From assembly GCA_020831775.1 (NCBI GenBank), contig JAFIFZ010000077.1, positions 1 through 64,000 on the forward strand: a DNA stretch of 64,000 bases. The letters run 5' to 3'. This DNA is from Phycisphaerales bacterium. Its GTDB lineage: Bacteria > Planctomycetota > Phycisphaerae > Phycisphaerales > UBA1924. How positions within the stretch are numbered: position 1 is the stretch's first letter; each line of letters begins with the position of its first letter. A program made the position numbers and the translations under genes. Below the pieces are notes generated by a model. The model was given only the letters and a program-made list of their open reading frames with translations, was not told the origin of the DNA and made no database searches. This document shows, in pieces, positions 1 to 64,000 of this stretch.

Positions 1-792
1 GCCGAGGTTGGCGGTGAGGACATTGCCGACGAGTGTGCCGCTGCGGTCGTCAGAGACATAGTCGAGTCCTGCGGGGAGCTCGATGTCGACGACGACGCCG
101 GTGACATCTGCGGTGCTGGGGTTGCGGACCTCGAAGGTGAGGGTGGTGTTGTCGCCGATGCCGATGTTGCTGGGGTCGGCCGAGCCGAGGATGCGGACAT
201 CGAAGGGGTCGGTGGGACCGGCAAAATCGTAGTGGAGGACACCGGCGAATGTGCGCGGCGTGAAGCTTCCTCCGTCGAAGGGCACGGTGCCTGTGCGTGC
301 GACATTGCTGAAGAGGGTGATGTCGGCGTTGCTCCATGTCTCCTGGGGCGGGTTGGCGCCGGTGCCGTTGTAGCGGATGCCGCCGCCGGTGGTGATGGTG
401 TGGATGTAGACGGCGGTGGTGACGCCGGGCTGGATCTCGATCGGTGTTGTGAGATCGACCTCGGCGAGGTTGCTGGTTCCGGCGCCGATGCCGGAGACGG
501 TCTGCGAGAGTGTCCAGCCGGCGCTGCTGTCTTCGAAGCCGACATAGCTGCCGTCGCGGGTCCAGACCTCGACTTCAACTGGATTGCCCGCGGTGCCGGA
601 GAAGTAGGTCTCGAAGGAGGTGAGCTCGATGGCCTGGCCGGTCGGTGTGATGTCCATGAAGACACCGCCGCTGCCGTTGTTGGCGACATCGGTGGTGAGC
701 GATCCGGACTGTGCCGTTGCGGCGCCTGCCGCGATCATGAGCAGTGTTGTTGCCGCGATGGCGGCGCGTGTGCGTGTGCGTGAGTGTGTCAT
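1..792 (-). CDS. Secreted protein with DUF11-like repeat domain (partial, cut by window start)
   Basis: The reading frame runs off the left edge, so the C-terminus is missing. It starts with a signal peptide (basic MTHSRTRTR stretch, hydrophobic core, cleavage near ATAQ, about residue 28). A roughly 170-residue beta-rich domain follows, then a segment with the style of DUF11/CARDB-like surface repeats (VEVRNP-like opening, VVVDIELPAGLDYV). The first domain resembles the PEP-CTERM-like protein at 20830-21459: both carry SSAGWTL, YNGTGAN and a VLHY/TLHY ending in the same order. GGAG lies about 10 bases before the ATG. It is probably an exported surface protein. Its function is unknown, and no enzymatic motif is visible. 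Confidence 0.75.
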   Translation of the reverse strand, partial: MTHSRTRTRAAIAATTLLMIAAGAATAQSGSLTTDVANNGSGGVFMDITPTGQAIELTSFETYFSGTAGNPVEVEVWTRDGSYVGFEDSSAGWTLSQTVSGIGAGTSNLAEVDLTTPIEIQPGVTTAVYIHTITTGGGIRYNGTGANPPQETWSNADITLFSNVARTGTVPFDGGSFTPRTFAGVLHYDFAGPTDPFDVRILGSADPSNIGIGDNTTLTFEVRNPSTADVTGVVVDIELPAGLDYVSDDRSGTLVGNVLTANLG

Positions 793-834
793 GTGACTCT
801 GTCTCCACAAGTATCAGGGGATGCGAACGAATCA

Positions 835-856
835 GCGCGTGCTACATCGCACGCGC
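835..856. repeat. Perfect inverted repeat in the leader of the 1-792 gene
   Basis: GCGCGTGC, a 6-base loop TACATC, and GCACGCGC form a perfect 8-bp stem about 45 bases upstream of the start codon at 792. There is no T-run on either side, so it does not look like an intrinsic terminator. It could be a leader hairpin or a protein-binding site. The role is inference only. Confidence 0.4.
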
Positions 857-1001
857 ATCGGGGGGTGCGCTGATCGGGGTATGTATGAGTTAATCTCTTC
901 TCCACTTCACGAGTTGTTTCGAACCTACCGGATTATGCGGCTGCGGTCAACCCTTCGCCCGCAAAAACGGGTGTGAGCGTGCGATAGGACCGGGCGGTGT
1001 G

Positions 1002-1036
1002 AAAAAAATCGATCGCTTCGAGAGAGGGAGCGATCG
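1002..1036 (-). terminator. Intrinsic terminator, minus strand
   Basis: Read on the minus strand: stem CGATCGCT, an 11-base loop, AGCGATCG, then A and seven T residues. It is the first terminator downstream of the FkbM-like gene but lies about 350 bases past its stop codon. Confidence 0.7.
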
Positions 1037-1384
1037 GTATGGATGTTATCGGGATGTTGTTCAGCAGCCTGCGGCGCTGGCGTGCGCAAGCAGCACAATG
1101 GCCGCGCCGGACGCGTCTGCGAACGATGGCCTACGCATGGCTGTTTGCTCTGGCGAAGTGCGGCGGCCTTTGGCGCACGGCGCGGGCGCGGCCCTCTCGG
1201 CCTCAACCCCTTTCAGTCGTTTTCGGCAGACAGTCGGAAGGGGCGGCGTTCAACCGTTGTTCGTCAGAACAACGCCGAGGGGGCGGGCCACTGTGCGGCG
1301 TTCGTCGACGGATCGCGCGTTGGGCGATGCGCGTTGTGTCTGTGCGCATCTGCTTTGTGGATGACACGCGGCGGGAGGGCGCGC

Positions 1385-1975
1385 TCAGATCCAGTCGAGG
1401 CGGATCGAGGCTTCGCGGCCTTCGCGACGGAGTCGGTCGCGCAGGGCGTCGGTCTCTTGCTTGAGTTCGGGGATGCGCTGGTCGTGGGCCTCGACGAGTG
1501 TGAGGCGGACGCGGTCTATCGCGCCTGAGTCGAGGAGGCGGTTGAGGATGGGGACTTCCAGGCCTTCGACATCCATCTTCAGGAGGGCGACCTCTTCGTC
1601 GAGCTCGAGGATGAGGCGGGCGAGGTCGACGACCTCGACGCGGACGGAGCGGGCGGGGTCGATGTTGCCCTTGAACTCGAGCATGGAAGAGCCGGCGGAC
1701 CAGTGGACCTCGTCCTCGATCGCGCGGTGGTGGAGGTAGAGGTCGGCGTGCCCGTCGTGGTCGTGCACGCCGGCGTTGCGGCAGTCGGCGGCGGGGTTGT
1801 CGGCGTGGGCGCCTTTGAGCACTTCGAAGGCGTGGGGGTTTGGCTCGAAGGCGATGACGCGGGCACCGCGGGCGAGCATGCGGCCGGTGACCCAGCCGAT
1901 GTTGGCGCCGCAGTCGATGGCGAGGTCGCCGGGCGAGAGGGCGTCCTTTGGGATGTCTGCGATGGGGTTGCCCAT
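1385..1975 (-). CDS. FkbM-family SAM-dependent methyltransferase
   Basis: 196 residues. The N-terminal half shows the class I methyltransferase core: LAIDCGANIGWVT (SAM-binding loop, residues about 17-29), then VIAFEPNPHAFEVL at the acidic end of strand 2. The C-terminal half has LLKMDVEGLEVPIL, the hallmark of FkbM-type O-methyltransferases. Such enzymes methylate sugars or small molecules, often in polysaccharide synthesis; the substrate here cannot be read from sequence. At under 200 residues it is short, a lone catalytic domain. No glycosyltransferases or partner genes sit nearby. Confidence 0.85.
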   Translation of the reverse strand: MGNPIADIPKDALSPGDLAIDCGANIGWVTGRMLARGARVIAFEPNPHAFEVLKGAHADNPAADCRNAGVHDHDGHADLYLHHRAIEDEVHWSAGSSMLEFKGNIDPARSVRVEVVDLARLILELDEEVALLKMDVEGLEVPILNRLLDSGAIDRVRLTLVEAHDQRIPELKQETDALRDRLRREGREASIRLDWI

Positions 1976-2081
1976 GGAGCCGTCATATCGGCGGAGGGCA
2001 AGGAACGGCGCAAGAAATCGCCCCCGCCGGGGTGGACCGGCGAGGGCGGAGGGCGATCGGGATGCTGGGTGTTTGGCCTGC

Positions 2082-3524
2082 TTAGCAGCCTGCGGCGAAG
2101 GCGGCGAGGAAGGCGAAGAAGTCGTCGGCGTCGATGACGCCGTCGTTGTTGAAGTCGGCTCTGGGGTCGCCCGCCGCGAAGAGCTGGAGGAAGAGGAAGA
2201 AGTCGTCTGCGTCGACGACGCCGTCGCCGTTGAGGTCGGGCGGGCAGGTGGTGGGCAGGTCGATGTTGATGCGGACGATGGCGTCGAGGTTGGTGTTGAA
2301 GCCGTCGGAGAGGACGACGCGGACGGCGGCCCATTCGCCGTTGTCGGAGAGGTAGTAGCCGTCGGTGACGCTGCGGATGGTGGTGACCTCGTAGATGATC
2401 GAGGAGACCTCGAAGATGTCGCCCTGTCGGAGGACGAGATCGTCGTTGACGAAGACGCCGGTGTTCTGGCTGGGTGCGTTCCAGATGCCTGCGTAGAGGA
2501 CGGCGCCGTTGTTTCCGATGTGGACGGGGCCGGAGCCGAAGCCGGTGAACTGGAAGCCGCCTGTGCCCGGGGCGTCGTCGCCCTCGCGGGCGATGATCTG
2601 CGTGCCGTTCTTGACGATCATGAGGTCGTCGGCGGTGTCGCCGTCGATGAGGAGGCGTGCGGCCCAGTCGCCGGCGTCGTTGATCGAGACCGCGCCGGTG
2701 AGGAGGCGGACATTGCGGCCGGGGGTTGCGGGCAGGGGGTCGGTCTGCTGGAGGATCGGGTCGTTGTTGATCATCAGGAAGCGGTTGGAGGCGGTGTCGC
2801 CGTCGACGCGGGCGACATAGATGACATCGCCGTTGTTGTTGGCGTCGAGCTGGTTGGAGTTGGTCTCGATGTCGGCGACGAAGCGGCCGGTGCTGCCGAT
2901 CTCGGCGCTCTCGAAGGTGATGATGGTCTCGGAGTAGGCGCCGGGCGCGGTGCGGTCCCAGCGGGTGAGTGTGCGGTCGACGCTGGTGGGGATGTTGACA
3001 TCGTTGACGGTGGAGACGATGAAGATCTGGTCGTTGTCGTTGATCTCGTGCGAGTTGAAGAGGCCGATGTAGGGCGTGCCGGAGGTGAGGAGGGGGGAGG
3101 AGCTGATGTCGCCGTACTGGATGAAGGGCTCGTCATTGAACCAGTAGGCGCGGTTCTGTGAGCTGGGGAGTTCGGTGAGGGAGGCGAAGAGGGTGCGGTC
3201 GCCGTTGTTGTTCAGGCCGATGGAGGAGAAGGTGTTGTAGTCGCTGCCGGCGATGCCGGGCGCGGGTGTGCCGACGATGTCTTCGAGCTCGCCGTCGCGG
3301 ATGAGGGCGTTCTGGTTGTTGCTGAAAAGCGTGTTGACATTGCAGCGGAGGAGCCATGATCCGGTGTTGTTGATCCGGACCTGGCTCATGATGGCGACTT
3401 CGGCGGGGTCAGTGAGGGTGCCGACATTGTTGCCTCGGATGATGACGACTTCGCTCTGGAATGCCTGTGCGGCTGCGTGGCCCGCGATGGTCGCGATGGC
3501 GAGGGGGACGATGAGTCTCTGCAT
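2082..3524 (-). CDS. Secreted protein with C-terminal dockerin-like (GC-type) domain
   Basis: 480 residues from the ATG that opens MQRLIVPLAIATIAGHAAAQ, a signal peptide; the frame stays open further upstream but that part is low-complexity Arg/Pro and is not used. The mature part is about 400 residues of beta-rich, Asn/Asp-rich sequence with recurring NNNGD and INDNDQ-like turns, like a beta-propeller, but no catalytic motif is seen. The last 55 residues hold two calcium-loop motifs (DLNGDGVVDADDF and DFNNDGVIDADDF) and end in Gly-Cys. This is the dockerin-like tail typical of exported Phycisphaerae proteins. It is probably surface-bound or secreted; the substrate is unknown. Confidence 0.85.
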   Translation of the reverse strand: MQRLIVPLAIATIAGHAAAQAFQSEVVIIRGNNVGTLTDPAEVAIMSQVRINNTGSWLLRCNVNTLFSNNQNALIRDGELEDIVGTPAPGIAGSDYNTFSSIGLNNNGDRTLFASLTELPSSQNRAYWFNDEPFIQYGDISSSPLLTSGTPYIGLFNSHEINDNDQIFIVSTVNDVNIPTSVDRTLTRWDRTAPGAYSETIITFESAEIGSTGRFVADIETNSNQLDANNNGDVIYVARVDGDTASNRFLMINNDPILQQTDPLPATPGRNVRLLTGAVSINDAGDWAARLLIDGDTADDLMIVKNGTQIIAREGDDAPGTGGFQFTGFGSGPVHIGNNGAVLYAGIWNAPSQNTGVFVNDDLVLRQGDIFEVSSIIYEVTTIRSVTDGYYLSDNGEWAAVRVVLSDGFNTNLDAIVRINIDLPTTCPPDLNGDGVVDADDFFLFLQLFAAGDPRADFNNDGVIDADDFFAFLAAFAAGC

Positions 3525-3769
3525 CTCTGTCTGCTCCGGAAGGGGGGGTTCTGAACGGACCTGGTTTGCGTGTCTGCCGCGCGGTCGGGGGTGGCCCGTC
3601 GGCGTGCGCGAGCGCCGAGCGGCCCTTGCTGCTTTCCCCCCACGGCGTTCGGTGTGCCGGCGGCCCGATCGGGTCGTCGGCGTTTTCAGCATACCCGTGG
3701 GCGTGGGAGCGGCCAAGCCTTTTATGCACGGCGTGTCCGCTTTGTGTGCGGCGGGTCTGGGGTCCCGGG

Positions 3770-4267
3770 TCAGCCCTGTGGGGCTTCTTCGCCGGCGGGG
3801 CGGAGCTTGCCCAGGTGGAGCTCGGCGTGGCGGAGCTGGAGCTCGGTCCACTCCTCGTGGGAGAGGGGTCCGAGAACCGGGCTCGGTTGCTGCATGCGTT
3901 CGCGGGCGTTGATGCGGCCGAGCTGGGCGCGGAGGTCGGCGAGGCCTTGCTCGAACGAGGCGCCCTCGTCGGGCTGGAGGGCTGGGCGGGCCTTGGCGGG
4001 GATCTTCAGGCCGCCGCGGATGGTGCGCTTGAGGGCGATGGGCTTGAGGACGAGGCGGAAGAGGAAGCGAACGGGGGCGGGGAGCGTGAAGCCGAAGCCG
4101 TCGAGGGCGGCCTTGTAGAAGCGGGCGACATGCTGGAGGTTTTGGCCGGGGGACCAGGCGCCGGTGGAGACGACGCCGCGGCTGCGCTGTGCGGCTTCGA
4201 GCTCGTCGAGCTCTCGCACGAGATCAGCGGTGGTTTCGAAGCGGAGCTTGCGGTCGTTGTCGGGCAT
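3770..4267 (-). CDS. DUF1569-like, DinB-superfamily protein
   Basis: 165 residues starting MPDNDRKLRF. Features: a helix with ELDELEAA, then WSPGQNLQHVARFYKAALDG, and a late PSPVLGPLSHEEW / QLRHAELHLG segment. The pattern of a His in a helix (LQHVARF) followed by a second His near the C-terminus (LRHAELHLG) matches the four-helix DUF1569/DinB group, which often binds a metal. The biochemical role is unknown. It begins 16 bases after the stop of the membrane-protein gene at 4284-4829, on the same strand, so the two are probably co-transcribed. Confidence 0.7.
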   Translation of the reverse strand: MPDNDRKLRFETTADLVRELDELEAAQRSRGVVSTGAWSPGQNLQHVARFYKAALDGFGFTLPAPVRFLFRLVLKPIALKRTIRGGLKIPAKARPALQPDEGASFEQGLADLRAQLGRINARERMQQPSPVLGPLSHEEWTELQLRHAELHLGKLRPAGEEAPQG

Positions 4268-4283
4268 GCTGGGGGTTTGGGGT

Positions 4284-4829
4284 TTACATCGCCGTGGGGT
4301 GGGGCGGGCCGTTCTTGGCGAGTGACTCGAACGCGTCGAGTTTGGCGCGGGAGGGGGCGACCATGACGAGCGCGGCGATGAAGACGGCGGCGGGGAGGAG
4401 GAAAAGCAGGTTGCCGCTGATGAGTGTTGCGACCGCGGCGAAGAGGCCGGCGCCTTCGAGCAGCGACATCCTGACGACTTGGAGGTTGGACCAAGCCATG
4501 CCGATGGCGTTGTCCGCCTCGGTTTGAGAGTCGGTCTTGGCCGCCGTGGCACCTGCCTGCTTTGCGAAGATGCCGGGGAGGATGGCTGCGCCGGCGATCG
4601 CGACCACGGCGAGCGCGCCGATGACGATCCAGAACATTTCGGCCGGAAAGGCTTGCTGGTCCGCCGCCCCGTCGGCTTCGGCCTCTGCGCCGGCGCCGAC
4701 GACGGCCGCGATGATGGCGAAGACCACAAGGCCGGCGATAAACGCGCCTTGCATGATCCGGACCACCATCACGCGGTTGTTCTTCACGGCCTCCGGATCC
4801 CCGGGCGTCTGCTGCGGCTGGTTTCTCAT
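4284..4829 (-). CDS. Small integral membrane protein, unknown function
   Basis: 181 residues. Four hydrophobic stretches can be seen, at about residues 23-45 (MQGAFIAGLVVFAIIAAVVG), 65-88 (FWIVIGALAVVAIAGAAILPGI region), 125-140 and 142-160. An acidic Ala-rich linker (GAEAEADGAADQQ) lies between the first two. The start chosen gives MRNQPQQTPGD; the upstream frame is Arg/Pro-rich and unlikely to be translated. I do not recognise a family. It lies directly upstream of the DinB-like gene in an apparent two-gene operon. Confidence 0.6.
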   Translation of the reverse strand: MRNQPQQTPGDPEAVKNNRVMVVRIMQGAFIAGLVVFAIIAAVVGAGAEAEADGAADQQAFPAEMFWIVIGALAVVAIAGAAILPGIFAKQAGATAAKTDSQTEADNAIGMAWSNLQVVRMSLLEGAGLFAAVATLISGNLLFLLPAAVFIAALVMVAPSRAKLDAFESLAKNGPPHPTAM

Positions 4830-4900
4830 GGTGTTCGCTCCCGTTTCTGCGTCGGGCCCGGAGCCGTCCCGGGCCTGTTGTGGGTGATCAGGATACTCGA

Positions 4901-5770
4901 TTATTCGGCTTGGGGTTGCTGGGCCCGGTCTGCGGTCCGGTCCGCCTTGGCGGCTTTGCGTGCTTCGAAGCGGGCACGGTCTGGCGGGCCGGGGTCGCGG
5001 TCGTCGACGGCCCTGAGCATCTTGTGGATCGCGGCGCGCCGTCCCTCGCCGATCTCCCACCAGTAGTCGATGTCGAGCTTGCGTGTCGAGCGGAGTCGAG
5101 TGCCCCACTCGGCGGCGAGCTCCCGTTCTTCATCAAGCCGTGCCGCTATCGCCCCTTCGAGCCCGAGTTCCTCGACTTCTTCCTTGCCGATTCCGCTTTC
5201 AGTCAAACCCGCTCCGCGAGGACCGAAGTCCATAAAGGAGTAGAAAACAAAGTCATAGTCGCCTTCGCGATTCGGGTCTGGGTCGGCGCGGTAGCCGTCG
5301 CGGATCAGGCGGCGCGCCTTGTCGAACTCTTCGGCGACCGCCGGGTCGGTCGCGCTGTCGCGGGCCTCTTCGAGCGTGGCGAGCCAGGCATGGTCGCGCA
5401 AGTTGATGACGATCCAGAGCGCGTAGTCGCGGACTCTCTTGGATCTGTCGGTCAGCGCCTTTTTAAGCAGGCGTTCACGCAGGCCGTCGGGGTGCGCCCA
5501 ACGCGAGGCGCACAGTGCGGCGAGTCGTTCGGCGTATCTCGGCGAATCGGAGAGTTCCTCGATCTTCTGTCTCGCCTCGGGGAAGTCGAGGGCGAGGTAG
5601 GCGAGGAGGTCTTCGGCGACGCTGCGTTCGAGCTCCGAGGTCGAGGAGGCCAGGGCCGCGACGCGTTCAAGGTCGCCCGGCTTGCCCTCGCCGAGTGAGA
5701 TGTTCTTGGCGGCGATCGCGGCTTCGACCTCCGCGTCGGTGAGTGTGAGATTGCCCTTCGTCAGCGGCAT
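4901..5770 (-). CDS. Helical-repeat protein, downstream copy of a tandem pair
   Basis: 289 residues. All-helical and charged, with armadillo/HEAT-like spacing (DLERVAALASSTSELERSV, LLKKALTDRSKRVRDYALWIV), which suggests a protein-interaction scaffold. No signal peptide or membrane segment. It is closely related to the next gene upstream (5866-6720): the N-terminal ~165 residues and the C-terminal ~60 residues are nearly the same, while the middle (after GYRADPDP) has diverged and changed length. The GGGACAAGCC just before the ATG is also shared. It ends in a Gln/Ala tail. Function unknown. Confidence 0.7.
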   Translation of the reverse strand: MPLTKGNLTLTDAEVEAAIAAKNISLGEGKPGDLERVAALASSTSELERSVAEDLLAYLALDFPEARQKIEELSDSPRYAERLAALCASRWAHPDGLRERLLKKALTDRSKRVRDYALWIVINLRDHAWLATLEEARDSATDPAVAEEFDKARRLIRDGYRADPDPNREGDYDFVFYSFMDFGPRGAGLTESGIGKEEVEELGLEGAIAARLDEERELAAEWGTRLRSTRKLDIDYWWEIGEGRRAAIHKMLRAVDDRDPGPPDRARFEARKAAKADRTADRAQQPQAE

Positions 5771-5865
5771 GGCTTGTCCCTTCTCTTCAACTCCCCTCGC
5801 CCTTCCTTGTGTGTGAGGGCGCGTAGGGCGGATATCAGCGGGTTGGCATGGCTCATCCGGCGGCG

Positions 5866-6720
5866 TTACACCGACCGCTCCGAGCCGAGGTCGGTGGCAC
5901 GGGTTGCGGCTTTGCGGGCCTCGAAGCGGGCACGGTCTGGCGGGCCGGGGTCGCGGTCGTCGACGGCTCTGAGCATCTTGTGGATCGCGGCGCGGCGTCC
6001 CTCGCCGATCTCCCACCAGTAGTCGATGTCGAGCTTGCGCGTGGAGCGGAGTGAGGTACCCCACTCGGCTGCGAGTTCCCGTTTTTCTTCCAAGAGAGCT
6101 TTGACCGCTGCATCCAAGCCGGACTCTTCGACTTCGTCCTTGGAAAGCGTGCGGTAGCCGTAGCCTGTTCCGAGTGTGCCGTAGTCTATAAAGCTGTAGA
6201 ACACGACTTGGTATCCGCCATCCGGGTCTGGGTCGGCGCGGTAGCCGTCGCGGATGAGGCGGCGCGCCTTATCGAGCTCTTCGGCGATCGCCGGATCGGT
6301 CGCGCTGTCGCGGGCCTCTTCGAGCGTGGCGAGCCAGGCATGGTCGCGCAAGCCGATCACGATCCAGAGCGCGTAGTCGCGGACTCTCTTGGATCTGTCG
6401 GTCAGCGCCTTTTTGAGCAGGCGTTCGCGCAGGCCGTCTGGGTGCGCTCGGTGCGAGGCGGCGAGCGCGGTCATCCGTTCGGCGTATCTCGGCGAATCGG
6501 AAAGGTCCTCGATCTTCTGTCTCGCCTCGGGGAAGTCGAGGGCGAGGTAGGCGAGCAGGTCCTCGGCGACTCGGCGTTCGAGTTCCGAGGTCGAGGAGGC
6601 CAGGGCAACCACGCGTTCGAGGTCGCCCGGTTTGCCCTCGCCGAGGGAGATGTTCTTGGCGGCGATCGCGGCTTCGACCTCCGCGTCGGTGAGTGTGAGA
6701 TTGCCCTTGGTCAGCGGCAT
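5866..6720 (-). CDS. Helical-repeat protein, upstream copy of a tandem pair
   Basis: 284 residues, paralogue of 4901-5770, with the same start MPLTKGNLTLTDAEVEAA and the same Trp-rich core LDIDYWWEIGEGRRAAIH near the C-terminus. The middle segment reads GYQVVFYSFIDYGTLGTG in place of DYDFVFYSFMDFGPRGAG. The last residues (RATDLGSERSV) and the stop codon are encoded by a copy of a short dispersed repeat that also occurs near 23650. The arrangement points to a recent tandem duplication with later local change. Cytosolic; function unknown. Confidence 0.7.
   Translation of the reverse strand: MPLTKGNLTLTDAEVEAAIAAKNISLGEGKPGDLERVVALASSTSELERRVAEDLLAYLALDFPEARQKIEDLSDSPRYAERMTALAASHRAHPDGLRERLLKKALTDRSKRVRDYALWIVIGLRDHAWLATLEEARDSATDPAIAEELDKARRLIRDGYRADPDPDGGYQVVFYSFIDYGTLGTGYGYRTLSKDEVEESGLDAAVKALLEEKRELAAEWGTSLRSTRKLDIDYWWEIGEGRRAAIHKMLRAVDDRDPGPPDRARFEARKAATRATDLGSERSV
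5869..5900 (-). repeat. Dispersed repeat copy (GTGCCACCGACCTC family) inside a gene end
   Basis: On the minus strand the repeat begins GTGCCACCGACCTCGGCTCG and continues GAGCGGTCGGTG. It matches 23650-23680 on the plus strand with only a few changes. It forms a hairpin (ACCTCGGCTCGGAGCGGT region) and supplies the final codons of the 5866-6720 gene. Confidence 0.6.
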
Positions 6721-6804
6721 GGCTTGTCCCCGTCCCCTATGGCGATTGCTTGTTCTGGCCCCGCTCCTCGGCCGGTCGGGAGACATGATACCAAACGGCG
6801 CATG

Positions 6805-6838
6805 AAAAAAACCCGCGCCGGACGGGTCCGGCGCGGGT
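6805..6838 (-). terminator. Intrinsic terminator of atpD
   Basis: Minus-strand reading: ACCCGCGCCGGAC, CC, GTCCGGCGCGGGT, then a T-run. The 13-bp perfect GC-rich stem followed directly by T residues lies 35 bases past the atpD stop codon. It separates atpD from the tandem paralogues. Confidence 0.9.
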
Positions 6839-6872
6839 CGGGTTGACCTTGGTGGGGTGGGGGAGCGGGGCC

Positions 6873-8456
<1,584 letters not shown>

Positions 8457-8885
8457 TTACGCGGCGCTGAGCTTGCAGAACCAGGGCTGGCAGCGGATCT
8501 GGAGGGGTGTGGGGAGGAACTCGATGCCGACCCGGAACGCATCATTGTCGGGACTGCAGCCCGCGCTGACGGCGTAAACGGCCCGCTTGCCCCCGGCGAC
8601 AGGGTTGTTGAGCAAGAACACGAGCGGGACCCCCCGTTCGATGGGGATGGCCAGGGTGACCCCTGCGCCGCCGCGGCTGATGTCGCGGACTCTGACCTGC
8701 AGGCGGAGTGCGGGAGCGCCTTCGTCGAGGATGACGATGGCGGCGTCCATCTCGCAGGTGTGGCGGGGCAACCGCCGGTCCATCGCGCTATCGCGTGTGG
8801 GTCGGTCGGGGAACCTCTGCTGTTGCGGCTGCTCGGGCGAGCCCATTCGATCCTCCGTGGCGTTCACCCGTTCGGTGTGAGGCAT
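8457..8885 (-). CDS. PilZ-domain protein, likely cyclic-di-GMP binding
   Basis: 142 residues. A PilZ domain covers about residues 36-130. The RxxxR ligand motif is in DRRLPRH and the DxSxxG motif is RDISRGGAG, both intact, so binding of cyclic di-GMP is likely. The N-terminal 35 residues are Gln/Pro-rich and disordered-looking. There is no other domain, so it probably acts as an adaptor. It is divergent to sucC; the 184-bp gap between them should hold both promoters. In-frame ATGs lie downstream, so the exact start is uncertain. Confidence 0.85.
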   Translation of the reverse strand: MPHTERVNATEDRMGSPEQPQQQRFPDRPTRDSAMDRRLPRHTCEMDAAIVILDEGAPALRLQVRVRDISRGGAGVTLAIPIERGVPLVFLLNNPVAGGKRAVYAVSAGCSPDNDAFRVGIEFLPTPLQIRCQPWFCKLSAA

Positions 8886-9069
8886 CGGCGGATGGTGGGG
8901 CGGGCTTCAGTGGCGAACAGGATCCGGTTCCGGCCTTGGCATTGGGCACCGGGAACCGGGGCGGGTCGCGTTAGCCTGTTTCCCCATGGCGAGGTCGGGC
9001 GAGGTCCTTATGCGGCTACCATGGGGCCCTTATCCTGACCCAACCCGACGCTTGCCCGACGGAGCGACC

Positions 9070-10269
9070 ATGAAAGTTCACGAGTACCAGGCCCGCCAGC
9101 TTCTCGCCGACGCGGGAGTTCCCGTCCCACCCGGAGCGGTGATCGAGTCCGTCGAAGACGCCGCGAGCACCTATAAGCAGGTCACGCGCGACGCGGGAAC
9201 GGACCTCGCGGTGATCAAAGCGCAGGTGCACGCCGGCGGCCGAGGGAAGGCGGGGTTCGTCAAGCTCGTCCGCAACCCCGAGGATGCGACCGAGGCGGCG
9301 AGGTTCATGCTGTCGAACAAGATGGTCTCGCCGCAGACCGGCCCGGAGGGGCTTGAGGTCAAGCACCTGCTTGTGGCTGCGGGCGTGGACATCGAGAAGG
9401 AGTTCTACCTCGCGATCACGACCGACCGGGCGACGCGGCGCAATGTGCTGATCGCCTCGTCGGAGGGCGGGGTGGAGATCGAAGAGGTCGCAGAGAAGAA
9501 CCCTGATGCAATCATGAAGGTGCCGCTGCACCCGCTTGTCGGGCTCGAAGCGCACCAGGCGCGAACCGTCGCGTTCCGGCTGGGCTTGAAGGGCAAGCAG
9601 GTCAATCAGGCGGTGAAGGTGATGCTGGCGCTGTCGAAGGTCTTCATCGACAAGGACTGCACCATCGCGGAGATCAACCCGCTGGTGCTGACCCCGCCGA
9701 GCAAGGACCACCCCGACGGGCAGGTGCTTGCGATCGACGCGAAGTTCAACTTCGACGACAATGCGACCTTCCGGCACAAGGACATCCAGGCGATGTTCGA
9801 CCCGACGGAGGAGAACCCCGCCGAACTGCGTGCGCAGCGGTTCGGGCTGTCGTACATCGCGCTGGACGGGAACATCGGCTGCCTGGTCAACGGCGCCGGG
9901 CTTGCGATGTCGACGATGGACATCATCAAGCACCACGGGGGCGAGCCGGCGAACTTCCTCGATGTCGGCGGCGGCGCCAGCGAAGAAGCCGTGACCGAGG
10001 CGTTCCGGATCATCCTCAGCGACAACTCGGTGAAGGGGATCCTGGTGAACATCTTCGGCGGGATCATGCGCTGCGACATCATCGCGCAGGGCATCATCAA
10101 CGCGGCCAAGGAACTGGGCTTCAAGATCCCGCTGGTAGTGCGGCTTGAGGGCTCCAATGTCGACGCGGGGCGGAAGCTGCTCGAAGACGCCGCGTCGGAC
10201 CTGCCGACGCTGCAGGCGGCGACGGACCTGACCGACGCGGCGAAGAAGGTTGTCGCGGCGGTGGGGTGA
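9070..10269 (+). CDS. sucC: Succinyl-CoA synthetase (ADP-forming) subunit beta
   Basis: 399 residues, full family length. It opens with MKVHEYQARQLLADAGVPVP, the classic ATP-grasp start. AQVHAGGRGKAGFVKL belongs to the nucleotide-binding fold, NGAGLAMSTMDIIKHHGGEPANFLDVGG to the ligase domain, and NIFGGIMRCDIIAQGI to the CoA-ligase interface. It converts succinyl-CoA to succinate with NTP formation in the TCA cycle, with subunit alpha (SucD). sucD normally follows directly but is not in this window. GGAG lies 8 bases before the ATG. A weak hairpin (CAGCCAT / ATGGCTG at 10313-10331) follows. Confidence 0.95.
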   Translation: MKVHEYQARQLLADAGVPVPPGAVIESVEDAASTYKQVTRDAGTDLAVIKAQVHAGGRGKAGFVKLVRNPEDATEAARFMLSNKMVSPQTGPEGLEVKHLLVAAGVDIEKEFYLAITTDRATRRNVLIASSEGGVEIEEVAEKNPDAIMKVPLHPLVGLEAHQARTVAFRLGLKGKQVNQAVKVMLALSKVFIDKDCTIAEINPLVLTPPSKDHPDGQVLAIDAKFNFDDNATFRHKDIQAMFDPTEENPAELRAQRFGLSYIALDGNIGCLVNGAGLAMSTMDIIKHHGGEPANFLDVGGGASEEAVTEAFRIILSDNSVKGILVNIFGGIMRCDIIAQGIINAAKELGFKIPLVVRLEGSNVDAGRKLLEDAASDLPTLQAATDLTDAAKKVVAAVG

Positions 10270-10412
10270 TTCCCCTCCACCGTCCGGACAGATTTGGGCC
10301 GTTCTCCGTGTTCAGCCATCCAGAATGGCTGTTGCCCCGTAGACTGTCTTGAGACGGACGCCGAAGGCGCTATTGCGTCTGTGCAACTTCAAGACAGAAC
10401 AACGAGGTCAAC

Positions 10413-10589
10413 ATGTCCGAAAACAATGAACGCAGTCTGATTCTGGTTCTGCTGGCGATTCTTCTGCCGCCGGTCGCGGTGTTTCTGAAGGCGGGAATCA
10501 GCCTGCACTTTCTGCTGAGCATCCTGCTGACGATTTTGGGGTACATCCCGGGGATGATCCACGCGCTCTGGGTCGTGCTGAAGACCTGA
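10413..10589 (+). CDS. Pmp3/YqaE-family small membrane protein
   Basis: 58 residues. Two membrane helices joined by a short loop: SLILVLLAILLPPVAVFLKAG and FLLSILLTILGYIPGMIHALW. The LPPVAVFLKAG start and the LGYIPGMIHALWV end are the conserved signature of the UPF0057/Pmp3 group, linked in other organisms to membrane potential and salt or cold stress. The start ATG follows an AACGAGG Shine-Dalgarno-like sequence. It follows sucC by 143 bases, with a weak hairpin between, so it is probably a separate unit. Confidence 0.92.
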   Translation: MSENNERSLILVLLAILLPPVAVFLKAGISLHFLLSILLTILGYIPGMIHALWVVLKT

Positions 10590-10592
10590 TGC

Positions 10593-10623
10593 AAAAAACG
10601 CCGGCCCTTTGTCGGCGCCGGCG
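10593..10623 (-). terminator. Intrinsic terminator of the 10653-11513 gene
   Basis: Minus-strand reading: CGCCGGC, an 11-base loop, GCCGGCG, then six T residues. It lies 30 bases after the stop of the outer-membrane gene and also sits at the tail of the convergent Pmp3-like gene. Confidence 0.85.
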
Positions 10624-10652
10624 CGGGGTGCGGGGTTGTGCTTGGTGTCGTT

Positions 10653-11513
10653 TCAGAAGCGGCGGACGAGCGTGAGTGAAGCGGCAAAGTCGTCGGCCTC
10701 TCGCGTCACGCCGAAGTGGACGGCGGGTTCGAGCACGAGATTGTCGTCGAACTCAAAGGTCAGGCCTCCGCCGACGACGCCGAACCATTTGCGTCCGCTC
10801 TCGGTGGTGATGGCGGCCTCGAAATCGACGAAGGCTTCGAGGCCCTCGCGGATCTCGCGGTTAACGGTGAACAGCCCGGCGAATTCGGTTTCGTACCCGT
10901 CGTCGTCGAGGTTGCGGACCGCCGCGATGCTGGGCACTACATCGAGCGACCAACCCTCCGCGAACACCCATTCCCAAGGAAGCATGACGCCGCCTCGGAT
11001 GCCGGTCTCGCCCATGCCGCCGGTGGCTGTTGGGAAGATAAGAAAGGGCATGACCGCGAGCGCGGTGGCCGCTTCGCCCTCGTTGCCCCACAGGTTTTTC
11101 TTGACGCGGAAGGTGAGGTCGCCGAAGCCGCTGTCGTTGTCCCAGTCGCTCTCGCCCCGTTCGCGTGAGCGTTCCCAGACGAAGAGGTCGGCGCCGACCT
11201 GGATGTCGATGGTGTCGGTGACGCCGTACTTGACGAGGGCGGGGATGTCGAAGGCGTGGCTTCGGATGCGTGTGCCGTCGCCCTCGCGCCGGTTGTAGGC
11301 GTAGCTGAAGGGCGAGATCTCGATCTGGAAGCGTCCGCGTTCGAGGGAGTAGGGGTGGGGCTCTGGGGCGATGGGTCGGAGGGCCGGGCCCTCGGGGACA
11401 TCGTCGTGGTTGAAGATGGCGGCCCACTCAGAGGCGAGCGAGGGGGCTGCGAACAGCAGGGCGGGTGTCGCCGCTGCGGAAAGGGCGAAGCGGCGTGCGG
11501 CGGAAGGCGTCAT
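10653..11513 (-). CDS. Outer-membrane beta-barrel, phenol-degradation MetA-like transporter family
   Basis: 286 residues from MTPSAARRFALSAA. A signal peptide ends near ASLAS. The mature part is an alternating hydrophobic/polar beta pattern with aromatic girdles: RFQIEISPFSYAYNRR, TIDIQVGADLFVWE, GFGDLTFRVKKNLW, ALAVMPFLIFPTATGG, GGVMLPWEWVFAEGW. It ends in Phe (SLTLVRRF), a typical outer-membrane targeting residue. The pattern matches the Phenol_MetA_deg group of barrels; the cargo is unknown. A monocistronic unit with its own terminator. Confidence 0.75.
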   Translation of the reverse strand: MTPSAARRFALSAAATPALLFAAPSLASEWAAIFNHDDVPEGPALRPIAPEPHPYSLERGRFQIEISPFSYAYNRREGDGTRIRSHAFDIPALVKYGVTDTIDIQVGADLFVWERSRERGESDWDNDSGFGDLTFRVKKNLWGNEGEAATALAVMPFLIFPTATGGMGETGIRGGVMLPWEWVFAEGWSLDVVPSIAAVRNLDDDGYETEFAGLFTVNREIREGLEAFVDFEAAITTESGRKWFGVVGGGLTFEFDDNLVLEPAVHFGVTREADDFAASLTLVRRF

Positions 11514-11764
11514 CTTGCGGGTCTCCGTCGTGCGTCGTGCGTTCGAGAGTGTGGCGGGTCGGGCCGGGAGGGGCAACTGTAGCCCATGCTACTTTCTTTG
11601 GCAAGCCGGTCGGGCTGATGCAGGCGTGTCGGATTGGGCTCGCGTCGCCCCCGGATCGGGCGGGGCCTGCTCTTGCGGCGGGTTGGGGTTCTTCGTACAT
11701 TAACAGCGTGATCCGCGATCCCGCGGTTCGCTGATCGGTGCCGCGGACGCGAGGAGGCACGACG

Positions 11765-12505
11765 ATGTCTGACGCCAGCGGCAAGCGAGACCCAGCGGCC
11801 CGAAGCGAGACGCAGAGTCTGCTCGGGTTGTTGGGCTCCAGAATCACCGATGCCGACCTGGACCCCGTCGCCGAAGCGCAATACGGCCCCCGCGAGCCGG
11901 TGAAAGCGCAGTTGGTCCGGGGGTTGCGCGGCGATGTCTCCGATCGCTCATTGTCGTTTGCGACTTGTGAAGCGATGTGGTTGTTTATGAGCGGCGGGCG
12001 GTCGGATCGCCGGGGGCTGTTGCTGCTGTGCTATGTGATGCTCGTGGAAGACACGCTCGTTTCGCCCAAAGACTCAATGTCCTCAATGATGCATTCTTTC
12101 TTGCCCATCGCGATGAAGGATGTGTTTGGATCGGGCGACGCGATAGTGGCGGCGTTCGGGGATTGGCTCGGCTCTTGCGAAGCAAGACTCCGCGAGTCGC
12201 AGGACATCACCGATTCGATGGCGCTCAGGTCGTTTTTCCGTCTGGGCGTGTTGTTTGTGTGCATGCAGAGAAGCACCGCGGCCGCGCGGCGGTTTGTTGA
12301 GCGCGCGACTCACGAGCGGGCGTTGCTTGATCTGTTCTTCGCCTCCGCTGGCGATGAGCCGACATCGACGGCCTTTGACCTCGACTTGGAAATGGATGAT
12401 GTCCGAAAGAGCGAGTGGGTCGGCCTGTGGCGCAACATTGCCGGAGACTTCGCGGCGGTGTATCGAGAAGTTCAGAACCAACTAGATCCCAGCGGTGGAT
12501 CGTGA
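11765..12505 (+). CDS. Hypothetical helical protein
   Basis: 246 residues starting MSDASGKRD; AGGAGG lies about 10 bases before this ATG and decides the start over an earlier in-frame ATG. The protein looks all-helical and soluble, with a hydrophobic stretch DRRGLLLLCYVMLVEDTL and an acidic C-terminal region. No signal peptide and no motif I recognise. It is followed after 57 bases by the lipoprotein gene on the same strand, so the two may form an operon. Function unknown. Confidence 0.6.
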   Translation: MSDASGKRDPAARSETQSLLGLLGSRITDADLDPVAEAQYGPREPVKAQLVRGLRGDVSDRSLSFATCEAMWLFMSGGRSDRRGLLLLCYVMLVEDTLVSPKDSMSSMMHSFLPIAMKDVFGSGDAIVAAFGDWLGSCEARLRESQDITDSMALRSFFRLGVLFVCMQRSTAAARRFVERATHERALLDLFFASAGDEPTSTAFDLDLEMDDVRKSEWVGLWRNIAGDFAAVYREVQNQLDPSGGS

Positions 12506-12562
12506 AGTGTGTTCCTATGCTTCGGCGTGGTCGCTGCGGCTCGAGTGCAAGAGAGGTCTGCC

Positions 12563-13783
12563 ATGCGCATCGGAAGGTCGGCCGGAAATGGAGGGGGCGG
12601 CGGTCTGTTTGCGTCGGCCTCGGCGCTCGCTCTCGCGGCTTGTATGTCTGCCGAAGCATCGGCGTCGGCGCACGACGGCTCTGATCCTGGTCGAGATGGC
12701 AATGTCGAGTACATCACCGTCGATCCGTCCGGCAATGCGCTGAGTCTGGTAGGGTCGGGCGAGTCTGGCGTCGCGGTGCGTTTGGCCGAGGCCACGGGCG
12801 TTCCCTACCGGGACCGCGGAAGATTCGTCATCGTGGAACTGCAATGGGACACTCGCCAGGTCGGGCTTGTTGGCGACAATGCGCTCTACATCGGTCCGGC
12901 AAGGAGCAATACCTACCAGCAGATGAAGGAGATCGAGACGATCCCAGTGGAAGACTTTGTGCCGCAGGTGTTGGTCGTCGGCGATGACGGCGAGGTCGCG
13001 CGGCACGATGTCGGCGACGGGGGGTTCTGGGAGGTGCTGGCGGAGTCTTCCTCGTGGCCGGTGATCGTCTTCCGGAGGGCCCGGTCCAATGGCCCTGCGG
13101 ACCGGTCTGGAGGACCTGTCGCGGCGATTGTGCGGGACGGGGACGAGTTCCACGAGATCGACTTCGGGGCCGAGGATCAAGCATCGATCCTCGCGGCCAG
13201 CTTTTCGCCGGCGGGGCATGCCGTGTGGGCGGGGGATCGCACGCGGACCGCGCACCTCGGTCGTCTTGAAATGAGCGACGAGCGAGCGCCCTCGCTCCGA
13301 AGGCACGACCAGAGCGTCAAGATCGGTTTGGCCAGAGACCTCCGCATCGCGTGGTTCGATGATTCGACGGCGTTGCTCTCGTCGGGGCACCTGGTTCGGT
13401 TTGATCGCGACGGCGCGATCGTGGAAGAGGTCAGTCTCGGCCTTGTGACGCCCCTTGACGACGCGTCGGCGACGACGCCGATTGTCCGCAAATGGACGGT
13501 CGACGGGCGCGAGGGCTGGCAGTATGCGCGCCTGGTCGACGGGGAAGTGCGGTGGGACACGATCACGGGTCTGCCAAGAAGGCTCAGGACGGTTCGAGGG
13601 CATCGCAACGGGCTGGTTTCGTGTGTGTACACGCCGCTGAGCCAGAGCATTCTCATCGGCGGCTGGACGAGCGGTCGCTTGTACCGCCTGGACGACGACA
13701 CGGGGCGCATCGGTGCGGTCGACAGGCCGATCGGGGTCACGCCGCGGATCCGGGGCGCGTTTGTGTTGGAGGTCGAGGACTGA
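12563..13783 (+). CDS. Putative lipoprotein with beta-propeller-like body
   Basis: 406 residues from ATG 12563 (GAGAGG just upstream). The N-terminus has a hydrophobic stretch ending ALALAAC, a lipobox, so membrane anchoring is likely. The body shows WD/NHL-like strands: YITVDPSGNALSLVG, ILAASFSPAGHAVWAGD, IAWFDDSTALLSSGHLVRF, GLVSCVYTPLSQSILIGGW. These suggest a six- or seven-bladed propeller. No enzymatic residues are recognised. It may work with the upstream helical protein; that is inference from spacing alone. Confidence 0.6.
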   Translation: MRIGRSAGNGGGGGLFASASALALAACMSAEASASAHDGSDPGRDGNVEYITVDPSGNALSLVGSGESGVAVRLAEATGVPYRDRGRFVIVELQWDTRQVGLVGDNALYIGPARSNTYQQMKEIETIPVEDFVPQVLVVGDDGEVARHDVGDGGFWEVLAESSSWPVIVFRRARSNGPADRSGGPVAAIVRDGDEFHEIDFGAEDQASILAASFSPAGHAVWAGDRTRTAHLGRLEMSDERAPSLRRHDQSVKIGLARDLRIAWFDDSTALLSSGHLVRFDRDGAIVEEVSLGLVTPLDDASATTPIVRKWTVDGREGWQYARLVDGEVRWDTITGLPRRLRTVRGHRNGLVSCVYTPLSQSILIGGWTSGRLYRLDDDTGRIGAVDRPIGVTPRIRGAFVLEVED

Positions 13784-13872
13784 GGGCGAGCGAGGGAGAG
13801 GGGGAGCACTGGCGGCCCATTCCATGTGCCACAGAAGGGCGTGGGCTGATCGTGAATTGGGTCAGTCGCTCT

Positions 13873-14421
13873 TCAGCGTCCGGCCTGTGCGTCGGGTCTG
13901 AGCAGCACATTGATCGTGAAGTCGACGAAGCGGTCGTAGAGCCATTCCGCCTCACGCTCGATGCCTTCCTTGGTGAAGCCGAGACGATCGGGGATCGCCT
14001 GGCTGGCGTGGTTGTCGGTCGCGACGGCGATCACGATCCGGTGCAGGTCGAGTTCGCTGAAGGCGTGGTCAACGAGCGCGCGGCAGCAGGCGGTCATGAT
14101 CCCTTTGCCCCGGTGCTGAGCGTCGAGCCAATAGCCGACGCGGGCGGAGTGGTTAGCGCGGTCGAGAGTGTTGAAGCCGATGACGCCGCAGAGGTCGGCG
14201 TTGTGCCAGATGCCGCAGGTGAAGGCGCCGTTGTCGGCGAAGCCGCGGAGGGCCGAGTTGATGAAGGCGAGCGTGTCTTCCTCGGAGGTGTTGTTGTCCA
14301 GCCAGGGGAGTCGGCGGCGGAGGTCGTCGCGGTTGCGGTCAACGAGCTTGAAGAGCTCCGGCGCGTGGTGGGGCTGGAGGATGCGGAGGGTGATGTCGGG
14401 GGTGAGTCGGTGGGGGAGCAT
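13873..14421 (-). CDS. GNAT-family N-acetyltransferase (RimJ/RimL-like)
   Basis: 182 residues. The acetyl-CoA pyrophosphate loop is QHRGKGIMTACC. Upstream strands read CGVIGFNTLDRANHSARVGYWL, and the C-terminal part has NHASQAIPDRLGFTKEGIEREAEWL, all in the RimJ/RimL order. Such enzymes acetylate ribosomal protein N-termini or small amines; the YdaF-like Trp/Arg pattern (LPWLDNNTSEEDTLAFI) fits this subgroup. Substrate unknown. Standalone gene, tail to tail with the lipoprotein gene. Confidence 0.88.
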   Translation of the reverse strand: MLPHRLTPDITLRILQPHHAPELFKLVDRNRDDLRRRLPWLDNNTSEEDTLAFINSALRGFADNGAFTCGIWHNADLCGVIGFNTLDRANHSARVGYWLDAQHRGKGIMTACCRALVDHAFSELDLHRIVIAVATDNHASQAIPDRLGFTKEGIEREAEWLYDRFVDFTINVLLRPDAQAGR

Positions 14422-14625
14422 GGCGATTGATTGTTGAGCAGGGGGGCTCGGACTGGCGGGGGTTCCGTCGGCAGCGAGACGGGGTCAGTACATTACGGAG
14501 CGGGCAGTGGGGGGACACCCCTAAGGCGGGGGAGTGTCCAGAGGTTTTACCGGCTTCTCTCGCATTGTTTCGGTGTTTGCTGTATGATGTACGGGCAAAC
14601 GCGTAGCCGCGGAAAGGCCAACCCT

Positions 14626-15306
14626 ATGCCCGACGGACAGATGCACGAAGCGGTCTGGAAGATCGTTGAAGGCGACCCGATGATCGGCGTGGCGGTGATC
14701 GACCTGAACGGGTTGCTGCTGTACATCAACGAGGCCGCGGCGAAGGCGTACACCGACCGCTCGCCGGGGGAGATCATCGGGAGACGGATCCAGAAGTTGC
14801 TGCCGGATCCTGCGCTCGGCGACGAGATGGTAGAGAACGGTCGCCGGTGCTTGGAGGCGGGTCGGTCGATGGAGCTCCGCCGGGTCTGGCGTGGTCGTCA
14901 TCACTATGTGACTTACAGCCCGCTGCCTTGCGACGATGAAGAGGACGATCGATTCCTCTGTGTGGTGAAGCTCGGTGCGATGCCGCCCGCGGGCGGGGCG
15001 GATTTGGAGCTCCACACGAGTTTCATCGAGCTGGGCCCGTTGAAGGAGTTGACGCCTCGCGAGCTGGAGGTTTTGGCGTTGATCGGCCAGGGCCTGCGCG
15101 TGGCCGACATCGCCAAGCTGCTGCACCGCTCGGAGCGCACCATCGAGAAGCACCGCGAGTCGATCGGGCGGAAGCTCGACTCGACCGACCGTGTCGCGCT
15201 GGCATTGATCGCACGCCGGGCCGGCCTGCGGGTGGACGACGCGTCTCTGAAGCGGATCGAGGTCCAGCGGACAGACAATTCCAAGGACTCGCCCTACTCG
15301 ACCTGA
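14626..15306 (+). CDS. PAS-LuxR-type transcriptional regulator
   Basis: 226 residues from MPDGQMHEAVW. Residues about 1-115 form a PAS sensor (MIGVAVIDLNGLLLYINEAA, SPGEIIGRRIQKLL). The C-terminal domain is a LuxR/FixJ helix-turn-helix: LTPRELEVLALIGQGLRVAD, then RTIEKHRESIGRKLD with the DNA-recognition helix. There is no receiver domain, so the PAS part probably senses a ligand or redox state directly. The gene is monocistronic; targets are unknown. Alternative in-frame starts lie up to 195 bases upstream, but only the chosen start gives a normal PAS beginning. Confidence 0.85.
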   Translation: MPDGQMHEAVWKIVEGDPMIGVAVIDLNGLLLYINEAAAKAYTDRSPGEIIGRRIQKLLPDPALGDEMVENGRRCLEAGRSMELRRVWRGRHHYVTYSPLPCDDEEDDRFLCVVKLGAMPPAGGADLELHTSFIELGPLKELTPRELEVLALIGQGLRVADIAKLLHRSERTIEKHRESIGRKLDSTDRVALALIARRAGLRVDDASLKRIEVQRTDNSKDSPYST

Positions 15307-15528
15307 ACGGGGGCCAACCCCATCAACCGATCCCTTGGTTGCCTTCGGGTCGCACGGCCCGCCGGCGATCCGATCGGACCTTGCCAGGCACGCTGTGGGG
15401 GCCGGAGCTTGCCGAGGCGTTACCACCAGACCCCCGCTCCCGGCACAGGTGGGTTCCGGTCGGCCTCGGCGGGGCGTGAGCCGAAACCCCTTTCGAGCCC
15501 CCATTGCGGCGGGGCGGAAGGGGATCTG

Positions 15529-16038
15529 ATGGTGCGCAATCGACAGGGGTGGCTCTCCAGGCAGTGGGACGCGGCTCGGCACGGCTTCACGCTCGTCGAG
15601 ATCCTGATTGTCGTGGTGATCCTCGGGATCCTTGCGGCGATCGTCACCCCGCTCTTCGGGGCCGCCAGCGAGGACTCGCGTCGCACCGCGTTCGTCGAAA
15701 ACCTCCGCACCTTCGCGAGCGCCTGCGAGCTGTACCGCGTGCGGACGGGGCGGTACCCCTCCGACGGTTCGAGCGGGCAGTTGCCCGAAGAACTCGAACA
15801 GTTCATCCGGCGGGAGCATTTCGAGCAGATCACGCCGATCGGCGGGCTCTGGGACACCGAGTACATGGACACCGGCGTCCACGCGGCCGTCGGCGTGCAC
15901 TTCCAGGCCGGGTCTCCGCCGACGCGTGACGACGCGTACATGAACGAGATCTCGGCGATGATCGACGGGACGGATGTGAACGGCGGGTTCTTCCGCCGCA
16001 TCGCCTCGGGCCGGTACTACTGGGTGCTGCAGGACTAA
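15529..16038 (+). CDS. Type II secretion pseudopilin-like protein
   Basis: 169 residues. A 19-residue leader ends in Gly before FTLVEILIVVVILGILAAIV, the prepilin-peptidase site and N-terminal methylated helix with the conserved Glu at +5. The globular part has RRTAFVENLRTFASACELYR and a short beta region, like GspG/GspH-type pseudopilins. GGAAGGGG lies before the ATG. It probably assembles into a secretion pseudopilus; in planctomycetes such proteins are numerous and scattered. No other secretion genes are adjacent. Confidence 0.85.
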   Translation: MVRNRQGWLSRQWDAARHGFTLVEILIVVVILGILAAIVTPLFGAASEDSRRTAFVENLRTFASACELYRVRTGRYPSDGSSGQLPEELEQFIRREHFEQITPIGGLWDTEYMDTGVHAAVGVHFQAGSPPTRDDAYMNEISAMIDGTDVNGGFFRRIASGRYYWVLQD

Positions 16039-16201
16039 GACCCGCATCGGCAAAGGGTTTTGTCAGGGTTCTCGGTGAAGGGGCGGGGCCCGAACCGCGA
16101 TTTTCTGTGCATCCGGGTCCGGCATCCGATGCAATAACCTCCTGAGGAGCCGCGTTTGGCTCGGGTGGCGGGGGTCCGCCGCGACCTTTTGGAGGTTTCG
16201 A

Positions 16202-17185
16202 ATGAACGGTGTTGCTATAGCGGTGGGTTCGGCGGTGGTTGTCGTTGGGGCGATCGCGATCTCTGCGGCTGTCCGCTCTGGCGGTTCGGCGGCGGAGAAC
16301 GAGGGCGTGGCCCAGGCCGAGGTCCAGGCGACTCCGGAGTCAACCAACGGCCGGGCCGAGCGGCTGGCCGAGGACCGCCCCCAGCCCCTGACCCGCGGCC
16401 CGTCGATGGCCGAGCTCGCGCAGGAGGCGGCGTCAGAGACCGACAACGACGCAAACGAGCCGCAGGAGCGGACGGGCAGGCGAGGCGACCGTCGCGGTCG
16501 CGGCGGCGACAACCCATGGAACCGCGAGATCGACCCCGACGATCTCGACGCCCAACTCGAAGCCCAGCTCCGTCGCGCCGAGCGCATGCAGCGTTGGATG
16601 CTCGAACGCTTCGACGAAGACGGCGACGGCGTGCTCAACGAGGAAGAGCTCGCACGCATGCAAGAGTTTCAGGAGCGGCGCATGAACCAGATGCGCAATC
16701 GCTTGGAGCAGGCGTGGGGCGGCGAGATCCCGCTCACAAACGAAGAAATGATGGCTTACGCCGGCGTCATCGGGCGCCAGATGGGCGAGGCCCGGCGCGA
16801 GATGATGCGGGACTTCATGCGTGATCAGGGCGTGAGTTCCTTCCGCGATCTCTCGCCCGAGCAGCGCCGCCAGATGGGCCCGATCATGCGCGACGCGATG
16901 CAGAACATGCAGCAGGAGTTCGTGCAGCAATACGACTCGACCGGCGACGGGCAGCTCTCTGCCGCCGACCGCGAGCGGGCGGCCAACGACATCCGCGACC
17001 AGATCTCCACCATGCAGAACCTCCGCCTGATCGATCTCAACCGCGACGGCAACATCAGCCCCGCAGAGATCCAGCACTACCTCGACCGCTTCAACCGGGG
17101 CGACCCCACCGCCGACCTCACCGGCAACGGCGTGGTCGATGTCCGCGACCTGCAGCTTTTTAACGAGATCATCTCGGCCAACTGA
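16202..17185 (+). CDS. EF-hand protein, membrane-anchored (first of a paralogous pair)
   Basis: 327 residues. An N-terminal membrane anchor or uncleaved signal is MNGVAIAVGSAVVVVGAIAI, followed by a charged disordered linker. Four calcium loops can be seen: DEDGDGVLNEEEL (~138), DSTGDGQLSAAD (~245), DLNRDGNISPAE (~278) and DLTGNGVVDVRD (~306). The first Asp and the 12th Glu/Asp of each loop are intact, so calcium binding is likely. Between the loops is a Met/Arg-rich helical segment. It is paralogous to 19342-20262, including the upstream leader. It is probably exported or periplasmic; role unknown. Confidence 0.8.
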   Translation: MNGVAIAVGSAVVVVGAIAISAAVRSGGSAAENEGVAQAEVQATPESTNGRAERLAEDRPQPLTRGPSMAELAQEAASETDNDANEPQERTGRRGDRRGRGGDNPWNREIDPDDLDAQLEAQLRRAERMQRWMLERFDEDGDGVLNEEELARMQEFQERRMNQMRNRLEQAWGGEIPLTNEEMMAYAGVIGRQMGEARREMMRDFMRDQGVSSFRDLSPEQRRQMGPIMRDAMQNMQQEFVQQYDSTGDGQLSAADRERAANDIRDQISTMQNLRLIDLNRDGNISPAEIQHYLDRFNRGDPTADLTGNGVVDVRDLQLFNEIISAN

Positions 17186-17238
17186 GCCGTCAACAGACGG
17201 TCGCCGCTCGCAACCGGCCAATCACGCCGCAATACTCC

Positions 17239-17272
17239 GGGGCATGGCGCAGCCTGCCCCGTTGTTGTTTTT
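17239..17272 (+). terminator. Intrinsic terminator after the first EF-hand gene
   Basis: Stem GGGGCA / TGCCCC with an inner GGC-GCA-GCC hairpin, then GTTGTTGTTTTTG. It lies 54 bases past the EF-hand stop codon and 55 bases before the transporter start. Confidence 0.75.
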
Positions 17273-17326
17273 GTGCCCAGCCGGTGACCCCGCCGGCGGC
17301 TCAGACCGCGCGCCCGGGGGCGCCGG

Positions 17327-18121
17327 ATGACGGTGCTTGAGGTGATTCTCTGCGGCGTCCTGGGGCTCTTTGCCGGCACGGTCGGCGGGCTGGCGGGGAT
17401 CGGGGGCAGCCTGATCATCCTGCCCGGGCTCGCCTTCCTCCTGGGCTACCAGACCGACACGCAGTCCGAGCAGCACATGTACATGGCCGCGGCGATGTGG
17501 ATCAACATCCTCGTCGCAGTCCCCGCGGCGATCCGCCACCGCCAGGCGGGGCAGAGCCGCTGGGACCTGGTGAAGGTCATCCTGCCGGCGATGCTCATCG
17601 GGATGGTCGTCGGCGTGCTGCTGTCGAACAAGGTCGAGGGGCTGCGTTTGCGCCAGGGGCTGGCGGTCTTCATCGCGATCTACTGCCTGCTGAACATCTG
17701 GCGCGCGTTCAAGCCCGTCCGCGAGGAGACCAGACCCAAGGAACGCATCGACAAACCACGCCTGAGTTTCTGCGGCTCCAGCACGGGGCTGGTCAGCGGG
17801 CTGCTGGGGATCGGGGGCGGGTCGGTGCTGATCCCGCAGCTCCAACTCATGTGCAAGGTGCGGCTGAAGCACGCAGTCGCGACCAGCCTGACGGTCATGC
17901 CCGCCACCGCGGTCGTCGGCGCCTCAATCAAGACCGGCACGCTGCACACCCACGACCAGCCGGTCTACGGCGCCCTCATCCTCATCGCCGCGATCGGGCC
18001 GATGGCGGTGCTCGGCGGCAGGCTGGGCGCGGGGCTCATGCACCGCCTGCCGATCCGGATCGTGCGGGTGATTATCGCGGTGGTGCTGCTCGGGGCGGCG
18101 GTCAGAATGGCAGGGCTGTAG
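17327..18121 (+). CDS. TauE/SafE-family sulfite/anion exporter
   Basis: 264 residues with about eight membrane helices in two similar halves. The half-motifs are FAGTVGGLAGIGGSLIILP (residues ~15-33) and LVSGLLGIGGGSVLIPQL in the second half, the two Gly-rich GxGGG repeats that define the family. Members export sulfite, sulfoacetate or other organosulfur anions; the substrate is not predictable here. No sulfur genes are adjacent. It is separated from the EF-hand gene by a terminator and from htpX by a 189-bp gap. Confidence 0.88.
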   Translation: MTVLEVILCGVLGLFAGTVGGLAGIGGSLIILPGLAFLLGYQTDTQSEQHMYMAAAMWINILVAVPAAIRHRQAGQSRWDLVKVILPAMLIGMVVGVLLSNKVEGLRLRQGLAVFIAIYCLLNIWRAFKPVREETRPKERIDKPRLSFCGSSTGLVSGLLGIGGGSVLIPQLQLMCKVRLKHAVATSLTVMPATAVVGASIKTGTLHTHDQPVYGALILIAAIGPMAVLGGRLGAGLMHRLPIRIVRVIIAVVLLGAAVRMAGL

Positions 18122-18258
18122 GCCCCAGCCTGACCCGACGGCACGCCCGACGATCGCCGGCGCCGGCCGGGAAGCAACCGGGCGCGGCACGGGTTCTGCT
18201 TGCACAGAATCGTGCACGGTCCGGCGATCGCCGGATCCCCAGAACAAATCCTTGGAAC

Positions 18259-18287
18259 AAAAAACACCGCGGCTTCGGTGGCCGCGG
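18259..18287 (-). terminator. Minus-strand intrinsic terminator between two plus-strand genes
   Basis: On the minus strand: CCGCGGC, loop CACCGAA, GCCGCGG, then TGTTTTTTG. On the plus strand no T-run follows the stem. No minus-strand gene lies nearby to need it. It may stop antisense transcription coming out of htpX, or act only as a leader hairpin for htpX. Confidence 0.55.
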
Positions 18288-18310
18288 CTCGACAACAGGA
18301 ACACTCGGCC

Positions 18311-19147
18311 ATGACGGCGTTTGTCAACAACATCAAGACGGTGGTCCTGCTCGGCGGCCTGACGGGCCTGCTCGTCGCCGTCGGCGGGATGATCGGGCGG
18401 GAGTTCATGCTCCCCTTCCTCATCATGGCCCTGGTGATGAACCTCGGGGCGTGGTTTTTCTCCGACAAGCTCGCGATCGCCGCGATGCGGGGCAAGGAGC
18501 TCGACGAGAACACCGGGGGCGATCTCTACCGCATGCTGGTGCGTCTGAGCGAGCGTGCGGGGCTGCCGCGCGTGCCGAGGCTGTACATCAGCCCGCACGA
18601 CGCGCCCAACGCCTTCGCGACCGGGCGCAGTCCTTCGAAGGCGGCGGTCTGCTTCACGCAGGGCGCGCTGGACCTGATGAACCCGGCGGAGCTCGAGGGC
18701 GTGATGGCCCACGAGCTGGCGCACATCAAAAACCGCGACACGCTGATCTCGACGGTTTCGGCGGTCGTCGCCGGCGTGCTCGCGTTCATCGCCCAGTGGG
18801 GCCTGCTGCTCGGCATCGGGCGGGGCGGGCACGGCAACCCGCTGGTGATGTTCGTCGTCATCATCATCGCGGCGGTGGGGGCGGCGGTGCTCAAGAGCAT
18901 GATCAGCCGCGCCAGGGAGTATGTGGCCGACGCCGACGGTGCCAAGATCGCCGGCTCGCCGTACGGGCTGATCTCGGCGCTCGAGCGTCTGGACGCGTAC
19001 TCCAAACGCATCCCGCTGCGCCAGCCGAACCCGGCGCAGAACAGCCTGTTCATCGTCGAGCCGCTGACGGGCGACGCCGTGAACCGGCTCTTCGCGACGC
19101 ACCCGCCGGTGGCGGAGCGGGTGAGGAAGCTGAGGGAACTGGGGTAG
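18311..19147 (+). CDS. htpX: HtpX-like membrane zinc metalloprotease
   Basis: 278 residues. Membrane helices at about residues 12-28 and 31-52, then the zinc motif HELAH (H134 and H138) within MAHELAHIKNRDTLIS, then two more helices, with the third zinc ligand Glu in SRAREYVADADGA. The FATGRSP and FATHPPVAERV motifs also fit family M48B. It degrades misfolded membrane proteins in the inner membrane. Start ATG 18311. Normal length; stands alone between the TauE-like gene and a dispersed repeat. Confidence 0.95.
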   Translation: MTAFVNNIKTVVLLGGLTGLLVAVGGMIGREFMLPFLIMALVMNLGAWFFSDKLAIAAMRGKELDENTGGDLYRMLVRLSERAGLPRVPRLYISPHDAPNAFATGRSPSKAAVCFTQGALDLMNPAELEGVMAHELAHIKNRDTLISTVSAVVAGVLAFIAQWGLLLGIGRGGHGNPLVMFVVIIIAAVGAAVLKSMISRAREYVADADGAKIAGSPYGLISALERLDAYSKRIPLRQPNPAQNSLFIVEPLTGDAVNRLFATHPPVAERVRKLRELG

Positions 19148-19185
19148 GCGGCGGAGCCGCCCGGGCGCAAGGCGCGGGGCGGGAA

Positions 19186-19220
19186 GGACGCCGATCCCTG
19201 AGCGAAGCGAAGGGTCGGGT
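19186..19220 (+). repeat. Dispersed repeat copy (GGACGCCGATCCCTGAGC family)
   Basis: 35-bp copy with core GGACGCCGATCCCTGAGC followed by AAGGGTCGGGT; the ends can pair (CCGA-CCCT with AGGGTCGG). Other copies lie at 47786-47820, 47902-47935 (inverted) and 55332-55366. This one lies downstream of htpX. Confidence 0.65.
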
Positions 19221-19341
19221 GCGCCCGTGCTTGAAATCTCCGAGGATTTCGTGCGTTTTCGGCCGCGCTCGGTGCAATGGTCTCCGGCGGGCCGCGTTTT
19301 ACACGGGTGGCGGGGTCCGCCGCGACGACATGGGGGTTTCC

Positions 19342-20262
19342 ATGCACGGTGTTGCGATGGCGGTGGGGGCTGCCGCGGCGGTGGTCGGAGTGATCGCGAT
19401 CTCGGCCGCGCTCCGCTCGGGAAGTGCTGACGCGGAGGACGAGGTCGCAGAGGCCCGGCTCGAGGCGGCGCCGGCCGTCGGCAGCGCCGAGCCGATCCCT
19501 CCGGGCCCGGCGATCACCGAACCCGAACCCGAGGCCGAGACGGACGGATCGTCCCGCAGCGGCCGCCCCGAACCGGCGATCGACATCCCGCACGCCCTCG
19601 CGATCGACCCCGAGCTCGACGCCCAACTCGAAACCCAGCTCCGGCGTGACGAACGGAGGGACGAGGCGATGCGCAAACTGTTCGCCAGCGACGTCGAGCC
19701 CAGCGAGGACGAGCTCGCCCGCATGCGCGCGTTCCAACGCTACGCCGAGGCGAGCCGCGTCGACCAGATGCGCACCTTCATGGGGTACGCGTGGGGCGGC
19801 CAGCTCCCGCTGACCGACGAAGAGTTGCTGGCCTACGACGAGGTCGCACGGCAGCGGTCAGACGAAGCCCGGCGCGAGATCATGCAGGAATTCCTTCAGC
19901 GCGAGGGCGTCGGCTCGTTCGCCGAGCTCTCGCCCGAGCAGCGCCGGGAGCTCGGCTCGATGCAGCGCGTTGCGGCGCAGCACACGCAGCGGGACTTCAT
20001 CAACCGGTTCGACTCGTCGGGCGACGGGCGCCTGTCGGACGCGGACCGCGAGCGGGCAGCCACCGAGATCCGGCGCCGGATCGGCGTGATGCAGAGCCTC
20101 CGCCTGATCGACCTGAACAACGACGGCAAGATCAGCCCCGCGGAGATCCGCCACTACCTCGTTCGTTTCAGCCGCGCCGACCCGACGGCCGACCTCAACG
20201 GCGACGGCGTGGTGGACGCCCGCGACCTCCAGATCCTGAGCGAGCTGATCTCGACCGACTGA
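19342..20262 (+). CDS. EF-hand protein, membrane-anchored (second of a paralogous pair)
   Basis: 306 residues from MHGVAMAVGAAAAVVG. This ATG is preferred to one 12 bases upstream because the 16202 paralogue aligns to it, and the TGGCGGGGTCCGCCGCGAC leader is shared too. The order is hydrophobic anchor, acidic disordered linker, helical core with LAYDEVARQRSDEARREI, then three calcium loops (DSSGDGRLSDAD, DLNNDGKISPAE, DLNGDGVVDARD). The first loop of the paralogue (the DEDGDG site) is replaced by ASDVEPSEDEL and lost. Probably exported; function unknown. Confidence 0.8.
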   Translation: MHGVAMAVGAAAAVVGVIAISAALRSGSADAEDEVAEARLEAAPAVGSAEPIPPGPAITEPEPEAETDGSSRSGRPEPAIDIPHALAIDPELDAQLETQLRRDERRDEAMRKLFASDVEPSEDELARMRAFQRYAEASRVDQMRTFMGYAWGGQLPLTDEELLAYDEVARQRSDEARREIMQEFLQREGVGSFAELSPEQRRELGSMQRVAAQHTQRDFINRFDSSGDGRLSDADRERAATEIRRRIGVMQSLRLIDLNNDGKISPAEIRHYLVRFSRADPTADLNGDGVVDARDLQILSELISTD

Positions 20263-20421
20263 GGTGCGATTCGAGCGGTAGAGCAGTCGAGCGGGCGAGA
20301 GAGATGGCTGGCGACGGGTCCGGTCCGCCGCTCCCCTGATCGCCTGCTCACGCCCTCCACCCTCCAGCCCCCGGCCTCAGGACTGGTGGCTAGGATGGGC
20401 CGCCGGGCGATCTCTCCCGGG

Positions 20422-20508
20422 GGTGCGGTGGCCGAGCGGTTGAAGGCACACGACTTGAAATCGTGCAGGCCCGAAAGGGTCTCGTGGGTTCGAATCCCAC
20501 CCGCACCG
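20422..20508 (+). tRNA. tRNA-Ser (anticodon TGA)
   Basis: 87 nt class II tRNA. Acceptor stem GGTGCGG pairs with CCGCACC, discriminator G. Anticodon stem CACGA / TCGTG encloses loop CTTGAAA, anticodon TGA at 20456-20458, which reads UCN codons. A long variable arm (GGCCCGAAAGGGTC) and GTTCGAATC T-loop are present. CCA is not encoded. Confidence 0.97.
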
Positions 20509-20829
20509 TTCGATCGCCCCGCCGCGCCCCGCAACGCCGTTGCGTGAGCCGTCGTCCGCGGCCCGCCTGACCGGCCCCGCCGCGATCGTTATAGGACTAT
20601 CACGGCCCGCCATCCGCCTGAATTACCCCAGATCCCGCATCAACAGGCGCATCACCCCTTGTGCTCGATCGGGAACGCCGGTAATGTTTCCTTGCGGGAT
20701 AACTCGTGGGGATCCGGTTCTCATCAGGCCAACGGCTGTCGGGGGGACCTCCTTTCACAAGTCATCGCCGAGTCCGCTTTGGTGCGGATTTGACCATGGG
20801 TTTGCCTTGATTTGGCAGGAGAGAAAGAA
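20509..20829 (+). other. 321-bp upstream region of the PEP-CTERM-like gene
   Basis: No gene is seen. This is the tRNA-Ser 3' flank followed by the promoter and leader of the gene at 20830; GGAGAGAAAGAA just before the ATG is a good ribosome binding site. No promoter hexamers stand out clearly enough to call. Confidence 0.5.
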
Positions 20830-21459
20830 ATGAAGAAGTGTCTGCTCGCAGGAACTGTGGCGCTCGTGGCGACCGCAGGCGTCGCCTCGGCCAACTCGCT
20901 CACCACGCTGTTCACCAGCAACAACGGCGGCAATGAGGGCTGGGGTGTCTTCTTTGATGTCGACATCGTCAACCCCGACGGCCTGATCTTCGATCAGGTC
21001 GACATCAACGCCCGCGGCTCCACCGGCGTGTCGATCGGTGTCGAGGTCTACATCATCGCCGGCAGCTCTGATTTCGGCAATGTCAACGGCCCCACCAACA
21101 GTTCGGCCGGCTGGACCCTCGTCGGCACCGGCTCGGGCATCAGCGAGGCCAGCGATGTCCCCACGCCGGTGGTGCTCAACAGCAGCTTCACGCTGCTGCC
21201 GGGCCTCTACGGCATGGGTATCCGCACCACGGGCCTGGGCCAGAACTACACCAACGGCACCGGCGCCAACCAGTTCTTCGCCAACAGCGACCTGGAGCTC
21301 AGCCTCGGCAATGCCCGCAACGACGCCAGCGGCTTCGGTGGCAGCTCCTTCTTCCCCCGCGTCTGGAACGGCACCCTGCACTACGAGGTCGTGCCCGCCC
21401 CGGGCACCGCCGCCCTGCTGGGTCTCGGCGGCCTGGTGGGCCTCCGCCGCAGGCGCTGA
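20830..21459 (+). CDS. Secreted PEP-CTERM-like sorting-domain protein
   Basis: 209 residues. Signal peptide MKKCLLAGTVALVATAGVASA, then a beta-rich domain of about 160 residues (GVSIGVEVYIIAG, SSAGWTLVGTGSGI). The tail reads VPAPGTAALLGLGGL, then VGLRRRR: a Pro-rich motif, a membrane helix and an Arg cluster, the PEP-CTERM-like exosortase-recognised pattern common in planctomycetes. The mature domain resembles the N-terminal domain of the protein at 1-792. Likely a surface or matrix protein. Start set by a strong GGAG and by the signal peptide. Confidence 0.85.
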   Translation: MKKCLLAGTVALVATAGVASANSLTTLFTSNNGGNEGWGVFFDVDIVNPDGLIFDQVDINARGSTGVSIGVEVYIIAGSSDFGNVNGPTNSSAGWTLVGTGSGISEASDVPTPVVLNSSFTLLPGLYGMGIRTTGLGQNYTNGTGANQFFANSDLELSLGNARNDASGFGGSSFFPRVWNGTLHYEVVPAPGTAALLGLGGLVGLRRRR

Positions 21460-21490
21460 TCGCCCTTTCGCGGTAAACCCAACTCCACCG

Positions 21491-21521
21491 AGCACCCCCC
21501 GGCCCAGCCGGGGGGTGCTTT
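21491..21521 (+). terminator. Intrinsic terminator of the PEP-CTERM-like gene
   Basis: AGCACCCCCCGGC, loop CCA, GCCGGGGGGTGCT, then TT. The 13-bp perfect stem lies about 30 bases after the stop codon. The T-run is short, but the stem is very strong. Confidence 0.8.
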
Positions 21522-21668
21522 GCTGCGCACGCGCGGGGGTGTGCTCCGCCCCTCGCCGTTCGATCGCCGCCTTGCGTGCCCGGGGACGGGATCGGCCGCA
21601 ATACGCAACAACCGACACCGGTGTTGATCCGCCCAACCCGAGCAGCCGCCGACCGGTAGGCTGGCGGC

Positions 21669-23645
21669 ATGGACGCGGCAGACCGCAAAACGCTGAAGAA
21701 GGACGACTCCCGGTGGGAGCGTGGGGACTGGGAGCACGACCCGAAGGAAGACCCGGATTGGAACGATCCGAGTCTGCTGCGCCGTCGGATCGGCACGCGC
21801 GAGGAACTCGAAGCCGTCGCCGACGCGATCGTGCGGGGGTACGAGATCAGGGACACCGATCCGGAAGGCAATGACCAAGCGATCGTCACGGAGCTCAGCA
21901 AAGACGATAGACAATCAGTTCGGGGGTCGCCGACGCACGCGATCGGGCGGCAAGTGATTGTCGAAGACCTTCGTGCTCTCATCGAGGCGGCGCAGCGCCA
22001 TCCGGATGTTCGCCTCGCCCGCTTCGAAGAGAAGGAAGATGAAGCGGGCATTCTCCGGGTCACCCGCCGATGGGTGACCAACCGGGACGGGACCGAACTC
22101 ACCGAGGAAACAGACTGCACAACGCTAGCGATGTTTGGCTGTGTGGTGGAGCGGGCCTGTCGTGAGCCGAATTCCGACAAACGATACTGGTTTTACGTCG
22201 GTGTTGCGTTGTCAGCGACCGTCCGCTTCAACGGTGCAGCGTTCTTTCTGGCCATCTGCTTCGGAGGTGCTGCGGAGTTCAAGGCTGCTCACTTCTGTGG
22301 CGATGCGGACTTCCGGACCACCCGCTTCGGTGGGCATGCGGACTTCCTAGACGCTCGGTTCTGCAGTGCCGCTGATTTTCGGATCACCCGCTTCTGCAGC
22401 GATGCAATCTTCCGGAGAACCCGATTTTGCGGGAACGCGGACTTTTTGGTCGCGTGCTTCTGCGGAAGAGCGGACTTTGCGTGTGCACGTTTCAGCGGTG
22501 CTGCGACTTTCTGGGACGCCCGATTTTGCGGTGTCGTGGAGTTCGGGTACGCGGAGTTCAATGCGGCTAGCACAATTAGCGGCGACCTGCGTAAAGCAGA
22601 CATTCGAGATGCATTAATCACGCATCCGCGTAAGTATCTGTGGCTTGGTCGCATTCCTTTGCTGCAGAGGTTGTGTGCAAGATTATCGAGATTGCGTGGT
22701 ATCGCGGCCAAAACCCTACATCTTAGTCCAAGGCAGTTCAGGCAGAGAAAGGTGACTGGTTGGGCAGGTGTCCGTTCAAAGGGTGAGCTGTCGATTCTGT
22801 CGCGGATTTCTGTTGTCGCGATTATACTGGTTCCGCCTATTGCAAGTGTGTGGCCAGCGATTCGCGCCGGCGTGATCGGTTACAACCGTGCGGTCGATAA
22901 CGCTGCAGAGCTCCTTTTGTCAAGCGCGGAATCGCTGGATGCCGCGGTATATCGTTTGTCAGAGTTGGACGATTTGGATGAGTCGGCGTTACTGCGTGCG
23001 GAGGCAGAGGTCAACGCTGTGATCGAGAACGTCATTGATTGGAAGCATCAGTTCAAATCGATGGCAATCGATCATCAATACCTTCCTGTGACCCTTGCGT
23101 TTGCATTCTTTGCAGCTTTTTGTGTGACACTCGCGCAATTTATGTACCAGACTTGGGTCCCGCAGATGATCCGCCGTTATGACGAGGAAGACTTTGTGAG
23201 GTCGAAACACCAGGAATTCACTGATGATGAACATGAAGTGGTCCGGCGGGACATGCTCAGCGAGGCATGCGAGGCACTGGAAGCCGCTGCTCGCCAAGAT
23301 CGCTTCAGCAACGCGAACTTGGTCCTCCGTCATGGTCAGTTGGTCTGGATTCCGCCGCGAAACCAGCTCGATTGGTTCGAGGACGGTGATCTGAAGAGGT
23401 TCATGGAAGCGGAGAAGTCAGATGGAGCGCCGTCGATTCCTGTCTGGTATGTCCGCGGCAAAGAGCGAGCCCGTATCGCGATCGAGGAAGGGGCGCGGGC
23501 GAGGTATTGGTGCGAGTCGCGCAAGCACATTTTTAGGGCGCGGATCTGTACATGGCTGTACCGGGTCGGCGTATGGCTTGTGCTGGGAGTGCTCGTGTTT
23601 CAGGCGTGGAACATCTTGAAAGCTGCGGGCGTGCCATGGTTCTAA
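21669..23645 (+). CDS. Pentapeptide-like repeat membrane protein on lower-GC DNA
   Basis: 658 residues. The N-terminal ~170 are charged and soluble. Residues about 175-300 hold roughly a dozen 11-12-residue repeats of the form ADFxxxRFCG, Phe-rich and similar to pentapeptide-repeat (right-handed beta helix) proteins but with frequent Cys at the turns. Two membrane helices follow (ISVVAIILVPPIASVWPAI at ~380 and LPVTLAFAFFAAFCVTLAQF at ~475), then a soluble region and a last helix (VGVWLVLGVLVFQAWNIL). The middle and 3' part is visibly AT-richer than its neighbours and contains two of the nine ACGT sites I found. Probably acquired; function unknown. Confidence 0.65.
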   Translation: MDAADRKTLKKDDSRWERGDWEHDPKEDPDWNDPSLLRRRIGTREELEAVADAIVRGYEIRDTDPEGNDQAIVTELSKDDRQSVRGSPTHAIGRQVIVEDLRALIEAAQRHPDVRLARFEEKEDEAGILRVTRRWVTNRDGTELTEETDCTTLAMFGCVVERACREPNSDKRYWFYVGVALSATVRFNGAAFFLAICFGGAAEFKAAHFCGDADFRTTRFGGHADFLDARFCSAADFRITRFCSDAIFRRTRFCGNADFLVACFCGRADFACARFSGAATFWDARFCGVVEFGYAEFNAASTISGDLRKADIRDALITHPRKYLWLGRIPLLQRLCARLSRLRGIAAKTLHLSPRQFRQRKVTGWAGVRSKGELSILSRISVVAIILVPPIASVWPAIRAGVIGYNRAVDNAAELLLSSAESLDAAVYRLSELDDLDESALLRAEAEVNAVIENVIDWKHQFKSMAIDHQYLPVTLAFAFFAAFCVTLAQFMYQTWVPQMIRRYDEEDFVRSKHQEFTDDEHEVVRRDMLSEACEALEAAARQDRFSNANLVLRHGQLVWIPPRNQLDWFEDGDLKRFMEAEKSDGAPSIPVWYVRGKERARIAIEEGARARYWCESRKHIFRARICTWLYRVGVWLVLGVLVFQAWNILKAAGVPWF

Positions 23646-23649
23646 TTTC

Positions 23650-23774
23650 GTGCCACCGACCTCTGCTCGGAGAGGTTGGTACCCGTTGATGCCCGCATCT
23701 CGGCATTGAGCTTGCAAAAATGCAGGAACTGCATCGATCCGGGAGCACCGACCTCCTTCGGAGGTCGGTGGCAC
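23650..23774. repeat. Inverted-repeat element with 14-bp perfect ends (GTGCCACCGACCTC family)
   Basis: GTGCCACCGACCTC at 23650-23663 is repeated as its exact complement at 23761-23774, enclosing about 97 bases. Each end can also fold by itself; the right end forms a 10-bp hairpin (ACCGACCTCC, TTC, GGAGGTCGGT at 23747-23769). A related copy lies at 5869-5900. It fills most of the gap between two convergent genes. It could be a small non-autonomous mobile element, a REP-like repeat or a double terminator. Confidence 0.6.
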
Positions 23775-23801
23775 GCGGGACCCCTCTGGGCGTGCGGCTT
23801 G

Positions 23802-25451
23802 TCACGCCGTCTCCATCACCTCGCTCACCTGATTCAACACTTCCGACGCGACCTGGTTCACGCCGTAGCCTCGCGGCAGTCTCACGAACGGCTTGCCGTG
23901 GGCGTCGCAGAGGGCTTTGACATTCTCGAAGCAGTGGCTCGACCAGCGGATCGCGAGCATCACCAGGTCGACATCGTCGCGGATCACCTGCGAGGCGAAG
24001 TTGTCGATCGGTTCGTGGGGGCGGGTGGCGATCCAGCGGAGTTCGGCGAGGTTCAGCCCGTCGCGGAGGGCGTCGCGGGAGCGCGGGCGGCACTGGCCCC
24101 CGATGATGACGGCGACCTTGCCCTTGAGGAGTGCCGCGGCTTTCTCGGCCTCGGGCGAGCGGGTCTCCCGCCTCTGCTGGGGGGGCTGGTCCGCCTCGGT
24201 GCGGGCGAGGTGCTCGTCTGCGAATCGCACGGCCTCGCCGACGCGCCCGGGCAGGTCGTCTGCGGGGGGCAGGTCGTCGAGCATGCCGATCAGCGCGTCG
24301 CGGATGCCGGGGTCGGAGGGTTTTAAACCGAGCTCGATGAGGCGTTCGACGGTCTCGACGAGGGTGTCGGTCTGGGTGCGCTTCTCGTCGGCGTCGAAGT
24401 CGTCCCAGCGTTTTGCGATGTAGCCGAGCTTGTTGAGGTGCTGGCGCCGGTGCTTGGCGAAGGAGACGACCTGGTCGAGCTCGTCGGCGATGGCGCCGAT
24501 GCGTTCCTGGCGGTCGGTCCAGAGGGCGGGGTCGGCGGGGTCGCTGAGGCGCATGTGGCGCGCGATGTAGATCTGGTCCTCGAAGACGCGGGTGCGGAGC
24601 CAGTTGAACGCGTCGTCCTGGTCGGCGTCGGGGAGGAAGCCGAGGCGGTCGAGCTGCACGCGCAGGGCCGAGCAGGACTCGGCGAGGAGCTCGTAGGCGC
24701 GCTCGAGGAAGCCTTCGGGGGCGCTGTCGTGCTCGATGATGTGCATCGTGAGGGCGAAGGCGTCGGCGACGCATTCGTAGTTGCCCGCGGCGTCGTCGAG
24801 GGCCCGGTCGTCGGGCAGGGAGGCGTAGGGGTCGAGCATCCAGGCGTAGCAGTTGGGCAGGTCGCGGGCCCGTTCGATCAGCGCCTTGTCGGTCGGGGCG
24901 ATGTGGTCGCGGAGGTCGGCGCCCTCGTCGATGCGTCGGCGGCGCTCGATCGCCCAGCGGGCAGCCTCGGCCTTGAGCCGGGCCCGGGCGACGACGGTCT
25001 GCGGCGGCGCTGCCTCGGGGCGGGCGGGCTTGGCCGGTTCTCGCTGGGGCTCGGGCGGACGCGGGGCCTCGCCGGTGTCGGGGACGGAGATCTCGGCGCT
25101 GGGGGCGTCGCCGATGTTGAGCGAGACGCGGGCCATTTTCGCCGGGGCCCGCTTGGGCTCGGGTTCGGCCTTCTGCGCGGGGGCCGGGCCGGCCACGGTC
25201 TCATTCGGGCTTTGGACGGAAGCCTCGTCGGTCAGCCAGCGGAGGACGCGGGCGAAGGCGCCGCGGAACTCCTCGTCGGCGGAGAGGGACTTGAGGCGGT
25301 CAAGGATCAGCGCGGCGTCGCGGAGCGGCGGCGGAGAAACGGGGGCGGGCGCGGGGCCCCTCCCGTTCGACGGCGCCCCGGCGTCCCGCTCGCCCCGTTC
25401 GCTCCCCTCGACCTGTACGGCTGTCTTGTGGTGTTGGGGCTCGGCAGGCAA
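23802..25451 (-). CDS. DUF2325-like C-terminal domain protein with long helical N-terminal part
   Basis: 549 residues, TTG start (GAGAGG 10 bases upstream). The first ~170 residues are Pro/Ala-rich linker with a helical piece (LILDRLKSLSADEEFRGAFAR). Residues about 175-430 are helical and acidic with Tyr/Trp patches (CYAWMLDPYASLPDD, HMIIEHD region). The C-terminal ~100 residues match DUF2325: AVIIGGQCRPRSRDALRDGL, DDVDLVMLAIRWSSHCFENV and a GKPFVRLPRGYG end. DUF2325 is a Rossmann-like domain of unknown role. The long fused N-terminal part is not one I recognise. Confidence 0.7.
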   Translation of the reverse strand: MPAEPQHHKTAVQVEGSERGERDAGAPSNGRGPAPAPVSPPPLRDAALILDRLKSLSADEEFRGAFARVLRWLTDEASVQSPNETVAGPAPAQKAEPEPKRAPAKMARVSLNIGDAPSAEISVPDTGEAPRPPEPQREPAKPARPEAAPPQTVVARARLKAEAARWAIERRRRIDEGADLRDHIAPTDKALIERARDLPNCYAWMLDPYASLPDDRALDDAAGNYECVADAFALTMHIIEHDSAPEGFLERAYELLAESCSALRVQLDRLGFLPDADQDDAFNWLRTRVFEDQIYIARHMRLSDPADPALWTDRQERIGAIADELDQVVSFAKHRRQHLNKLGYIAKRWDDFDADEKRTQTDTLVETVERLIELGLKPSDPGIRDALIGMLDDLPPADDLPGRVGEAVRFADEHLARTEADQPPQQRRETRSPEAEKAAALLKGKVAVIIGGQCRPRSRDALRDGLNLAELRWIATRPHEPIDNFASQVIRDDVDLVMLAIRWSSHCFENVKALCDAHGKPFVRLPRGYGVNQVASEVLNQVSEVMETA

Positions 25452-25537
25452 CGGCAGGGTACCTCTCTTGAGGGGTGAACGGCGCGTCCCTCAGCTCGGA
25501 ATCCCCCCGGTTCGGCCGGACGGCTGACAGGGTGGTG

Positions 25538-26245
25538 TCAGTCTGTGTCTCGTTCGGTGGGGCGTTCGTCACGCCCGGTCCGCTCGGCCAACTCACTATA
25601 GAGAGCCTCGACCTCCCGGCGGAGGCGCTCGAGGGCGGCGTCGGGTCCGTCCTTCATCAGCTCGTCGGGCGGGATGGGGTTGCCGTAGGCCACGCTGATG
25701 CGCTGCCCGATGATGAAGGGGCGCTTCCGCGAGCGTGGCCAGGCTTGGTAGGCCCCCGCGATGGCGACGGGGAGGACGGGGCAGTTGGCCCTCTTGACGA
25801 GGAGGGCGGCGCCGCGTTTGAACTCGTGGACATTGCCGTCGGTTGTGCGGGCGCCCTCGGGGAAGACGAGGACAGCGCAGCCTTCTTTGAGCTTTTTGAG
25901 CGTGGTTTTGATAGCGCCGGTGTCGGCCTCGTCCTGGCGGAGGGGCACGGCGTTGAGCGTGCGGATGAGCCATGCGAACAGGCGTGATTTGAAGAGGCCG
26001 ACGCGCGCGACATAGTCGAGGTGGCGCCCCGGGATGCCGGCGCCGATCATCGGCGGGTCGAGCATCGACTGGTGGTTGGCGACGATCAGCAGCGGGCCGG
26101 TCGTGGGCACGCGCGAGGCGTGGAACGCGCGGTAGCGGAACGCCAGCATCGCGAAAAAGACCGTGAGGATCCGCAGCGTGCTGTAGATCAGGACCCGCCC
26201 GCCCGGGTTGGTCGGGTGCAATCTTCGTAGGAATTTCGGTGTCAC
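25538..26245 (-). CDS. plsC: 1-acylglycerol-3-phosphate acyltransferase (PlsC family)
   Basis: 235 residues, GTG start. Catalytic HX4D motif is NHQSMLD (H58 and D63) and the substrate motif is FPEG (128-131, within VLVFPEGART). An N-terminal hydrophobic helix (ILTVFFAMLAFRYRAF) anchors it to the inner membrane. It acylates lysophosphatidate to phosphatidate in phospholipid synthesis. It follows cmk by 28 bases on the same strand; the cmk-plsC pairing is common in bacteria and supports co-transcription. Confidence 0.93.
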   Translation of the reverse strand: MTPKFLRRLHPTNPGGRVLIYSTLRILTVFFAMLAFRYRAFHASRVPTTGPLLIVANHQSMLDPPMIGAGIPGRHLDYVARVGLFKSRLFAWLIRTLNAVPLRQDEADTGAIKTTLKKLKEGCAVLVFPEGARTTDGNVHEFKRGAALLVKRANCPVLPVAIAGAYQAWPRSRKRPFIIGQRISVAYGNPIPPDELMKDGPDAALERLRREVEALYSELAERTGRDERPTERDTD

Positions 26246-26273
26246 GCTCTGACGGTAGGACGGGAGCGGGGGA

Positions 26274-27047
26274 TCAGCTTCCGTATGCGCGTCGGAGCTG
26301 GGGGATCCGGGCGACGACCTCGCGCCTGAGGCGTTCGACGACCTCGTCGAAGGAGAGGCGGGTGGTGTCGATGGTGATCGCGTCGTCGGGGCAGACCAGC
26401 GGGCCGTCGGTTCGGGTCGAGTCGAGGTGGTCGCGTTCGAGGATGCGCTTGTGTACCTCGTCGATGGTGACGGTCTGTCCGGCCTCGGCGAGCTGCTCGG
26501 CCCGGCGCTCGGCGCGGACGCGGGCGTCGGCGTCGAGGTAGAACTTCACATCGGCGTCGGGGAAGACGACCGAGCCCTGGTCGCGGCCTTCAGAGACGAG
26601 GCGCGGGTGCTGGGCGGCGATGATCCGCTGCTTGCGGACGAGGTGCTCGCGCAGCTCCTTGATCGCGGCGATCTTGGAGACCTGGGCGGTGACATCCGGC
26701 TTGCGGATGCGCTCGTTGAGCGGGCGCATCCAGGCGAGGATGGCGGGGGGGTCCTGCGACCAGTCGAAGTGGAGGTCGGCGTCGACGAGTGTTTCGACGA
26801 TCTTCTCGGGATTGTCGAGGGAGAGCTTGTTGTCGATGGCGATGGCCGCGGCGGCCCGGTACATCGCCCCGGTGTCGAGCACATCGACGCCCAGGGCCCG
26901 GGCCAGGGCGTGGGCGACGGTGGACTTGCCGGTGCCCGCCGGCCCGTCGATGGTGACGATGATGGAGGTTTCCGGCGGCACGATCGGAAGGGGCTTGGTT
27001 TCTCTGGCGGTTGCGGCGACGGTTCGCTGGGCGTCTGTGGCGGGCAT
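26274..27047 (-). CDS. cmk: Cytidylate kinase
   Basis: 257 residues. P-loop GPAGTGKST at residues 35-43 after an ~27-residue extra N-terminus. LDTGAMYRAAA is the CMP-binding segment, GRDQGSVVFPDADVKFYLDA matches the family's GRDxGTxVFPxA motif, and ERDHLDSTRTDGPL is the lid region with catalytic Arg. It phosphorylates CMP and dCMP. Gln replaces the usual Ile in GRDIG, a mild change. Start ATG 27047; the extra N-terminal segment is low-complexity. Confidence 0.94.
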   Translation of the reverse strand: MPATDAQRTVAATARETKPLPIVPPETSIIVTIDGPAGTGKSTVAHALARALGVDVLDTGAMYRAAAAIAIDNKLSLDNPEKIVETLVDADLHFDWSQDPPAILAWMRPLNERIRKPDVTAQVSKIAAIKELREHLVRKQRIIAAQHPRLVSEGRDQGSVVFPDADVKFYLDADARVRAERRAEQLAEAGQTVTIDEVHKRILERDHLDSTRTDGPLVCPDDAITIDTTRLSFDEVVERLRREVVARIPQLRRAYGS

Positions 27048-27098
27048 CCTGCCTCCCGGCGTGTGCGGAGGGGGATCGGACGCCGCCGGGGCGACCGA

Positions 27099-27962
27099 TC
27101 AGCCCTGCTCCTCTGCCGCGGCGAGGGCGGCCTCGACCGCGGCGCGGCTCTTGAGCAACCCAAGTGTAACATCGCCCTCCCCCCGATAGTCCAGAGCGAC
27201 AGAGCCATCGAACCCGACGGCCCTGACCGCCTCGATCATGGGGTTGAGGTCGTACGCGGAATGCTCGGGGTCGTCGAGCCCCTCCAGAGCGGCCAGGAGG
27301 TCGTCCGCCCCGCCTTCGGGCTCTTTCTCGGGGGCGAACTCGACGGTCGACGCACAGACGGCGCCGGCGTAGGGCGTCAGCCTGCGGAGATAGGAGACCG
27401 GGTCGCCCGACTCGGCCGCCTTCTGGAAATCGGGGTAGGTCATCACGCGGAAGCGGGCGACGCGCTTGATGAGCTCGGTGACGCGCTCGGCGTCGTGGGT
27501 CAGACCCGGGCCGGGGCTGATCAAAAGATTCATTTCGAGCTTCTCGGCCCGCTCGACGGCGATCTGCAGGCGGTCGATCGCCAGCTCGAAGGTGTCTTCG
27601 CGGTCGGGGCCGGAGATCTCGATCGCCGCGGCGTTGCAGCCGAGGATGGCGGCGGCGGAGATGACCTTCTCGATCCGTTCGATGGCCTTTTCGCCCTTGT
27701 CGTCGTTCGGATCGGCGAGGGGCTGGGGGTCGCTCTCGACCAGGACGAGGCAGGCGCAGCCGGCCTTGTCGGCCCGCTCTCTGAGGGCATCGATGCGTGC
27801 GCGGTCGGCGCCCTTGAGGAGGTCGGTGGAGACAACCAGGCCGTGGAGGCCGAGTTGTTCGTTGGCGTAGGCGGGGAGGTCGAGGAGGGGTATTTCCGGC
27901 TTGCGCCGGCCCTTGGGCATGACCAGGTCGCGGACGCAGGCGGTGGAGAGGGTGAACAGCAT
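27099..27962 (-). CDS. Xylose-isomerase-like TIM-barrel protein
   Basis: 287 residues. It has the order of a sugar-phosphate isomerase/epimerase-type barrel: LSTACVRDLVMPKGRR start, YANEQLGLHGLVVSTDLL, LGCNAAAIEIS, EMNLLISPGP (where metal-binding Glu/Asp usually lie), and FDGSVALDYRGEGDVTLGL at the end. The typical metal-ligand set is only partly recognisable, so activity is uncertain. It is 51 bases upstream of cmk on the same strand and may be co-transcribed. Confidence 0.75.
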   Translation of the reverse strand: MLFTLSTACVRDLVMPKGRRKPEIPLLDLPAYANEQLGLHGLVVSTDLLKGADRARIDALRERADKAGCACLVLVESDPQPLADPNDDKGEKAIERIEKVISAAAILGCNAAAIEISGPDREDTFELAIDRLQIAVERAEKLEMNLLISPGPGLTHDAERVTELIKRVARFRVMTYPDFQKAAESGDPVSYLRRLTPYAGAVCASTVEFAPEKEPEGGADDLLAALEGLDDPEHSAYDLNPMIEAVRAVGFDGSVALDYRGEGDVTLGLLKSRAAVEAALAAAEEQG

Positions 27963-28094
27963 GGCGGGCGACTGTATCGGCCAGAGGCTTGCCGAGCCAC
28001 GAGTCTGGTTTCCGTGAGCGTCCCGGGGCGTCCGGTCCGCGTAGGATCGGCCTCGCGGCCGGGGGGTCCGGCCAGCCTGATGGAGCCGCCACCA

Positions 28095-28475
28095 ATGTCA
28101 TACCCCAACGATCGGGTCTACTCGCAGTCTCACGAATGGCACAAGGTCGAGGGCGACGAACTGCTGCTCGGCCTGTCGAAGTTCGCCGTCGATCAGCTCA
28201 CCGATGTCACCTATGTCGAGGTCAAGCCCGTCGGGACGGCCTTCAAGGCCGGCGAGAGCATCGGCGAGGTCGAGTCCGTCAAGACCACCAGCGATGTCTA
28301 CTGCGCCGCCGCGGGCGAGATCGTCGAGGTCAACTCGAAGGTCGTCGACGACCCGAGCCTGCTCAACAGCGATCCGCACGGCGAGGGCTGGCTCGCGAAG
28401 ATCAAGATCACAGACAAGGCCGGTCTGGACAAGTGCGTCGACGCGGAGACCTACGGGCGGGACCACGCCAATTGA
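28095..28475 (+). CDS. gcvH: Glycine cleavage system H protein
   Basis: 126 residues, full length. A lipoyl-carrier hybrid-motif fold with the lipoylated Lys in ESVKTTSDVYCAAAGEI. DRVYSQSHEWHKVEGDEL and WLAKIKITD also match. It shuttles the aminomethyl group between the P, T and L proteins of glycine cleavage. GGAG lies 12 bases before ATG 28095. gcvT and gcvP are not in the window. Confidence 0.95.
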   Translation: MSYPNDRVYSQSHEWHKVEGDELLLGLSKFAVDQLTDVTYVEVKPVGTAFKAGESIGEVESVKTTSDVYCAAAGEIVEVNSKVVDDPSLLNSDPHGEGWLAKIKITDKAGLDKCVDAETYGRDHAN

Positions 28476-28551
28476 CGGGCGCGGCCCCCACGCCGCGGGC
28501 ACGCACCGGCGCTGAGTCCGCGCCGCGGGAGGGGCCTGCGGGCCAGGGCCG

Positions 28552-29286
28552 ATGATCGTTTGCGAGGATGTCAGCAAGAGCTACGAGCTTGGCGATCGGC
28601 GGGTGCCCGCCCTCCGCGGCTTTTCCATGCGCATCGACGAGCCGGGGTACTACGCGATCATGGGACGCTCCGGCAGCGGCAAGAGCACCCTGCTGCACCT
28701 GCTCGCCTCGCTGGACAAGCCCGACTCGGGCGTGATCCGCGTCGCCGGAGAAGACCTCCACACCATGACCGAGCGAGCGGCGACCGCGTTCCGACGCACC
28801 CGCATCGGCATCGTCTTCCAGCAGTTCAACCTGATCCCCACGCTGACAGCCAGGGAGAATGTCGAGCTGCCGGGTCTGCTGGCGGGCCGTTCCAAGGCCG
28901 AGCTCCGCGAGCGGAGCACGCAGCTCTTAGAGGAACTCGGCCTGCCCGACCGGGCCGATCACCGGCCCGAAGCGATGTCGGGGGGCGAGCAGCAGCGGGT
29001 GGCGATCGCCCGGGCGCTCCTGTTCGAGCCGCCGGTGGTCCTCGCCGATGAGCCGACGGGGAATCTCGATTCGGCCAGCAGCGAACGCCTCTGGGCGCTG
29101 CTCGCGGGGATCGCCAGGGACCGGAAGCTGACGGTGCTGATGGTGACGCACGAGCCCGCCGCCGCGGCGCACTGCGGCAGAATGTTTGTCATGAGCGACG
29201 GTCGCCTCGCGGGCGAGGTCGAGACGGAGGGTCTGGATGCGGCCGGCGTGGCTTCTCGCTATCAGGAATGCATCCGAGCGGCGTAA
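28552..29286 (+). CDS. ABC transporter ATPase, LolD/MacB-type
   Basis: 244 residues. Walker A GRSGSGKST (38-46), signature MSGGEQQRVAIARAL, Walker B VVLADEPTGNLDS, and the H-loop THEP. The LolD-type motif ENVELPGLLAGRSKAELRER is present. Its stop codon lies inside the following permease gene (50-bp overlap), so the two form one complex. This family exports lipoproteins, peptides or macrolides rather than importing nutrients. Confidence 0.93.
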   Translation: MIVCEDVSKSYELGDRRVPALRGFSMRIDEPGYYAIMGRSGSGKSTLLHLLASLDKPDSGVIRVAGEDLHTMTERAATAFRRTRIGIVFQQFNLIPTLTARENVELPGLLAGRSKAELRERSTQLLEELGLPDRADHRPEAMSGGEQQRVAIARALLFEPPVVLADEPTGNLDSASSERLWALLAGIARDRKLTVLMVTHEPAAAAHCGRMFVMSDGRLAGEVETEGLDAAGVASRYQECIRAA

Positions 29287-32149
29287 TCGCGCGCTCTTGC
29301 TGACCGGGGCGGTCGCCCTGTCCGCGGCGCTCATCGTGGCGGTGGTGACCGCCATGCACTCGCTGAACACCTCCGTCGAGCTCCGCACCAGCGCCACGAT
29401 CGGCGCCGCCGATGTCCGTATCGAGCCCAGGGGCACCGGCCAGTCCATGCACGCCGGCGTCCTCGAGCAGGCGAGGGAGTGGGAGGGGGTCGAGCTCGCG
29501 TCGGGCCGCCTCGAAGTCGCCCTGAGCACACTCGGCGTGCGCAAGCCGGTCTACGAGCATGACGAAGACGGACGCTTCGTGCTCCGCGAGCGCACCTTCA
29601 CGACCTCCGCCCTCGCCAACGGGATCGACCTGAAGCTGGAGGACCGCATCCGCCCGATGCGTCTGTTGCGCGGTCGCATGCCGAAGCAACAGGGCGAGGT
29701 CGTGATCGACGCCCTGCTCGCCTACCGGCTGGGTTGGTCGCACCAGAGCCGCACCGACGCGATCTTCGCGTTCGAGATGGTCGACCCGAGGTTCCTCCGC
29801 CTGCGCGACAGCGTGCCGTCCGACCCCGGCGCCGACGCGGGAGCGAGGCGGATCCAGCGGTTCAACGAGCGTCAGGGCGTCCGCGTCGGCGACGAGCTGA
29901 CGGTCGTGCGATCGCTCCTGCTCGGGGGCGACGCGCGTGCCGCGGCGTGGCGGGCGATGGCAGAGATCGGACGCATGCGTGCGCTCGGTTCGGCCTCCTT
30001 CCTTTCCGACGCGCTGCTGATCGGCGGAACACTCGCCGATGGCGTCTACCGCCTGTCGGCCTACGACCGCTCGCTCACGCTCCGCGTGGTCGGCATCGCC
30101 GAGCAGCCCCCGCTCGGCGGCAGGCCCCAGCTCTTCATGGACCTGAACGACCTGCAGCGGCTGACCGGGCGCGAGGGAAGGCTCTCCTCGATCGATCTCG
30201 TGCTCGACCCCGAGGCGGACGCCGAGGCGTTGTCGCTGGCGTGGAACGAACTCGTGCCCGACACGCTCCTGGTGCAGACGACCGCCCGCATCACCAGCAG
30301 CCTGGACAAAAACCTCAAGTCGAGCCAGCTCGGGTTCCTCATCGCGTCGCTGCTGGCGTTTCTTTCCGCGTCGTTCATCGTGATGACGGGGCTAACGACC
30401 GACATCGCCGAGCGCCAGCGCGAGCTGGCGGTGATCCGCTGCATCGGCTCGAACCGGCTCCAGCTCGCAGAGGCGCAGCTCGTATTCGGCGGGCTCATCG
30501 GGATCGGCGGGGCGATGATCGGCGTGCCCCTGGGCATCGCGATGGCGTGGGGGATCGCCCTGCTCTTTCCAAGCGCGATCCCCAGCGGGCTGACGGTGCC
30601 CTGGATCGGCGTGGGGCTGGCGGCGATCGGCTCGCTCGGCAGCGGGCTGGCCGGGGCGCTCATCCCCGCGTGGAACGCCGCGAGGCTCTCGCCCCTCAAG
30701 GCCATGGGCGCACGGAGCCGCCCGGTCAGGGCGAAGGGCGTCGCGATCGTCACGGCGGTCGGGCTCGTCGGGATCGGGCTCCACCTGGCGCTGATCCTGG
30801 CGCCGATCGACAAGCAACTTGTGTTCTGGCTGTACGCGTTGGTCGGGCTGCCGGCGATGTTTGTCGGCTACTTCATGCTCTGCGTGCCGCTGACCTTGCT
30901 GGTCATCGTGTCGCTGGGGCGCGGCCTCTCGTCGGTCTTCCGCCTGCCGCCGAGTTTGCTGGTGCGTTCGGTCGCGGGGACGCCCTTCCGGTACGGGTTC
31001 ACCGCCGGCGCCATGATGACGGGCCTGGCCCTCATGGTCAGCATCTGGTCCAACGGCGGGGCGGTGCTGCGCGACTGGCTCGGCCGGATGGAGTTCCCCG
31101 ACGCGTTCGTGAGCGGACCGGACCTGAATCCTCTGGCGCAGGAGACGCTCGACGCGCTCCCGCATGTGACCAACTCCTGCCGCATCACGCTGGAGATCGT
31201 CGACCTCGACCCCGAGGCGGGCTTCGGCGTTCGCGCCCTGCAGGACTACAAGACGACCTTCATCGGGTTCGAGCCCGACCGCTTCTTCGAGATGACGAAG
31301 CTGCAGTGGGTGCAGGGGTCTGTCGAGACGGCCCTGCCGCGGCTCTTAGAGGGCGGGACGGTGATCGTCGCGCGCGAGTTCCTCGTCGCCTCGGGGCTCG
31401 GCGTGGGCAAGACCTTCCGGTGCTTCGACCGCGAGGGCAACCTGCACGAGTTCGAGATCGTCGGCGTGGTCACCAGCCCGGGGCTGGACATCGCCAGCCG
31501 GTTCTTCAACATCGGCGAGACCTACACGCACCAGGCGGTGCACGCCGTGTTCGCCTCCATCGACGACATGCGAAAACGCTTCGGCAGCGACCGCACACAC
31601 CTGATCCAAGTGAACCTGTCGCGCGACTACACCGACGACGAAGCCCTCGCGGCGATCCGCGAGGCGATGGCCGGGTTCGGCGTGCTCGATGTCGGCAGCG
31701 GGCGCCAGATCAAGGACGGCATCCGCACCTTCGCCACCGGTACGCTCCTGGTTTTCAGCGTGATCGCGGTCGCGGCGATGATCGTCGCCTGTTTCGGCGT
31801 GGCGAACCTGATCGTCGCGGCCATCGAGGGCCGCCGGTTCGAGTTCGGCGTGCTGCGGAGCGTGGGGGGGTCGCGCGGGATGCTCGTGCGCCTCGTCCTC
31901 GCCGAAGCGACGCTGATCGCGATCGTCGCCTCGATCATCGGCACGACAATGGGCCTGCAGAGCGCGCTGGGCGGGCGGCGCATCTACGAACTGATGCTCG
32001 GCATCGAGTTCTCGGTGAGGCCCCCGGTCGTCGCGATCCTCTTCGGGTGCCTCGCGGTGCTCGTGCTGACGCTCGCGGCGGCGGGGCCCGCGGCGTGGCG
32101 ATTGAATCGCCAGGGGCCGCGCGAACTGCTCGCCTCGACGCGGGGGTAA
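29237..32149 (+). CDS. FtsX-family ABC permease (double-length)
   Basis: 970 residues: an N-terminal helix (~20-42), a ~320-residue periplasmic domain, helices from ~366 to ~610 including an FtsX domain (ASFIVMTGLTTDIAERQREL, with the FtsX IRCIGS motif), a second periplasmic domain, then three C-terminal helices (~836-955) forming a second FtsX domain (LVVAAIEGRRFEFGVLRSVGG region). This duplicated layout matches AcrB-unrelated MacB/LolC-like exporters carrying two FtsX units in one chain. It starts inside the ATPase gene. Likely role: moving lipoproteins or lipids from the inner membrane. Confidence 0.88.
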   Translation: MRPAWLLAIRNASERRNRALLLTGAVALSAALIVAVVTAMHSLNTSVELRTSATIGAADVRIEPRGTGQSMHAGVLEQAREWEGVELASGRLEVALSTLGVRKPVYEHDEDGRFVLRERTFTTSALANGIDLKLEDRIRPMRLLRGRMPKQQGEVVIDALLAYRLGWSHQSRTDAIFAFEMVDPRFLRLRDSVPSDPGADAGARRIQRFNERQGVRVGDELTVVRSLLLGGDARAAAWRAMAEIGRMRALGSASFLSDALLIGGTLADGVYRLSAYDRSLTLRVVGIAEQPPLGGRPQLFMDLNDLQRLTGREGRLSSIDLVLDPEADAEALSLAWNELVPDTLLVQTTARITSSLDKNLKSSQLGFLIASLLAFLSASFIVMTGLTTDIAERQRELAVIRCIGSNRLQLAEAQLVFGGLIGIGGAMIGVPLGIAMAWGIALLFPSAIPSGLTVPWIGVGLAAIGSLGSGLAGALIPAWNAARLSPLKAMGARSRPVRAKGVAIVTAVGLVGIGLHLALILAPIDKQLVFWLYALVGLPAMFVGYFMLCVPLTLLVIVSLGRGLSSVFRLPPSLLVRSVAGTPFRYGFTAGAMMTGLALMVSIWSNGGAVLRDWLGRMEFPDAFVSGPDLNPLAQETLDALPHVTNSCRITLEIVDLDPEAGFGVRALQDYKTTFIGFEPDRFFEMTKLQWVQGSVETALPRLLEGGTVIVAREFLVASGLGVGKTFRCFDREGNLHEFEIVGVVTSPGLDIASRFFNIGETYTHQAVHAVFASIDDMRKRFGSDRTHLIQVNLSRDYTDDEALAAIREAMAGFGVLDVGSGRQIKDGIRTFATGTLLVFSVIAVAAMIVACFGVANLIVAAIEGRRFEFGVLRSVGGSRGMLVRLVLAEATLIAIVASIIGTTMGLQSALGGRRIYELMLGIEFSVRPPVVAILFGCLAVLVLTLAAAGPAAWRLNRQGPRELLASTRG

Positions 32150-32177
32150 GCGGGGGTCGACGACGCTTTGCGATCAC

Positions 32178-32615
32178 TCACGGATAAGTGGCGATCGAAA
32201 TCGCGGCGAAAACAACCAGCATCACGACGATCGCGATCGCGAAACAGTACAGCCCCTGCAGGATCACCACCAGGATCGCCTTCCAGAGCGTGCACTCGAG
32301 CATCTTGGCGACGACGCCGGCCCGTGTGAGCATCCCCGTCATCGAGGCGACGATCTGGGTCATCGGATCGGTCGAGTTGGGGTTGCCGCCCAGGATCGAG
32401 ATGAGGAGCGCGACGCCCACACCCGTGAGCACGCTCAGGAACCACGCCGCGAGCTCGATCAGCATCGCCCGTCTGAGCGTCGGGCGTTCCTTGAGCACCG
32501 TCTTGGCCGAGATGGCGAGCAAGTACCCGAGGATCACAAGCCATGCGTAGAACATCGCCGGGATGGCGACAAGCAGCAGGATCGCGAAGAAGATGGGTCC
32601 GCCCGCAGGGCTCAA
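32178..32615 (-). CDS. Small membrane protein, cassette member 3
   Basis: 145 residues with about four membrane helices: IFFAILLLVAIPAMFYAWLVI, AMLIELAAWFLSVLTGVGVA, then two in the C-terminal third. Between them, VVAKMLECTLWKAILVVILQ resembles VVSKMFKTTFVQGLLISLVA in the 33063-33473 protein, so the two are paralogues. Stop TGA-adjacent spacing to the next gene is 12 bases. No recognised family. No signal peptide beyond the first helix. Confidence 0.6.
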   Translation of the reverse strand: MSPAGGPIFFAILLLVAIPAMFYAWLVILGYLLAISAKTVLKERPTLRRAMLIELAAWFLSVLTGVGVALLISILGGNPNSTDPMTQIVASMTGMLTRAGVVAKMLECTLWKAILVVILQGLYCFAIAIVVMLVVFAAISIATYP

Positions 32616-32627
32616 GCGTCGCTCCGA

Positions 32628-33032
32628 TCAGATGATCTGAAACCCGAAGAGCGCCGAGGTCGTCACGACGACCAGCACGCCCACCACGAAGAAGAGAAGC
32701 AAGGGAATCGCGGCGATCACCACCGAGCTGAACAATCCAGTCTCGAAGAATTGCTTGTTGGCGGCCGCCTGGGCCGTCGTCACGACGCCGAGGATCGAGA
32801 GCAGCACCAGCCAGTCCCCCGGCTTGGGGCCAAGCGAGGCGAGCACGCCGATGACCGGCAGCATCATCAGCATGGTCAGCGCGATCGCGACCCACGACGC
32901 GTGAAACGCGAGACGGAACGGATACTCCTCGCCGGTCACCCACCGGGCCGATCTTCGCAGGCTCACTGCCCCGGCGACGATATAGGCGACCGTGAAGAGC
33001 AGCCCGATAATCAACTGGGCAGCGGAATCCAT
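32628..33032 (-). CDS. Small membrane protein, cassette member 2
   Basis: 134 residues with about four membrane helices (LIIGLLFTVAYIVAGAVSL, WVAIALTMLMMLPVIGVLAS, WLVLLSILGVVTTA, FSSVVIAAIPLLLFFVVGVLV). Its overall layout parallels its two neighbours, but sequence likeness is weak. It sits 30 bases after member 1 and 12 bases before member 3, so all three are probably one transcript. Function unknown. Confidence 0.6.
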   Translation of the reverse strand: MDSAAQLIIGLLFTVAYIVAGAVSLRRSARWVTGEEYPFRLAFHASWVAIALTMLMMLPVIGVLASLGPKPGDWLVLLSILGVVTTAQAAANKQFFETGLFSSVVIAAIPLLLFFVVGVLVVVTTSALFGFQII

Positions 33033-33062
33033 CGCTGTCTCCGAGCCACGCTCGGCGAGCCG

Positions 33063-33473
33063 TCAGACGGCCGCGGCAAACGCGACCATGCCCACGGCGA
33101 CGACGATCACGAGCACGATCACGATCAGCACCGCGACCAGACTGATCAACAGCCCCTGGACGAAAGTGGTCTTGAACATCTTGGAGACCACCGCCGCCTG
33201 GATGCAGAATGTCAGCAGCAAGTTCAGGAGCCCCATGTACGACATCGCGGCCTGGCCGGCCTGCGTCGCCACCAGCGTGATGAACATGTACGACGCCACC
33301 CACGACAGCAGCGCGGAGATCAGGGCCGCGGCCACCGCTGTGGAGTAGGCGACCGTCTCCTTCATCACGATCCTCGCGGCGATCCTCAGCAGGACGCCCG
33401 AGATGAGCCCCTGGATGATGACGACAGCGACAATCGTCGCGATCGATGCGATGTTGAACGGGTCTTGCTGCAC
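33063..33473 (-). CDS. Small membrane protein, cassette member 1
   Basis: 136 residues from GTG 33473 (AAAGGGG about 10 bases upstream); the long open frame further upstream is Gly/Arg-rich and is not translated in my view, and it would run into uvrB. Four helices: IATIVAVVIIQGLISGVLL, YSTAVAAALISALLSWVAS, MGLLNLLLTFCIQAAVV and a long C-terminal one. Divergent from uvrB (160-bp gap). Function unknown. Confidence 0.6.
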   Translation of the reverse strand: MQQDPFNIASIATIVAVVIIQGLISGVLLRIAARIVMKETVAYSTAVAAALISALLSWVASYMFITLVATQAGQAAMSYMGLLNLLLTFCIQAAVVSKMFKTTFVQGLLISLVAVLIVIVLVIVVAVGMVAFAAAV

Positions 33474-33632
33474 GCCGGACGCCCCTTTCGGCAGGTCCCC
33501 CCAAGCCGTGCCGATCCTCGTCGGGCCCCCGGCCTTGGACCGACGCGAGCGTACCGATCCGCCTCGCGGGGTGCAACCCCCTTTGCGGGCCGGATTCCGG
33601 CCCCTCCGCCCCCCGCGTACCGTTCCGGACCC

Positions 33633-35813
33633 ATGCCCGAGCACCGCTTCCAGATCGTCAGCGAGTTCAGCCCCACCGGCGATCAGCCCGAGGCGATCGA
33701 GCAGATCGTCCGGGACTTCAACGCCGGGGAGCGGTTCGTCACCCTGCTGGGGGCGACCGGTACCGGCAAGACCTTCACGATGGCCAATGTAATCGAACGC
33801 CTGGCCAAGCCCACGCTCATCATCAGCCACAACAAGACACTCGCCGCCCAGCTCTACGAGGAGCTCCGGGGTTTCCTGCCCAACAACAGCGTCAACTACT
33901 TTGTCTCGTATTACGACTATTACCAGCCCGAGGCGTACATCCCCCAGCGGGATATCTATATCGAGAAGGACGCCAGCCGCAACGACGACCTCGACCAGCT
34001 GCGCCTCGCCGCGACGAGCAACATCCTGAGCCGTCGCGACACGGTGGTGGTGGCGTCGGTCTCGTGCATCTTCGGCCTCGGCTCGCCAGAGGCGTACGGG
34101 CAGAAGGTGCTGACGATCACGCGAGGGAGCGAGATCTCGCGGCGTGACTTCTTCCTCGCCCTTAACGCCATGCAGTACCAGCGGGCGGAGATCGAGTTCA
34201 AGCGCGGGACCTACCGGGCCCGGGGCGACGCGATCGAAGTCTGGCCCGCCTACGAGAAGTTCGCCGTGCGCATCGAACTGTTCGGCGACGAGGTCGACCG
34301 CGTCGAGCTGGTCAACCCGACCTCGGGCGAGCTGCTGGAGGAGGCGCACCAGTTCTTCCTCTTCCCGGCCGTGCACCATGTGATGCCCGAAGACCAGCTC
34401 GAAGCCGCGGTCTCGGGCATCCGCGCCGAGCTCGACGAGCGGGTGAACCAGTTGCGTGCCGAGGGCAAGCTGCTGGAGGCCCAGCGCCTCATCGCCCGCA
34501 CCAAGTACGACCTCGAGATGATCCAGGAGACGGGCATGTGCCCGGGCATCGAGAATTATTCGAGGTTCATGGACGGCCGCTCGCCCGGCGAACGCCCCTT
34601 CACGCTGATGGACTATTTCGACTACGCCCCGCCCGCGGGGGAGAGCGGCATCGCCTCGGCCGTCGCAAGACCCGGCCGGCCCAACAAGGGCGACTGGCTG
34701 CTGATCATCGATGAATCGCATGTGACCCTGCCGCAGGTCCGCGCGATGTTCAACGGCGACCGTGCCCGCAAGCAGGTGCTGGTCGACCACGGGTTCCGCC
34801 TGCCCTCGGCGCTCGACAACCGCCCGGTGCGGTTCGAGGAGTTCGAGTCGATGCTCCCCCGCGTGCTCTTTGTCAGCGCGACGCCGGCGCCGTACGAACT
34901 CTCAAAGACCGAGGGCCGCGTTGCAGAGCAGGTGATCCGCCCGACCGGGCTCTTAGACCCGGAGATCGAGGTCAAGCCCGCGGGCGGGCAGGTGCCAGAC
35001 CTCGTCGAGCAGTGCCGCGTGAGGGTCGACCGGGGCGAGCGCGTGCTGGTCACGGCCCTGACCAAGCGCCTGTGCGAGGACCTGACGAACTACCTGCACG
35101 ACCAGGGCTTCCGCGTGCGCTACCTGCACTCAGAGATCGAGACGCTCGAGCGCATCACGCTGCTGAGCGAGCTGCGCCAGGGCGAGTTCGATGTGCTTGT
35201 CGGCGTCAACCTGCTCCGCGAGGGGCTCGACCTGCCCGAGGTCTCGCTCGTCTGCATCCTCGACGCCGACAAGGAAGGCTTCCTCCGCAGCCCGACGAGC
35301 CTCATCCAGACCATGGGGCGCGCCGCACGCAACGCCGACTCCAAAGTCGTCATGTACGCCGACAAAATGACCCCCGCCATGCAGACCGCGATCGACGAAA
35401 CCGAACGCCGCCGCGAAAAGCAGGTCGCCTACAACGAAGCCCACGGCATCACGCCCACCACCATCTTCAAACCCGTCCGCCGCGGCATGGAAACAGAGAT
35501 CCGCGCCCGCAAGGTCGCACGCCAAAAGCTCGAAACCGCCGAGGAAGCCTTCGAGGCGGGCTCGCTCGTCGGCGTCCTCGAAGAAGAGATGCTCAGGGCG
35601 GCCGAGGCCCTCGATTTCGAGAAGGCCGCCGAGCTCCGCGACCAGGCCGCCAAACTCAAGCAGCTCATCGAGGAGGCGGGCGACGACGCGAAGATCACAC
35701 GCACCGAGCTCGAAGAGGCCCTCTCGGGCGGGGGCAAGTCACGCAAGGCCGGGATGCCCGGCGTCCGCGCCAACAAACGCAGCAAGAAGCGCCGCACCAA
35801 GCGTTCCGGTTGA
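33633..35813 (+). CDS. uvrB: UvrABC excinuclease subunit B
   Basis: 726 residues. GATGTGKT at residues 40-47 is Walker A; the aromatic beta-hairpin YYDYYQPEAYIPQRDIYIEK inserts into DNA; helicase motifs LIIDESH and MGRAARN are present. A C-terminal UVR motif (FEKAAELRDQAAKLKQLIEE) contacts UvrC. The last ~25 residues are a Lys/Arg-rich tail (RANKRSKKRRTKRSG), unusual for UvrB. ATG 33633 is chosen because MPEHRFQIVSEFSPTGDQP is the family's start. uvrA follows after one small gene, so both subunits are likely co-expressed. Confidence 0.97.
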   Translation: MPEHRFQIVSEFSPTGDQPEAIEQIVRDFNAGERFVTLLGATGTGKTFTMANVIERLAKPTLIISHNKTLAAQLYEELRGFLPNNSVNYFVSYYDYYQPEAYIPQRDIYIEKDASRNDDLDQLRLAATSNILSRRDTVVVASVSCIFGLGSPEAYGQKVLTITRGSEISRRDFFLALNAMQYQRAEIEFKRGTYRARGDAIEVWPAYEKFAVRIELFGDEVDRVELVNPTSGELLEEAHQFFLFPAVHHVMPEDQLEAAVSGIRAELDERVNQLRAEGKLLEAQRLIARTKYDLEMIQETGMCPGIENYSRFMDGRSPGERPFTLMDYFDYAPPAGESGIASAVARPGRPNKGDWLLIIDESHVTLPQVRAMFNGDRARKQVLVDHGFRLPSALDNRPVRFEEFESMLPRVLFVSATPAPYELSKTEGRVAEQVIRPTGLLDPEIEVKPAGGQVPDLVEQCRVRVDRGERVLVTALTKRLCEDLTNYLHDQGFRVRYLHSEIETLERITLLSELRQGEFDVLVGVNLLREGLDLPEVSLVCILDADKEGFLRSPTSLIQTMGRAARNADSKVVMYADKMTPAMQTAIDETERRREKQVAYNEAHGITPTTIFKPVRRGMETEIRARKVARQKLETAEEAFEAGSLVGVLEEEMLRAAEALDFEKAAELRDQAAKLKQLIEEAGDDAKITRTELEEALSGGGKSRKAGMPGVRANKRSKKRRTKRSG

Positions 35814-35840
35814 GGCGCGGCCGCGGTCTACCATCGCCCG

Positions 35841-36089
35841 ATGCAGAAGGATCCGAACGCGAGCGGGGGGGTCATCCGGCGGCGACTGGGCTACTACGCC
35901 CTGGGCGTCGCGATCGGCTGCCTCGCGCTCGGGATGATCATGACCACCCGCCAGCGGATGCACCAGGCCCAGGCCGACCGCGAGGCCGACGCCGGCCAGA
36001 CCGTGCCCACGCCCGGCACGCCGATCGGGCGCGACCCGCGCGAGCCAAACCGCGACACACCGCCCGCAGAGCCCTCCGGCGGGTCCTGA
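35841..36089 (+). CDS. Small single-helix membrane protein
   Basis: 82 residues. One membrane helix (YYALGVAIGCLALGMIMTT) near the N-terminus after a basic patch, so the C-terminus is probably outside. The C-terminal half is Pro/Asp-rich (PTPGTPIGRDPREPNRD) and looks disordered. It starts 27 bases after uvrB and ends 111 bases before uvrA, on the same strand. Function unknown; position suggests co-transcription with the uvr genes. Confidence 0.6.
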   Translation: MQKDPNASGGVIRRRLGYYALGVAIGCLALGMIMTTRQRMHQAQADREADAGQTVPTPGTPIGRDPREPNRDTPPAEPSGGS

Positions 36090-36200
36090 ATCGGCGTCGT
36101 CCGGAGCGTCGAACGCAGAGGTTCGCCGGACCACTGCCCCCGGCTACAGTCCGGACCCCGAACCCTGACGCCTGCTGAACCCTTCCGGAGCCGCACCCCC

Positions 36201-39461
<3,261 letters not shown>

Positions 39462-39483
39462 ATCGCGAGTTGGCAAAGCTCGT

Positions 39484-39500
39484 CCGCTCCTTCGGAGCGG
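39484..39500. repeat. Hairpin between convergent uvrA and aminopeptidase genes
   Basis: CCGCTCC, loop TTC, GGAGCGG: a perfect 7-bp stem in the 54-bp gap between the two stop codons. No T-run follows on either strand, so it is a weak candidate for a bidirectional terminator. Confidence 0.45.
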
Positions 39501-39515
39501 CGGCATGGGCAGGAT

Positions 39516-40742
39516 CTACCGCGTTCGCGCCCGCTTCATCTGCGCCTCGACCTCTTCAACGCTCTTGGGGATCGCCGCAGAGAGGTTCCGCGAGCCGGCG
39601 TTCGTCACCAGAATGTCATCCTCGATCCGCACGCCCAGCTTCTCGTCGGGCAGGTAGATCCCCGGCTCGATCGTCACGATGTGCCCGGGCGCAAGCGGGC
39701 CCAGCGGCGTAGCGTCGTGCACCTCAAGCCCCAGGTGGTGCCCGATCCCGTGGATGTAAAAGTCCCCGAACCCGGCCTTCTCGATCACACCCCTCGCCGC
39801 GGCGTCCACCTCGTGCATCTCGACGCCCGGCTTGATCGCTCGGATCGCCGCCTCCTGCGCCTTGAGCACGATCGAGTAGACCTCCCGCTGCCGCTTGGTG
39901 AACTTGCCCGAGACGGGGTAGGTGCGCGTGATGTCCGAGGCGTAGCCCCCGTAGCCGGCGCCCGCATCGACGACGAGAAGGTCGCCGTCATTGGCGACCC
40001 GGTCGTTGTCGTTGTAGTGCAGCACGGTGCTGTTGAGCCCGGCGCCGACGATCGGGTTGTACGCCGCCCCCGTCCCGCCCTGCTCGCGGAACGTCGCTTC
40101 GAGCACCGTCTGCAACGCCGCCTCGTTCACGCCCGGCTCCAGCCGAGCGAGCATCGCCTCCAGCCCCGCCGAAGTCGCCTCGATCGCCTTCTTGATCAGC
40201 CCCTGCTCCGCCCGCGACTTGACGGCACGCATCGACGGGATCAGATCCGTCTGGTCCTCGATGCTCACGCCGACGATGCGATGGGCCACCTCGCGGAAAA
40301 CGGCAAGGTCGGGCGAGACCGGCGCCTTGTGCGTCGAGAACGGGTGCAGGCACGCCAGCCGCTTGGACCGGCGCGCAGCGCCGAGCAGCAACCGCGGCAG
40401 CAGGTCCGTCCGGCGGATCCGGTCGAAGCCGGTCTTGGCCCGCAGCTCGGCGCTGATGCTCTCGCGGTACCCTTCCCACGCCTCGGTCTCCGGATCCCGC
40501 GGCTTGAGCAGCAAAATGCACCGGTTTGTCGGGTCCGGGCTCTTGGGGTCAAACAGCACCGCCGCCCCGTGCTCCGCCTTCATCCCCGTCAGGTAATAGA
40601 AGTGCTGGTGCGGCGTCCAGCGTCCCACCAAGGGCGGCGCTCCCTCGCCCGCGAACACCACGCCGACCGCCCCCTTGAGCGAGCGCAGCAGGGCCTCGCG
40701 ACGCTTGCGGTATTCCTGAACGCCGATGTGCTGGTCGATCAC
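39516..40742 (-). CDS. pepP: Xaa-Pro aminopeptidase (M24B)
   Basis: 408 residues, GTG start with AGGAG about 11 bases upstream. The N-terminal creatinase-like half ends near residue 165; the C-terminal pita-bread domain carries the metal ligands in VVDAGAGYGGYASDITRTYP (two Asp), HGIGHHLGLEVHD (His), IEPGIYLPDE (Glu) and RIEDDILVT (Glu). It cuts N-terminal residues before Pro in the cytosol, usually with two manganese ions. It follows the pseudo-receiver gene by 24 bases, last in an apparent operon with tilS. Confidence 0.93.
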   Translation of the reverse strand: MIDQHIGVQEYRKRREALLRSLKGAVGVVFAGEGAPPLVGRWTPHQHFYYLTGMKAEHGAAVLFDPKSPDPTNRCILLLKPRDPETEAWEGYRESISAELRAKTGFDRIRRTDLLPRLLLGAARRSKRLACLHPFSTHKAPVSPDLAVFREVAHRIVGVSIEDQTDLIPSMRAVKSRAEQGLIKKAIEATSAGLEAMLARLEPGVNEAALQTVLEATFREQGGTGAAYNPIVGAGLNSTVLHYNDNDRVANDGDLLVVDAGAGYGGYASDITRTYPVSGKFTKRQREVYSIVLKAQEAAIRAIKPGVEMHEVDAAARGVIEKAGFGDFYIHGIGHHLGLEVHDATPLGPLAPGHIVTIEPGIYLPDEKLGVRIEDDILVTNAGSRNLSAAIPKSVEEVEAQMKRARTR

Positions 40743-40766
40743 TCCGAAGGCTCCTGTGGGTTCGGT

Positions 40767-41165
40767 CTAGCTCTGCGCCGCACGCAGCGCCGCTTCGAGT
40801 CGCGAGGCCGCCTCGGGCCCGCGAAGATCGGACTTGCCAAAGCCGGGCATCGCGCCCGCCGCCTCGGCCTCCTCCTGAGCGTCAGCATAGTTGCTCACCA
40901 AGAGCAGCGCGGGGAGCGGCCCGTCGCCGCGGCTCGACGCGAGCGTCCGGATCAGCTCCACCCCGCTGGAGGTCCCCAGCGACCCGTCGAGCGCACGGTT
41001 GACGAGCATGACCGACGCCGAGTCGATCGCATCACGCAGCGAGGCCTCGTCGTTCACACGGACCACCGAAACGCCCTTGTCGACCCTGGACACAAACCGC
41101 TTCAGCGACGAGGCGTCGGCCCCGCAATGACCGACCAGCGCGACCGTGACAGATGTGTCGTTCAT
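40767..41165 (-). CDS. Pseudo-receiver (response-regulator-like) protein
   Basis: 132 residues with the beta/alpha order of a CheY-type receiver: TVALVGHCGAD start, SVMLVNRALDG in place of the phosphorylated strand, ALLLVSNY with Ser at strand 4, and FGKSD with the conserved Lys (K111). The phosphoacceptor Asp is Asn (N56) and the N-terminal acidic pair is lost, so it probably is not phosphorylated. The start codon overlaps the tilS stop (ATGA). It has no output domain. Role unknown. Confidence 0.7.
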   Translation of the reverse strand: MNDTSVTVALVGHCGADASSLKRFVSRVDKGVSVVRVNDEASLRDAIDSASVMLVNRALDGSLGTSSGVELIRTLASSRGDGPLPALLLVSNYADAQEEAEAAGAMPGFGKSDLRGPEAASRLEAALRAAQS

Positions 41166-42202
41166 CCTTGCTCCTTGATCTGCGGCCGAGCGGGTTCAAC
41201 GACCACGCTGTCCCGCTCCACACGGACCACCCCCGGCCCCAGCGTAAACACCCTGATCTCGCCCGAGCCGTCCGCGATCGCACGGCAGACCTTGGCGACC
41301 TCCCTCGCCCGCACCTTGTCCATCCCGACCCCGCCGGAGATCCGGCGCAGCTCTTCGCGGATCCACTGGCCCAGCACGACGAGCGAAGACTGCCTCGCGG
41401 CCTCGCGATCCAGCCGTGCGGCCGCTCCATCGCGGTCAACGCTCGCTCTGAGTTCCGCCGCGCCCTGCTCGATGAGTTCCTGGCAGCCCCGCAGCAGATC
41501 CGCGGCGTCGCAGGCCCGCAGCGGGGCGTCCGGCCGGAGTTCGAGCAACTGCGGGATCACCAGGTGGCGCAGGCCTGCCCGCAGGCGGTCGGTGTCCCGG
41601 TTGGTCGCGTCCTCGCGCCAAGCCCAGCCGCAGGCGAGGCAGATCGCCTCCGCCTCCGCTCGGCGCACGCGCAGCATCGGCCGGATCAACCGGACGCCGT
41701 TCTGTGGATCGGTGCGGCTCGGCGGCATGCCCGACAGCCCGCCCGGCCCCGCGCCGCGGAGCAGCGCCATCAGCACCGTCTCGAGCTGGTCGTCGGCGTG
41801 GTGGGCCAGAGCGATGCTCGCGCAGTCTTCCGCCGACGCGATGCGCAGGAGTGCCGCATACCTCGCCTTGCGGGCCTCCGCCTCGGCGTTGCCGCCGAGC
41901 TCACGCACGCGGACCGTCTCGTGCCGGAAGGGAACTCCGAGCGACTCGGCGAGCGAGCGTGCGGCGTCGAGATCGCCCTCGGTCTCGGAATCGGGACGGA
42001 GGTCGTGGCGGATGTGGGCCGCGATCAGCCGGTCGGTCGCGGTCCGCAGCGCCAGGAGCAGCGCCGACGAATCGGCGCCTGCCGAGCAGGCCAGCAGCGT
42101 CGGGCGGTCTGCGTCGGGGTGCAGCCTCCGCCAGGCCGAAACGATCCTGCGGACGCCGGGTTGTTTCTTCTCGGGTTGGCGGATGTTGTCTTCCGGCGCC
42201 AT
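41162..42202 (-). CDS. tilS: tRNA(Ile)-lysidine synthase
   Basis: 346 residues. PP-loop SAGADS at residues 40-45 (usually SGGxDS), then LAHHADDQLETVLMALLRGA, the family's hallmark, and IRPMLRVRRAEAEAICLACG. It makes lysidine at the wobble C of tRNA-Ile(CAU), so AUA is read correctly; it is essential in most bacteria. The C-terminal part is short compared with enzymes that carry a full TilS-C domain. First gene of an overlapping group with the pseudo-receiver and pepP. Confidence 0.93.
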   Translation of the reverse strand: MAPEDNIRQPEKKQPGVRRIVSAWRRLHPDADRPTLLACSAGADSSALLLALRTATDRLIAAHIRHDLRPDSETEGDLDAARSLAESLGVPFRHETVRVRELGGNAEAEARKARYAALLRIASAEDCASIALAHHADDQLETVLMALLRGAGPGGLSGMPPSRTDPQNGVRLIRPMLRVRRAEAEAICLACGWAWREDATNRDTDRLRAGLRHLVIPQLLELRPDAPLRACDAADLLRGCQELIEQGAAELRASVDRDGAAARLDREAARQSSLVVLGQWIREELRRISGGVGMDKVRAREVAKVCRAIADGSGEIRVFTLGPGVVRVERDSVVVEPARPQIKEQG

Positions 42203-42228
42203 GGTCCGATACTAGTCTCAGGGTGCAG

Positions 42229-42987
42229 ATGTCCCAGCAAGGCTCTTCCATCTCGATGCACGAGCCCGCCGGCCCCCCGGCGCCGGTCGACCGCGCCGAG
42301 GTCGGGCCCGCCGAGACCGGCGCGGATCGCCCGGAGCCAAGCGCCTGGGCACGGCCGGAGCCCGCGCAGGAAGGACAGCAACTCGGAGAACGCTCCGAAG
42401 CCGCGGCGCAGACTGGCAGGGGCCAGGAAGCGTCCGGTGCGACGACCGGCGCCGAGTCCCGCCCGATCCCGCCGCCCGAATCGAGCGGAGGCTGGGGCAA
42501 CACTTCGACCTATCTGGCGATCTTCGGGTTCGTGGTGCTGCTGTACACGCTGCTGCGGGCGTACCGGCGTTCGGCGGCCAGGCGCGAGGACCGCGGCACG
42601 CCCCGCGAGCAGATTCAGGGTGTCCGCGAGGACGCGGCCAAGCGGGGCAGGGCGAGTGTCGACTTCGCTGCCGCAGAGACGCTGGACATGATCGAGCGTC
42701 TCTCGGCGCAGCTGGACAACAAGGCTTCGCGCCTGGAGATACTGCTGGCGGAGGCGGACCGGCGCATCGACGAGCTGCACCGGCTGAGGCGGGCGGCCTC
42801 GCCTGCTTCTCATCAGACCAGCGCTGCGGATCGCGCCCAGCGTGAAGCGCCGGGCGACGGCGCCGACCCCGTGCGTTCGCGCGTCTACGAGATGGCCGAC
42901 CGGGGGGTGGGCGCCGAGGAGATCGCGCGGGCGGTGCAGCGTCCGCGGGGCCAAGTGGACCTGATGCTGGCGCTGCGTCGGGTTTGA
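42229..42987 (+). CDS. Membrane protein with coiled coil and C-terminal DUF6115-like helix-turn-helix
   Basis: 252 residues. The N-terminal ~85 residues are Pro/Glu/Gly-rich and disordered, then one membrane helix (STYLAIFGFVVLLYTLL), a coiled coil (LDMIERLSAQLDNKASRLEILLAEADRRIDELHRL), and a C-terminal small HTH (VYEMADRGVGAEEIARAVQ, then RPRGQVDLMLALRR). The end resembles DUF6115-type domains that follow coiled coils in membrane-associated proteins. Start ATG 42229 is probable, but another ATG follows at 42256. Divergent from tilS. Function unknown. Confidence 0.65.
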   Translation: MSQQGSSISMHEPAGPPAPVDRAEVGPAETGADRPEPSAWARPEPAQEGQQLGERSEAAAQTGRGQEASGATTGAESRPIPPPESSGGWGNTSTYLAIFGFVVLLYTLLRAYRRSAARREDRGTPREQIQGVREDAAKRGRASVDFAAAETLDMIERLSAQLDNKASRLEILLAEADRRIDELHRLRRAASPASHQTSAADRAQREAPGDGADPVRSRVYEMADRGVGAEEIARAVQRPRGQVDLMLALRRV

Positions 42988-43000
42988 GCTGGTCTGGGTC

Positions 43001-46000
43001 TTAGCGGGCGCCGAAGCCGCCGGCCTGCGAGGAGCCGATGCCCTGAACGGCCAGCCCTCGTCCCCTGAAGCCCTTGGGCTGCAGGACGATACCGACGCTC
43101 GTGGTGTCTCGGATGTTGTCGTAGCTGATGCTGAAGCCGAAGAAGAGATCGGCGAACTCACGGCGCACGATTCCGGTGAAGCGAAGGAAGTCGTTGCCGT
43201 CGACATCGTACGAGGTGCTTCCCACCAGCGCGTACTTATCAGAGACCAAGAGGCTGGTCATCGCGTCGAGCCTGGTCGAGTCGATCGGGTTGATGTAGCG
43301 GAACTCGATGCTTGTGCTTGAGAGCGGGGAGTGGTCGATCAGCACGCCGGCGCTGGAGCGGGCCTGCTGGTTCGTGTCGAAGTCGTAGATGGTCTCGCCG
43401 GCGAAGGAGATCGCGTCTGTCGCCTGCCACACGCCCTCGACGCGGGCGAAGTCGCCGGGGCGTGAGAGCTCGGGTCGGTCCTGGAAGTATCGGCCGATCA
43501 CGGCGTTTTCGCCGGTGTCTTCGGAGATCACCACTTCTGAGTTGAGGCGGAAGACATCGACGGTGCGCCAGCGCCCCGGGCCCCCGCGCCTGGTCTGCCA
43601 GGTCTGGTCGAGCCCGAAGCGGAAGATCGTGCCCTCGATCAGGTTCTCGACATCGTTGTCGAAAACAGGGATGTCGCCCCGGTCGATCGTTGTGGCGGCG
43701 TGCATCACCGTCACGCTCGGTTCGATGATGTGGCGCATCCTGTGGATGTCCAGGAGGCGGCTCTCCGCCTCGTCGTTCACCTTGCTGATGGTCGTGCCGA
43801 TGCGCAGGCCCGCGGCGCCCCACCAGCGGGTCTTCTCCCGCTCGTCGGGGCTGAACTCCTCGAAGCGCTCGTCCCAGTGCGTCACGCGCCCGATCACGAA
43901 CGGGTTGATGTTGAACACGCCCGGCTTGAGCGAGCCGACCAGCTCGTGGCGGGTGTCGAGGCGAGCGACCGAGGAGGAGGTGTACCCCTCACGGCGCAGG
44001 CGATCGGCGATGGATTCGTTCGGATCGATGCCGAAAGCGGCCTGCGACGCACTGGTAAAGGTGTAGCCGAACTCGGAGACGATGGGGTCGGCGAAGTTCT
44101 GGCGCAGGATGCCGGCGCGGTACTCGCTGAAGTAGGTGAGCAGGCCCGGCTCGATCTGCGGGAGCAGGTCGTCGGCCAGGCGCAGATAACGCACCTCGGG
44201 CAGCTTCTCGACGACATACCCGGGGGTCTGGAGCGTGTACTCGTTGACAGGGAAGTCGTTGAGCGACCCGCGGGCCTCGATCGCGAGCTGCGTGTTGTCG
44301 CGGGTTCGGGCGAGGACGCCCCCGGTCAGGAGATCGCGCCGGTTGGTCCCCAGTTCGTCGAAGAACGAGTCGACGAATGTTTCGTCGGAGACATAGCCGA
44401 CCTCTGCCCAGAGTGTCCACCCGTCGGCGAGGTCCCAGCGCTGTTCGCCCAGGACCATGCCGCGGGTTTCGTCGTCGAAAAACCTGCGGGCGCCTGTCCG
44501 CGTGAAGTCGATGCCGTCGTCCTCGGGGAGGATGTAGCCGAAGAGCTCGCCCCGAAGGTTGTCGTACTCCCAGCTCGTGTCGAGGCCGAGGCCGAACGCG
44601 AAGTCGCCGCGATTGAAGTACGCGTCGACGAGCAGTTCGACATCCCACTCGTCGGGCGTATCGATCCCCAGGAGCGAGCCGAAGTCCCATCCGGTGCGGA
44701 CATTGTCGCCAGTGGCGCCCGAGGAGGTAAAGGCGATGCGGCGCAGGGGGAAGGCGGTCGGGTCGCCCGAGTAGCCGGGCCAGTAGAAGAATGGCACATC
44801 CGCCGCCCGCAGCGTGATGTTCGACGCCTTGGCGTGGTAGGTCTCGCCCTGGCGGACGAGCGAGCCGTCCTCGTCGATGATCTCTTCTCCGCCGCCGCTG
44901 CGGGTGAGCGTGACGCGGTCGGCGCCGATGCTCAGGTGGGGGCGGGCGAAGCCGGTGTTGGCGAGACGGATGCGTTCGGCGCGGAACTGGTCGGACGACT
45001 CCTGGCGGATCGCCGCGGCCCTCAGGTACAGCGGCATCGAACGGGCCGCGTCGAAAGTCCAGAAGACGGCGTCGAGGATGATCGCGCGGTCTTCGGCGAT
45101 GTCGTAGTAGACGCGCGGGCCTCGGATCGAGTACTGCCCGTCGGTCGCGGTCACGCCCCCTTCGAGGTAGATCCCGCGGATCTGGTCGGGCCTGAGCCCG
45201 CCCAGCGAGGCGATCTCGCCCGGCGGCAGGAAGACCACCGCCCGCTCTGCGGCGATCTGCAGCGTCTTGCCCCCCGCCTGCTCCTGCGAGAAGACGGCCA
45301 CGCCCCCCGAAAGGATCACCGCGTTCTCTTCTTCCCCCGTCACGATCGTGATGTCGCCGGCGGAGAAGGAGATCACGGCGTTGTCGGCGAAGATCGGCTC
45401 GCGCACCGTCTCTGGCGGCAGGGCCTCCAGCACGCCCGTCACCCGGTCGGGCGGGACGACCTCGCTCTCGGGATCGAAGGGCCGATCGACGCCGGGTCGG
45501 ATGGTTGTGCCGGGAACCTCCGGGTCGCGTCGGACCACGCCCCGCAGGGCGGGCAGGCCGAGCGTCCGCCTCAGGTGGTCGGCCAGTTCGCGCTCGCCGT
45601 CACGCACGAACACCGCGAGCGATCGATCGGTCGGGCGGCCCTCGTCGAGGCGGTCGGCGGCGAGCTGGATCGACCGCGCGGGGGCGACCACGCCCTCGAC
45701 GGGCAGGCGATCGGCCGAGACCGCGACCGAGGGCGAGGCGGTCGGTGTCGCGACGCGGTCGAAGTAGACGAAGACCTGGTGGACGGGGCGGCCGTTGTGC
45801 GTCTCGTCGAGCCGCTGCATCCAGACGACAGCCCGGGCGGCCTCGAAGCGGAAGCCCCCCATCCGGACCGAGACATCTCCAACCAGCGCCAGACGCCGGA
45901 CCCCGCCCTCTTGCCACGCCCAAGCCCGCTGGGCCGCGAACGAGACATCATCGCTCGAAGGCGCCAGCGGCAGGCGGATGCCCGCAAAGTCGCGTCCGGT

Positions 46001-46117
46001 GATGTCCAGGGGGTCTGGCCTCGCCTGACCCAGGGCCGAGCCGCAGACGACCATCAACGCCGCGACGGAGAAGGCCGCGTACAGGGAGCGTCTGTGCTGG
46101 CGGCGGCAGGGGGACAA
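43001..46117 (-). CDS. lptD: LPS-assembly outer-membrane protein LptD
   Basis: 1038 residues from TTG 46117, inferred: no ATG precedes the signal peptide (SLYAAFSVAALMVVCGSALG), and GAGG lies 8 bases before the TTG. The N-terminal OstA-like region has repeated strands (AVISFSAGDITIVTGEEENA, TLQIAAERAVVF, TATDGQYSIRGPRVYYD). The barrel part includes NITLRAADVPFFYWPGYSG and RHIIEPSVTVMHAAT, both conserved in LptD. It inserts LPS into the outer leaflet together with LptE. It starts 204 bases after the HGD-family terminator, so it is its own unit. Confidence 0.9.
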   Translation of the reverse strand: MSPCRRQHRRSLYAAFSVAALMVVCGSALGQARPDPLDITGRDFAGIRLPLAPSSDDVSFAAQRAWAWQEGGVRRLALVGDVSVRMGGFRFEAARAVVWMQRLDETHNGRPVHQVFVYFDRVATPTASPSVAVSADRLPVEGVVAPARSIQLAADRLDEGRPTDRSLAVFVRDGERELADHLRRTLGLPALRGVVRRDPEVPGTTIRPGVDRPFDPESEVVPPDRVTGVLEALPPETVREPIFADNAVISFSAGDITIVTGEEENAVILSGGVAVFSQEQAGGKTLQIAAERAVVFLPPGEIASLGGLRPDQIRGIYLEGGVTATDGQYSIRGPRVYYDIAEDRAIILDAVFWTFDAARSMPLYLRAAAIRQESSDQFRAERIRLANTGFARPHLSIGADRVTLTRSGGGEEIIDEDGSLVRQGETYHAKASNITLRAADVPFFYWPGYSGDPTAFPLRRIAFTSSGATGDNVRTGWDFGSLLGIDTPDEWDVELLVDAYFNRGDFAFGLGLDTSWEYDNLRGELFGYILPEDDGIDFTRTGARRFFDDETRGMVLGEQRWDLADGWTLWAEVGYVSDETFVDSFFDELGTNRRDLLTGGVLARTRDNTQLAIEARGSLNDFPVNEYTLQTPGYVVEKLPEVRYLRLADDLLPQIEPGLLTYFSEYRAGILRQNFADPIVSEFGYTFTSASQAAFGIDPNESIADRLRREGYTSSSVARLDTRHELVGSLKPGVFNINPFVIGRVTHWDERFEEFSPDEREKTRWWGAAGLRIGTTISKVNDEAESRLLDIHRMRHIIEPSVTVMHAATTIDRGDIPVFDNDVENLIEGTIFRFGLDQTWQTRRGGPGRWRTVDVFRLNSEVVISEDTGENAVIGRYFQDRPELSRPGDFARVEGVWQATDAISFAGETIYDFDTNQQARSSAGVLIDHSPLSSTSIEFRYINPIDSTRLDAMTSLLVSDKYALVGSTSYDVDGNDFLRFTGIVRREFADLFFGFSISYDNIRDTTSVGIVLQPKGFRGRGLAVQGIGSSQAGGFGAR

Positions 46118-46316
46118 AGCGTCGCCTCGTGCATGCCGCTGTGGGCGGCGTGCGATGGGGGGGTCGGGGTGTGGACGCCGGTCCGTCAGCGTCCGCGGGG
46201 CCGATGCTACCCGACCGTTCCCGGCCTCACAACCCGGCGCGGAAAACTGTCGGTGATGCGAGCCCACCGCGTGCGCACAGGCCGGGCGTGACGCCGCGCT
46301 TGTCGGTTGCACAAAG

Positions 46317-46345
46317 AAAAACACCGGCGGAAAGTCCGCCGGTGT
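46317..46345 (-). terminator. Intrinsic terminator of the HGD-family gene
   Basis: Minus-strand reading: ACACCGGCGGA, loop CTT, TCCGCCGGTGT, then TTTTC. The 11-bp perfect stem lies about 35 bases after the stop codon of the dioxygenase-family gene. Confidence 0.9.
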
Positions 46346-46381
46346 GGTGAGGCTTGTATGCCGCCCGATGATCAAGCTTGA

Positions 46382-47683
46382 TCAGGCTTGATCAGGCGAG
46401 GCGGGCGCGGCCGAGGGCTTGGGCTGGTGGGCGCCGTTGCGGTTTTCCAGCGGGGCGTGGTGGTCCTGGCGCCACGACTCGGGGTAGCTCTCGTCGTCGA
46501 TCTGGACCGCCGCCTTGGTGGGGAACATCGGGCGGAAGGTGTCGCACATGACGGCGAGCTCGTCGGTGTACTTCTTGCCCAGCGACTTCTCGACGGTGCC
46601 CGGGTGGGGCCCGTGGGGGATGCCCTGGGGGTGGAGGCTGATCGAGCCGATCTCGATCCCGCGCCGAGCGCCGTAGTCGCCCTCGACATAGTACATGATC
46701 TCATCGGAATCGATGTTGGAGTGGTTGTAGGGGATCGGGATCGCTTCGGGGTGGAAGTCGAGCATGCGGGGGCAGAACGAGCAGATGACGAAGTTGTGCC
46801 CCTCGAAGGTCTGGTGGATCGGCGGGGGCATGTGCAGTTGCCCGACGATTGGCGCGAAGTCGTCGATGTTGAAGCAGTAGGGGTAGTAGCAGCCGTCCCA
46901 GCCGACAACATCGAGCGGGTGGTAGGTGTAGATGTAGCTGTGGACGGTGTCGCGCGCCTTGATCCGCACCTCGAACTCGCCCGCCTCGTCGAAGGTCAGC
47001 GGGGGCTCGGGGATGCGCAGGTCGCGCTCGCAGTAGGGCGAGTGCTCGAGGAACTGCGCCGTCTTCTTCGACATATAGCGTGGTGGAGGGAGGATGTGGC
47101 TGGCGTTGGCGGTCTCGAAGCAGAGGAAGCGCCCGTAGGGCAGTTCCGCCTTGCTCTTGCCGCCGAACTTGTCGTTGTCGGAGCCGTCGTCGGGTCGCTC
47201 GTCGAAGACCATCTGGTAGATCGTGCCCTTGGGGATCACGATGTAGTCCTTGGGCCCGAACTTGAGCGTGCCGAACATGGTGAAGAGCGTGCCGGTGCCG
47301 TAGTGGACGAACAGGCACTCGTCGCCCTGCCCGTTCTTGAAGTGGTAGTCCATCGCGGCTTCTGGGGTGCAGATGCCCATCTCGACATCGGCGTTGCCGT
47401 AGAGCACGATGCGCCCGGTGATGGGGTCGCCCTTGGGCTTCATGTCGGAAGTTTTGGCGTGGCGCATGCGCATGACGCCGGTCTCGACATACTCGGGCTT
47501 GGTGGTGTAGAGGTTCTTCCAGCCTGTGACCTGCGTCGGGGGATGGATGTGGTAGAGCGTGCTGGTCGGCCCGACGAAGCCCTCGGTGCCGAAGAGCTCC
47601 TCGGAGTACAGCGCGCCGTCGGGGCGGCGGAACTGCACATGACGCTTCCTGGGGAGATTTCCGAGCTTGGTGTAATACGGCAT
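46382..47683 (-). CDS. Homogentisate 1,2-dioxygenase-family protein
   Basis: 433 residues from ATG 47683 (GGAGG 8 bases upstream). Cupin-type family with FHPEAIPIPYNHSNIDSDEI near the centre (metal His/Glu) and SLHPQGIPHGPHPG at the end (further His). FDDFAPIVGQLHMPPPIHQ-like and CSFCPR motifs also match. Homogentisate dioxygenase opens the aromatic ring in tyrosine breakdown using iron. No other tyrosine-catabolism gene is nearby, so the substrate may differ. The extreme C-terminus (APASPDQA) is encoded by a small direct repeat. Confidence 0.88.
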   Translation of the reverse strand: MPYYTKLGNLPRKRHVQFRRPDGALYSEELFGTEGFVGPTSTLYHIHPPTQVTGWKNLYTTKPEYVETGVMRMRHAKTSDMKPKGDPITGRIVLYGNADVEMGICTPEAAMDYHFKNGQGDECLFVHYGTGTLFTMFGTLKFGPKDYIVIPKGTIYQMVFDERPDDGSDNDKFGGKSKAELPYGRFLCFETANASHILPPPRYMSKKTAQFLEHSPYCERDLRIPEPPLTFDEAGEFEVRIKARDTVHSYIYTYHPLDVVGWDGCYYPYCFNIDDFAPIVGQLHMPPPIHQTFEGHNFVICSFCPRMLDFHPEAIPIPYNHSNIDSDEIMYYVEGDYGARRGIEIGSISLHPQGIPHGPHPGTVEKSLGKKYTDELAVMCDTFRPMFPTKAAVQIDDESYPESWRQDHHAPLENRNGAHQPKPSAAPASPDQA

Positions 47684-47785
47684 GATCGGCCTCCGTGTAT
47701 CGCTGCATTGTACGCAGGAGGGGGCTCGGCGGGAGATTTGTGTGCTTCGGACGCAGCCGGGCGACGCCAAAGTGGACGCGGAAGA

Positions 47786-47935
47786 GGACGCCGATCCCTG
47801 AGCGCAGCTAAGGGTGGGGTGTGCACGCATTCGGCGTGCGGGAGGGAGAACGGGACAACAGGCGAGTCCCCCTGCCGGTGTGCTGGTCCGCTTTGCGATG
47901 GACCCGGCTCTTCGCTGCGCTCAGAGATCGGCGTC
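47786..47935. repeat. Inverted pair of GGACGCCGATCCCTGAGC-family repeats
   Basis: A copy on the plus strand (47786-47820) and an imperfect copy on the minus strand (47902-47935, GACGCCGATCTCTGAGCGCA on that strand) face each other with about 80 bases between. They lie between the HGD-family gene and the 47948-48520 gene. Further copies are at 19186-19220 and 55332-55366. This is the same layout as the 23650-23774 element. Confidence 0.55.
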
Positions 47936-47947
47936 AGGTGCAAGGCG

Positions 47948-48520
47948 TCAGCCGTCTGGCTTGCCGGGCTCGGGTGTCGCGATCGTCATGACCGGTTCGC
48001 CGTCCTCCCCCGGGTCGATTCGGGCCTCCGACGGCTCTTGCGACTCATGGTCGAGCGGAGTCAGCAGGAGCTGATGCACGCCGCCCTCGCTGTCTGGGTA
48101 GGCGACCCCCGCGTATTCCCCGGGCTGGAGCGTTCCGCCCAGCACGCCCTTGAGCCGCTCGCAGGCTTGCTCGGCCGCGAGCGCGATGTCGGCCTTGCCC
48201 TTGGCGTACGCCTTTTCATCGAGCAGGATCTGGACGAGGTTGCTGTCGCGAGCCCCGACCTTCTTCGCGGCGAATCTGGCCCGGTCTTCGCCGCGAGTGA
48301 ACGACTCCGCGAGCGCCGCGACGGGCTCGAAGCGGATCGGTTCGTCGAAGTTTGCAAAGAGCGCCAGCCACACGCCCTCGGCCTTGGCGCTCTCGGCGGG
48401 CGGGGCTTCCGGCGCCTCACCGGCCGGTGCGATCGGGGTGTCGGCTCCGTCGGGCCGGGCCTCGCCCCACTGCGCCAGCGGCTCGCCTTCGGGCTTTTTC
48501 TTCTTGAACCATCCGAGCAC
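47948..48520 (-). CDS. Hypothetical protein
   Basis: 190 residues from GTG 48520 (AAGGA 9 bases upstream). It starts LGWFKKKKPEGEPLAQWGEA, then an acidic, Ala/Pro-rich stretch, then a mixed alpha/beta body (GVWLALFANFDEPIRFEPVA, ARDSNLVQILLDEKAYAKGK, GVAYPDSEGGVHQLLLTPLD). No signal peptide, membrane helix or known motif. It begins 29 bases after gmhA on the same strand, so it is probably co-transcribed. Function unknown. Confidence 0.65.
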   Translation of the reverse strand: MLGWFKKKKPEGEPLAQWGEARPDGADTPIAPAGEAPEAPPAESAKAEGVWLALFANFDEPIRFEPVAALAESFTRGEDRARFAAKKVGARDSNLVQILLDEKAYAKGKADIALAAEQACERLKGVLGGTLQPGEYAGVAYPDSEGGVHQLLLTPLDHESQEPSEARIDPGEDGEPVMTIATPEPGKPDG

Positions 48521-48549
48521 TTCGGCGTTCCTTCCCCGCGGCGTGACGT

Positions 48550-49158
48550 CTACAGCCGAGCGTCCGTGTGCCGGTAGTTCTCGGGCACGACGAGGCGCTC
48601 GACCGCCTCGATCAGCACATGCAGGCTGAGCATGTGCAGCTCCTGGATGCGGTCGGCCGTTCCTCCGGGCATGATCCATTCCAGATCGCACCTGCCGCGG
48701 AGGCGCCCGCCGTCTTTGCCGAGAAAGGCGGCTGTCGTGATCCCAAGCGCGCTTGCCGCCTCGACTGCACGGAGCACATTCTCCGAGTTCCCGCTGGTCG
48801 AGAGCGCGATCAGGATGTCCCCCGGGCGGCCCAGCGCCTCGACGGCTCGGCTGAAGACCCGCTCGAACCCGTAGTCGTTGGCGGTGCAGGTGATGTGCCC
48901 CGGGTCGGTCAGGGCGATGGCGGGGAGCGGTCGACGATCGTCGCGGTAGCGGCCGGTGAACTCTTCGGCCGCGTGCATCGCGTCGCACGCCGAGCCCCCG
49001 TTGCCGCAGAGCAGCACCTTGCCCCCCGCCTCGAAGCAGTCGGCGATCCGCCGTGCGAGGTCGGCGAGGCGGTCGGAGGCGGCGTGGTCCTCCAGCAGGG
49101 TCTTGAGGTCGTCCCGGGCGTCGGTGAGGGACTGGCGGATGTGGGTTTCGAGGTCCAT
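48550..49158 (-). CDS. gmhA: SIS-domain phosphoheptose isomerase
   Basis: 202 residues from MDLETHIRQ (GGAG 7 bases upstream; an earlier in-frame ATG at 49191 lacks one). SIS fold: CGNGGSACDAMHAAEEFTGR, STSGNSENVLRAVEAA and the C-terminal IQELHMLSLHVLIEAVE with the catalytic Glu/His. It converts sedoheptulose-7-phosphate to D-glycero-manno-heptose-7-phosphate, the first step to LPS heptose. This fits the LptD-containing outer membrane. Short partner genes (hldE, gmhB) are not in the window. Confidence 0.9.
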   Translation of the reverse strand: MDLETHIRQSLTDARDDLKTLLEDHAASDRLADLARRIADCFEAGGKVLLCGNGGSACDAMHAAEEFTGRYRDDRRPLPAIALTDPGHITCTANDYGFERVFSRAVEALGRPGDILIALSTSGNSENVLRAVEAASALGITTAAFLGKDGGRLRGRCDLEWIMPGGTADRIQELHMLSLHVLIEAVERLVVPENYRHTDARL

Positions 49159-49270
49159 CTTGGCTCCGGATGAAGGCAGTGTATTGGACAACGGGGGCCC
49201 TGCGCGTTGCCGGAGGGCGTGGACGGGGCTAGAAATGCTCCCTTCCCGGCGGGCCGATCAGCCGGGTCCC

Positions 49271-49353
49271 GGGCGTGTACCCAAGTGGCCAAAGGGGACA
49301 GACTGTAAATCTGTTGGCGTACGCCTTCGCAGGTTCGAATCCTGCCGCGCCCA
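49271..49353 (+). tRNA. tRNA-Tyr (anticodon GTA)
   Basis: 83 nt class II tRNA. Acceptor GGGCGTG pairs with CGCGCCC (one G-U), discriminator A. Anticodon stem CAGA / TCTG encloses loop CTGTAAA, anticodon GTA. T-arm GCAGGTTCGAATCCTGC. CCA is not encoded. Confidence 0.96.
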
Positions 49354-49356
49354 CTG

Positions 49357-49379
49357 ACGCCCCCATCGGGGGCGTTTTT
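49357..49379 (+). terminator. Intrinsic terminator of tRNA-Tyr
   Basis: ACGCCCCC, loop ATC, GGGGGCGT, then five T residues, starting 4 bases after the tRNA. It overlaps the stop codon of the convergent metal permease gene. Confidence 0.9.
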
Positions 49380-50737
49380 CATGCGCCCCGAGGGTCGATA
49401 CTGGGATCGGTATTCGGGTCGGATTCGGGTGGGATCGGCTTGCCGTGGGGGTCGGCGTCCGGACCCCTTCGGGGTGTTTGTTCGCGGAGGTGTTCAAGGC
49501 GTTCGGCGGTCTCGTGGACGTGGTCGGGGCGAAAGCCCGCCTCGCCGACGAGGTAGTGCTCCCAGAGGCGGTGACGCCGGATCAGGCCCGCCGACTCGGC
49601 ACGCCCCTTGTCGGTCAGGGCGATCCGCCCACGGTCGCCGGACACCAGCCCTTGGCGCGACGCCGATCGGACGGCCAGCTGCGTTCCCGAGCCCAGCACG
49701 GCCCGGAGGTCGGCCAGCTCAGCCCCGTCCTCGCCGGACTCTTCGATGCGGTAGAGGGCCCCGAGCAGGTCGTCGCGGAGGACATCGAGGCGGACGCGCC
49801 GCTGGCGGACAGCCCGGGCGATGACCCCGTGCCAAGGCGAGAAGAGCACCGCCAAGAGGAGCAGGAGCCCCGACACGACCGTGATCGCCCCGGCCGCGTT
49901 GACCGCGTCGAGCCCGAAGAGCCCGGGGACGAAGGCTCCGGCGTAGTACCCGCCGACCGCCGAGGTTGCCGCGACGCCGACGCTCACCCAGAGCTGCGAC
50001 TTCAGGCGGTCGGTCAGGAGCCTGGCCGTCGCGGCCGGGCAGATCAGCATCGCGATGACCAGGATCGACCCGACCGCCTCGAACGATGCGACCGTCGCGA
50101 CCGCGACCACGATCATGAGGGCGTAGTGCATGACCGACGCGCTGATGCCCGCGGCTGTCGAGGCCTGGGGATCGAACGACGCGATCCGCAGTTCTTTGAA
50201 GAAGACGACGACGAAGACCGCCGAGATCACCAGCGAGATCAGCAGGATCCGGAGTTGCACCGGGGCGGTCGCCCATGTGTCGAGTGAGAGGTACGCGCTG
50301 AGCTCGGTTGGAGCTGCGGCCCAGATGCGGTACTCGATCTGCCCGTGCAAAACGCAGTCGGCGTCGAGGTCCATCCCGCGCAGGGCGCGGTGTTCGAGCA
50401 GCAGCACGCCCAGAGCGAAGAGGACGGAGAAGACCACGCCCATCGCGGCGCCCGGTTCGAGCTTGCCCAGACGCTTGAGCAGCTCGACGAGGACGACGGT
50501 CGCGACGCCCGCCGCGAGCGCGCCCAGCAGCATCGGCAGGGGGGCCCGTGACTGGGCGATGAGGAAGGCGATCACCAGCCCGGGCAGGACCGAGTGCGAG
50601 ATCGCGTCGCCCATGAGGCTGAGCTTGCGGAGCACGAGGAAGTTGCCCAAAAGCCCGCACGAGACCGCCGCCAGCAGCCCGGCGAGCAGCGGCGCGAAGT
50701 CGAGCACCATGAAGTTGTGCAGGGTCTGGGGCATCAC
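49379..50737 (-). CDS. Metal ABC permease fused to a DtxR-like domain (last gene of the operon)
   Basis: 452 residues. Residues about 1-290 are a ZnuB/TroC-type permease of ~8 helices (LVLRKLSLMGDAISHSVLPG, MHYALMIVVAVATVASFEAV, LVIAMLICPAATARLLTDR). Residues about 310-430 are a DtxR/MntR-like winged helix plus metal-binding helix (LVSGDRGRIALTDKGRAESA, HRLWEHYLVGEAGFRPDHVH). A chlamydial relative (YtgCR) has the same design, where the repressor part is cut free; whether this happens here is unknown. Starts by 4-bp overlap (ATGA) with the other permease. Confidence 0.88.
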   Translation of the reverse strand: MMPQTLHNFMVLDFAPLLAGLLAAVSCGLLGNFLVLRKLSLMGDAISHSVLPGLVIAFLIAQSRAPLPMLLGALAAGVATVVLVELLKRLGKLEPGAAMGVVFSVLFALGVLLLEHRALRGMDLDADCVLHGQIEYRIWAAAPTELSAYLSLDTWATAPVQLRILLISLVISAVFVVVFFKELRIASFDPQASTAAGISASVMHYALMIVVAVATVASFEAVGSILVIAMLICPAATARLLTDRLKSQLWVSVGVAATSAVGGYYAGAFVPGLFGLDAVNAAGAITVVSGLLLLLAVLFSPWHGVIARAVRQRRVRLDVLRDDLLGALYRIEESGEDGAELADLRAVLGSGTQLAVRSASRQGLVSGDRGRIALTDKGRAESAGLIRRHRLWEHYLVGEAGFRPDHVHETAERLEHLREQTPRRGPDADPHGKPIPPESDPNTDPSIDPRGA

Positions 50738-51999
50738 CGGCCCCCCTCGGCGGGCGTGGGCGGCGCGACGCCCCGCGAGGCGAGCGCCCGTTCGAGTTGG
50801 TTGACCAGGTCTTCAGAGAGCACATGCTCGACCTGATCGACCGACCAGTCGACGTGCGAGGGCGCGACATCGGCGTGGGAGATCAGGTACTGCTCCCAGA
50901 GCAGGTGGTTGCGGCGAAGCCGAGCCCCGCGTTCGCGCCCCTTCTCGGTCAGGCCGGGGCCCGACGGGCCGAGGACGACGAGGCCGCGGAGGGCCATCAG
51001 GCGTTCGAGCAGCACGCCCCGGCGTGGGGGCGAGGCCTCGACGCCGATCTCACGTTCGTAGAGCGATTCCAGCGCGTGGTCGGTCGCCAGGCGCACCCGC
51101 CCGGCGATCCGCCGCAAGAACTCGCCCAGAACGCCGCGGCGTGGGGCCAGGAGCAGGCTCAGCAGAAACAGCGCGCCGGCGCACAGCACGATCACCGACC
51201 CCGCGGGCTTGCGCGGAAAGAGCGCCGACACGCACGCGCCCGAGTACCCGCTCATCCCGCCGATCAGGGCGCTGATCCAGAGCATCGCGCTCACGCGGTC
51301 GGTCCAGAGCCTGGCCGCGGCGGGGGGGATGATGAGCATCGCCACGATCAAAATCACGCCGACCGACTGCAGCCCGACGACCGTAACGATCACCACCAGC
51401 GCCATCATCGCCAGGTCCAGCACGCCCACCGGCCAGCCCAGCGAACGCGCGTGCTCGTCCTGGAAACAGACCGCGACGAACTCCTTCTGCAAGAGCAATG
51501 TCGCGATCAGACAGAACACCGCGACGACGCCGATCGACACGGCGTCGGTCGGGCTCATCGCGGCGGTCTGCCCGTAGATGAACGACTTCAGCCCAGCCTG
51601 CCCCGCCCCCGGCCGGTTCTGGATCACGCTGAGCATCACGATGCCGACGCCGAAGAAGACGCTGAGCACGATGCCCATCGCGGCGTCTTCGCGCAAGCGC
51701 GTGTAACGCGTCAGCCCTTGCACCGCCAGCACGCCCAGGACGCCCGCGACCGTCGCGCCGAGCAGCAAGACGCCCAGCGAGCGCGGCATCCCGAACGCCG
51801 AGATCACCAGGAACGCACCCGCGATCCCCGGGAGCGCCGCGTGGCTCAGCGTGTCGGCCATCAGCGATCGCCGGCGCAGGAGCGCAAAGACGCCGACCAG
51901 CCCCGCGGCGACGCCCAGCAGCGTCGTGCCCATCACGACCAGCGTCGTATTGCGCCCGCCCTGCAGCAGCAGCACATCGACGAGTTCGCTGGTGGTCAT
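50734..51999 (-). CDS. Metal ABC permease fused to a DtxR-like domain (third gene of the operon)
   Basis: 421 residues. The permease part (~8 helices; FALLRRRSLMADTLSHAALPG, LVIAMLIIPPAAARLWTDR) is paralogous to the next gene, and it too carries a DtxR-like C-terminal part (LVVLGPSGPGLTEKGRERGARL, HLLWEQYLISHADVAPSHVD). Start ATG 51999 overlaps the ATPase stop by 4 bases. Two different permeases suggest a heterodimeric channel, as in TroCD-type systems, here with two tethered repressor-like domains. Confidence 0.88.
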   Translation of the reverse strand: MTTSELVDVLLLQGGRNTTLVVMGTTLLGVAAGLVGVFALLRRRSLMADTLSHAALPGIAGAFLVISAFGMPRSLGVLLLGATVAGVLGVLAVQGLTRYTRLREDAAMGIVLSVFFGVGIVMLSVIQNRPGAGQAGLKSFIYGQTAAMSPTDAVSIGVVAVFCLIATLLLQKEFVAVCFQDEHARSLGWPVGVLDLAMMALVVIVTVVGLQSVGVILIVAMLIIPPAAARLWTDRVSAMLWISALIGGMSGYSGACVSALFPRKPAGSVIVLCAGALFLLSLLLAPRRGVLGEFLRRIAGRVRLATDHALESLYEREIGVEASPPRRGVLLERLMALRGLVVLGPSGPGLTEKGRERGARLRRNHLLWEQYLISHADVAPSHVDWSVDQVEHVLSEDLVNQLERALASRGVAPPTPAEGGR

Positions 52000-52865
52000 C
52001 CGCGACCCCGCGAGGCGCGGGCGACGGCCTCGCTCGCTTGGTCGAGCAGCGTGAGGCGTCCGCCGTAGGTTCGGTGCAGTGTGTCGGGTGTGAAGACCTC
52101 CGAGACGGGGCCGGATGCGACGATGCGCATGTTGATCAGCACGGCGTTGTCGAAGTAGGCTTCGACGGTCTGCAGGTCGTGGTGAACGCAGATCACCGTC
52201 GAGCCGCGCTCGCGGAGGTCGCGGAGCACCCTGACGATCGCCCGCTCGGTCGAGGCGTCGACGCCCGCGAACGGCTCGTCCATGAAGTACAGCTCCGCCT
52301 CTTGAGCGAGGGCGCGGGCCAGAAACACCCGCTGCTGCTGCCCCCCCGAGAGCTGGCTGATCTGGCGGTCGGCGTAGTCGGCCATCCCGACGCGGTCGAG
52401 GCAGGCCATCGCCGCCTCGCGGTGCGAACGCGAGACCGGTCGGCACCAACCGATCTTCCGGTACCGCCCCATGCACGCGACATCCAGGGCCGTCACGGGG
52501 AAGTCCCAGTCGACCGTCTCCCGCTGCGGCATGTACCCCACGCGCGAGCGGGCCTTGCGGAAGGGCATGCCCCAGAACTCCACATCCCCCGTCGCGCGGG
52601 GCACGAGGTTCAGGCAGGCCTTGATGAAGGTGCTCTTGCCGGCGCCGTTGGGGCCGATGATCGCCGTGAGCGTCCGCGGCTCGACATCCAGATCGACATC
52701 CCAGAGCACGGGCTTGCGCCGGTACGCGACGGTCATCGCGTGCACTGAGAGCGGGCTCTGCGCCGAGTGCTCAGGGCGGGCGTCAAGCACGCTTTGCGGC
52801 GGGCGCAGGCGCGTCGGCGTTGGTGCGGCGGAAGGCGCCGAGCTCTGGGGGGATTTGTCAGTCAT
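51996..52865 (-). CDS. Manganese/zinc/iron ABC transporter ATPase
   Basis: 289 residues from MTDKSPQSS. Walker A GPNGAGKST (71-79), Q-loop GYMPQRETVDWDFPVTALD (typical of the metal subfamily), LSGGQQQRVFLARALAQEA, Walker B LYFMDEPFAGVD, H-loop CVHHDL. The first ~40 residues are Pro/Ser-rich extra. It drives metal import through the two downstream permeases. The start overlaps the end of the binding-protein gene by 8 bases. Confidence 0.93.
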   Translation of the reverse strand: MTDKSPQSSAPSAAPTPTRLRPPQSVLDARPEHSAQSPLSVHAMTVAYRRKPVLWDVDLDVEPRTLTAIIGPNGAGKSTFIKACLNLVPRATGDVEFWGMPFRKARSRVGYMPQRETVDWDFPVTALDVACMGRYRKIGWCRPVSRSHREAAMACLDRVGMADYADRQISQLSGGQQQRVFLARALAQEAELYFMDEPFAGVDASTERAIVRVLRDLRERGSTVICVHHDLQTVEAYFDNAVLINMRIVASGPVSEVFTPDTLHRTYGGRLTLLDQASEAVARASRGRG

Positions 52866-53874
52866 CCAGTCTCCCGGCCATCCCCGAGGCGGGGATGTCG
52901 GCCCCGAGCGCTCTGGCGATGGTGGTGACATTGTGGTCGATCATCCCGATGTAGGTGCCGCGGTAGGTCCCGGTCTCGCCCATCGCGTCGCTGAAAAGCT
53001 CGCCCCCGAGCCTGACGGTGTGCCCCCGGGCCCGCGCCCCCTCGATGATCGCCCGGATGTTGCGGTCCGGCACGGAGGTCTCGGCGAAGACGGCCGGGAT
53101 CTCGCGGTCGATGACCTCGGAAACCAGGCGCTCGACATCGCGGACGCCGGCTTCAGAGGCGGTCGAGATCCCCTGCACGCCCAGCACGCGGTAGGCGTAA
53201 CGCTCCCCGAAGTAGCCGAACGCGTCGTGGGCGGTTACGAGCACGCGGCGCTCCTCGGGGACCATGGCGAGCACGCGCGAGGCGTACTCGTGCAGGGCGT
53301 CGATCTCGGCGAGGTAGGCCGAGGCGTTTGCGAGGTAGAGGTCGGCGCCGTCGGGGTCGGCCTCGACGAGGGTGTCGCGGACCGCATCGACGACCAGGCG
53401 CCAGACGACCGGGTCCATCCACAGGTGGGGGTCGGGTTCGCCGTCAAGGTCGGCGGGGTGGAGCAGGTGCTCGGGGTGGATCTTCTCTGCGACGGCGACG
53501 ACGCGGCGCTCGGCGGTTCTGGCGCGGTCGAGGGCGTCGCCCATCTTGCCCTCTAGCAGCAGGCCGTTGTAGAGCACGATGTCGGCGTTGAGCACGCGCT
53601 GCATGTCGGTGCGGGTTGGGGTGTAGAGATGGGGGTCGGTGCCCGGGCCCATCAGCGCCCGGACCTCGGCCCTGTCGCCGGCGATCGCCCGGGCCGCGTC
53701 GGCGATCATCCCGGTGGTGGCGACGACGCGGATCGACGCGTCCGGCGAGCCATCGGGGTCGGCCCGCTCGGCGCAGGCGGGCAGCAGGGCGAAGGCGAGA
53801 GCCGCGATCGGGGCGAGGAGCGCTCGAACAAAGCCACGGCTATCGAGGGGGCTATCGAGGGTGTTCTTTAGCAT
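52858..53874 (-). CDS. Metal-binding lipoprotein of ABC importer (ZnuA/TroA family)
   Basis: 338 residues. The lipobox is ALLPAC within a signal sequence, so it is a membrane-anchored binding protein. Metal ligands are visible in GTDPHLYTP, DPHLWMDP, TAHDAFGYF and a late Asp (IGMIDHN), the TroA/MntA-type set (three His/Glu and one Asp). No His-rich loop like that of zinc-specific ZnuA, which fits manganese or iron. First gene of the operon; the promoter with a palindrome is directly upstream. Confidence 0.92.
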   Translation of the reverse strand: MLKNTLDSPLDSRGFVRALLAPIAALAFALLPACAERADPDGSPDASIRVVATTGMIADAARAIAGDRAEVRALMGPGTDPHLYTPTRTDMQRVLNADIVLYNGLLLEGKMGDALDRARTAERRVVAVAEKIHPEHLLHPADLDGEPDPHLWMDPVVWRLVVDAVRDTLVEADPDGADLYLANASAYLAEIDALHEYASRVLAMVPEERRVLVTAHDAFGYFGERYAYRVLGVQGISTASEAGVRDVERLVSEVIDREIPAVFAETSVPDRNIRAIIEGARARGHTVRLGGELFSDAMGETGTYRGTYIGMIDHNVTTIARALGADIPASGMAGRLDD

Positions 53875-53875
53875 T

Positions 53876-53908
53876 GGCTACTGTAGCCTTGGGTACATTT
53901 CCTGTCGA
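53876..53908 (-). promoter_or_regulatory. Promoter with metal-regulator-like palindrome, possibly leaderless
   Basis: Minus strand: TCGACA (-35), 17-bp spacer, TACAGT (-10), then only AGCCA before the ATG at 53874. The palindrome GGCTACAGTAGCC (53876-53888) overlaps the -10 box. The spacing puts the transcript start at or near the start codon, and no Shine-Dalgarno is present, so the mRNA may be leaderless. The palindrome is a plausible operator for the adjacent DtxR-type regulator. Confidence 0.55.
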
Positions 53909-53941
53909 GCCGGACCCGCCCGGCGATCGCTCGGACGCCGT

Positions 53942-54382
53942 CTACCCGGTCTCCCGCTCCAAAAAATCTTCGAACGCCCGGAGCGTCTTCGGGCTGACAT
54001 GGTGCTCGATGCCCTCAGCGTCGATCTCGGCCGTCTTGGCGTCCAGGCCCAGGGCGAGCAGGAAGCGGACGACGATCTCGTGGCGCTTGCGCGAGGCCCT
54101 GGCCAGACGCCGGCCCTCGGGGGTCAGCTCGATCGGGCGGTAGGGCTCGGTCGTCGCCAGCCCGTCACGCACCAGCCTGCCCACGGCGCGGCTCACGGTC
54201 ACATGGCTCACCCCGAACCTTTTGGTCAGGTCCACCACGCGGCACTCGCCCCGCTCGGCGATCACCTCGTCGATCGCCTCGACATAGTCCTCCGCCAGCT
54301 CCGCGGAGTGGTCCGCCCGGACGCGGGCGTGGCGCTTGGCGGGGTCGGGAGGTCGCTGCTTGGGCTCGGGCATCGGAGCCAT
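53942..54382 (-). CDS. mntR: DtxR/MntR-family metal-dependent regulator
   Basis: 146 residues (143 from the next ATG). Residues about 20-85 are a DtxR-type winged helix (DLTKRFGVSHVTVSRAVGRL, ELTPEGRRLARASRKRHEIV); the C-terminal part is the dimerisation/metal-binding domain with HEIVVRFLLALGLD and a His-rich EGIEHHVSP (metal ligands). It lacks an SH3-like extra domain. Position next to the metal importer and divergent palindrome indicate it represses the operon under metal-replete conditions. mntR is an inference; iron or zinc are also possible. Confidence 0.85.
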   Translation of the reverse strand: MAPMPEPKQRPPDPAKRHARVRADHSAELAEDYVEAIDEVIAERGECRVVDLTKRFGVSHVTVSRAVGRLVRDGLATTEPYRPIELTPEGRRLARASRKRHEIVVRFLLALGLDAKTAEIDAEGIEHHVSPKTLRAFEDFLERETG

Positions 54383-54414
54383 GGTACGGGGCGAGGACGC
54401 CCGTGCCGACCTCC

Positions 54415-55302
54415 TCAGCCCACGCCGGCCTCGACGGCCATCGCCGCGGGCGTCGCCTCGTGCTCGCTCGGCATCGGCAGCCTCAGGAACCGGGCCATGT
54501 GGTAGGAGCCAATGTAGAAGGGAATGGTGTCGAAGAGGGCCGCGAGCACTTTGAAGGCGTACCCCGACACGATGAAGACCATGAGCTGGGGCCAGATCGG
54601 CGCGTCGCGGTCGACCGGGAGCGCCCGGGCGTAGAAGTGCGTGATGGTGATGACCGCGAAGGTGTCGACGAGCTGGCTGACCAGCGTCGAGCCGTTGTTG
54701 CGCAGCCAGAGGTGGCGGCCGTTGGTGAGCTTCTTCCAGAAGTGGAAGACATGCACATCGACGAGCTGTGCGCACAGGTACGCGATCATCGAGGCCGCGA
54801 CGGCCGCGAACGCCAGGTGCCGCACCTGGAAGAAGGTCCAGCCCGTATCGACATACCCGCCCGCCTGCTCGTCGAACGAAGGCAGCGGGGGCATCCCCGT
54901 CTGCGGGTCGATCAGTGCGGACCCCGCCAGCGCTCCCCCGACCCACAGGATCAGCACCACCCAAATGTTCAAGAGGAAGCCGACCCACACCACGCGGCTC
55001 GCCCGCTTGCGCCCGTAGAACTCGCTGATGAAATCCGTGCAGAGGAAGGTGATCGGGTAAGGCAGCACACCGATGGCCACCGTGAAGGCCAGATCCACCC
55101 CCGCCAGTTGCTTTCCCGTGTCCCAAAGCGTGATGAACAGGGTGATGCCCAGGATGTTGAGCATCGCCAGCGTGCCCAGGAAGATCCCCGCCATCACAAG
55201 GAAGGTCGTCTCACGCCGGATGTAGAGCTCGGTCTCGGTCAGGCGGCGGAGGCCCTTGTAGTCGTGCTGGTTCGACGGGAGCAGGTGCGCGTCGGTAGGC
55301 AT
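54415..55302 (-). CDS. Queuosine precursor transporter (YhhQ/VUT family)
   Basis: 295 residues, about six or seven membrane helices. Family motifs: PYPITFLCTDFISEFYGRK (after the third helix), WFLLNIWVVLILWVGG-like segment, NNGSTLVSQLVDTFAVITI and PFYIGSYHMARFLR-like end. It imports a queuine precursor for tRNA wobble modification. A ~40-residue insertion between helices (ALIDPQTGMPPLPSFDEQ) is extra. tRNA-Tyr, a queuosine substrate, is about 5 kb away, but that is probably coincidence. Confidence 0.9.
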   Translation of the reverse strand: MPTDAHLLPSNQHDYKGLRRLTETELYIRRETTFLVMAGIFLGTLAMLNILGITLFITLWDTGKQLAGVDLAFTVAIGVLPYPITFLCTDFISEFYGRKRASRVVWVGFLLNIWVVLILWVGGALAGSALIDPQTGMPPLPSFDEQAGGYVDTGWTFFQVRHLAFAAVAASMIAYLCAQLVDVHVFHFWKKLTNGRHLWLRNNGSTLVSQLVDTFAVITITHFYARALPVDRDAPIWPQLMVFIVSGYAFKVLAALFDTIPFYIGSYHMARFLRLPMPSEHEATPAAMAVEAGVG

Positions 55303-55331
55303 GGGAGCAAGGATAGGAAAACCGCGGAGGA

Positions 55332-55366
55332 GGACGCCGATCCCTGAGCAGAGCGAAGGGTCGGGT
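55332..55366 (+). repeat. Dispersed repeat copy (GGACGCCGATCCCTGAGC family)
   Basis: 35-bp copy: GGACGCCGATCCCTGAGC, then AGAGCGAAGGGTCGGGT. It lies in the gap between the divergent transporter and scpB genes. Related copies: 19186-19220, 47786-47820, 47902-47935. Confidence 0.65.
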
Positions 55367-55410
55367 CAGACCTCCACACCCCAATCCCCTCCCTTGCTAG
55401 CATCGAATGC

Positions 55411-56175
55411 ATGCCTCAGACCACCAGCCAATCCGATTCCCAGCCAGAGACACACGACGGGCCCTATCCCGAGGGTCAGCAGGACGCCCCGCCCGCCCCC
55501 GAGGGCGACCTCACCGGCGCCATCGAGGCGATGCTGCTGACCTCCGACCGCCCGATCGCCCCGGCCAAGATCGCCGAGGTGCTCGTGCTCGCGGGCATCT
55601 GCCCTGAAGAGACGGCGACGCCCAAGGCGGTCGAGGGCGTCATCAAGGACCTGAACGCCCGGTATGAGTCCGCCGGTTGCGCTTTCCGCATCGAGCAGGT
55701 CGCCGGGGGCTGGCGCGTGATGACCCTGCCGGAATACTCGGGCGTATTGGCGGCGTTCGGTAGGCTGCGGACGCCGACGCGTCTGAGCCGTGCCGCCGTC
55801 GAGACACTCGCCATCATCGCCTACCGACAGCCCATCACCAGAGCCAAGCTCGAATCGATCCGCGGGGTCGCCTGCGGCGAGGTCGCCAAGACGCTCATGG
55901 AGCGCCGGCTTGTCGCCATCGTCGGCAGGGCCGAGGAACTCGGGCGACCGATGCTCTACGGCACGACCAAGCACTTCCTCGACACCTTCGGCCTCGCCTC
56001 GATCAAAGACCTGCCCGCGACGGGCGAGTTGCCGATCCCCGAGGAGGCGCCGGCGGTCCGGGCGACGGTCGCGGATGATGAAGACGAAGCCGTCGTCGCG
56101 CCGAGCGGGGACTCCGAGGACGGTGGGGACTCTGACGGTTCGGGAACGGGGGAGGCGGAGAGCCGGCCGGAGTGA
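55411..56175 (+). CDS. scpB: Segregation and condensation protein B
   Basis: 254 residues. The core (about residues 35-195) has ScpB's two winged-helix domains: AIEAMLLTSDRPIAPAKIAE and AAVETLAIIAYRQPITRAKL with ESIRG. Both ends are disordered, and the C-terminal ~60 residues are acidic (SGDSEDGGDSDGSG). It joins ScpA and Smc in chromosome condensation; scpA is not adjacent. The last codons overlap the start of the DUF58 gene. Confidence 0.92.
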   Translation: MPQTTSQSDSQPETHDGPYPEGQQDAPPAPEGDLTGAIEAMLLTSDRPIAPAKIAEVLVLAGICPEETATPKAVEGVIKDLNARYESAGCAFRIEQVAGGWRVMTLPEYSGVLAAFGRLRTPTRLSRAAVETLAIIAYRQPITRAKLESIRGVACGEVAKTLMERRLVAIVGRAEELGRPMLYGTTKHFLDTFGLASIKDLPATGELPIPEEAPAVRATVADDEDEAVVAPSGDSEDGGDSDGSGTGEAESRPE

Positions 56176-57281
56176 GTGAGCGACGCGCCAGCGAAAAGCC
56201 GGGCAAGCCCGCCGCCGTGCGCGTGGGGCGTTCGTACCGATCGGGGACTTCGGGCGCGCTGTACCTGTTTACGACCATCTTTCTGGGCATCGGGGCGATC
56301 AACGCGCAGAACAACCTGCTCTTTTTCGCGTTCGGGCTGGCGATCGCGGGGCTCGTCGTCTCGGGCGTGATCAGCGGGTCGGGGCTGATGGGCCTGCGGA
56401 TCGAGCGGCTGGACCCGCCCCCGGGCGAGGTGGGTTCACCCGGCGTCATCCGCTACCGCGTGAGCAACGCCAACCGACTCGTGCCCCTGATGTGCGTCTG
56501 GGTGGAGGAGCGTGCGTTCAAGCGGGCGGGCGACGTCAAGGCGTGCGCAAAGCCCTCGCCGGCGTATGTCGAACTGCTGGCGCCCGGGGCGAGCACGATT
56601 GTCGAATCGTTTGTCGTGCCGACACGACGGGGCGTGGTCGAGCTCGGTGAGTTCCGCGGGCGAAGCGGCTTCCCGTTCGGCCTCGTCTCCAAGATCGTGC
56701 GCTTCAGGCAGCCTTCGGAGTGGACGGTGCGTCCGGCTCGGCTGGAGCTGACCAGGGCGGCGTCGGAGCGGATCGTGCCGCGGGGCCCTCGCGGGGCGGA
56801 TGTCTCTTCGGGGCGTGGAGACGGGCAGGAGTTTTACGGGCTGCGTGAGTACACCGAGGGCGACTCGATCCGCGAGATCGCGTGGAAGCCCTCGGCGCGG
56901 GCCGGGTCGCTGCTGGTGATGCAGCGGACTTCTCCTAAGGCCGCGAAGGTGAAGGTGCGATTCGATCCCGCGGGCGCCGATGCCGAGGCTTTCGAGCTGG
57001 GTCTTGCGATGACCGCGTCGGTCCTCCGGGCCTGCCAGGAGTCCGGCGTGCGGACATCGCTGTCGGGCGATGACTCCAAACGAGGGATCGAGGGCCAGCT
57101 CGACGCGTTGGCGAAGGCGACGCAGGAACCGGGCGCCCGGCCATCGGGCCCGCCCAGAATCGTGATCGAGCCGGGGACCGGCGCGGGCGGGCGCGGCGTC
57201 GAGCTGCGCCTGGCCGAGGCGTCGAGGTGGTTGGCCGGCGGTCCTCCAGAGCCGGGGGCGTTGGAGCGTGATCCACGATGA
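56172..57281 (+). CDS. DUF58-family protein
   Basis: 369 residues, GTG start overlapping scpB's stop. One or two membrane helices near the N-terminus (LYLFTTIFLGIGAINAQNNL, LFFAFGLAIAGLVVSG), then a beta-rich part, then the DUF58/VWA-like motif RGDGQEFYGLREYTEGDSIR and IAWKPSARAGSLLVMQ. Such proteins often partner with MoxR ATPases and transglutaminase-like proteins. Here it overlaps the transglutaminase gene by 4 bases; no moxR is in the window. Role unclear, probably envelope-related. Confidence 0.85.
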   Translation: MSERRASEKPGKPAAVRVGRSYRSGTSGALYLFTTIFLGIGAINAQNNLLFFAFGLAIAGLVVSGVISGSGLMGLRIERLDPPPGEVGSPGVIRYRVSNANRLVPLMCVWVEERAFKRAGDVKACAKPSPAYVELLAPGASTIVESFVVPTRRGVVELGEFRGRSGFPFGLVSKIVRFRQPSEWTVRPARLELTRAASERIVPRGPRGADVSSGRGDGQEFYGLREYTEGDSIREIAWKPSARAGSLLVMQRTSPKAAKVKVRFDPAGADAEAFELGLAMTASVLRACQESGVRTSLSGDDSKRGIEGQLDALAKATQEPGARPSGPPRIVIEPGTGAGGRGVELRLAEASRWLAGGPPEPGALERDPR

Positions 57282-59524
57282 ACCCCGACCGCGTCCCGTT
57301 TCTTGCGCTGTTGCTGACGCTGCTGAGCATGATGCTCTACGGCGTGGCCGACGATGCGCCGGGTACGGCGCTGGCGGCTTGGGTCGTCGCGATCGGGGCG
57401 TGGGTCGTCACCCAGCAGCGGTCGGGGCGGGGGATGCCCCGGGCCCTGGCGGGCACGCTGATCCTGCTGCTGCTGATCGCGACGGTCTTCCGCGCGATGA
57501 CGGCGGAGGTGGATGTCACGCTCTTTTGCCAGTTCCTGATCGGGGTGCAGCTTGTCAAGCTGCTGGACCGGGAGAAGGCGAGAGACATTGCGCAGCTGCT
57601 GGTCTTGGCGGTCTTTTTGGCGATCGGCGCGACGCTTCTGAGCCCGGGGCTGTGGGTCGGCGTGCTGGCGTTGGTCTTTGTGCCGCTGATGGTGCTGGCG
57701 GTGCTGCAGTTCCAGGTGTACCGCTCGCGTGAGGCCGCGGCGGAATACGCGGAGGAGGCGGGCGTGCGTCCGCCGCCCCCGGTGAGGGCGGGGCGGTTCG
57801 GGCGACAGCTTTTGCGGGTGCACTCGTTCTCGCTGGCGACGGGCGTGGTGATCGCGGCGGTGGTGTTCATCGTGATGCCGCGCGGCGCGGGACAGGACGC
57901 CTTCGGGCGTTGGGTCACCCCCGCGGCGCAGCGGACGACGGGGTTCAACGACAGCGTGAGCCTGGGCGGTGGCGGGCTGATCAACGAATCGCGCGAGGTG
58001 GTGCTGGAGCTGACCGTCCGCGACCCCCGGGGCGATCCCATCGGCGGGCGCGAGACGATCTATTACCTCCGCGGGGCGGTGCTTGAGAACTACCGCGACG
58101 GGGAGTGGAGCACGAGGCGACCCCGCTCTCGCACGCGTGTGCCGGCGGCCGAGCTCGGCGACGACATGACATGGCGTTTCTCGGGCGAGGACACCCGCAA
58201 CCTCTCGTACAATTTCGAGATCACGCTCCGATCGACGCCGCAGAACCGCGACATGTACCTGTTCACCGGCTGGCAGCCGCTGCGGATCACCTACTCGCGC
58301 GCGCTCAACCAGGTGTACAACTCGGCCGTGCGGACGGTCGTGCTGCGTGGCGACGGGCGTCCGTTGACCTACAGCGTGCTGTGGCAGCCGGCGTCGCTGT
58401 TTGTCAGGCCCGACCAGGAAGACGCCGAGGAGAGCGCAGAAGACCGCGAGCGCCGCGTGGCGTCCCGGCCTTCGTCACGCTCGGAGGTCATCGCCGAGGT
58501 CGCGCGGCGGGTGCTCGACGAGGCGGGCATCGACCCCGATCCCGACGAGCGGGGGCCCGACGAGGACGCCCGCGCCGCGATGGCCATCGAGTCGTACCTC
58601 CGTGAGAACTTCGGCTACACGCTCGTGCTGGAGCGTCCCACGGTCGGAGCCGATCCGACCGAGTGGTTTCTCACCGAGCGGGGCATCGGGCATTGCGAGT
58701 ACTTCGCCTCTGCCATGGCGCTGATGTGCCGCGAGGTCGGCATCCACGCCCGTGTGGTCACGGGGTATGTCGCGACAGAGTTCAGCGAATCGTCGAGGTC
58801 GTACACGGTCCGCGAGAGCAACGCGCACGCCTGGGTCGAGGCGCTGGTCGCCCCGAGCGTCTGGCGCCGGTTCGACCCCACGCCCCCGGGCGAGTTGATG
58901 GCGGTGCACAGCGTCTCGGACACGGTCTGGCGCCGGCTCGGCCGCTGGATCGACGCGCTGGAGAGCGCGTGGGTCCGCTCGGTGGTGAGCTACGACAGCT
59001 CGGCGCAGGCCCGGCTTCTGGGCGCGCGCGACGAGGACAACCGTCGCGCCGGGCGGGGCGATGAAGAGCCGGGCATCGATGTCTTCAGGGTCGGGCTGGG
59101 CGTGCTGGCGTCGATCGTGATCGTTGCGGGCATCGCGTATGTGCTCTGGAGGCTGCTGAGCCGCACGGCGCCGAAACGGGCCCTTTCGGGCTTCGTGCCC
59201 GAGCCGATCCCCGAGGAGCTCTCGTTCTACCCGGAGATGCTCAAGCTGCTGCGCGAGCGCGGGCTGGCCAAGCCCGAGCCGACGCCGCCCCTGCGCCACG
59301 CCTCGGTGATCGCCGGCAGCGAGCCGGAGGTCTCGGGCGTGGTCGACGAGGTCTCGCGCGTCTTCTACCGGGCCCGCTACGGCGGGGTCTCGCTCTCGCA
59401 GGTCGAGATCGACGGCGCCTGGCGCGGGGTCGAGAAACTCCGCTCGATCTCGTCCAACGTCTCGGCCCGGACTGGATCCTCGCCGGCTGTAAACGGCGCA
59501 GTGTCCGAGAACGGGGTCCGTTGA
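57278..59524 (+). CDS. TgpA-like membrane transglutaminase-domain protein
   Basis: 748 residues. About six N-terminal membrane helices, then a periplasmic region, the transglutaminase core with catalytic Cys in RGIGHCEYFASAM (C473), His in NAHAWVE (H517) and Asp in RRFDPTPPG (D533), then another helix (LASIVIVAGIAYVLWRLL) and a DUF4129-like C-terminal part. The triad is intact. TgpA-type proteins are thought to be cell-envelope proteases or crosslinkers, usually encoded beside DUF58, as here. Start ATGA-overlap. Confidence 0.9.
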   Translation: MNPDRVPFLALLLTLLSMMLYGVADDAPGTALAAWVVAIGAWVVTQQRSGRGMPRALAGTLILLLLIATVFRAMTAEVDVTLFCQFLIGVQLVKLLDREKARDIAQLLVLAVFLAIGATLLSPGLWVGVLALVFVPLMVLAVLQFQVYRSREAAAEYAEEAGVRPPPPVRAGRFGRQLLRVHSFSLATGVVIAAVVFIVMPRGAGQDAFGRWVTPAAQRTTGFNDSVSLGGGGLINESREVVLELTVRDPRGDPIGGRETIYYLRGAVLENYRDGEWSTRRPRSRTRVPAAELGDDMTWRFSGEDTRNLSYNFEITLRSTPQNRDMYLFTGWQPLRITYSRALNQVYNSAVRTVVLRGDGRPLTYSVLWQPASLFVRPDQEDAEESAEDRERRVASRPSSRSEVIAEVARRVLDEAGIDPDPDERGPDEDARAAMAIESYLRENFGYTLVLERPTVGADPTEWFLTERGIGHCEYFASAMALMCREVGIHARVVTGYVATEFSESSRSYTVRESNAHAWVEALVAPSVWRRFDPTPPGELMAVHSVSDTVWRRLGRWIDALESAWVRSVVSYDSSAQARLLGARDEDNRRAGRGDEEPGIDVFRVGLGVLASIVIVAGIAYVLWRLLSRTAPKRALSGFVPEPIPEELSFYPEMLKLLRERGLAKPEPTPPLRHASVIAGSEPEVSGVVDEVSRVFYRARYGGVSLSQVEIDGAWRGVEKLRSISSNVSARTGSSPAVNGAVSENGVR

Positions 59525-59645
59525 CGCCGTTTGGTCGGGGCATGACGCCGAGCACCTCGATCCGCCCGCCCTTAACCGGGGGCCAGGGTGTGTCTGGCGT
59601 ACACGCAGGCCGATGGTCGCCCTCCGGAAGGAAAGAGAGGGATCC

Positions 59646-60500
59646 ATGCCTGCCAACCGTTCCCGGACCGAGCGATGGAAGTCCTGCCTTGAGCGCATCT
59701 GCGAGCGTGGGGGCGGGATCGAACTGACGATGACCCCCGCGGGCGACGACCCGTCGCCATGCCTGCTCTGGCGGGTACGGCTGCACGAGGTGAACGAGCG
59801 GCGTCTGGTGGTCGATCGGCCGTCGGCCGCGGGCGCGCCCGTCGAACTGGTGCCCGGCACGCGCCTCGTCGGGGTCATGGCGGTCGGTCAGAACCGGTGG
59901 ATGTTCCACACCGAGATTGTGCGCTCTGAAGAGAACGCCCGTGGGCGTGGGGGCGTCTGGGTGCTCTCGCCTCCCGAGGCGGTCGAGCGTTGCCAGCGCC
60001 GGTCGTTCTACCGCGTTTCGACGGCGAACCTGTCGCTGCCGGCGGTCCGGGGCTGGAGGGTGCTTGACCCGCAGAGCGTGATCGTTGCGGAGGTCGCCAA
60101 CAGGGCGATGGTCAACGAGGCGCTTGAGGCGAAGCGACGGGGCCAGGCGTTCGAAGCGCCCGAGTGCGTGCTGCCCGAGGTCGGGCCGTCGTTTCAGGCG
60201 AAGCTCGCGAACATCTCAGGCGGCGGGCTCGGGCTGATCTTCGGGCCCGACGAGCACGCGGGGCTGGACACATCGAGGCTGGTGTGGTTGCGGGTGAACC
60301 TGCAGCCGAGGATCCCCGTCCCCGTGGGCGTGACCGGGCGGATCGTCCACACGCACCTCGACAGCGAGCAGCGTCTGTACTGCGGCGTCGCTTTCGAGTT
60401 CCAGTACAACCCGTCGCACCGGGCGTTCGTGATCGGGCTGCTTGCGGGGTTGGTCGACGACATGCGCAAGGCGCAGGAGTTCGACCGGCGCGCGGCTTAA
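59646..60500 (+). CDS. YcgR-like PilZ protein
   Basis: 284 residues from MPANRSRTERWK (GAGAGGG upstream). An N-terminal YcgR-type flagellar-brake domain (~1-120) is followed by a C-terminal PilZ domain: QRRSFYRVST (RxxxR) and NISGGGLGL (NxSxxG). Binding of cyclic di-GMP is likely; in other bacteria this slows flagellar rotation. There are no flagellar genes in this window. Single gene; convergent with the following lipoprotein gene. Confidence 0.85.
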   Translation: MPANRSRTERWKSCLERICERGGGIELTMTPAGDDPSPCLLWRVRLHEVNERRLVVDRPSAAGAPVELVPGTRLVGVMAVGQNRWMFHTEIVRSEENARGRGGVWVLSPPEAVERCQRRSFYRVSTANLSLPAVRGWRVLDPQSVIVAEVANRAMVNEALEAKRRGQAFEAPECVLPEVGPSFQAKLANISGGGLGLIFGPDEHAGLDTSRLVWLRVNLQPRIPVPVGVTGRIVHTHLDSEQRLYCGVAFEFQYNPSHRAFVIGLLAGLVDDMRKAQEFDRRAA

Positions 60501-60525
60501 GGCGGGGGTCGGTCGGCTCGGGGCT

Positions 60526-61365
60526 TTAGCGGCCCTTGTCGCCCGACCAGTCGAATTCGCGGGCGAGCTCCCACGGGCCGTCGGCGAAGCGGACGGTGAT
60601 GTTGCCTCGGGCGGTTTCGAGGTCGAAGACATTGGCGCCTTCGTTGACGACGCCTCTGAAGCGGTGGGGCTGGGCGAAGACGCCGCTGACGGCCCGCTTG
60701 CGCGATGAGACGCGGACGGTGCCGTTTTCGGCGAGGGCTTCGAGGCGTCCGGCCGAGTCGCCCCCGGCGTAGAGATAGATGTCGCCGCCGGTGGTCATGA
60801 ACTTGACGGGGCCGCGGATGGCCCGCTCGGTGCGGACGCGGATGTCGCCTCCGGAGGCGGGCCCGCGATCGGCCAGGCCGGAGTGGACATTGACCGCGTC
60901 GCCGACGCCGACGAGCTCGACGGGGCCGTAGGCGTTGCGGATGAGGGCGGTCTCGAGCGAGGGCGTGTGGACAATCAGGTTGATCCGCAGATCGGGGTCT
61001 TCGGTCGGGCTGACCTGGACGACCAGGGTCTTGCGGCCGTCCTCGCGGGCCTCGATCAGCGCCTGGGTCCTGATCGCGAAATCGGCGTAGCGGGGATTGG
61101 CCTTGCCCGTTCCGGGCGGATACCAGGGGCGGGCGAAGACCTCGGGGCGGGTGAGCTCGGGCTTGACGACCACGCGGATCGATCCCTGCGGGTTACGGAT
61201 GTCGGCGTTGAGCGGCTCGCCGGCCTCGATGCGTTGGCCCTCGACGGGGACCCTCCAGTCGGCGACGGGGGCGAAGGGGATCTGCACCGGGGCGCAGGCG
61301 CCAAGGGCGAGTGCGGCCCCCAGGGCGGCTGCAGCGGCGATTCGGGAGATAGCGAGTCGGGTCAT
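60526..61365 (-). CDS. Putative lipoprotein with adhesin-like beta-repeats
   Basis: 279 residues from MTRLAISRIAAAAALG. Lipobox ALGAC. The remainder is a beta-helix-like chain of short strands, KFMTTGGDIYLYAGGDSAG, NVHSGLADRGPASGGDIRV, AENGTVRVSSRKRAVSGV, NVFDLETARGNITVRF, like DUF4097-type proteins. GAGGATC lies before the ATG. Probably a periplasmic or outer-membrane-anchored protein. Function unknown. Confidence 0.75.
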   Translation of the reverse strand: MTRLAISRIAAAAALGAALALGACAPVQIPFAPVADWRVPVEGQRIEAGEPLNADIRNPQGSIRVVVKPELTRPEVFARPWYPPGTGKANPRYADFAIRTQALIEAREDGRKTLVVQVSPTEDPDLRINLIVHTPSLETALIRNAYGPVELVGVGDAVNVHSGLADRGPASGGDIRVRTERAIRGPVKFMTTGGDIYLYAGGDSAGRLEALAENGTVRVSSRKRAVSGVFAQPHRFRGVVNEGANVFDLETARGNITVRFADGPWELAREFDWSGDKGR

Positions 61366-61896
61366 GGCTGATCCTCGTTGGCGCCCTCTCCGGGCGTCCT
61401 GAAGCCGAATTCCGGTCCAGACGCCAAGGGTATCGGCCGTCGGGGGTCCGGACTGGGGCAAACGATCGGATTGGGCGTGTTGACGGTGAAACGCCGATCG
61501 CAGAAGATATGATTATCGCGGCCTCGTGGAGGTCGGATTTTACTCGGTTTCTTGGATGATGCCGGCTCGGTGTGCGATGCTCATCGGCCGCCTGTAAAGC
61601 TTGTGCTATTTTCCGCGCCGTGCCCGAGGGGGCAACTGGGCGCGACGATGCAGCGGGTCGGCCGAGGGGCCGCCCCGGCGTTCCGGGCTCACGCCCGAAC
61701 GATTTTCACCCGTTTCAACGCGCGTGGGGCGCGGGGTGTCAGGCGTTCAGCCCGGATCAGGAACTCCGCTATTGGGGGCGGAAGGTTCGCAGGCGGTCGT
61801 CAACTGGTGTTTCCGGTACTCCGGCGCGGGCGGCTGCGCGTGTGAGTCTTGAGAAGCGCAGAGGTGCTCACCGGGCCGATCAAAGGCGGATCGGCC
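61366..61896 (+). other. 531-bp upstream region of rny
   Basis: No gene is supported on either strand; the open frames are Arg-rich or use atypical codons. This is the shared upstream region of the divergent lipoprotein and rny genes. GGCGGA precedes the rny ATG at 61897. A TATGATTAT sequence near 61510 resembles a -10 box but lacks a well-spaced -35, so no promoter is called. Confidence 0.5.
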
Positions 61897-63516
61897 ATGA
61901 TGCAATTGAATGTGCTGGGCGTTGGGGGCATGGTTGCTCAGGTCGGCGTGCCCGCTTTTGTGGGCTCGCTGGTTGTTGTCGCATTGGTCGCGGCCGGGCT
62001 CGGTGTCGCGATTTCGATCGTGCTCCAGAGGAAAGTCATTGGGCGGACCATCGCCGACGCCAAGACGGAGGCGGCGGCGATCGCCGAGCGCGCCAAGGCC
62101 GACGCGGCGACCGAGGCCGAACGCGTCCGGCTGGAGGCCGAGAAGCAGGCGATCGAGCGCAAGGAGAAATCCGACCGCGAACTGGAGCAGGCGAGGTCGG
62201 AACTCCGCGAGACGGAGCGCCGGCTGGCGAAGCGGGAGGACATGATCCACAGCCGCGAGCAGCAGGTGGGGGAGAAGGAACGCCTGCTGGAGAAGTCGAT
62301 CGAGAAGAGCAGGGAGCGTGAGCAGGAGCTCGACACCCGGGCCAAGGAGATCGAGCAGACGATCGCGGCCCAGAAGGAGAAGCTCCACCAGATCGCCTCG
62401 ATGAACGAGGAGGAGGCGGTGCATGAGCTGCTCCGGCGCGTCGAGGACGAGCACCGCCACGAGGTCGGCAAGCGTGTCCGAAAGCTCGACGAGGAGGCGG
62501 AGGACAAGGCCCGCGAGACCGCGACGGAGGTCGTGCTCCAGGCGATGCAGCGCTACACGGGCGAGCTGACGAGCGAGTCGACCGTCCGGACCGTCGAGAT
62601 TCCGTCGGACGACATGAAGGGCCGGATCATCGGTCGCGAGGGGCGGAACATCCGCGCGATCGAGAAGGTGACGGGCGTTGACATCATCGTCGACGACACG
62701 CCGGGCGTGATCGTGGTCTCGTGCTTTGACAAGGTGCGCCAGCAGGTCGCGGTCGAGTCGCTGGAGCGGCTGATCGCCGACGGGCGGATGCACCCGGCCC
62801 GCATCGAGGAGGTCGTCGCCAAGACCCGCAAGGAGGTCGAGGAGCGGATCATGAAGTACGGCAAGGACGCCGTGCTTGAGGTCAACCTCCGCAATGTCAG
62901 CCCGAAGGTGACCGAGGCGATGGGCAAGATGTTCTACCGGACGAGCTACGGGCAGAATGTGCTCAAGCACTCGATCGAGGTGGCGTACCTGTCGCAGATC
63001 ATCGCCGAGCAGCTCGGGCTGAACGGGAAGATCGCCCGGCGAGCCGGCTTCCTGCACGACATCGGCAAGGCGATGGATCACGAGATGGAGGGCGGGCACC
63101 CAAAGATCGGCATGGAGTTCGCGCGCCAGCACGGGGAGAAGGAGCCGATCCTCAATGTCATCGGCGGGCACCACGCCGACATCCCCGCCACGAGCTTCTA
63201 CACGCCGATCGTGATGGCGGCCGACGCGGTGAGTTCGGCCAGGCCCGGCGCCCGCCGCGAGAGCATGGAGCGGTATGTGCAGCGCCTCAACGAGCTGCAG
63301 GACATCGCCCTGTCCCAGCCGGGCGTCGTCGAGGCGTACGCGATCCAGGCGGGACGCGAAGTGCGCGTGATGATCGACGCGGCACGCGTCTCCGACGACG
63401 AGGCGTACCTGATCGCCCACAACATCGCCAAGCGTGTCTCTGATGAGATGACCTTCCCAGGCGAGATCAAGGTGACGGTCCTGCGGGAGACCAGGGCGAT
63501 CGAGATCGCCCGCTGA
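61897..63516 (+). CDS. rny: Ribonuclease Y
   Basis: 539 residues. N-terminal membrane helix (AFVGSLVVVALVAAGLGVAI, ~20-40), a long coiled coil (~60-200), a KH domain (GRIIGREGRNIRAIEKVTG, ~241 on) and a C-terminal HD domain with HDIGK (H388 and D389) and NVIGGHHADIPATS. It is the membrane-bound endonuclease starting mRNA decay in bacteria without RNase E at the membrane. Start ATG 61897; another ATG follows directly (61900). Confidence 0.96.
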   Translation: MMQLNVLGVGGMVAQVGVPAFVGSLVVVALVAAGLGVAISIVLQRKVIGRTIADAKTEAAAIAERAKADAATEAERVRLEAEKQAIERKEKSDRELEQARSELRETERRLAKREDMIHSREQQVGEKERLLEKSIEKSREREQELDTRAKEIEQTIAAQKEKLHQIASMNEEEAVHELLRRVEDEHRHEVGKRVRKLDEEAEDKARETATEVVLQAMQRYTGELTSESTVRTVEIPSDDMKGRIIGREGRNIRAIEKVTGVDIIVDDTPGVIVVSCFDKVRQQVAVESLERLIADGRMHPARIEEVVAKTRKEVEERIMKYGKDAVLEVNLRNVSPKVTEAMGKMFYRTSYGQNVLKHSIEVAYLSQIIAEQLGLNGKIARRAGFLHDIGKAMDHEMEGGHPKIGMEFARQHGEKEPILNVIGGHHADIPATSFYTPIVMAADAVSSARPGARRESMERYVQRLNELQDIALSQPGVVEAYAIQAGREVRVMIDAARVSDDEAYLIAHNIAKRVSDEMTFPGEIKVTVLRETRAIEIAR

Positions 63517-63665
63517 GCCGATCTGCGGCGAATCGCGCGGACTTGGGGCGGTTTTCTGAGAGATTCGTGGGCCCGCCTGGCCGGTCCGGGTGCATCTGAT
63601 GCGGCCGGTTCGCCGATGCGCTGGTCGGGCGCGTAGGGTTCTGGGAGGGTGGATCGGAGCCTTCC

Positions 63666-64000
63666 ATGGGCGTGCAAACACATCAGTCGGAGCGTCGGCC
63701 CGAGCGTCGGACGGAGGGGCGAAAGCGTCGTGGCCCGTTCTCGGTCTCGCGACGGTTCGCGTTCGTGCTGCTGGGCGGTGTGCTGGCGCTGGGGGCGGCG
63801 GGGATGAGCGGCTGCCCCGAGTCGACCTTCTTCTACTGGCCCGACCGGCGCGAGTTCGTCACGCCCCAGGGCGTCGAGGATGTCTACTTCCAGACCGAGG
63901 ACGGCCTGCGCCTGCACGGCTGGTTCATGCCCGCACGCGATTGGTCGCCCGGCGATCCGCCTCGTCCGACGGTGATCCATGTGCACGGCAACGCGGGGCA
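63666..64000 (+). CDS. Alpha/beta hydrolase, lipoprotein (partial, cut by window end)
   Basis: The first ~111 codons are present. A basic N-terminus, then a hydrophobic stretch ending MSGC (lipobox-like), then FQTEDGLRLHGWFMPARDW and VIHVHGNAG, the start of the hydrolase core with the oxyanion loop HGNAG. The nucleophile Ser and the rest lie past the right edge. Likely a membrane-anchored serine hydrolase; substrate unknown. Confidence 0.75.
   Translation, partial: MGVQTHQSERRPERRTEGRKRRGPFSVSRRFAFVLLGGVLALGAAGMSGCPESTFFYWPDRREFVTPQGVEDVYFQTEDGLRLHGWFMPARDWSPGDPPRPTVIHVHGNAG

Follow-up and report, generated by a model that had tools for sequence, protein, structure and literature searches.

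GTGC-tagged REPIN-like elements in a genus of Phycisphaerales and their relationship to planctomycete RAYT genes

Introduction

The closest described relatives of the repeats reported here are REPs and REPINs, whose tetranucleotide guide is thought to help choose the cut site of the TnpA_REP/RAYT enzyme. In Pseudomonas fluorescens SBW25, REPINs consist of two inverted REPs and a spacer, fold into one joint hairpin and occur in many copies, with a RAYT beside some of them and single REPs as probable remnants (PMC3116915). Two REP superfamilies, tagged GTAG and CGTC, have tagged stem-loops, HH heterodimers, positions at convergent and co-directional gene ends, and read-through at ORF ends and inside genes (PMC3733652); the same source reports GTAG families in the PVC superphylum and counts R. 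baltica among the REP-rich species. For the TnpA_REP subclasses with canonical REPs the published guide is GT[AG]G, classes 2.6 and 3 being described as atypical and class 3 having the foot CnGA, and a 'double foot' REP form could arise by central deletion (PMC6006769). E. coli TnpA_REP is reported to tolerate no change of GTAG, and in other REPtrons experiments are read as the guide choosing the cut by complementarity (PMC8266576). E. coli genomes without a RAYT are reported to hold fewer REPINs (PMC8049555).

Here we describe a hairpin family found through a stretch of 64,000 nt from a Phycisphaerales bacterium (GCA_020831775.1, contig JAFIFZ010000077.1, positions 1 to 64,000), called the window below. 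It resembles the SBW25 REPINs in the features just listed, the RAYT standing beside copies in related genomes, and differs from them in its GTGC tag, its planctomycete host and a host genus in which no RAYT was found. It likewise shares the listed features of the GTAG- and CGTC-tagged superfamilies. Membership of either was nevertheless rejected: GTGC is neither GTAG, nor one of the variants listed with it (GYAG, GYRG, GTRG, GTMG, GTGG), nor CGTC, and the stem opens with C-G and A-T pairs where that of the CGTC superfamily opens with A-T. The string 'GTGC' is absent from the main text of PMC3733652. Among open papers, taken without the supplementary tables in which odd tags may be listed, none was found that joins a GTGC tag with RAYTs or REPs, and the open literature on REPINs in Planctomycetota yielded nothing relevant beyond the papers cited here.

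The element at 23650-23774

A sequence-only reading of the window had described a 125-bp element bounded by a perfect 14-bp inverted repeat, and this is accurate: GTGCCACCGACCTC lies at 23650-23663 (+) and 23761-23774 (-), a span of exactly 125 bp, with a third exact copy in the window at 5887-5900 (-). The element and its neighbours are as follows.

21669-23645, + strand: ORF ending 4 bp before the element; no Pfam family; missed by the codon-usage gene caller
23650-23774, no strand assigned: REPIN-like element, two GTGC-tagged hairpins head to head with the tags outermost; same place in sister genome G001
23650-23683, + strand: left hairpin unit, long loop; two stem changes in the window's genome (GAGAGGTTGGTACC)
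23745-23774, - strand: right hairpin unit, short loop; GTGC and a perfect 11-bp stem
23802-25451, - strand: convergent neighbouring gene, its stop 27 bp beyond the element; no Pfam family

The 125-bp element folds better than 200/200 shuffles, both as RNA (z -5.9) and as DNA (z -5.4), and is 91/97 identical inside the 14-mers to its counterpart in G001, where the left arm reads GGGGCACCGACCTC on the other strand and its stem is unmutated. The window by itself is weak evidence for GTGCCACCGACCTC, since four matches at up to two mismatches, against 1.4 expected, were also reached in 3/100 shuffles. An Rfam search of the window returned two tRNAs only; a tRNA-SeC called by ARAGORN at 23566-23661, which overlaps the ORF end and the left arm of the element and is without Rfam support, is probably false. 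The upstream ORF encodes 658 aa in which pentapeptide-like runs (ADFxxxRF) can be seen by eye, and has no Pfam match.

A dispersed family of tagged hairpins

The inverted repeat at 23650-23774 is one copy of a dispersed hairpin family. In the window's genome (G000), searched as a 3.55 Mb draft of 84 contigs, GTGCCACCGACCTC has 51 exact copies, where base composition predicts about 0.095, and seven more with one mismatch; the 58 are split evenly, 29 to each strand. A reversed-pattern control gave none. The unit, about 30-33 nt long, is a hairpin of the form 5'-GTGC + CACCGACCTC-loop-GAGGTCGGTG + C; the presence of GTGC in all 51 exact copies follows from the search design, which demanded the exact 14-mer. 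A full unit, with GTGC, a 10-bp stem and a loop of 5 to 9 nt, is begun by 40 of these 51, the loop measuring 5 nt in 20 and 8 nt in 17, while the remaining 11, including the window's left unit and a unit at 5869-5900, are mutated or lack the second arm. The base preceding GTGC is C in 47/51 copies and T in 4/51.

The 51 copies form 34 elements, 17 of them head-to-head pairs with the tags outside and 17 singles. The pairs are mostly 94-157 bp long; two of 496 and 523 bp owe their extra length to an inserted repeat of another family, and a third, C31:14146, is a single 33-bp hairpin, tagged at both feet, in which the two arms have become one. This last form is like the double-foot REP of PMC6006769 and explicable by deletion between the dimer arms, its tag differing in being GTGC/GCAC. 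In 16 pairs the 14-mers are separated by no more than 480 bp; of these, nine join a long to a short loop, three have two short loops, one has two long loops and three are unclassed. The structural traits of REPs and REPINs are present: a short stem-loop whose 5' foot bears a conserved, unpaired tag, two inverted units with tags outermost, a short spacer and a joint hairpin, and many, mainly extragenic, copies. The simple-transposon picture of a 125-bp element with 14-bp ends gives way to a head-to-head pair of tagged hairpins, and the copy at 5869-5900 is a lone unit.

Placement relative to genes and read-through into proteins

Genes were placed with our own codon-usage gene caller, an unvalidated tool by which 23 of the 34 elements lie between two called genes, three overlap a gene (one by 7 bp) and eight, having no called neighbour on at least one side, are unscored. 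Gene orientation around the 23 flanked on both sides is convergent in 14, co-directional in eight and divergent in one, and the convergent share exceeds the 26% expected from the window's gap lengths (p 5e-4).

A few copies are read through. The first lies in one of two neighbouring paralogous genes of the window.

4901-5770, - strand: paralogue that lacks the unit and ends in another tail; no Pfam family
5866-6720, - strand: gene that takes its last codons (RATDLGSERSV) from the unit; no Pfam family
5869-5900, - strand: single degenerate hairpin unit inside the 3' end of the 5866-6720 gene

The protein of 5866-6720 ends in ...ARFEARKAA-TRATDLGSERSV-stop and that of 4901-5770 in ...ARFEARKAA-KADRTADRAQQPQAE-stop; because the tails differ after the shared ARFEARKAA, the unit supplies the last residues of the former. 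The repeat had been credited with both the last codons and the stop of this gene: the codons are indeed its own, and the stop codon (5866-5868) lies just outside it. When this site was compared with the sister genomes, the contigs of G002 break there and G001 matched solely the unit itself. In G014, from another genus, the ends of paralogous ORFs contain three copies, in frames that are not all alike.

The second case is internal. A pair at C28:40241 lies wholly within a gene of the FtsW/RodA/SpoVE family (Pfam E 3e-70) and is in frame in all three genomes compared from the genus (G000, G001, G002), where it encodes about 33 residues (PCHRPLPEVGAVGCSPR...SRGRWHG) directly ahead of the part alignable to FtsW and RodA structures. 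In an alignment that took 20 of 24 matches (L326 and L333-L335 were dropped by a motif and length filter), this segment is absent from the 17 other FtsW-family proteins of the family and order; the loop at the insertion site varies in length, and G008 carries an unrelated insertion there. A REPIN can therefore enter a conserved cell-division protein and be shared as part of it. The suggestion that the repeat can change protein ends is supported by the C-terminus of 5866-6720 and the ORF ends in G014, to which the FtsW-family protein adds an internal stretch.

Distribution and comparison between sister species

The full unit was found in four of 61 relatives, with 40 hits in G000, 22 in G001, 18 in G002 and three in G014. 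A scan of species genomes located it in 52 stretches, every one of which carries the label Phycisphaerales, Phycisphaerae, Phycisphaeraceae or Planctomycetota, and the core pattern, sought in 13 further genomes, has 1 to 7 copies in 12 and none in G009. The window's genus (G000, G001, G002) has the most copies among the genomes counted. The genus, in which no RAYT was found, is in this unlike E. coli (PMC8049555), as far as a comparison across species goes.

Around the elements, G001 and G002 are mostly 90-97% identical to G000. The pairs C12:20219 (in G001), C28:40241 (in both), C52:21246 and C74:30055 (both in G002) are shared and co-oriented with G000, as are C67:34780 and the window element in G001. 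In G002, C67:34780 is inverted in place, its inside matching G000 at 66/69 positions when inverted versus 48/82 in its present orientation, and 13 other G000 pairs offer no better match (best 63/71); in-place inversion is seen in one of eight orthologous comparisons. Arms or spacers have been lost or replaced at C51:35332, C47:4840 and C48:6679, and another repeat cluster occupies the place of C48:9686 in G001. C31 in G001 was considered as a clean empty site and ruled out, the junction being rearranged.

The 14-mer is not confined to the window's few sites at loci conserved between species, given its 51 copies and an element of G001 (L119:80-176) that is absent from the matching G000 gap; a flanking repeat there has one copy in G000 versus two in G001. 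Many comparable sites, the window's own included, are common to the sister species, which suggests little recent movement. The proposal of a mobile or expanding repeat hence stands for a dispersed family that has spread, and fares poorly for recent mobility.

RAYT genes and the GTGC foot

The curated RAYT model NF047646 matched in 43/61 relatives, above its cut-off in 32, and in none of the three drafts of the window's genus; a specific RAYT profile reached no better than E 0.145 in G000 and matched nothing in G001 and G002. RAYTs are missing from other relatives too, so that this absence is not special to the genus. Elsewhere the unit adjoins a RAYT. SJ401 has an intact 210-aa RAYT ORF (L246, also within L120 at 7156-7788, - strand), flanked on either side by arrays that contain exact units. 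The RAYT of TGS_PLA3 (L248), likewise intact, is flanked by one exact unit and, on its other side, by a degenerate one tagged GTAC. The PNC22 gene (L240) is broken into pieces and has an exact unit at either flank, and fragments of a RAYT in SJ83 are no more than about 100 bp away from two units. A putative cognate RAYT flanked by the unit is accordingly seen in SJ401, PNC22 (broken gene) and, in part, TGS_PLA3, and in none of the three drafts of the window's genus. The hairpins adjoining most RAYTs have other stem sequences than the unit, which was seen at 0/30 of the first Y1 loci; stem-like motifs near Y1 genes in L191 and L178 looked like chance matches in coding DNA.

The tag is shared more widely than the stem. 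At 30 RAYT loci defined with NF047646, GTGC is the commonest hairpin foot (54/575, the next having 13), and in shuffles it falls outside the top eight. When the top repeated hairpin was called automatically, it was GTGC-tagged at 20/34 loci whose RAYT has a GGG motif versus 0/15 other loci, counts that leave out the loci without a repeated hairpin (9/43 GGG-motif, 13/28 other). Re-registering stems that extend over the tag raised the former figure to 23/34, foot pairs 1-6 all being kept through many changes, and lowered the GGG loci with no tag call or another tag from 14/34 to 11/34; four of these 23 had suggested the idea and built profile A1, having been chosen for GTGC hairpins, and relatives are not independent. 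At RAYT fragments (n=15), the top hairpin was GTGC-tagged in 1/4. Among 30 loci drawn from the whole phylum, a few of which also belong to the earlier sets, the top tag is GTGC in eight, six have no repeated hairpin and several others have GTGG feet. Beside these counts, it was observed that in PNC22 (L189, L232) the hairpins next to the several RAYT genes differ in stem from gene to gene and have the same GTGC foot, and that at L234 and L238 (G014) and L235 and L239 (G009), where GTGC-tagged hairpins occur as well, a short remnant of a RAYT C-terminus, about 25 residues long, is present, as if REPtrons decayed to a tail between REPs.

In the RAYT tree, one branch (90/90; 93% of bootstrap trees) separates all 20 GTGC rows from eight non-GGG rows; 20 further rows do not enter this count. 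Seven RAYTs that adjoin CA[CT]CGA stems cluster (95/94), L248 with L240 (100/98), and L158 and L249, also with CACCGA stems, fall outside that cluster. The planctomycete RAYTs are like E. coli TnpA_REP (PDB 4ER8; PMC6006769) in their HUH and Y motifs and Y...NP signature, and their profile matches 4ER8 at E 1.2e-10. They are unlike it in the region WQPRFWEHAIR, which includes residues reported to contact GTAG (PMC6006769): it aligns to a GGG-type segment one residue longer, WQxGGG[FY]DRN[IV], in which E100 becomes D and H101 becomes R.

If the guide chooses the cut by complementarity as in other REPtrons, a cut at GC or GA would be expected for GTGC. A fixed GC or GA was sought in the 12 bases outside the units, where only C at -1 (47/51) stands out, and inside them, where none was seen. 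The GTGC group has intact enzymes with REPs of their own, which makes the guide code testable by swaps of loop and guide between enzymes.

Origin of the family and alternative explanations

We consider it probable that the family is a GTGC-guide variant of REPs and REPINs, with a cognate RAYT from the GGG[FYH]DR-type planctomycete group, and that its copies in the window's genus are most likely relics. The data above establish the family, its architecture and placement, its association with RAYTs in other species and the inversion; movement by a RAYT, a guide role of GTGC and loss of the enzyme from the genus are inferences. By analogy with characterised REP/RAYT pairs, the RAYT, an HUH Y1 nuclease, would recognise the single-stranded tagged hairpin, cut beside it and move the dimer to new single-stranded sites. 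The GGG[FYH]DR-type motif, standing where E. coli TnpA_REP has its GTAG-contacting residues, may allow the enzyme to read GTGC and not GTAG or GTGG. Copies now lie mainly behind gene ends, above all in convergent gaps, with a few at or inside open frames and read through. As no RAYT was found in the window's genus, these copies are probably being shaped by host processes, namely arm loss, fusion of two arms into a double-footed hairpin and inversion in place. The genus offers a setting in which to ask whether such populations persist without a transposase. For the natural system as a whole we hold the arguments to be evenly balanced: planctomycete GGG[FYH]DR-type RAYTs would read GTGC where characterised RAYTs read GT[AG]G, loop and guide having changed together, and in one genus the REPINs would have outlived the enzyme, forming the largest population found, flipped and trimmed by the host, with one copy in frame in an FtsW-family protein.

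The family could still be active in the window's genus, its RAYT existing and having been missed in drafts that REP repeats break up, a possibility that we hold to be real and clearly the less probable one. For at least six of the 58 exact or one-mismatch copies a contig end is indeed no more than 300 bp away (C25, C46, C67, C70, C74, C82), the three drafts are 95, 89 and 79% complete, and G001 has one element that G000 lacks; against this, three out of three genomes lack a detectable RAYT and many compared sites are shared between the sisters.

It is unlikely that the hairpins are kept as RNA 3'-end signals, terminators or decay barriers, rather than as mainly mobile DNA. Their strength, their G-C-rich conserved stems and their mostly convergent positions behind gene ends would suit such a role, but there is no U-tract (TTTT occurs within 12 nt of 1/40 units), no intrinsic terminator matched at the window element (23400-23900), and the copies inside frames and the dispersal with RAYTs fit mobility. 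The two roles are not mutually exclusive.

Mobilisation in trans by the IS200/IS605 gene at C83:71243-71587 is very improbable. This gene has the sole PF01797 match in the window's genome, and hairpins with tetranucleotide guides serve IS200/IS605 transposases as well (PMC6006769); yet it is not a RAYT, scoring 82 bits against an IS200/IS605 cut-off of 55 and failing the RAYT cut-off of 80 with 24, no unit lies within about 1.5 kb of it, where the repeats are different ones, and PF01797 finds no match in the sisters, which have 22 and 18 units. A MITE of a classical (DDE) transposon with 14-bp terminal inverted repeats would account for short inverted ends in many copies and is hardly credible, since target duplications were found at 0/16 pairs for k 3-9 (1/16 for k 2, null 0.67), each end is by itself a complete tagged hairpin, single units are known and a RAYT adjoins the unit in other species.

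Other repeats near the elements

Besides the GTGC family, which in our reading is a variant of REPs and REPINs, further repeats were noticed around its copies. A second family (GTAG-CCACGGGTGGAGC..., with CCGCCCTGAAGGGCGG-type hairpins) surrounds the C83 IS200/IS605 gene (L031) and is also nested inside two GTGC pairs (L015, L029). A third repeat, about CTGTGGCACTGGCGGCTCGCCCGCCAGTG, lies near several elements (L036, L038, L102, L119) and is doubled round the element seen only in G001. A fourth, hairpin-like repeat, GACGCCGACCTCTGAGC...AGAGTCGGGTC, occurs with variants in L035, L037, L042, L049 and L050, and has CCGACCTC in common with the unit.
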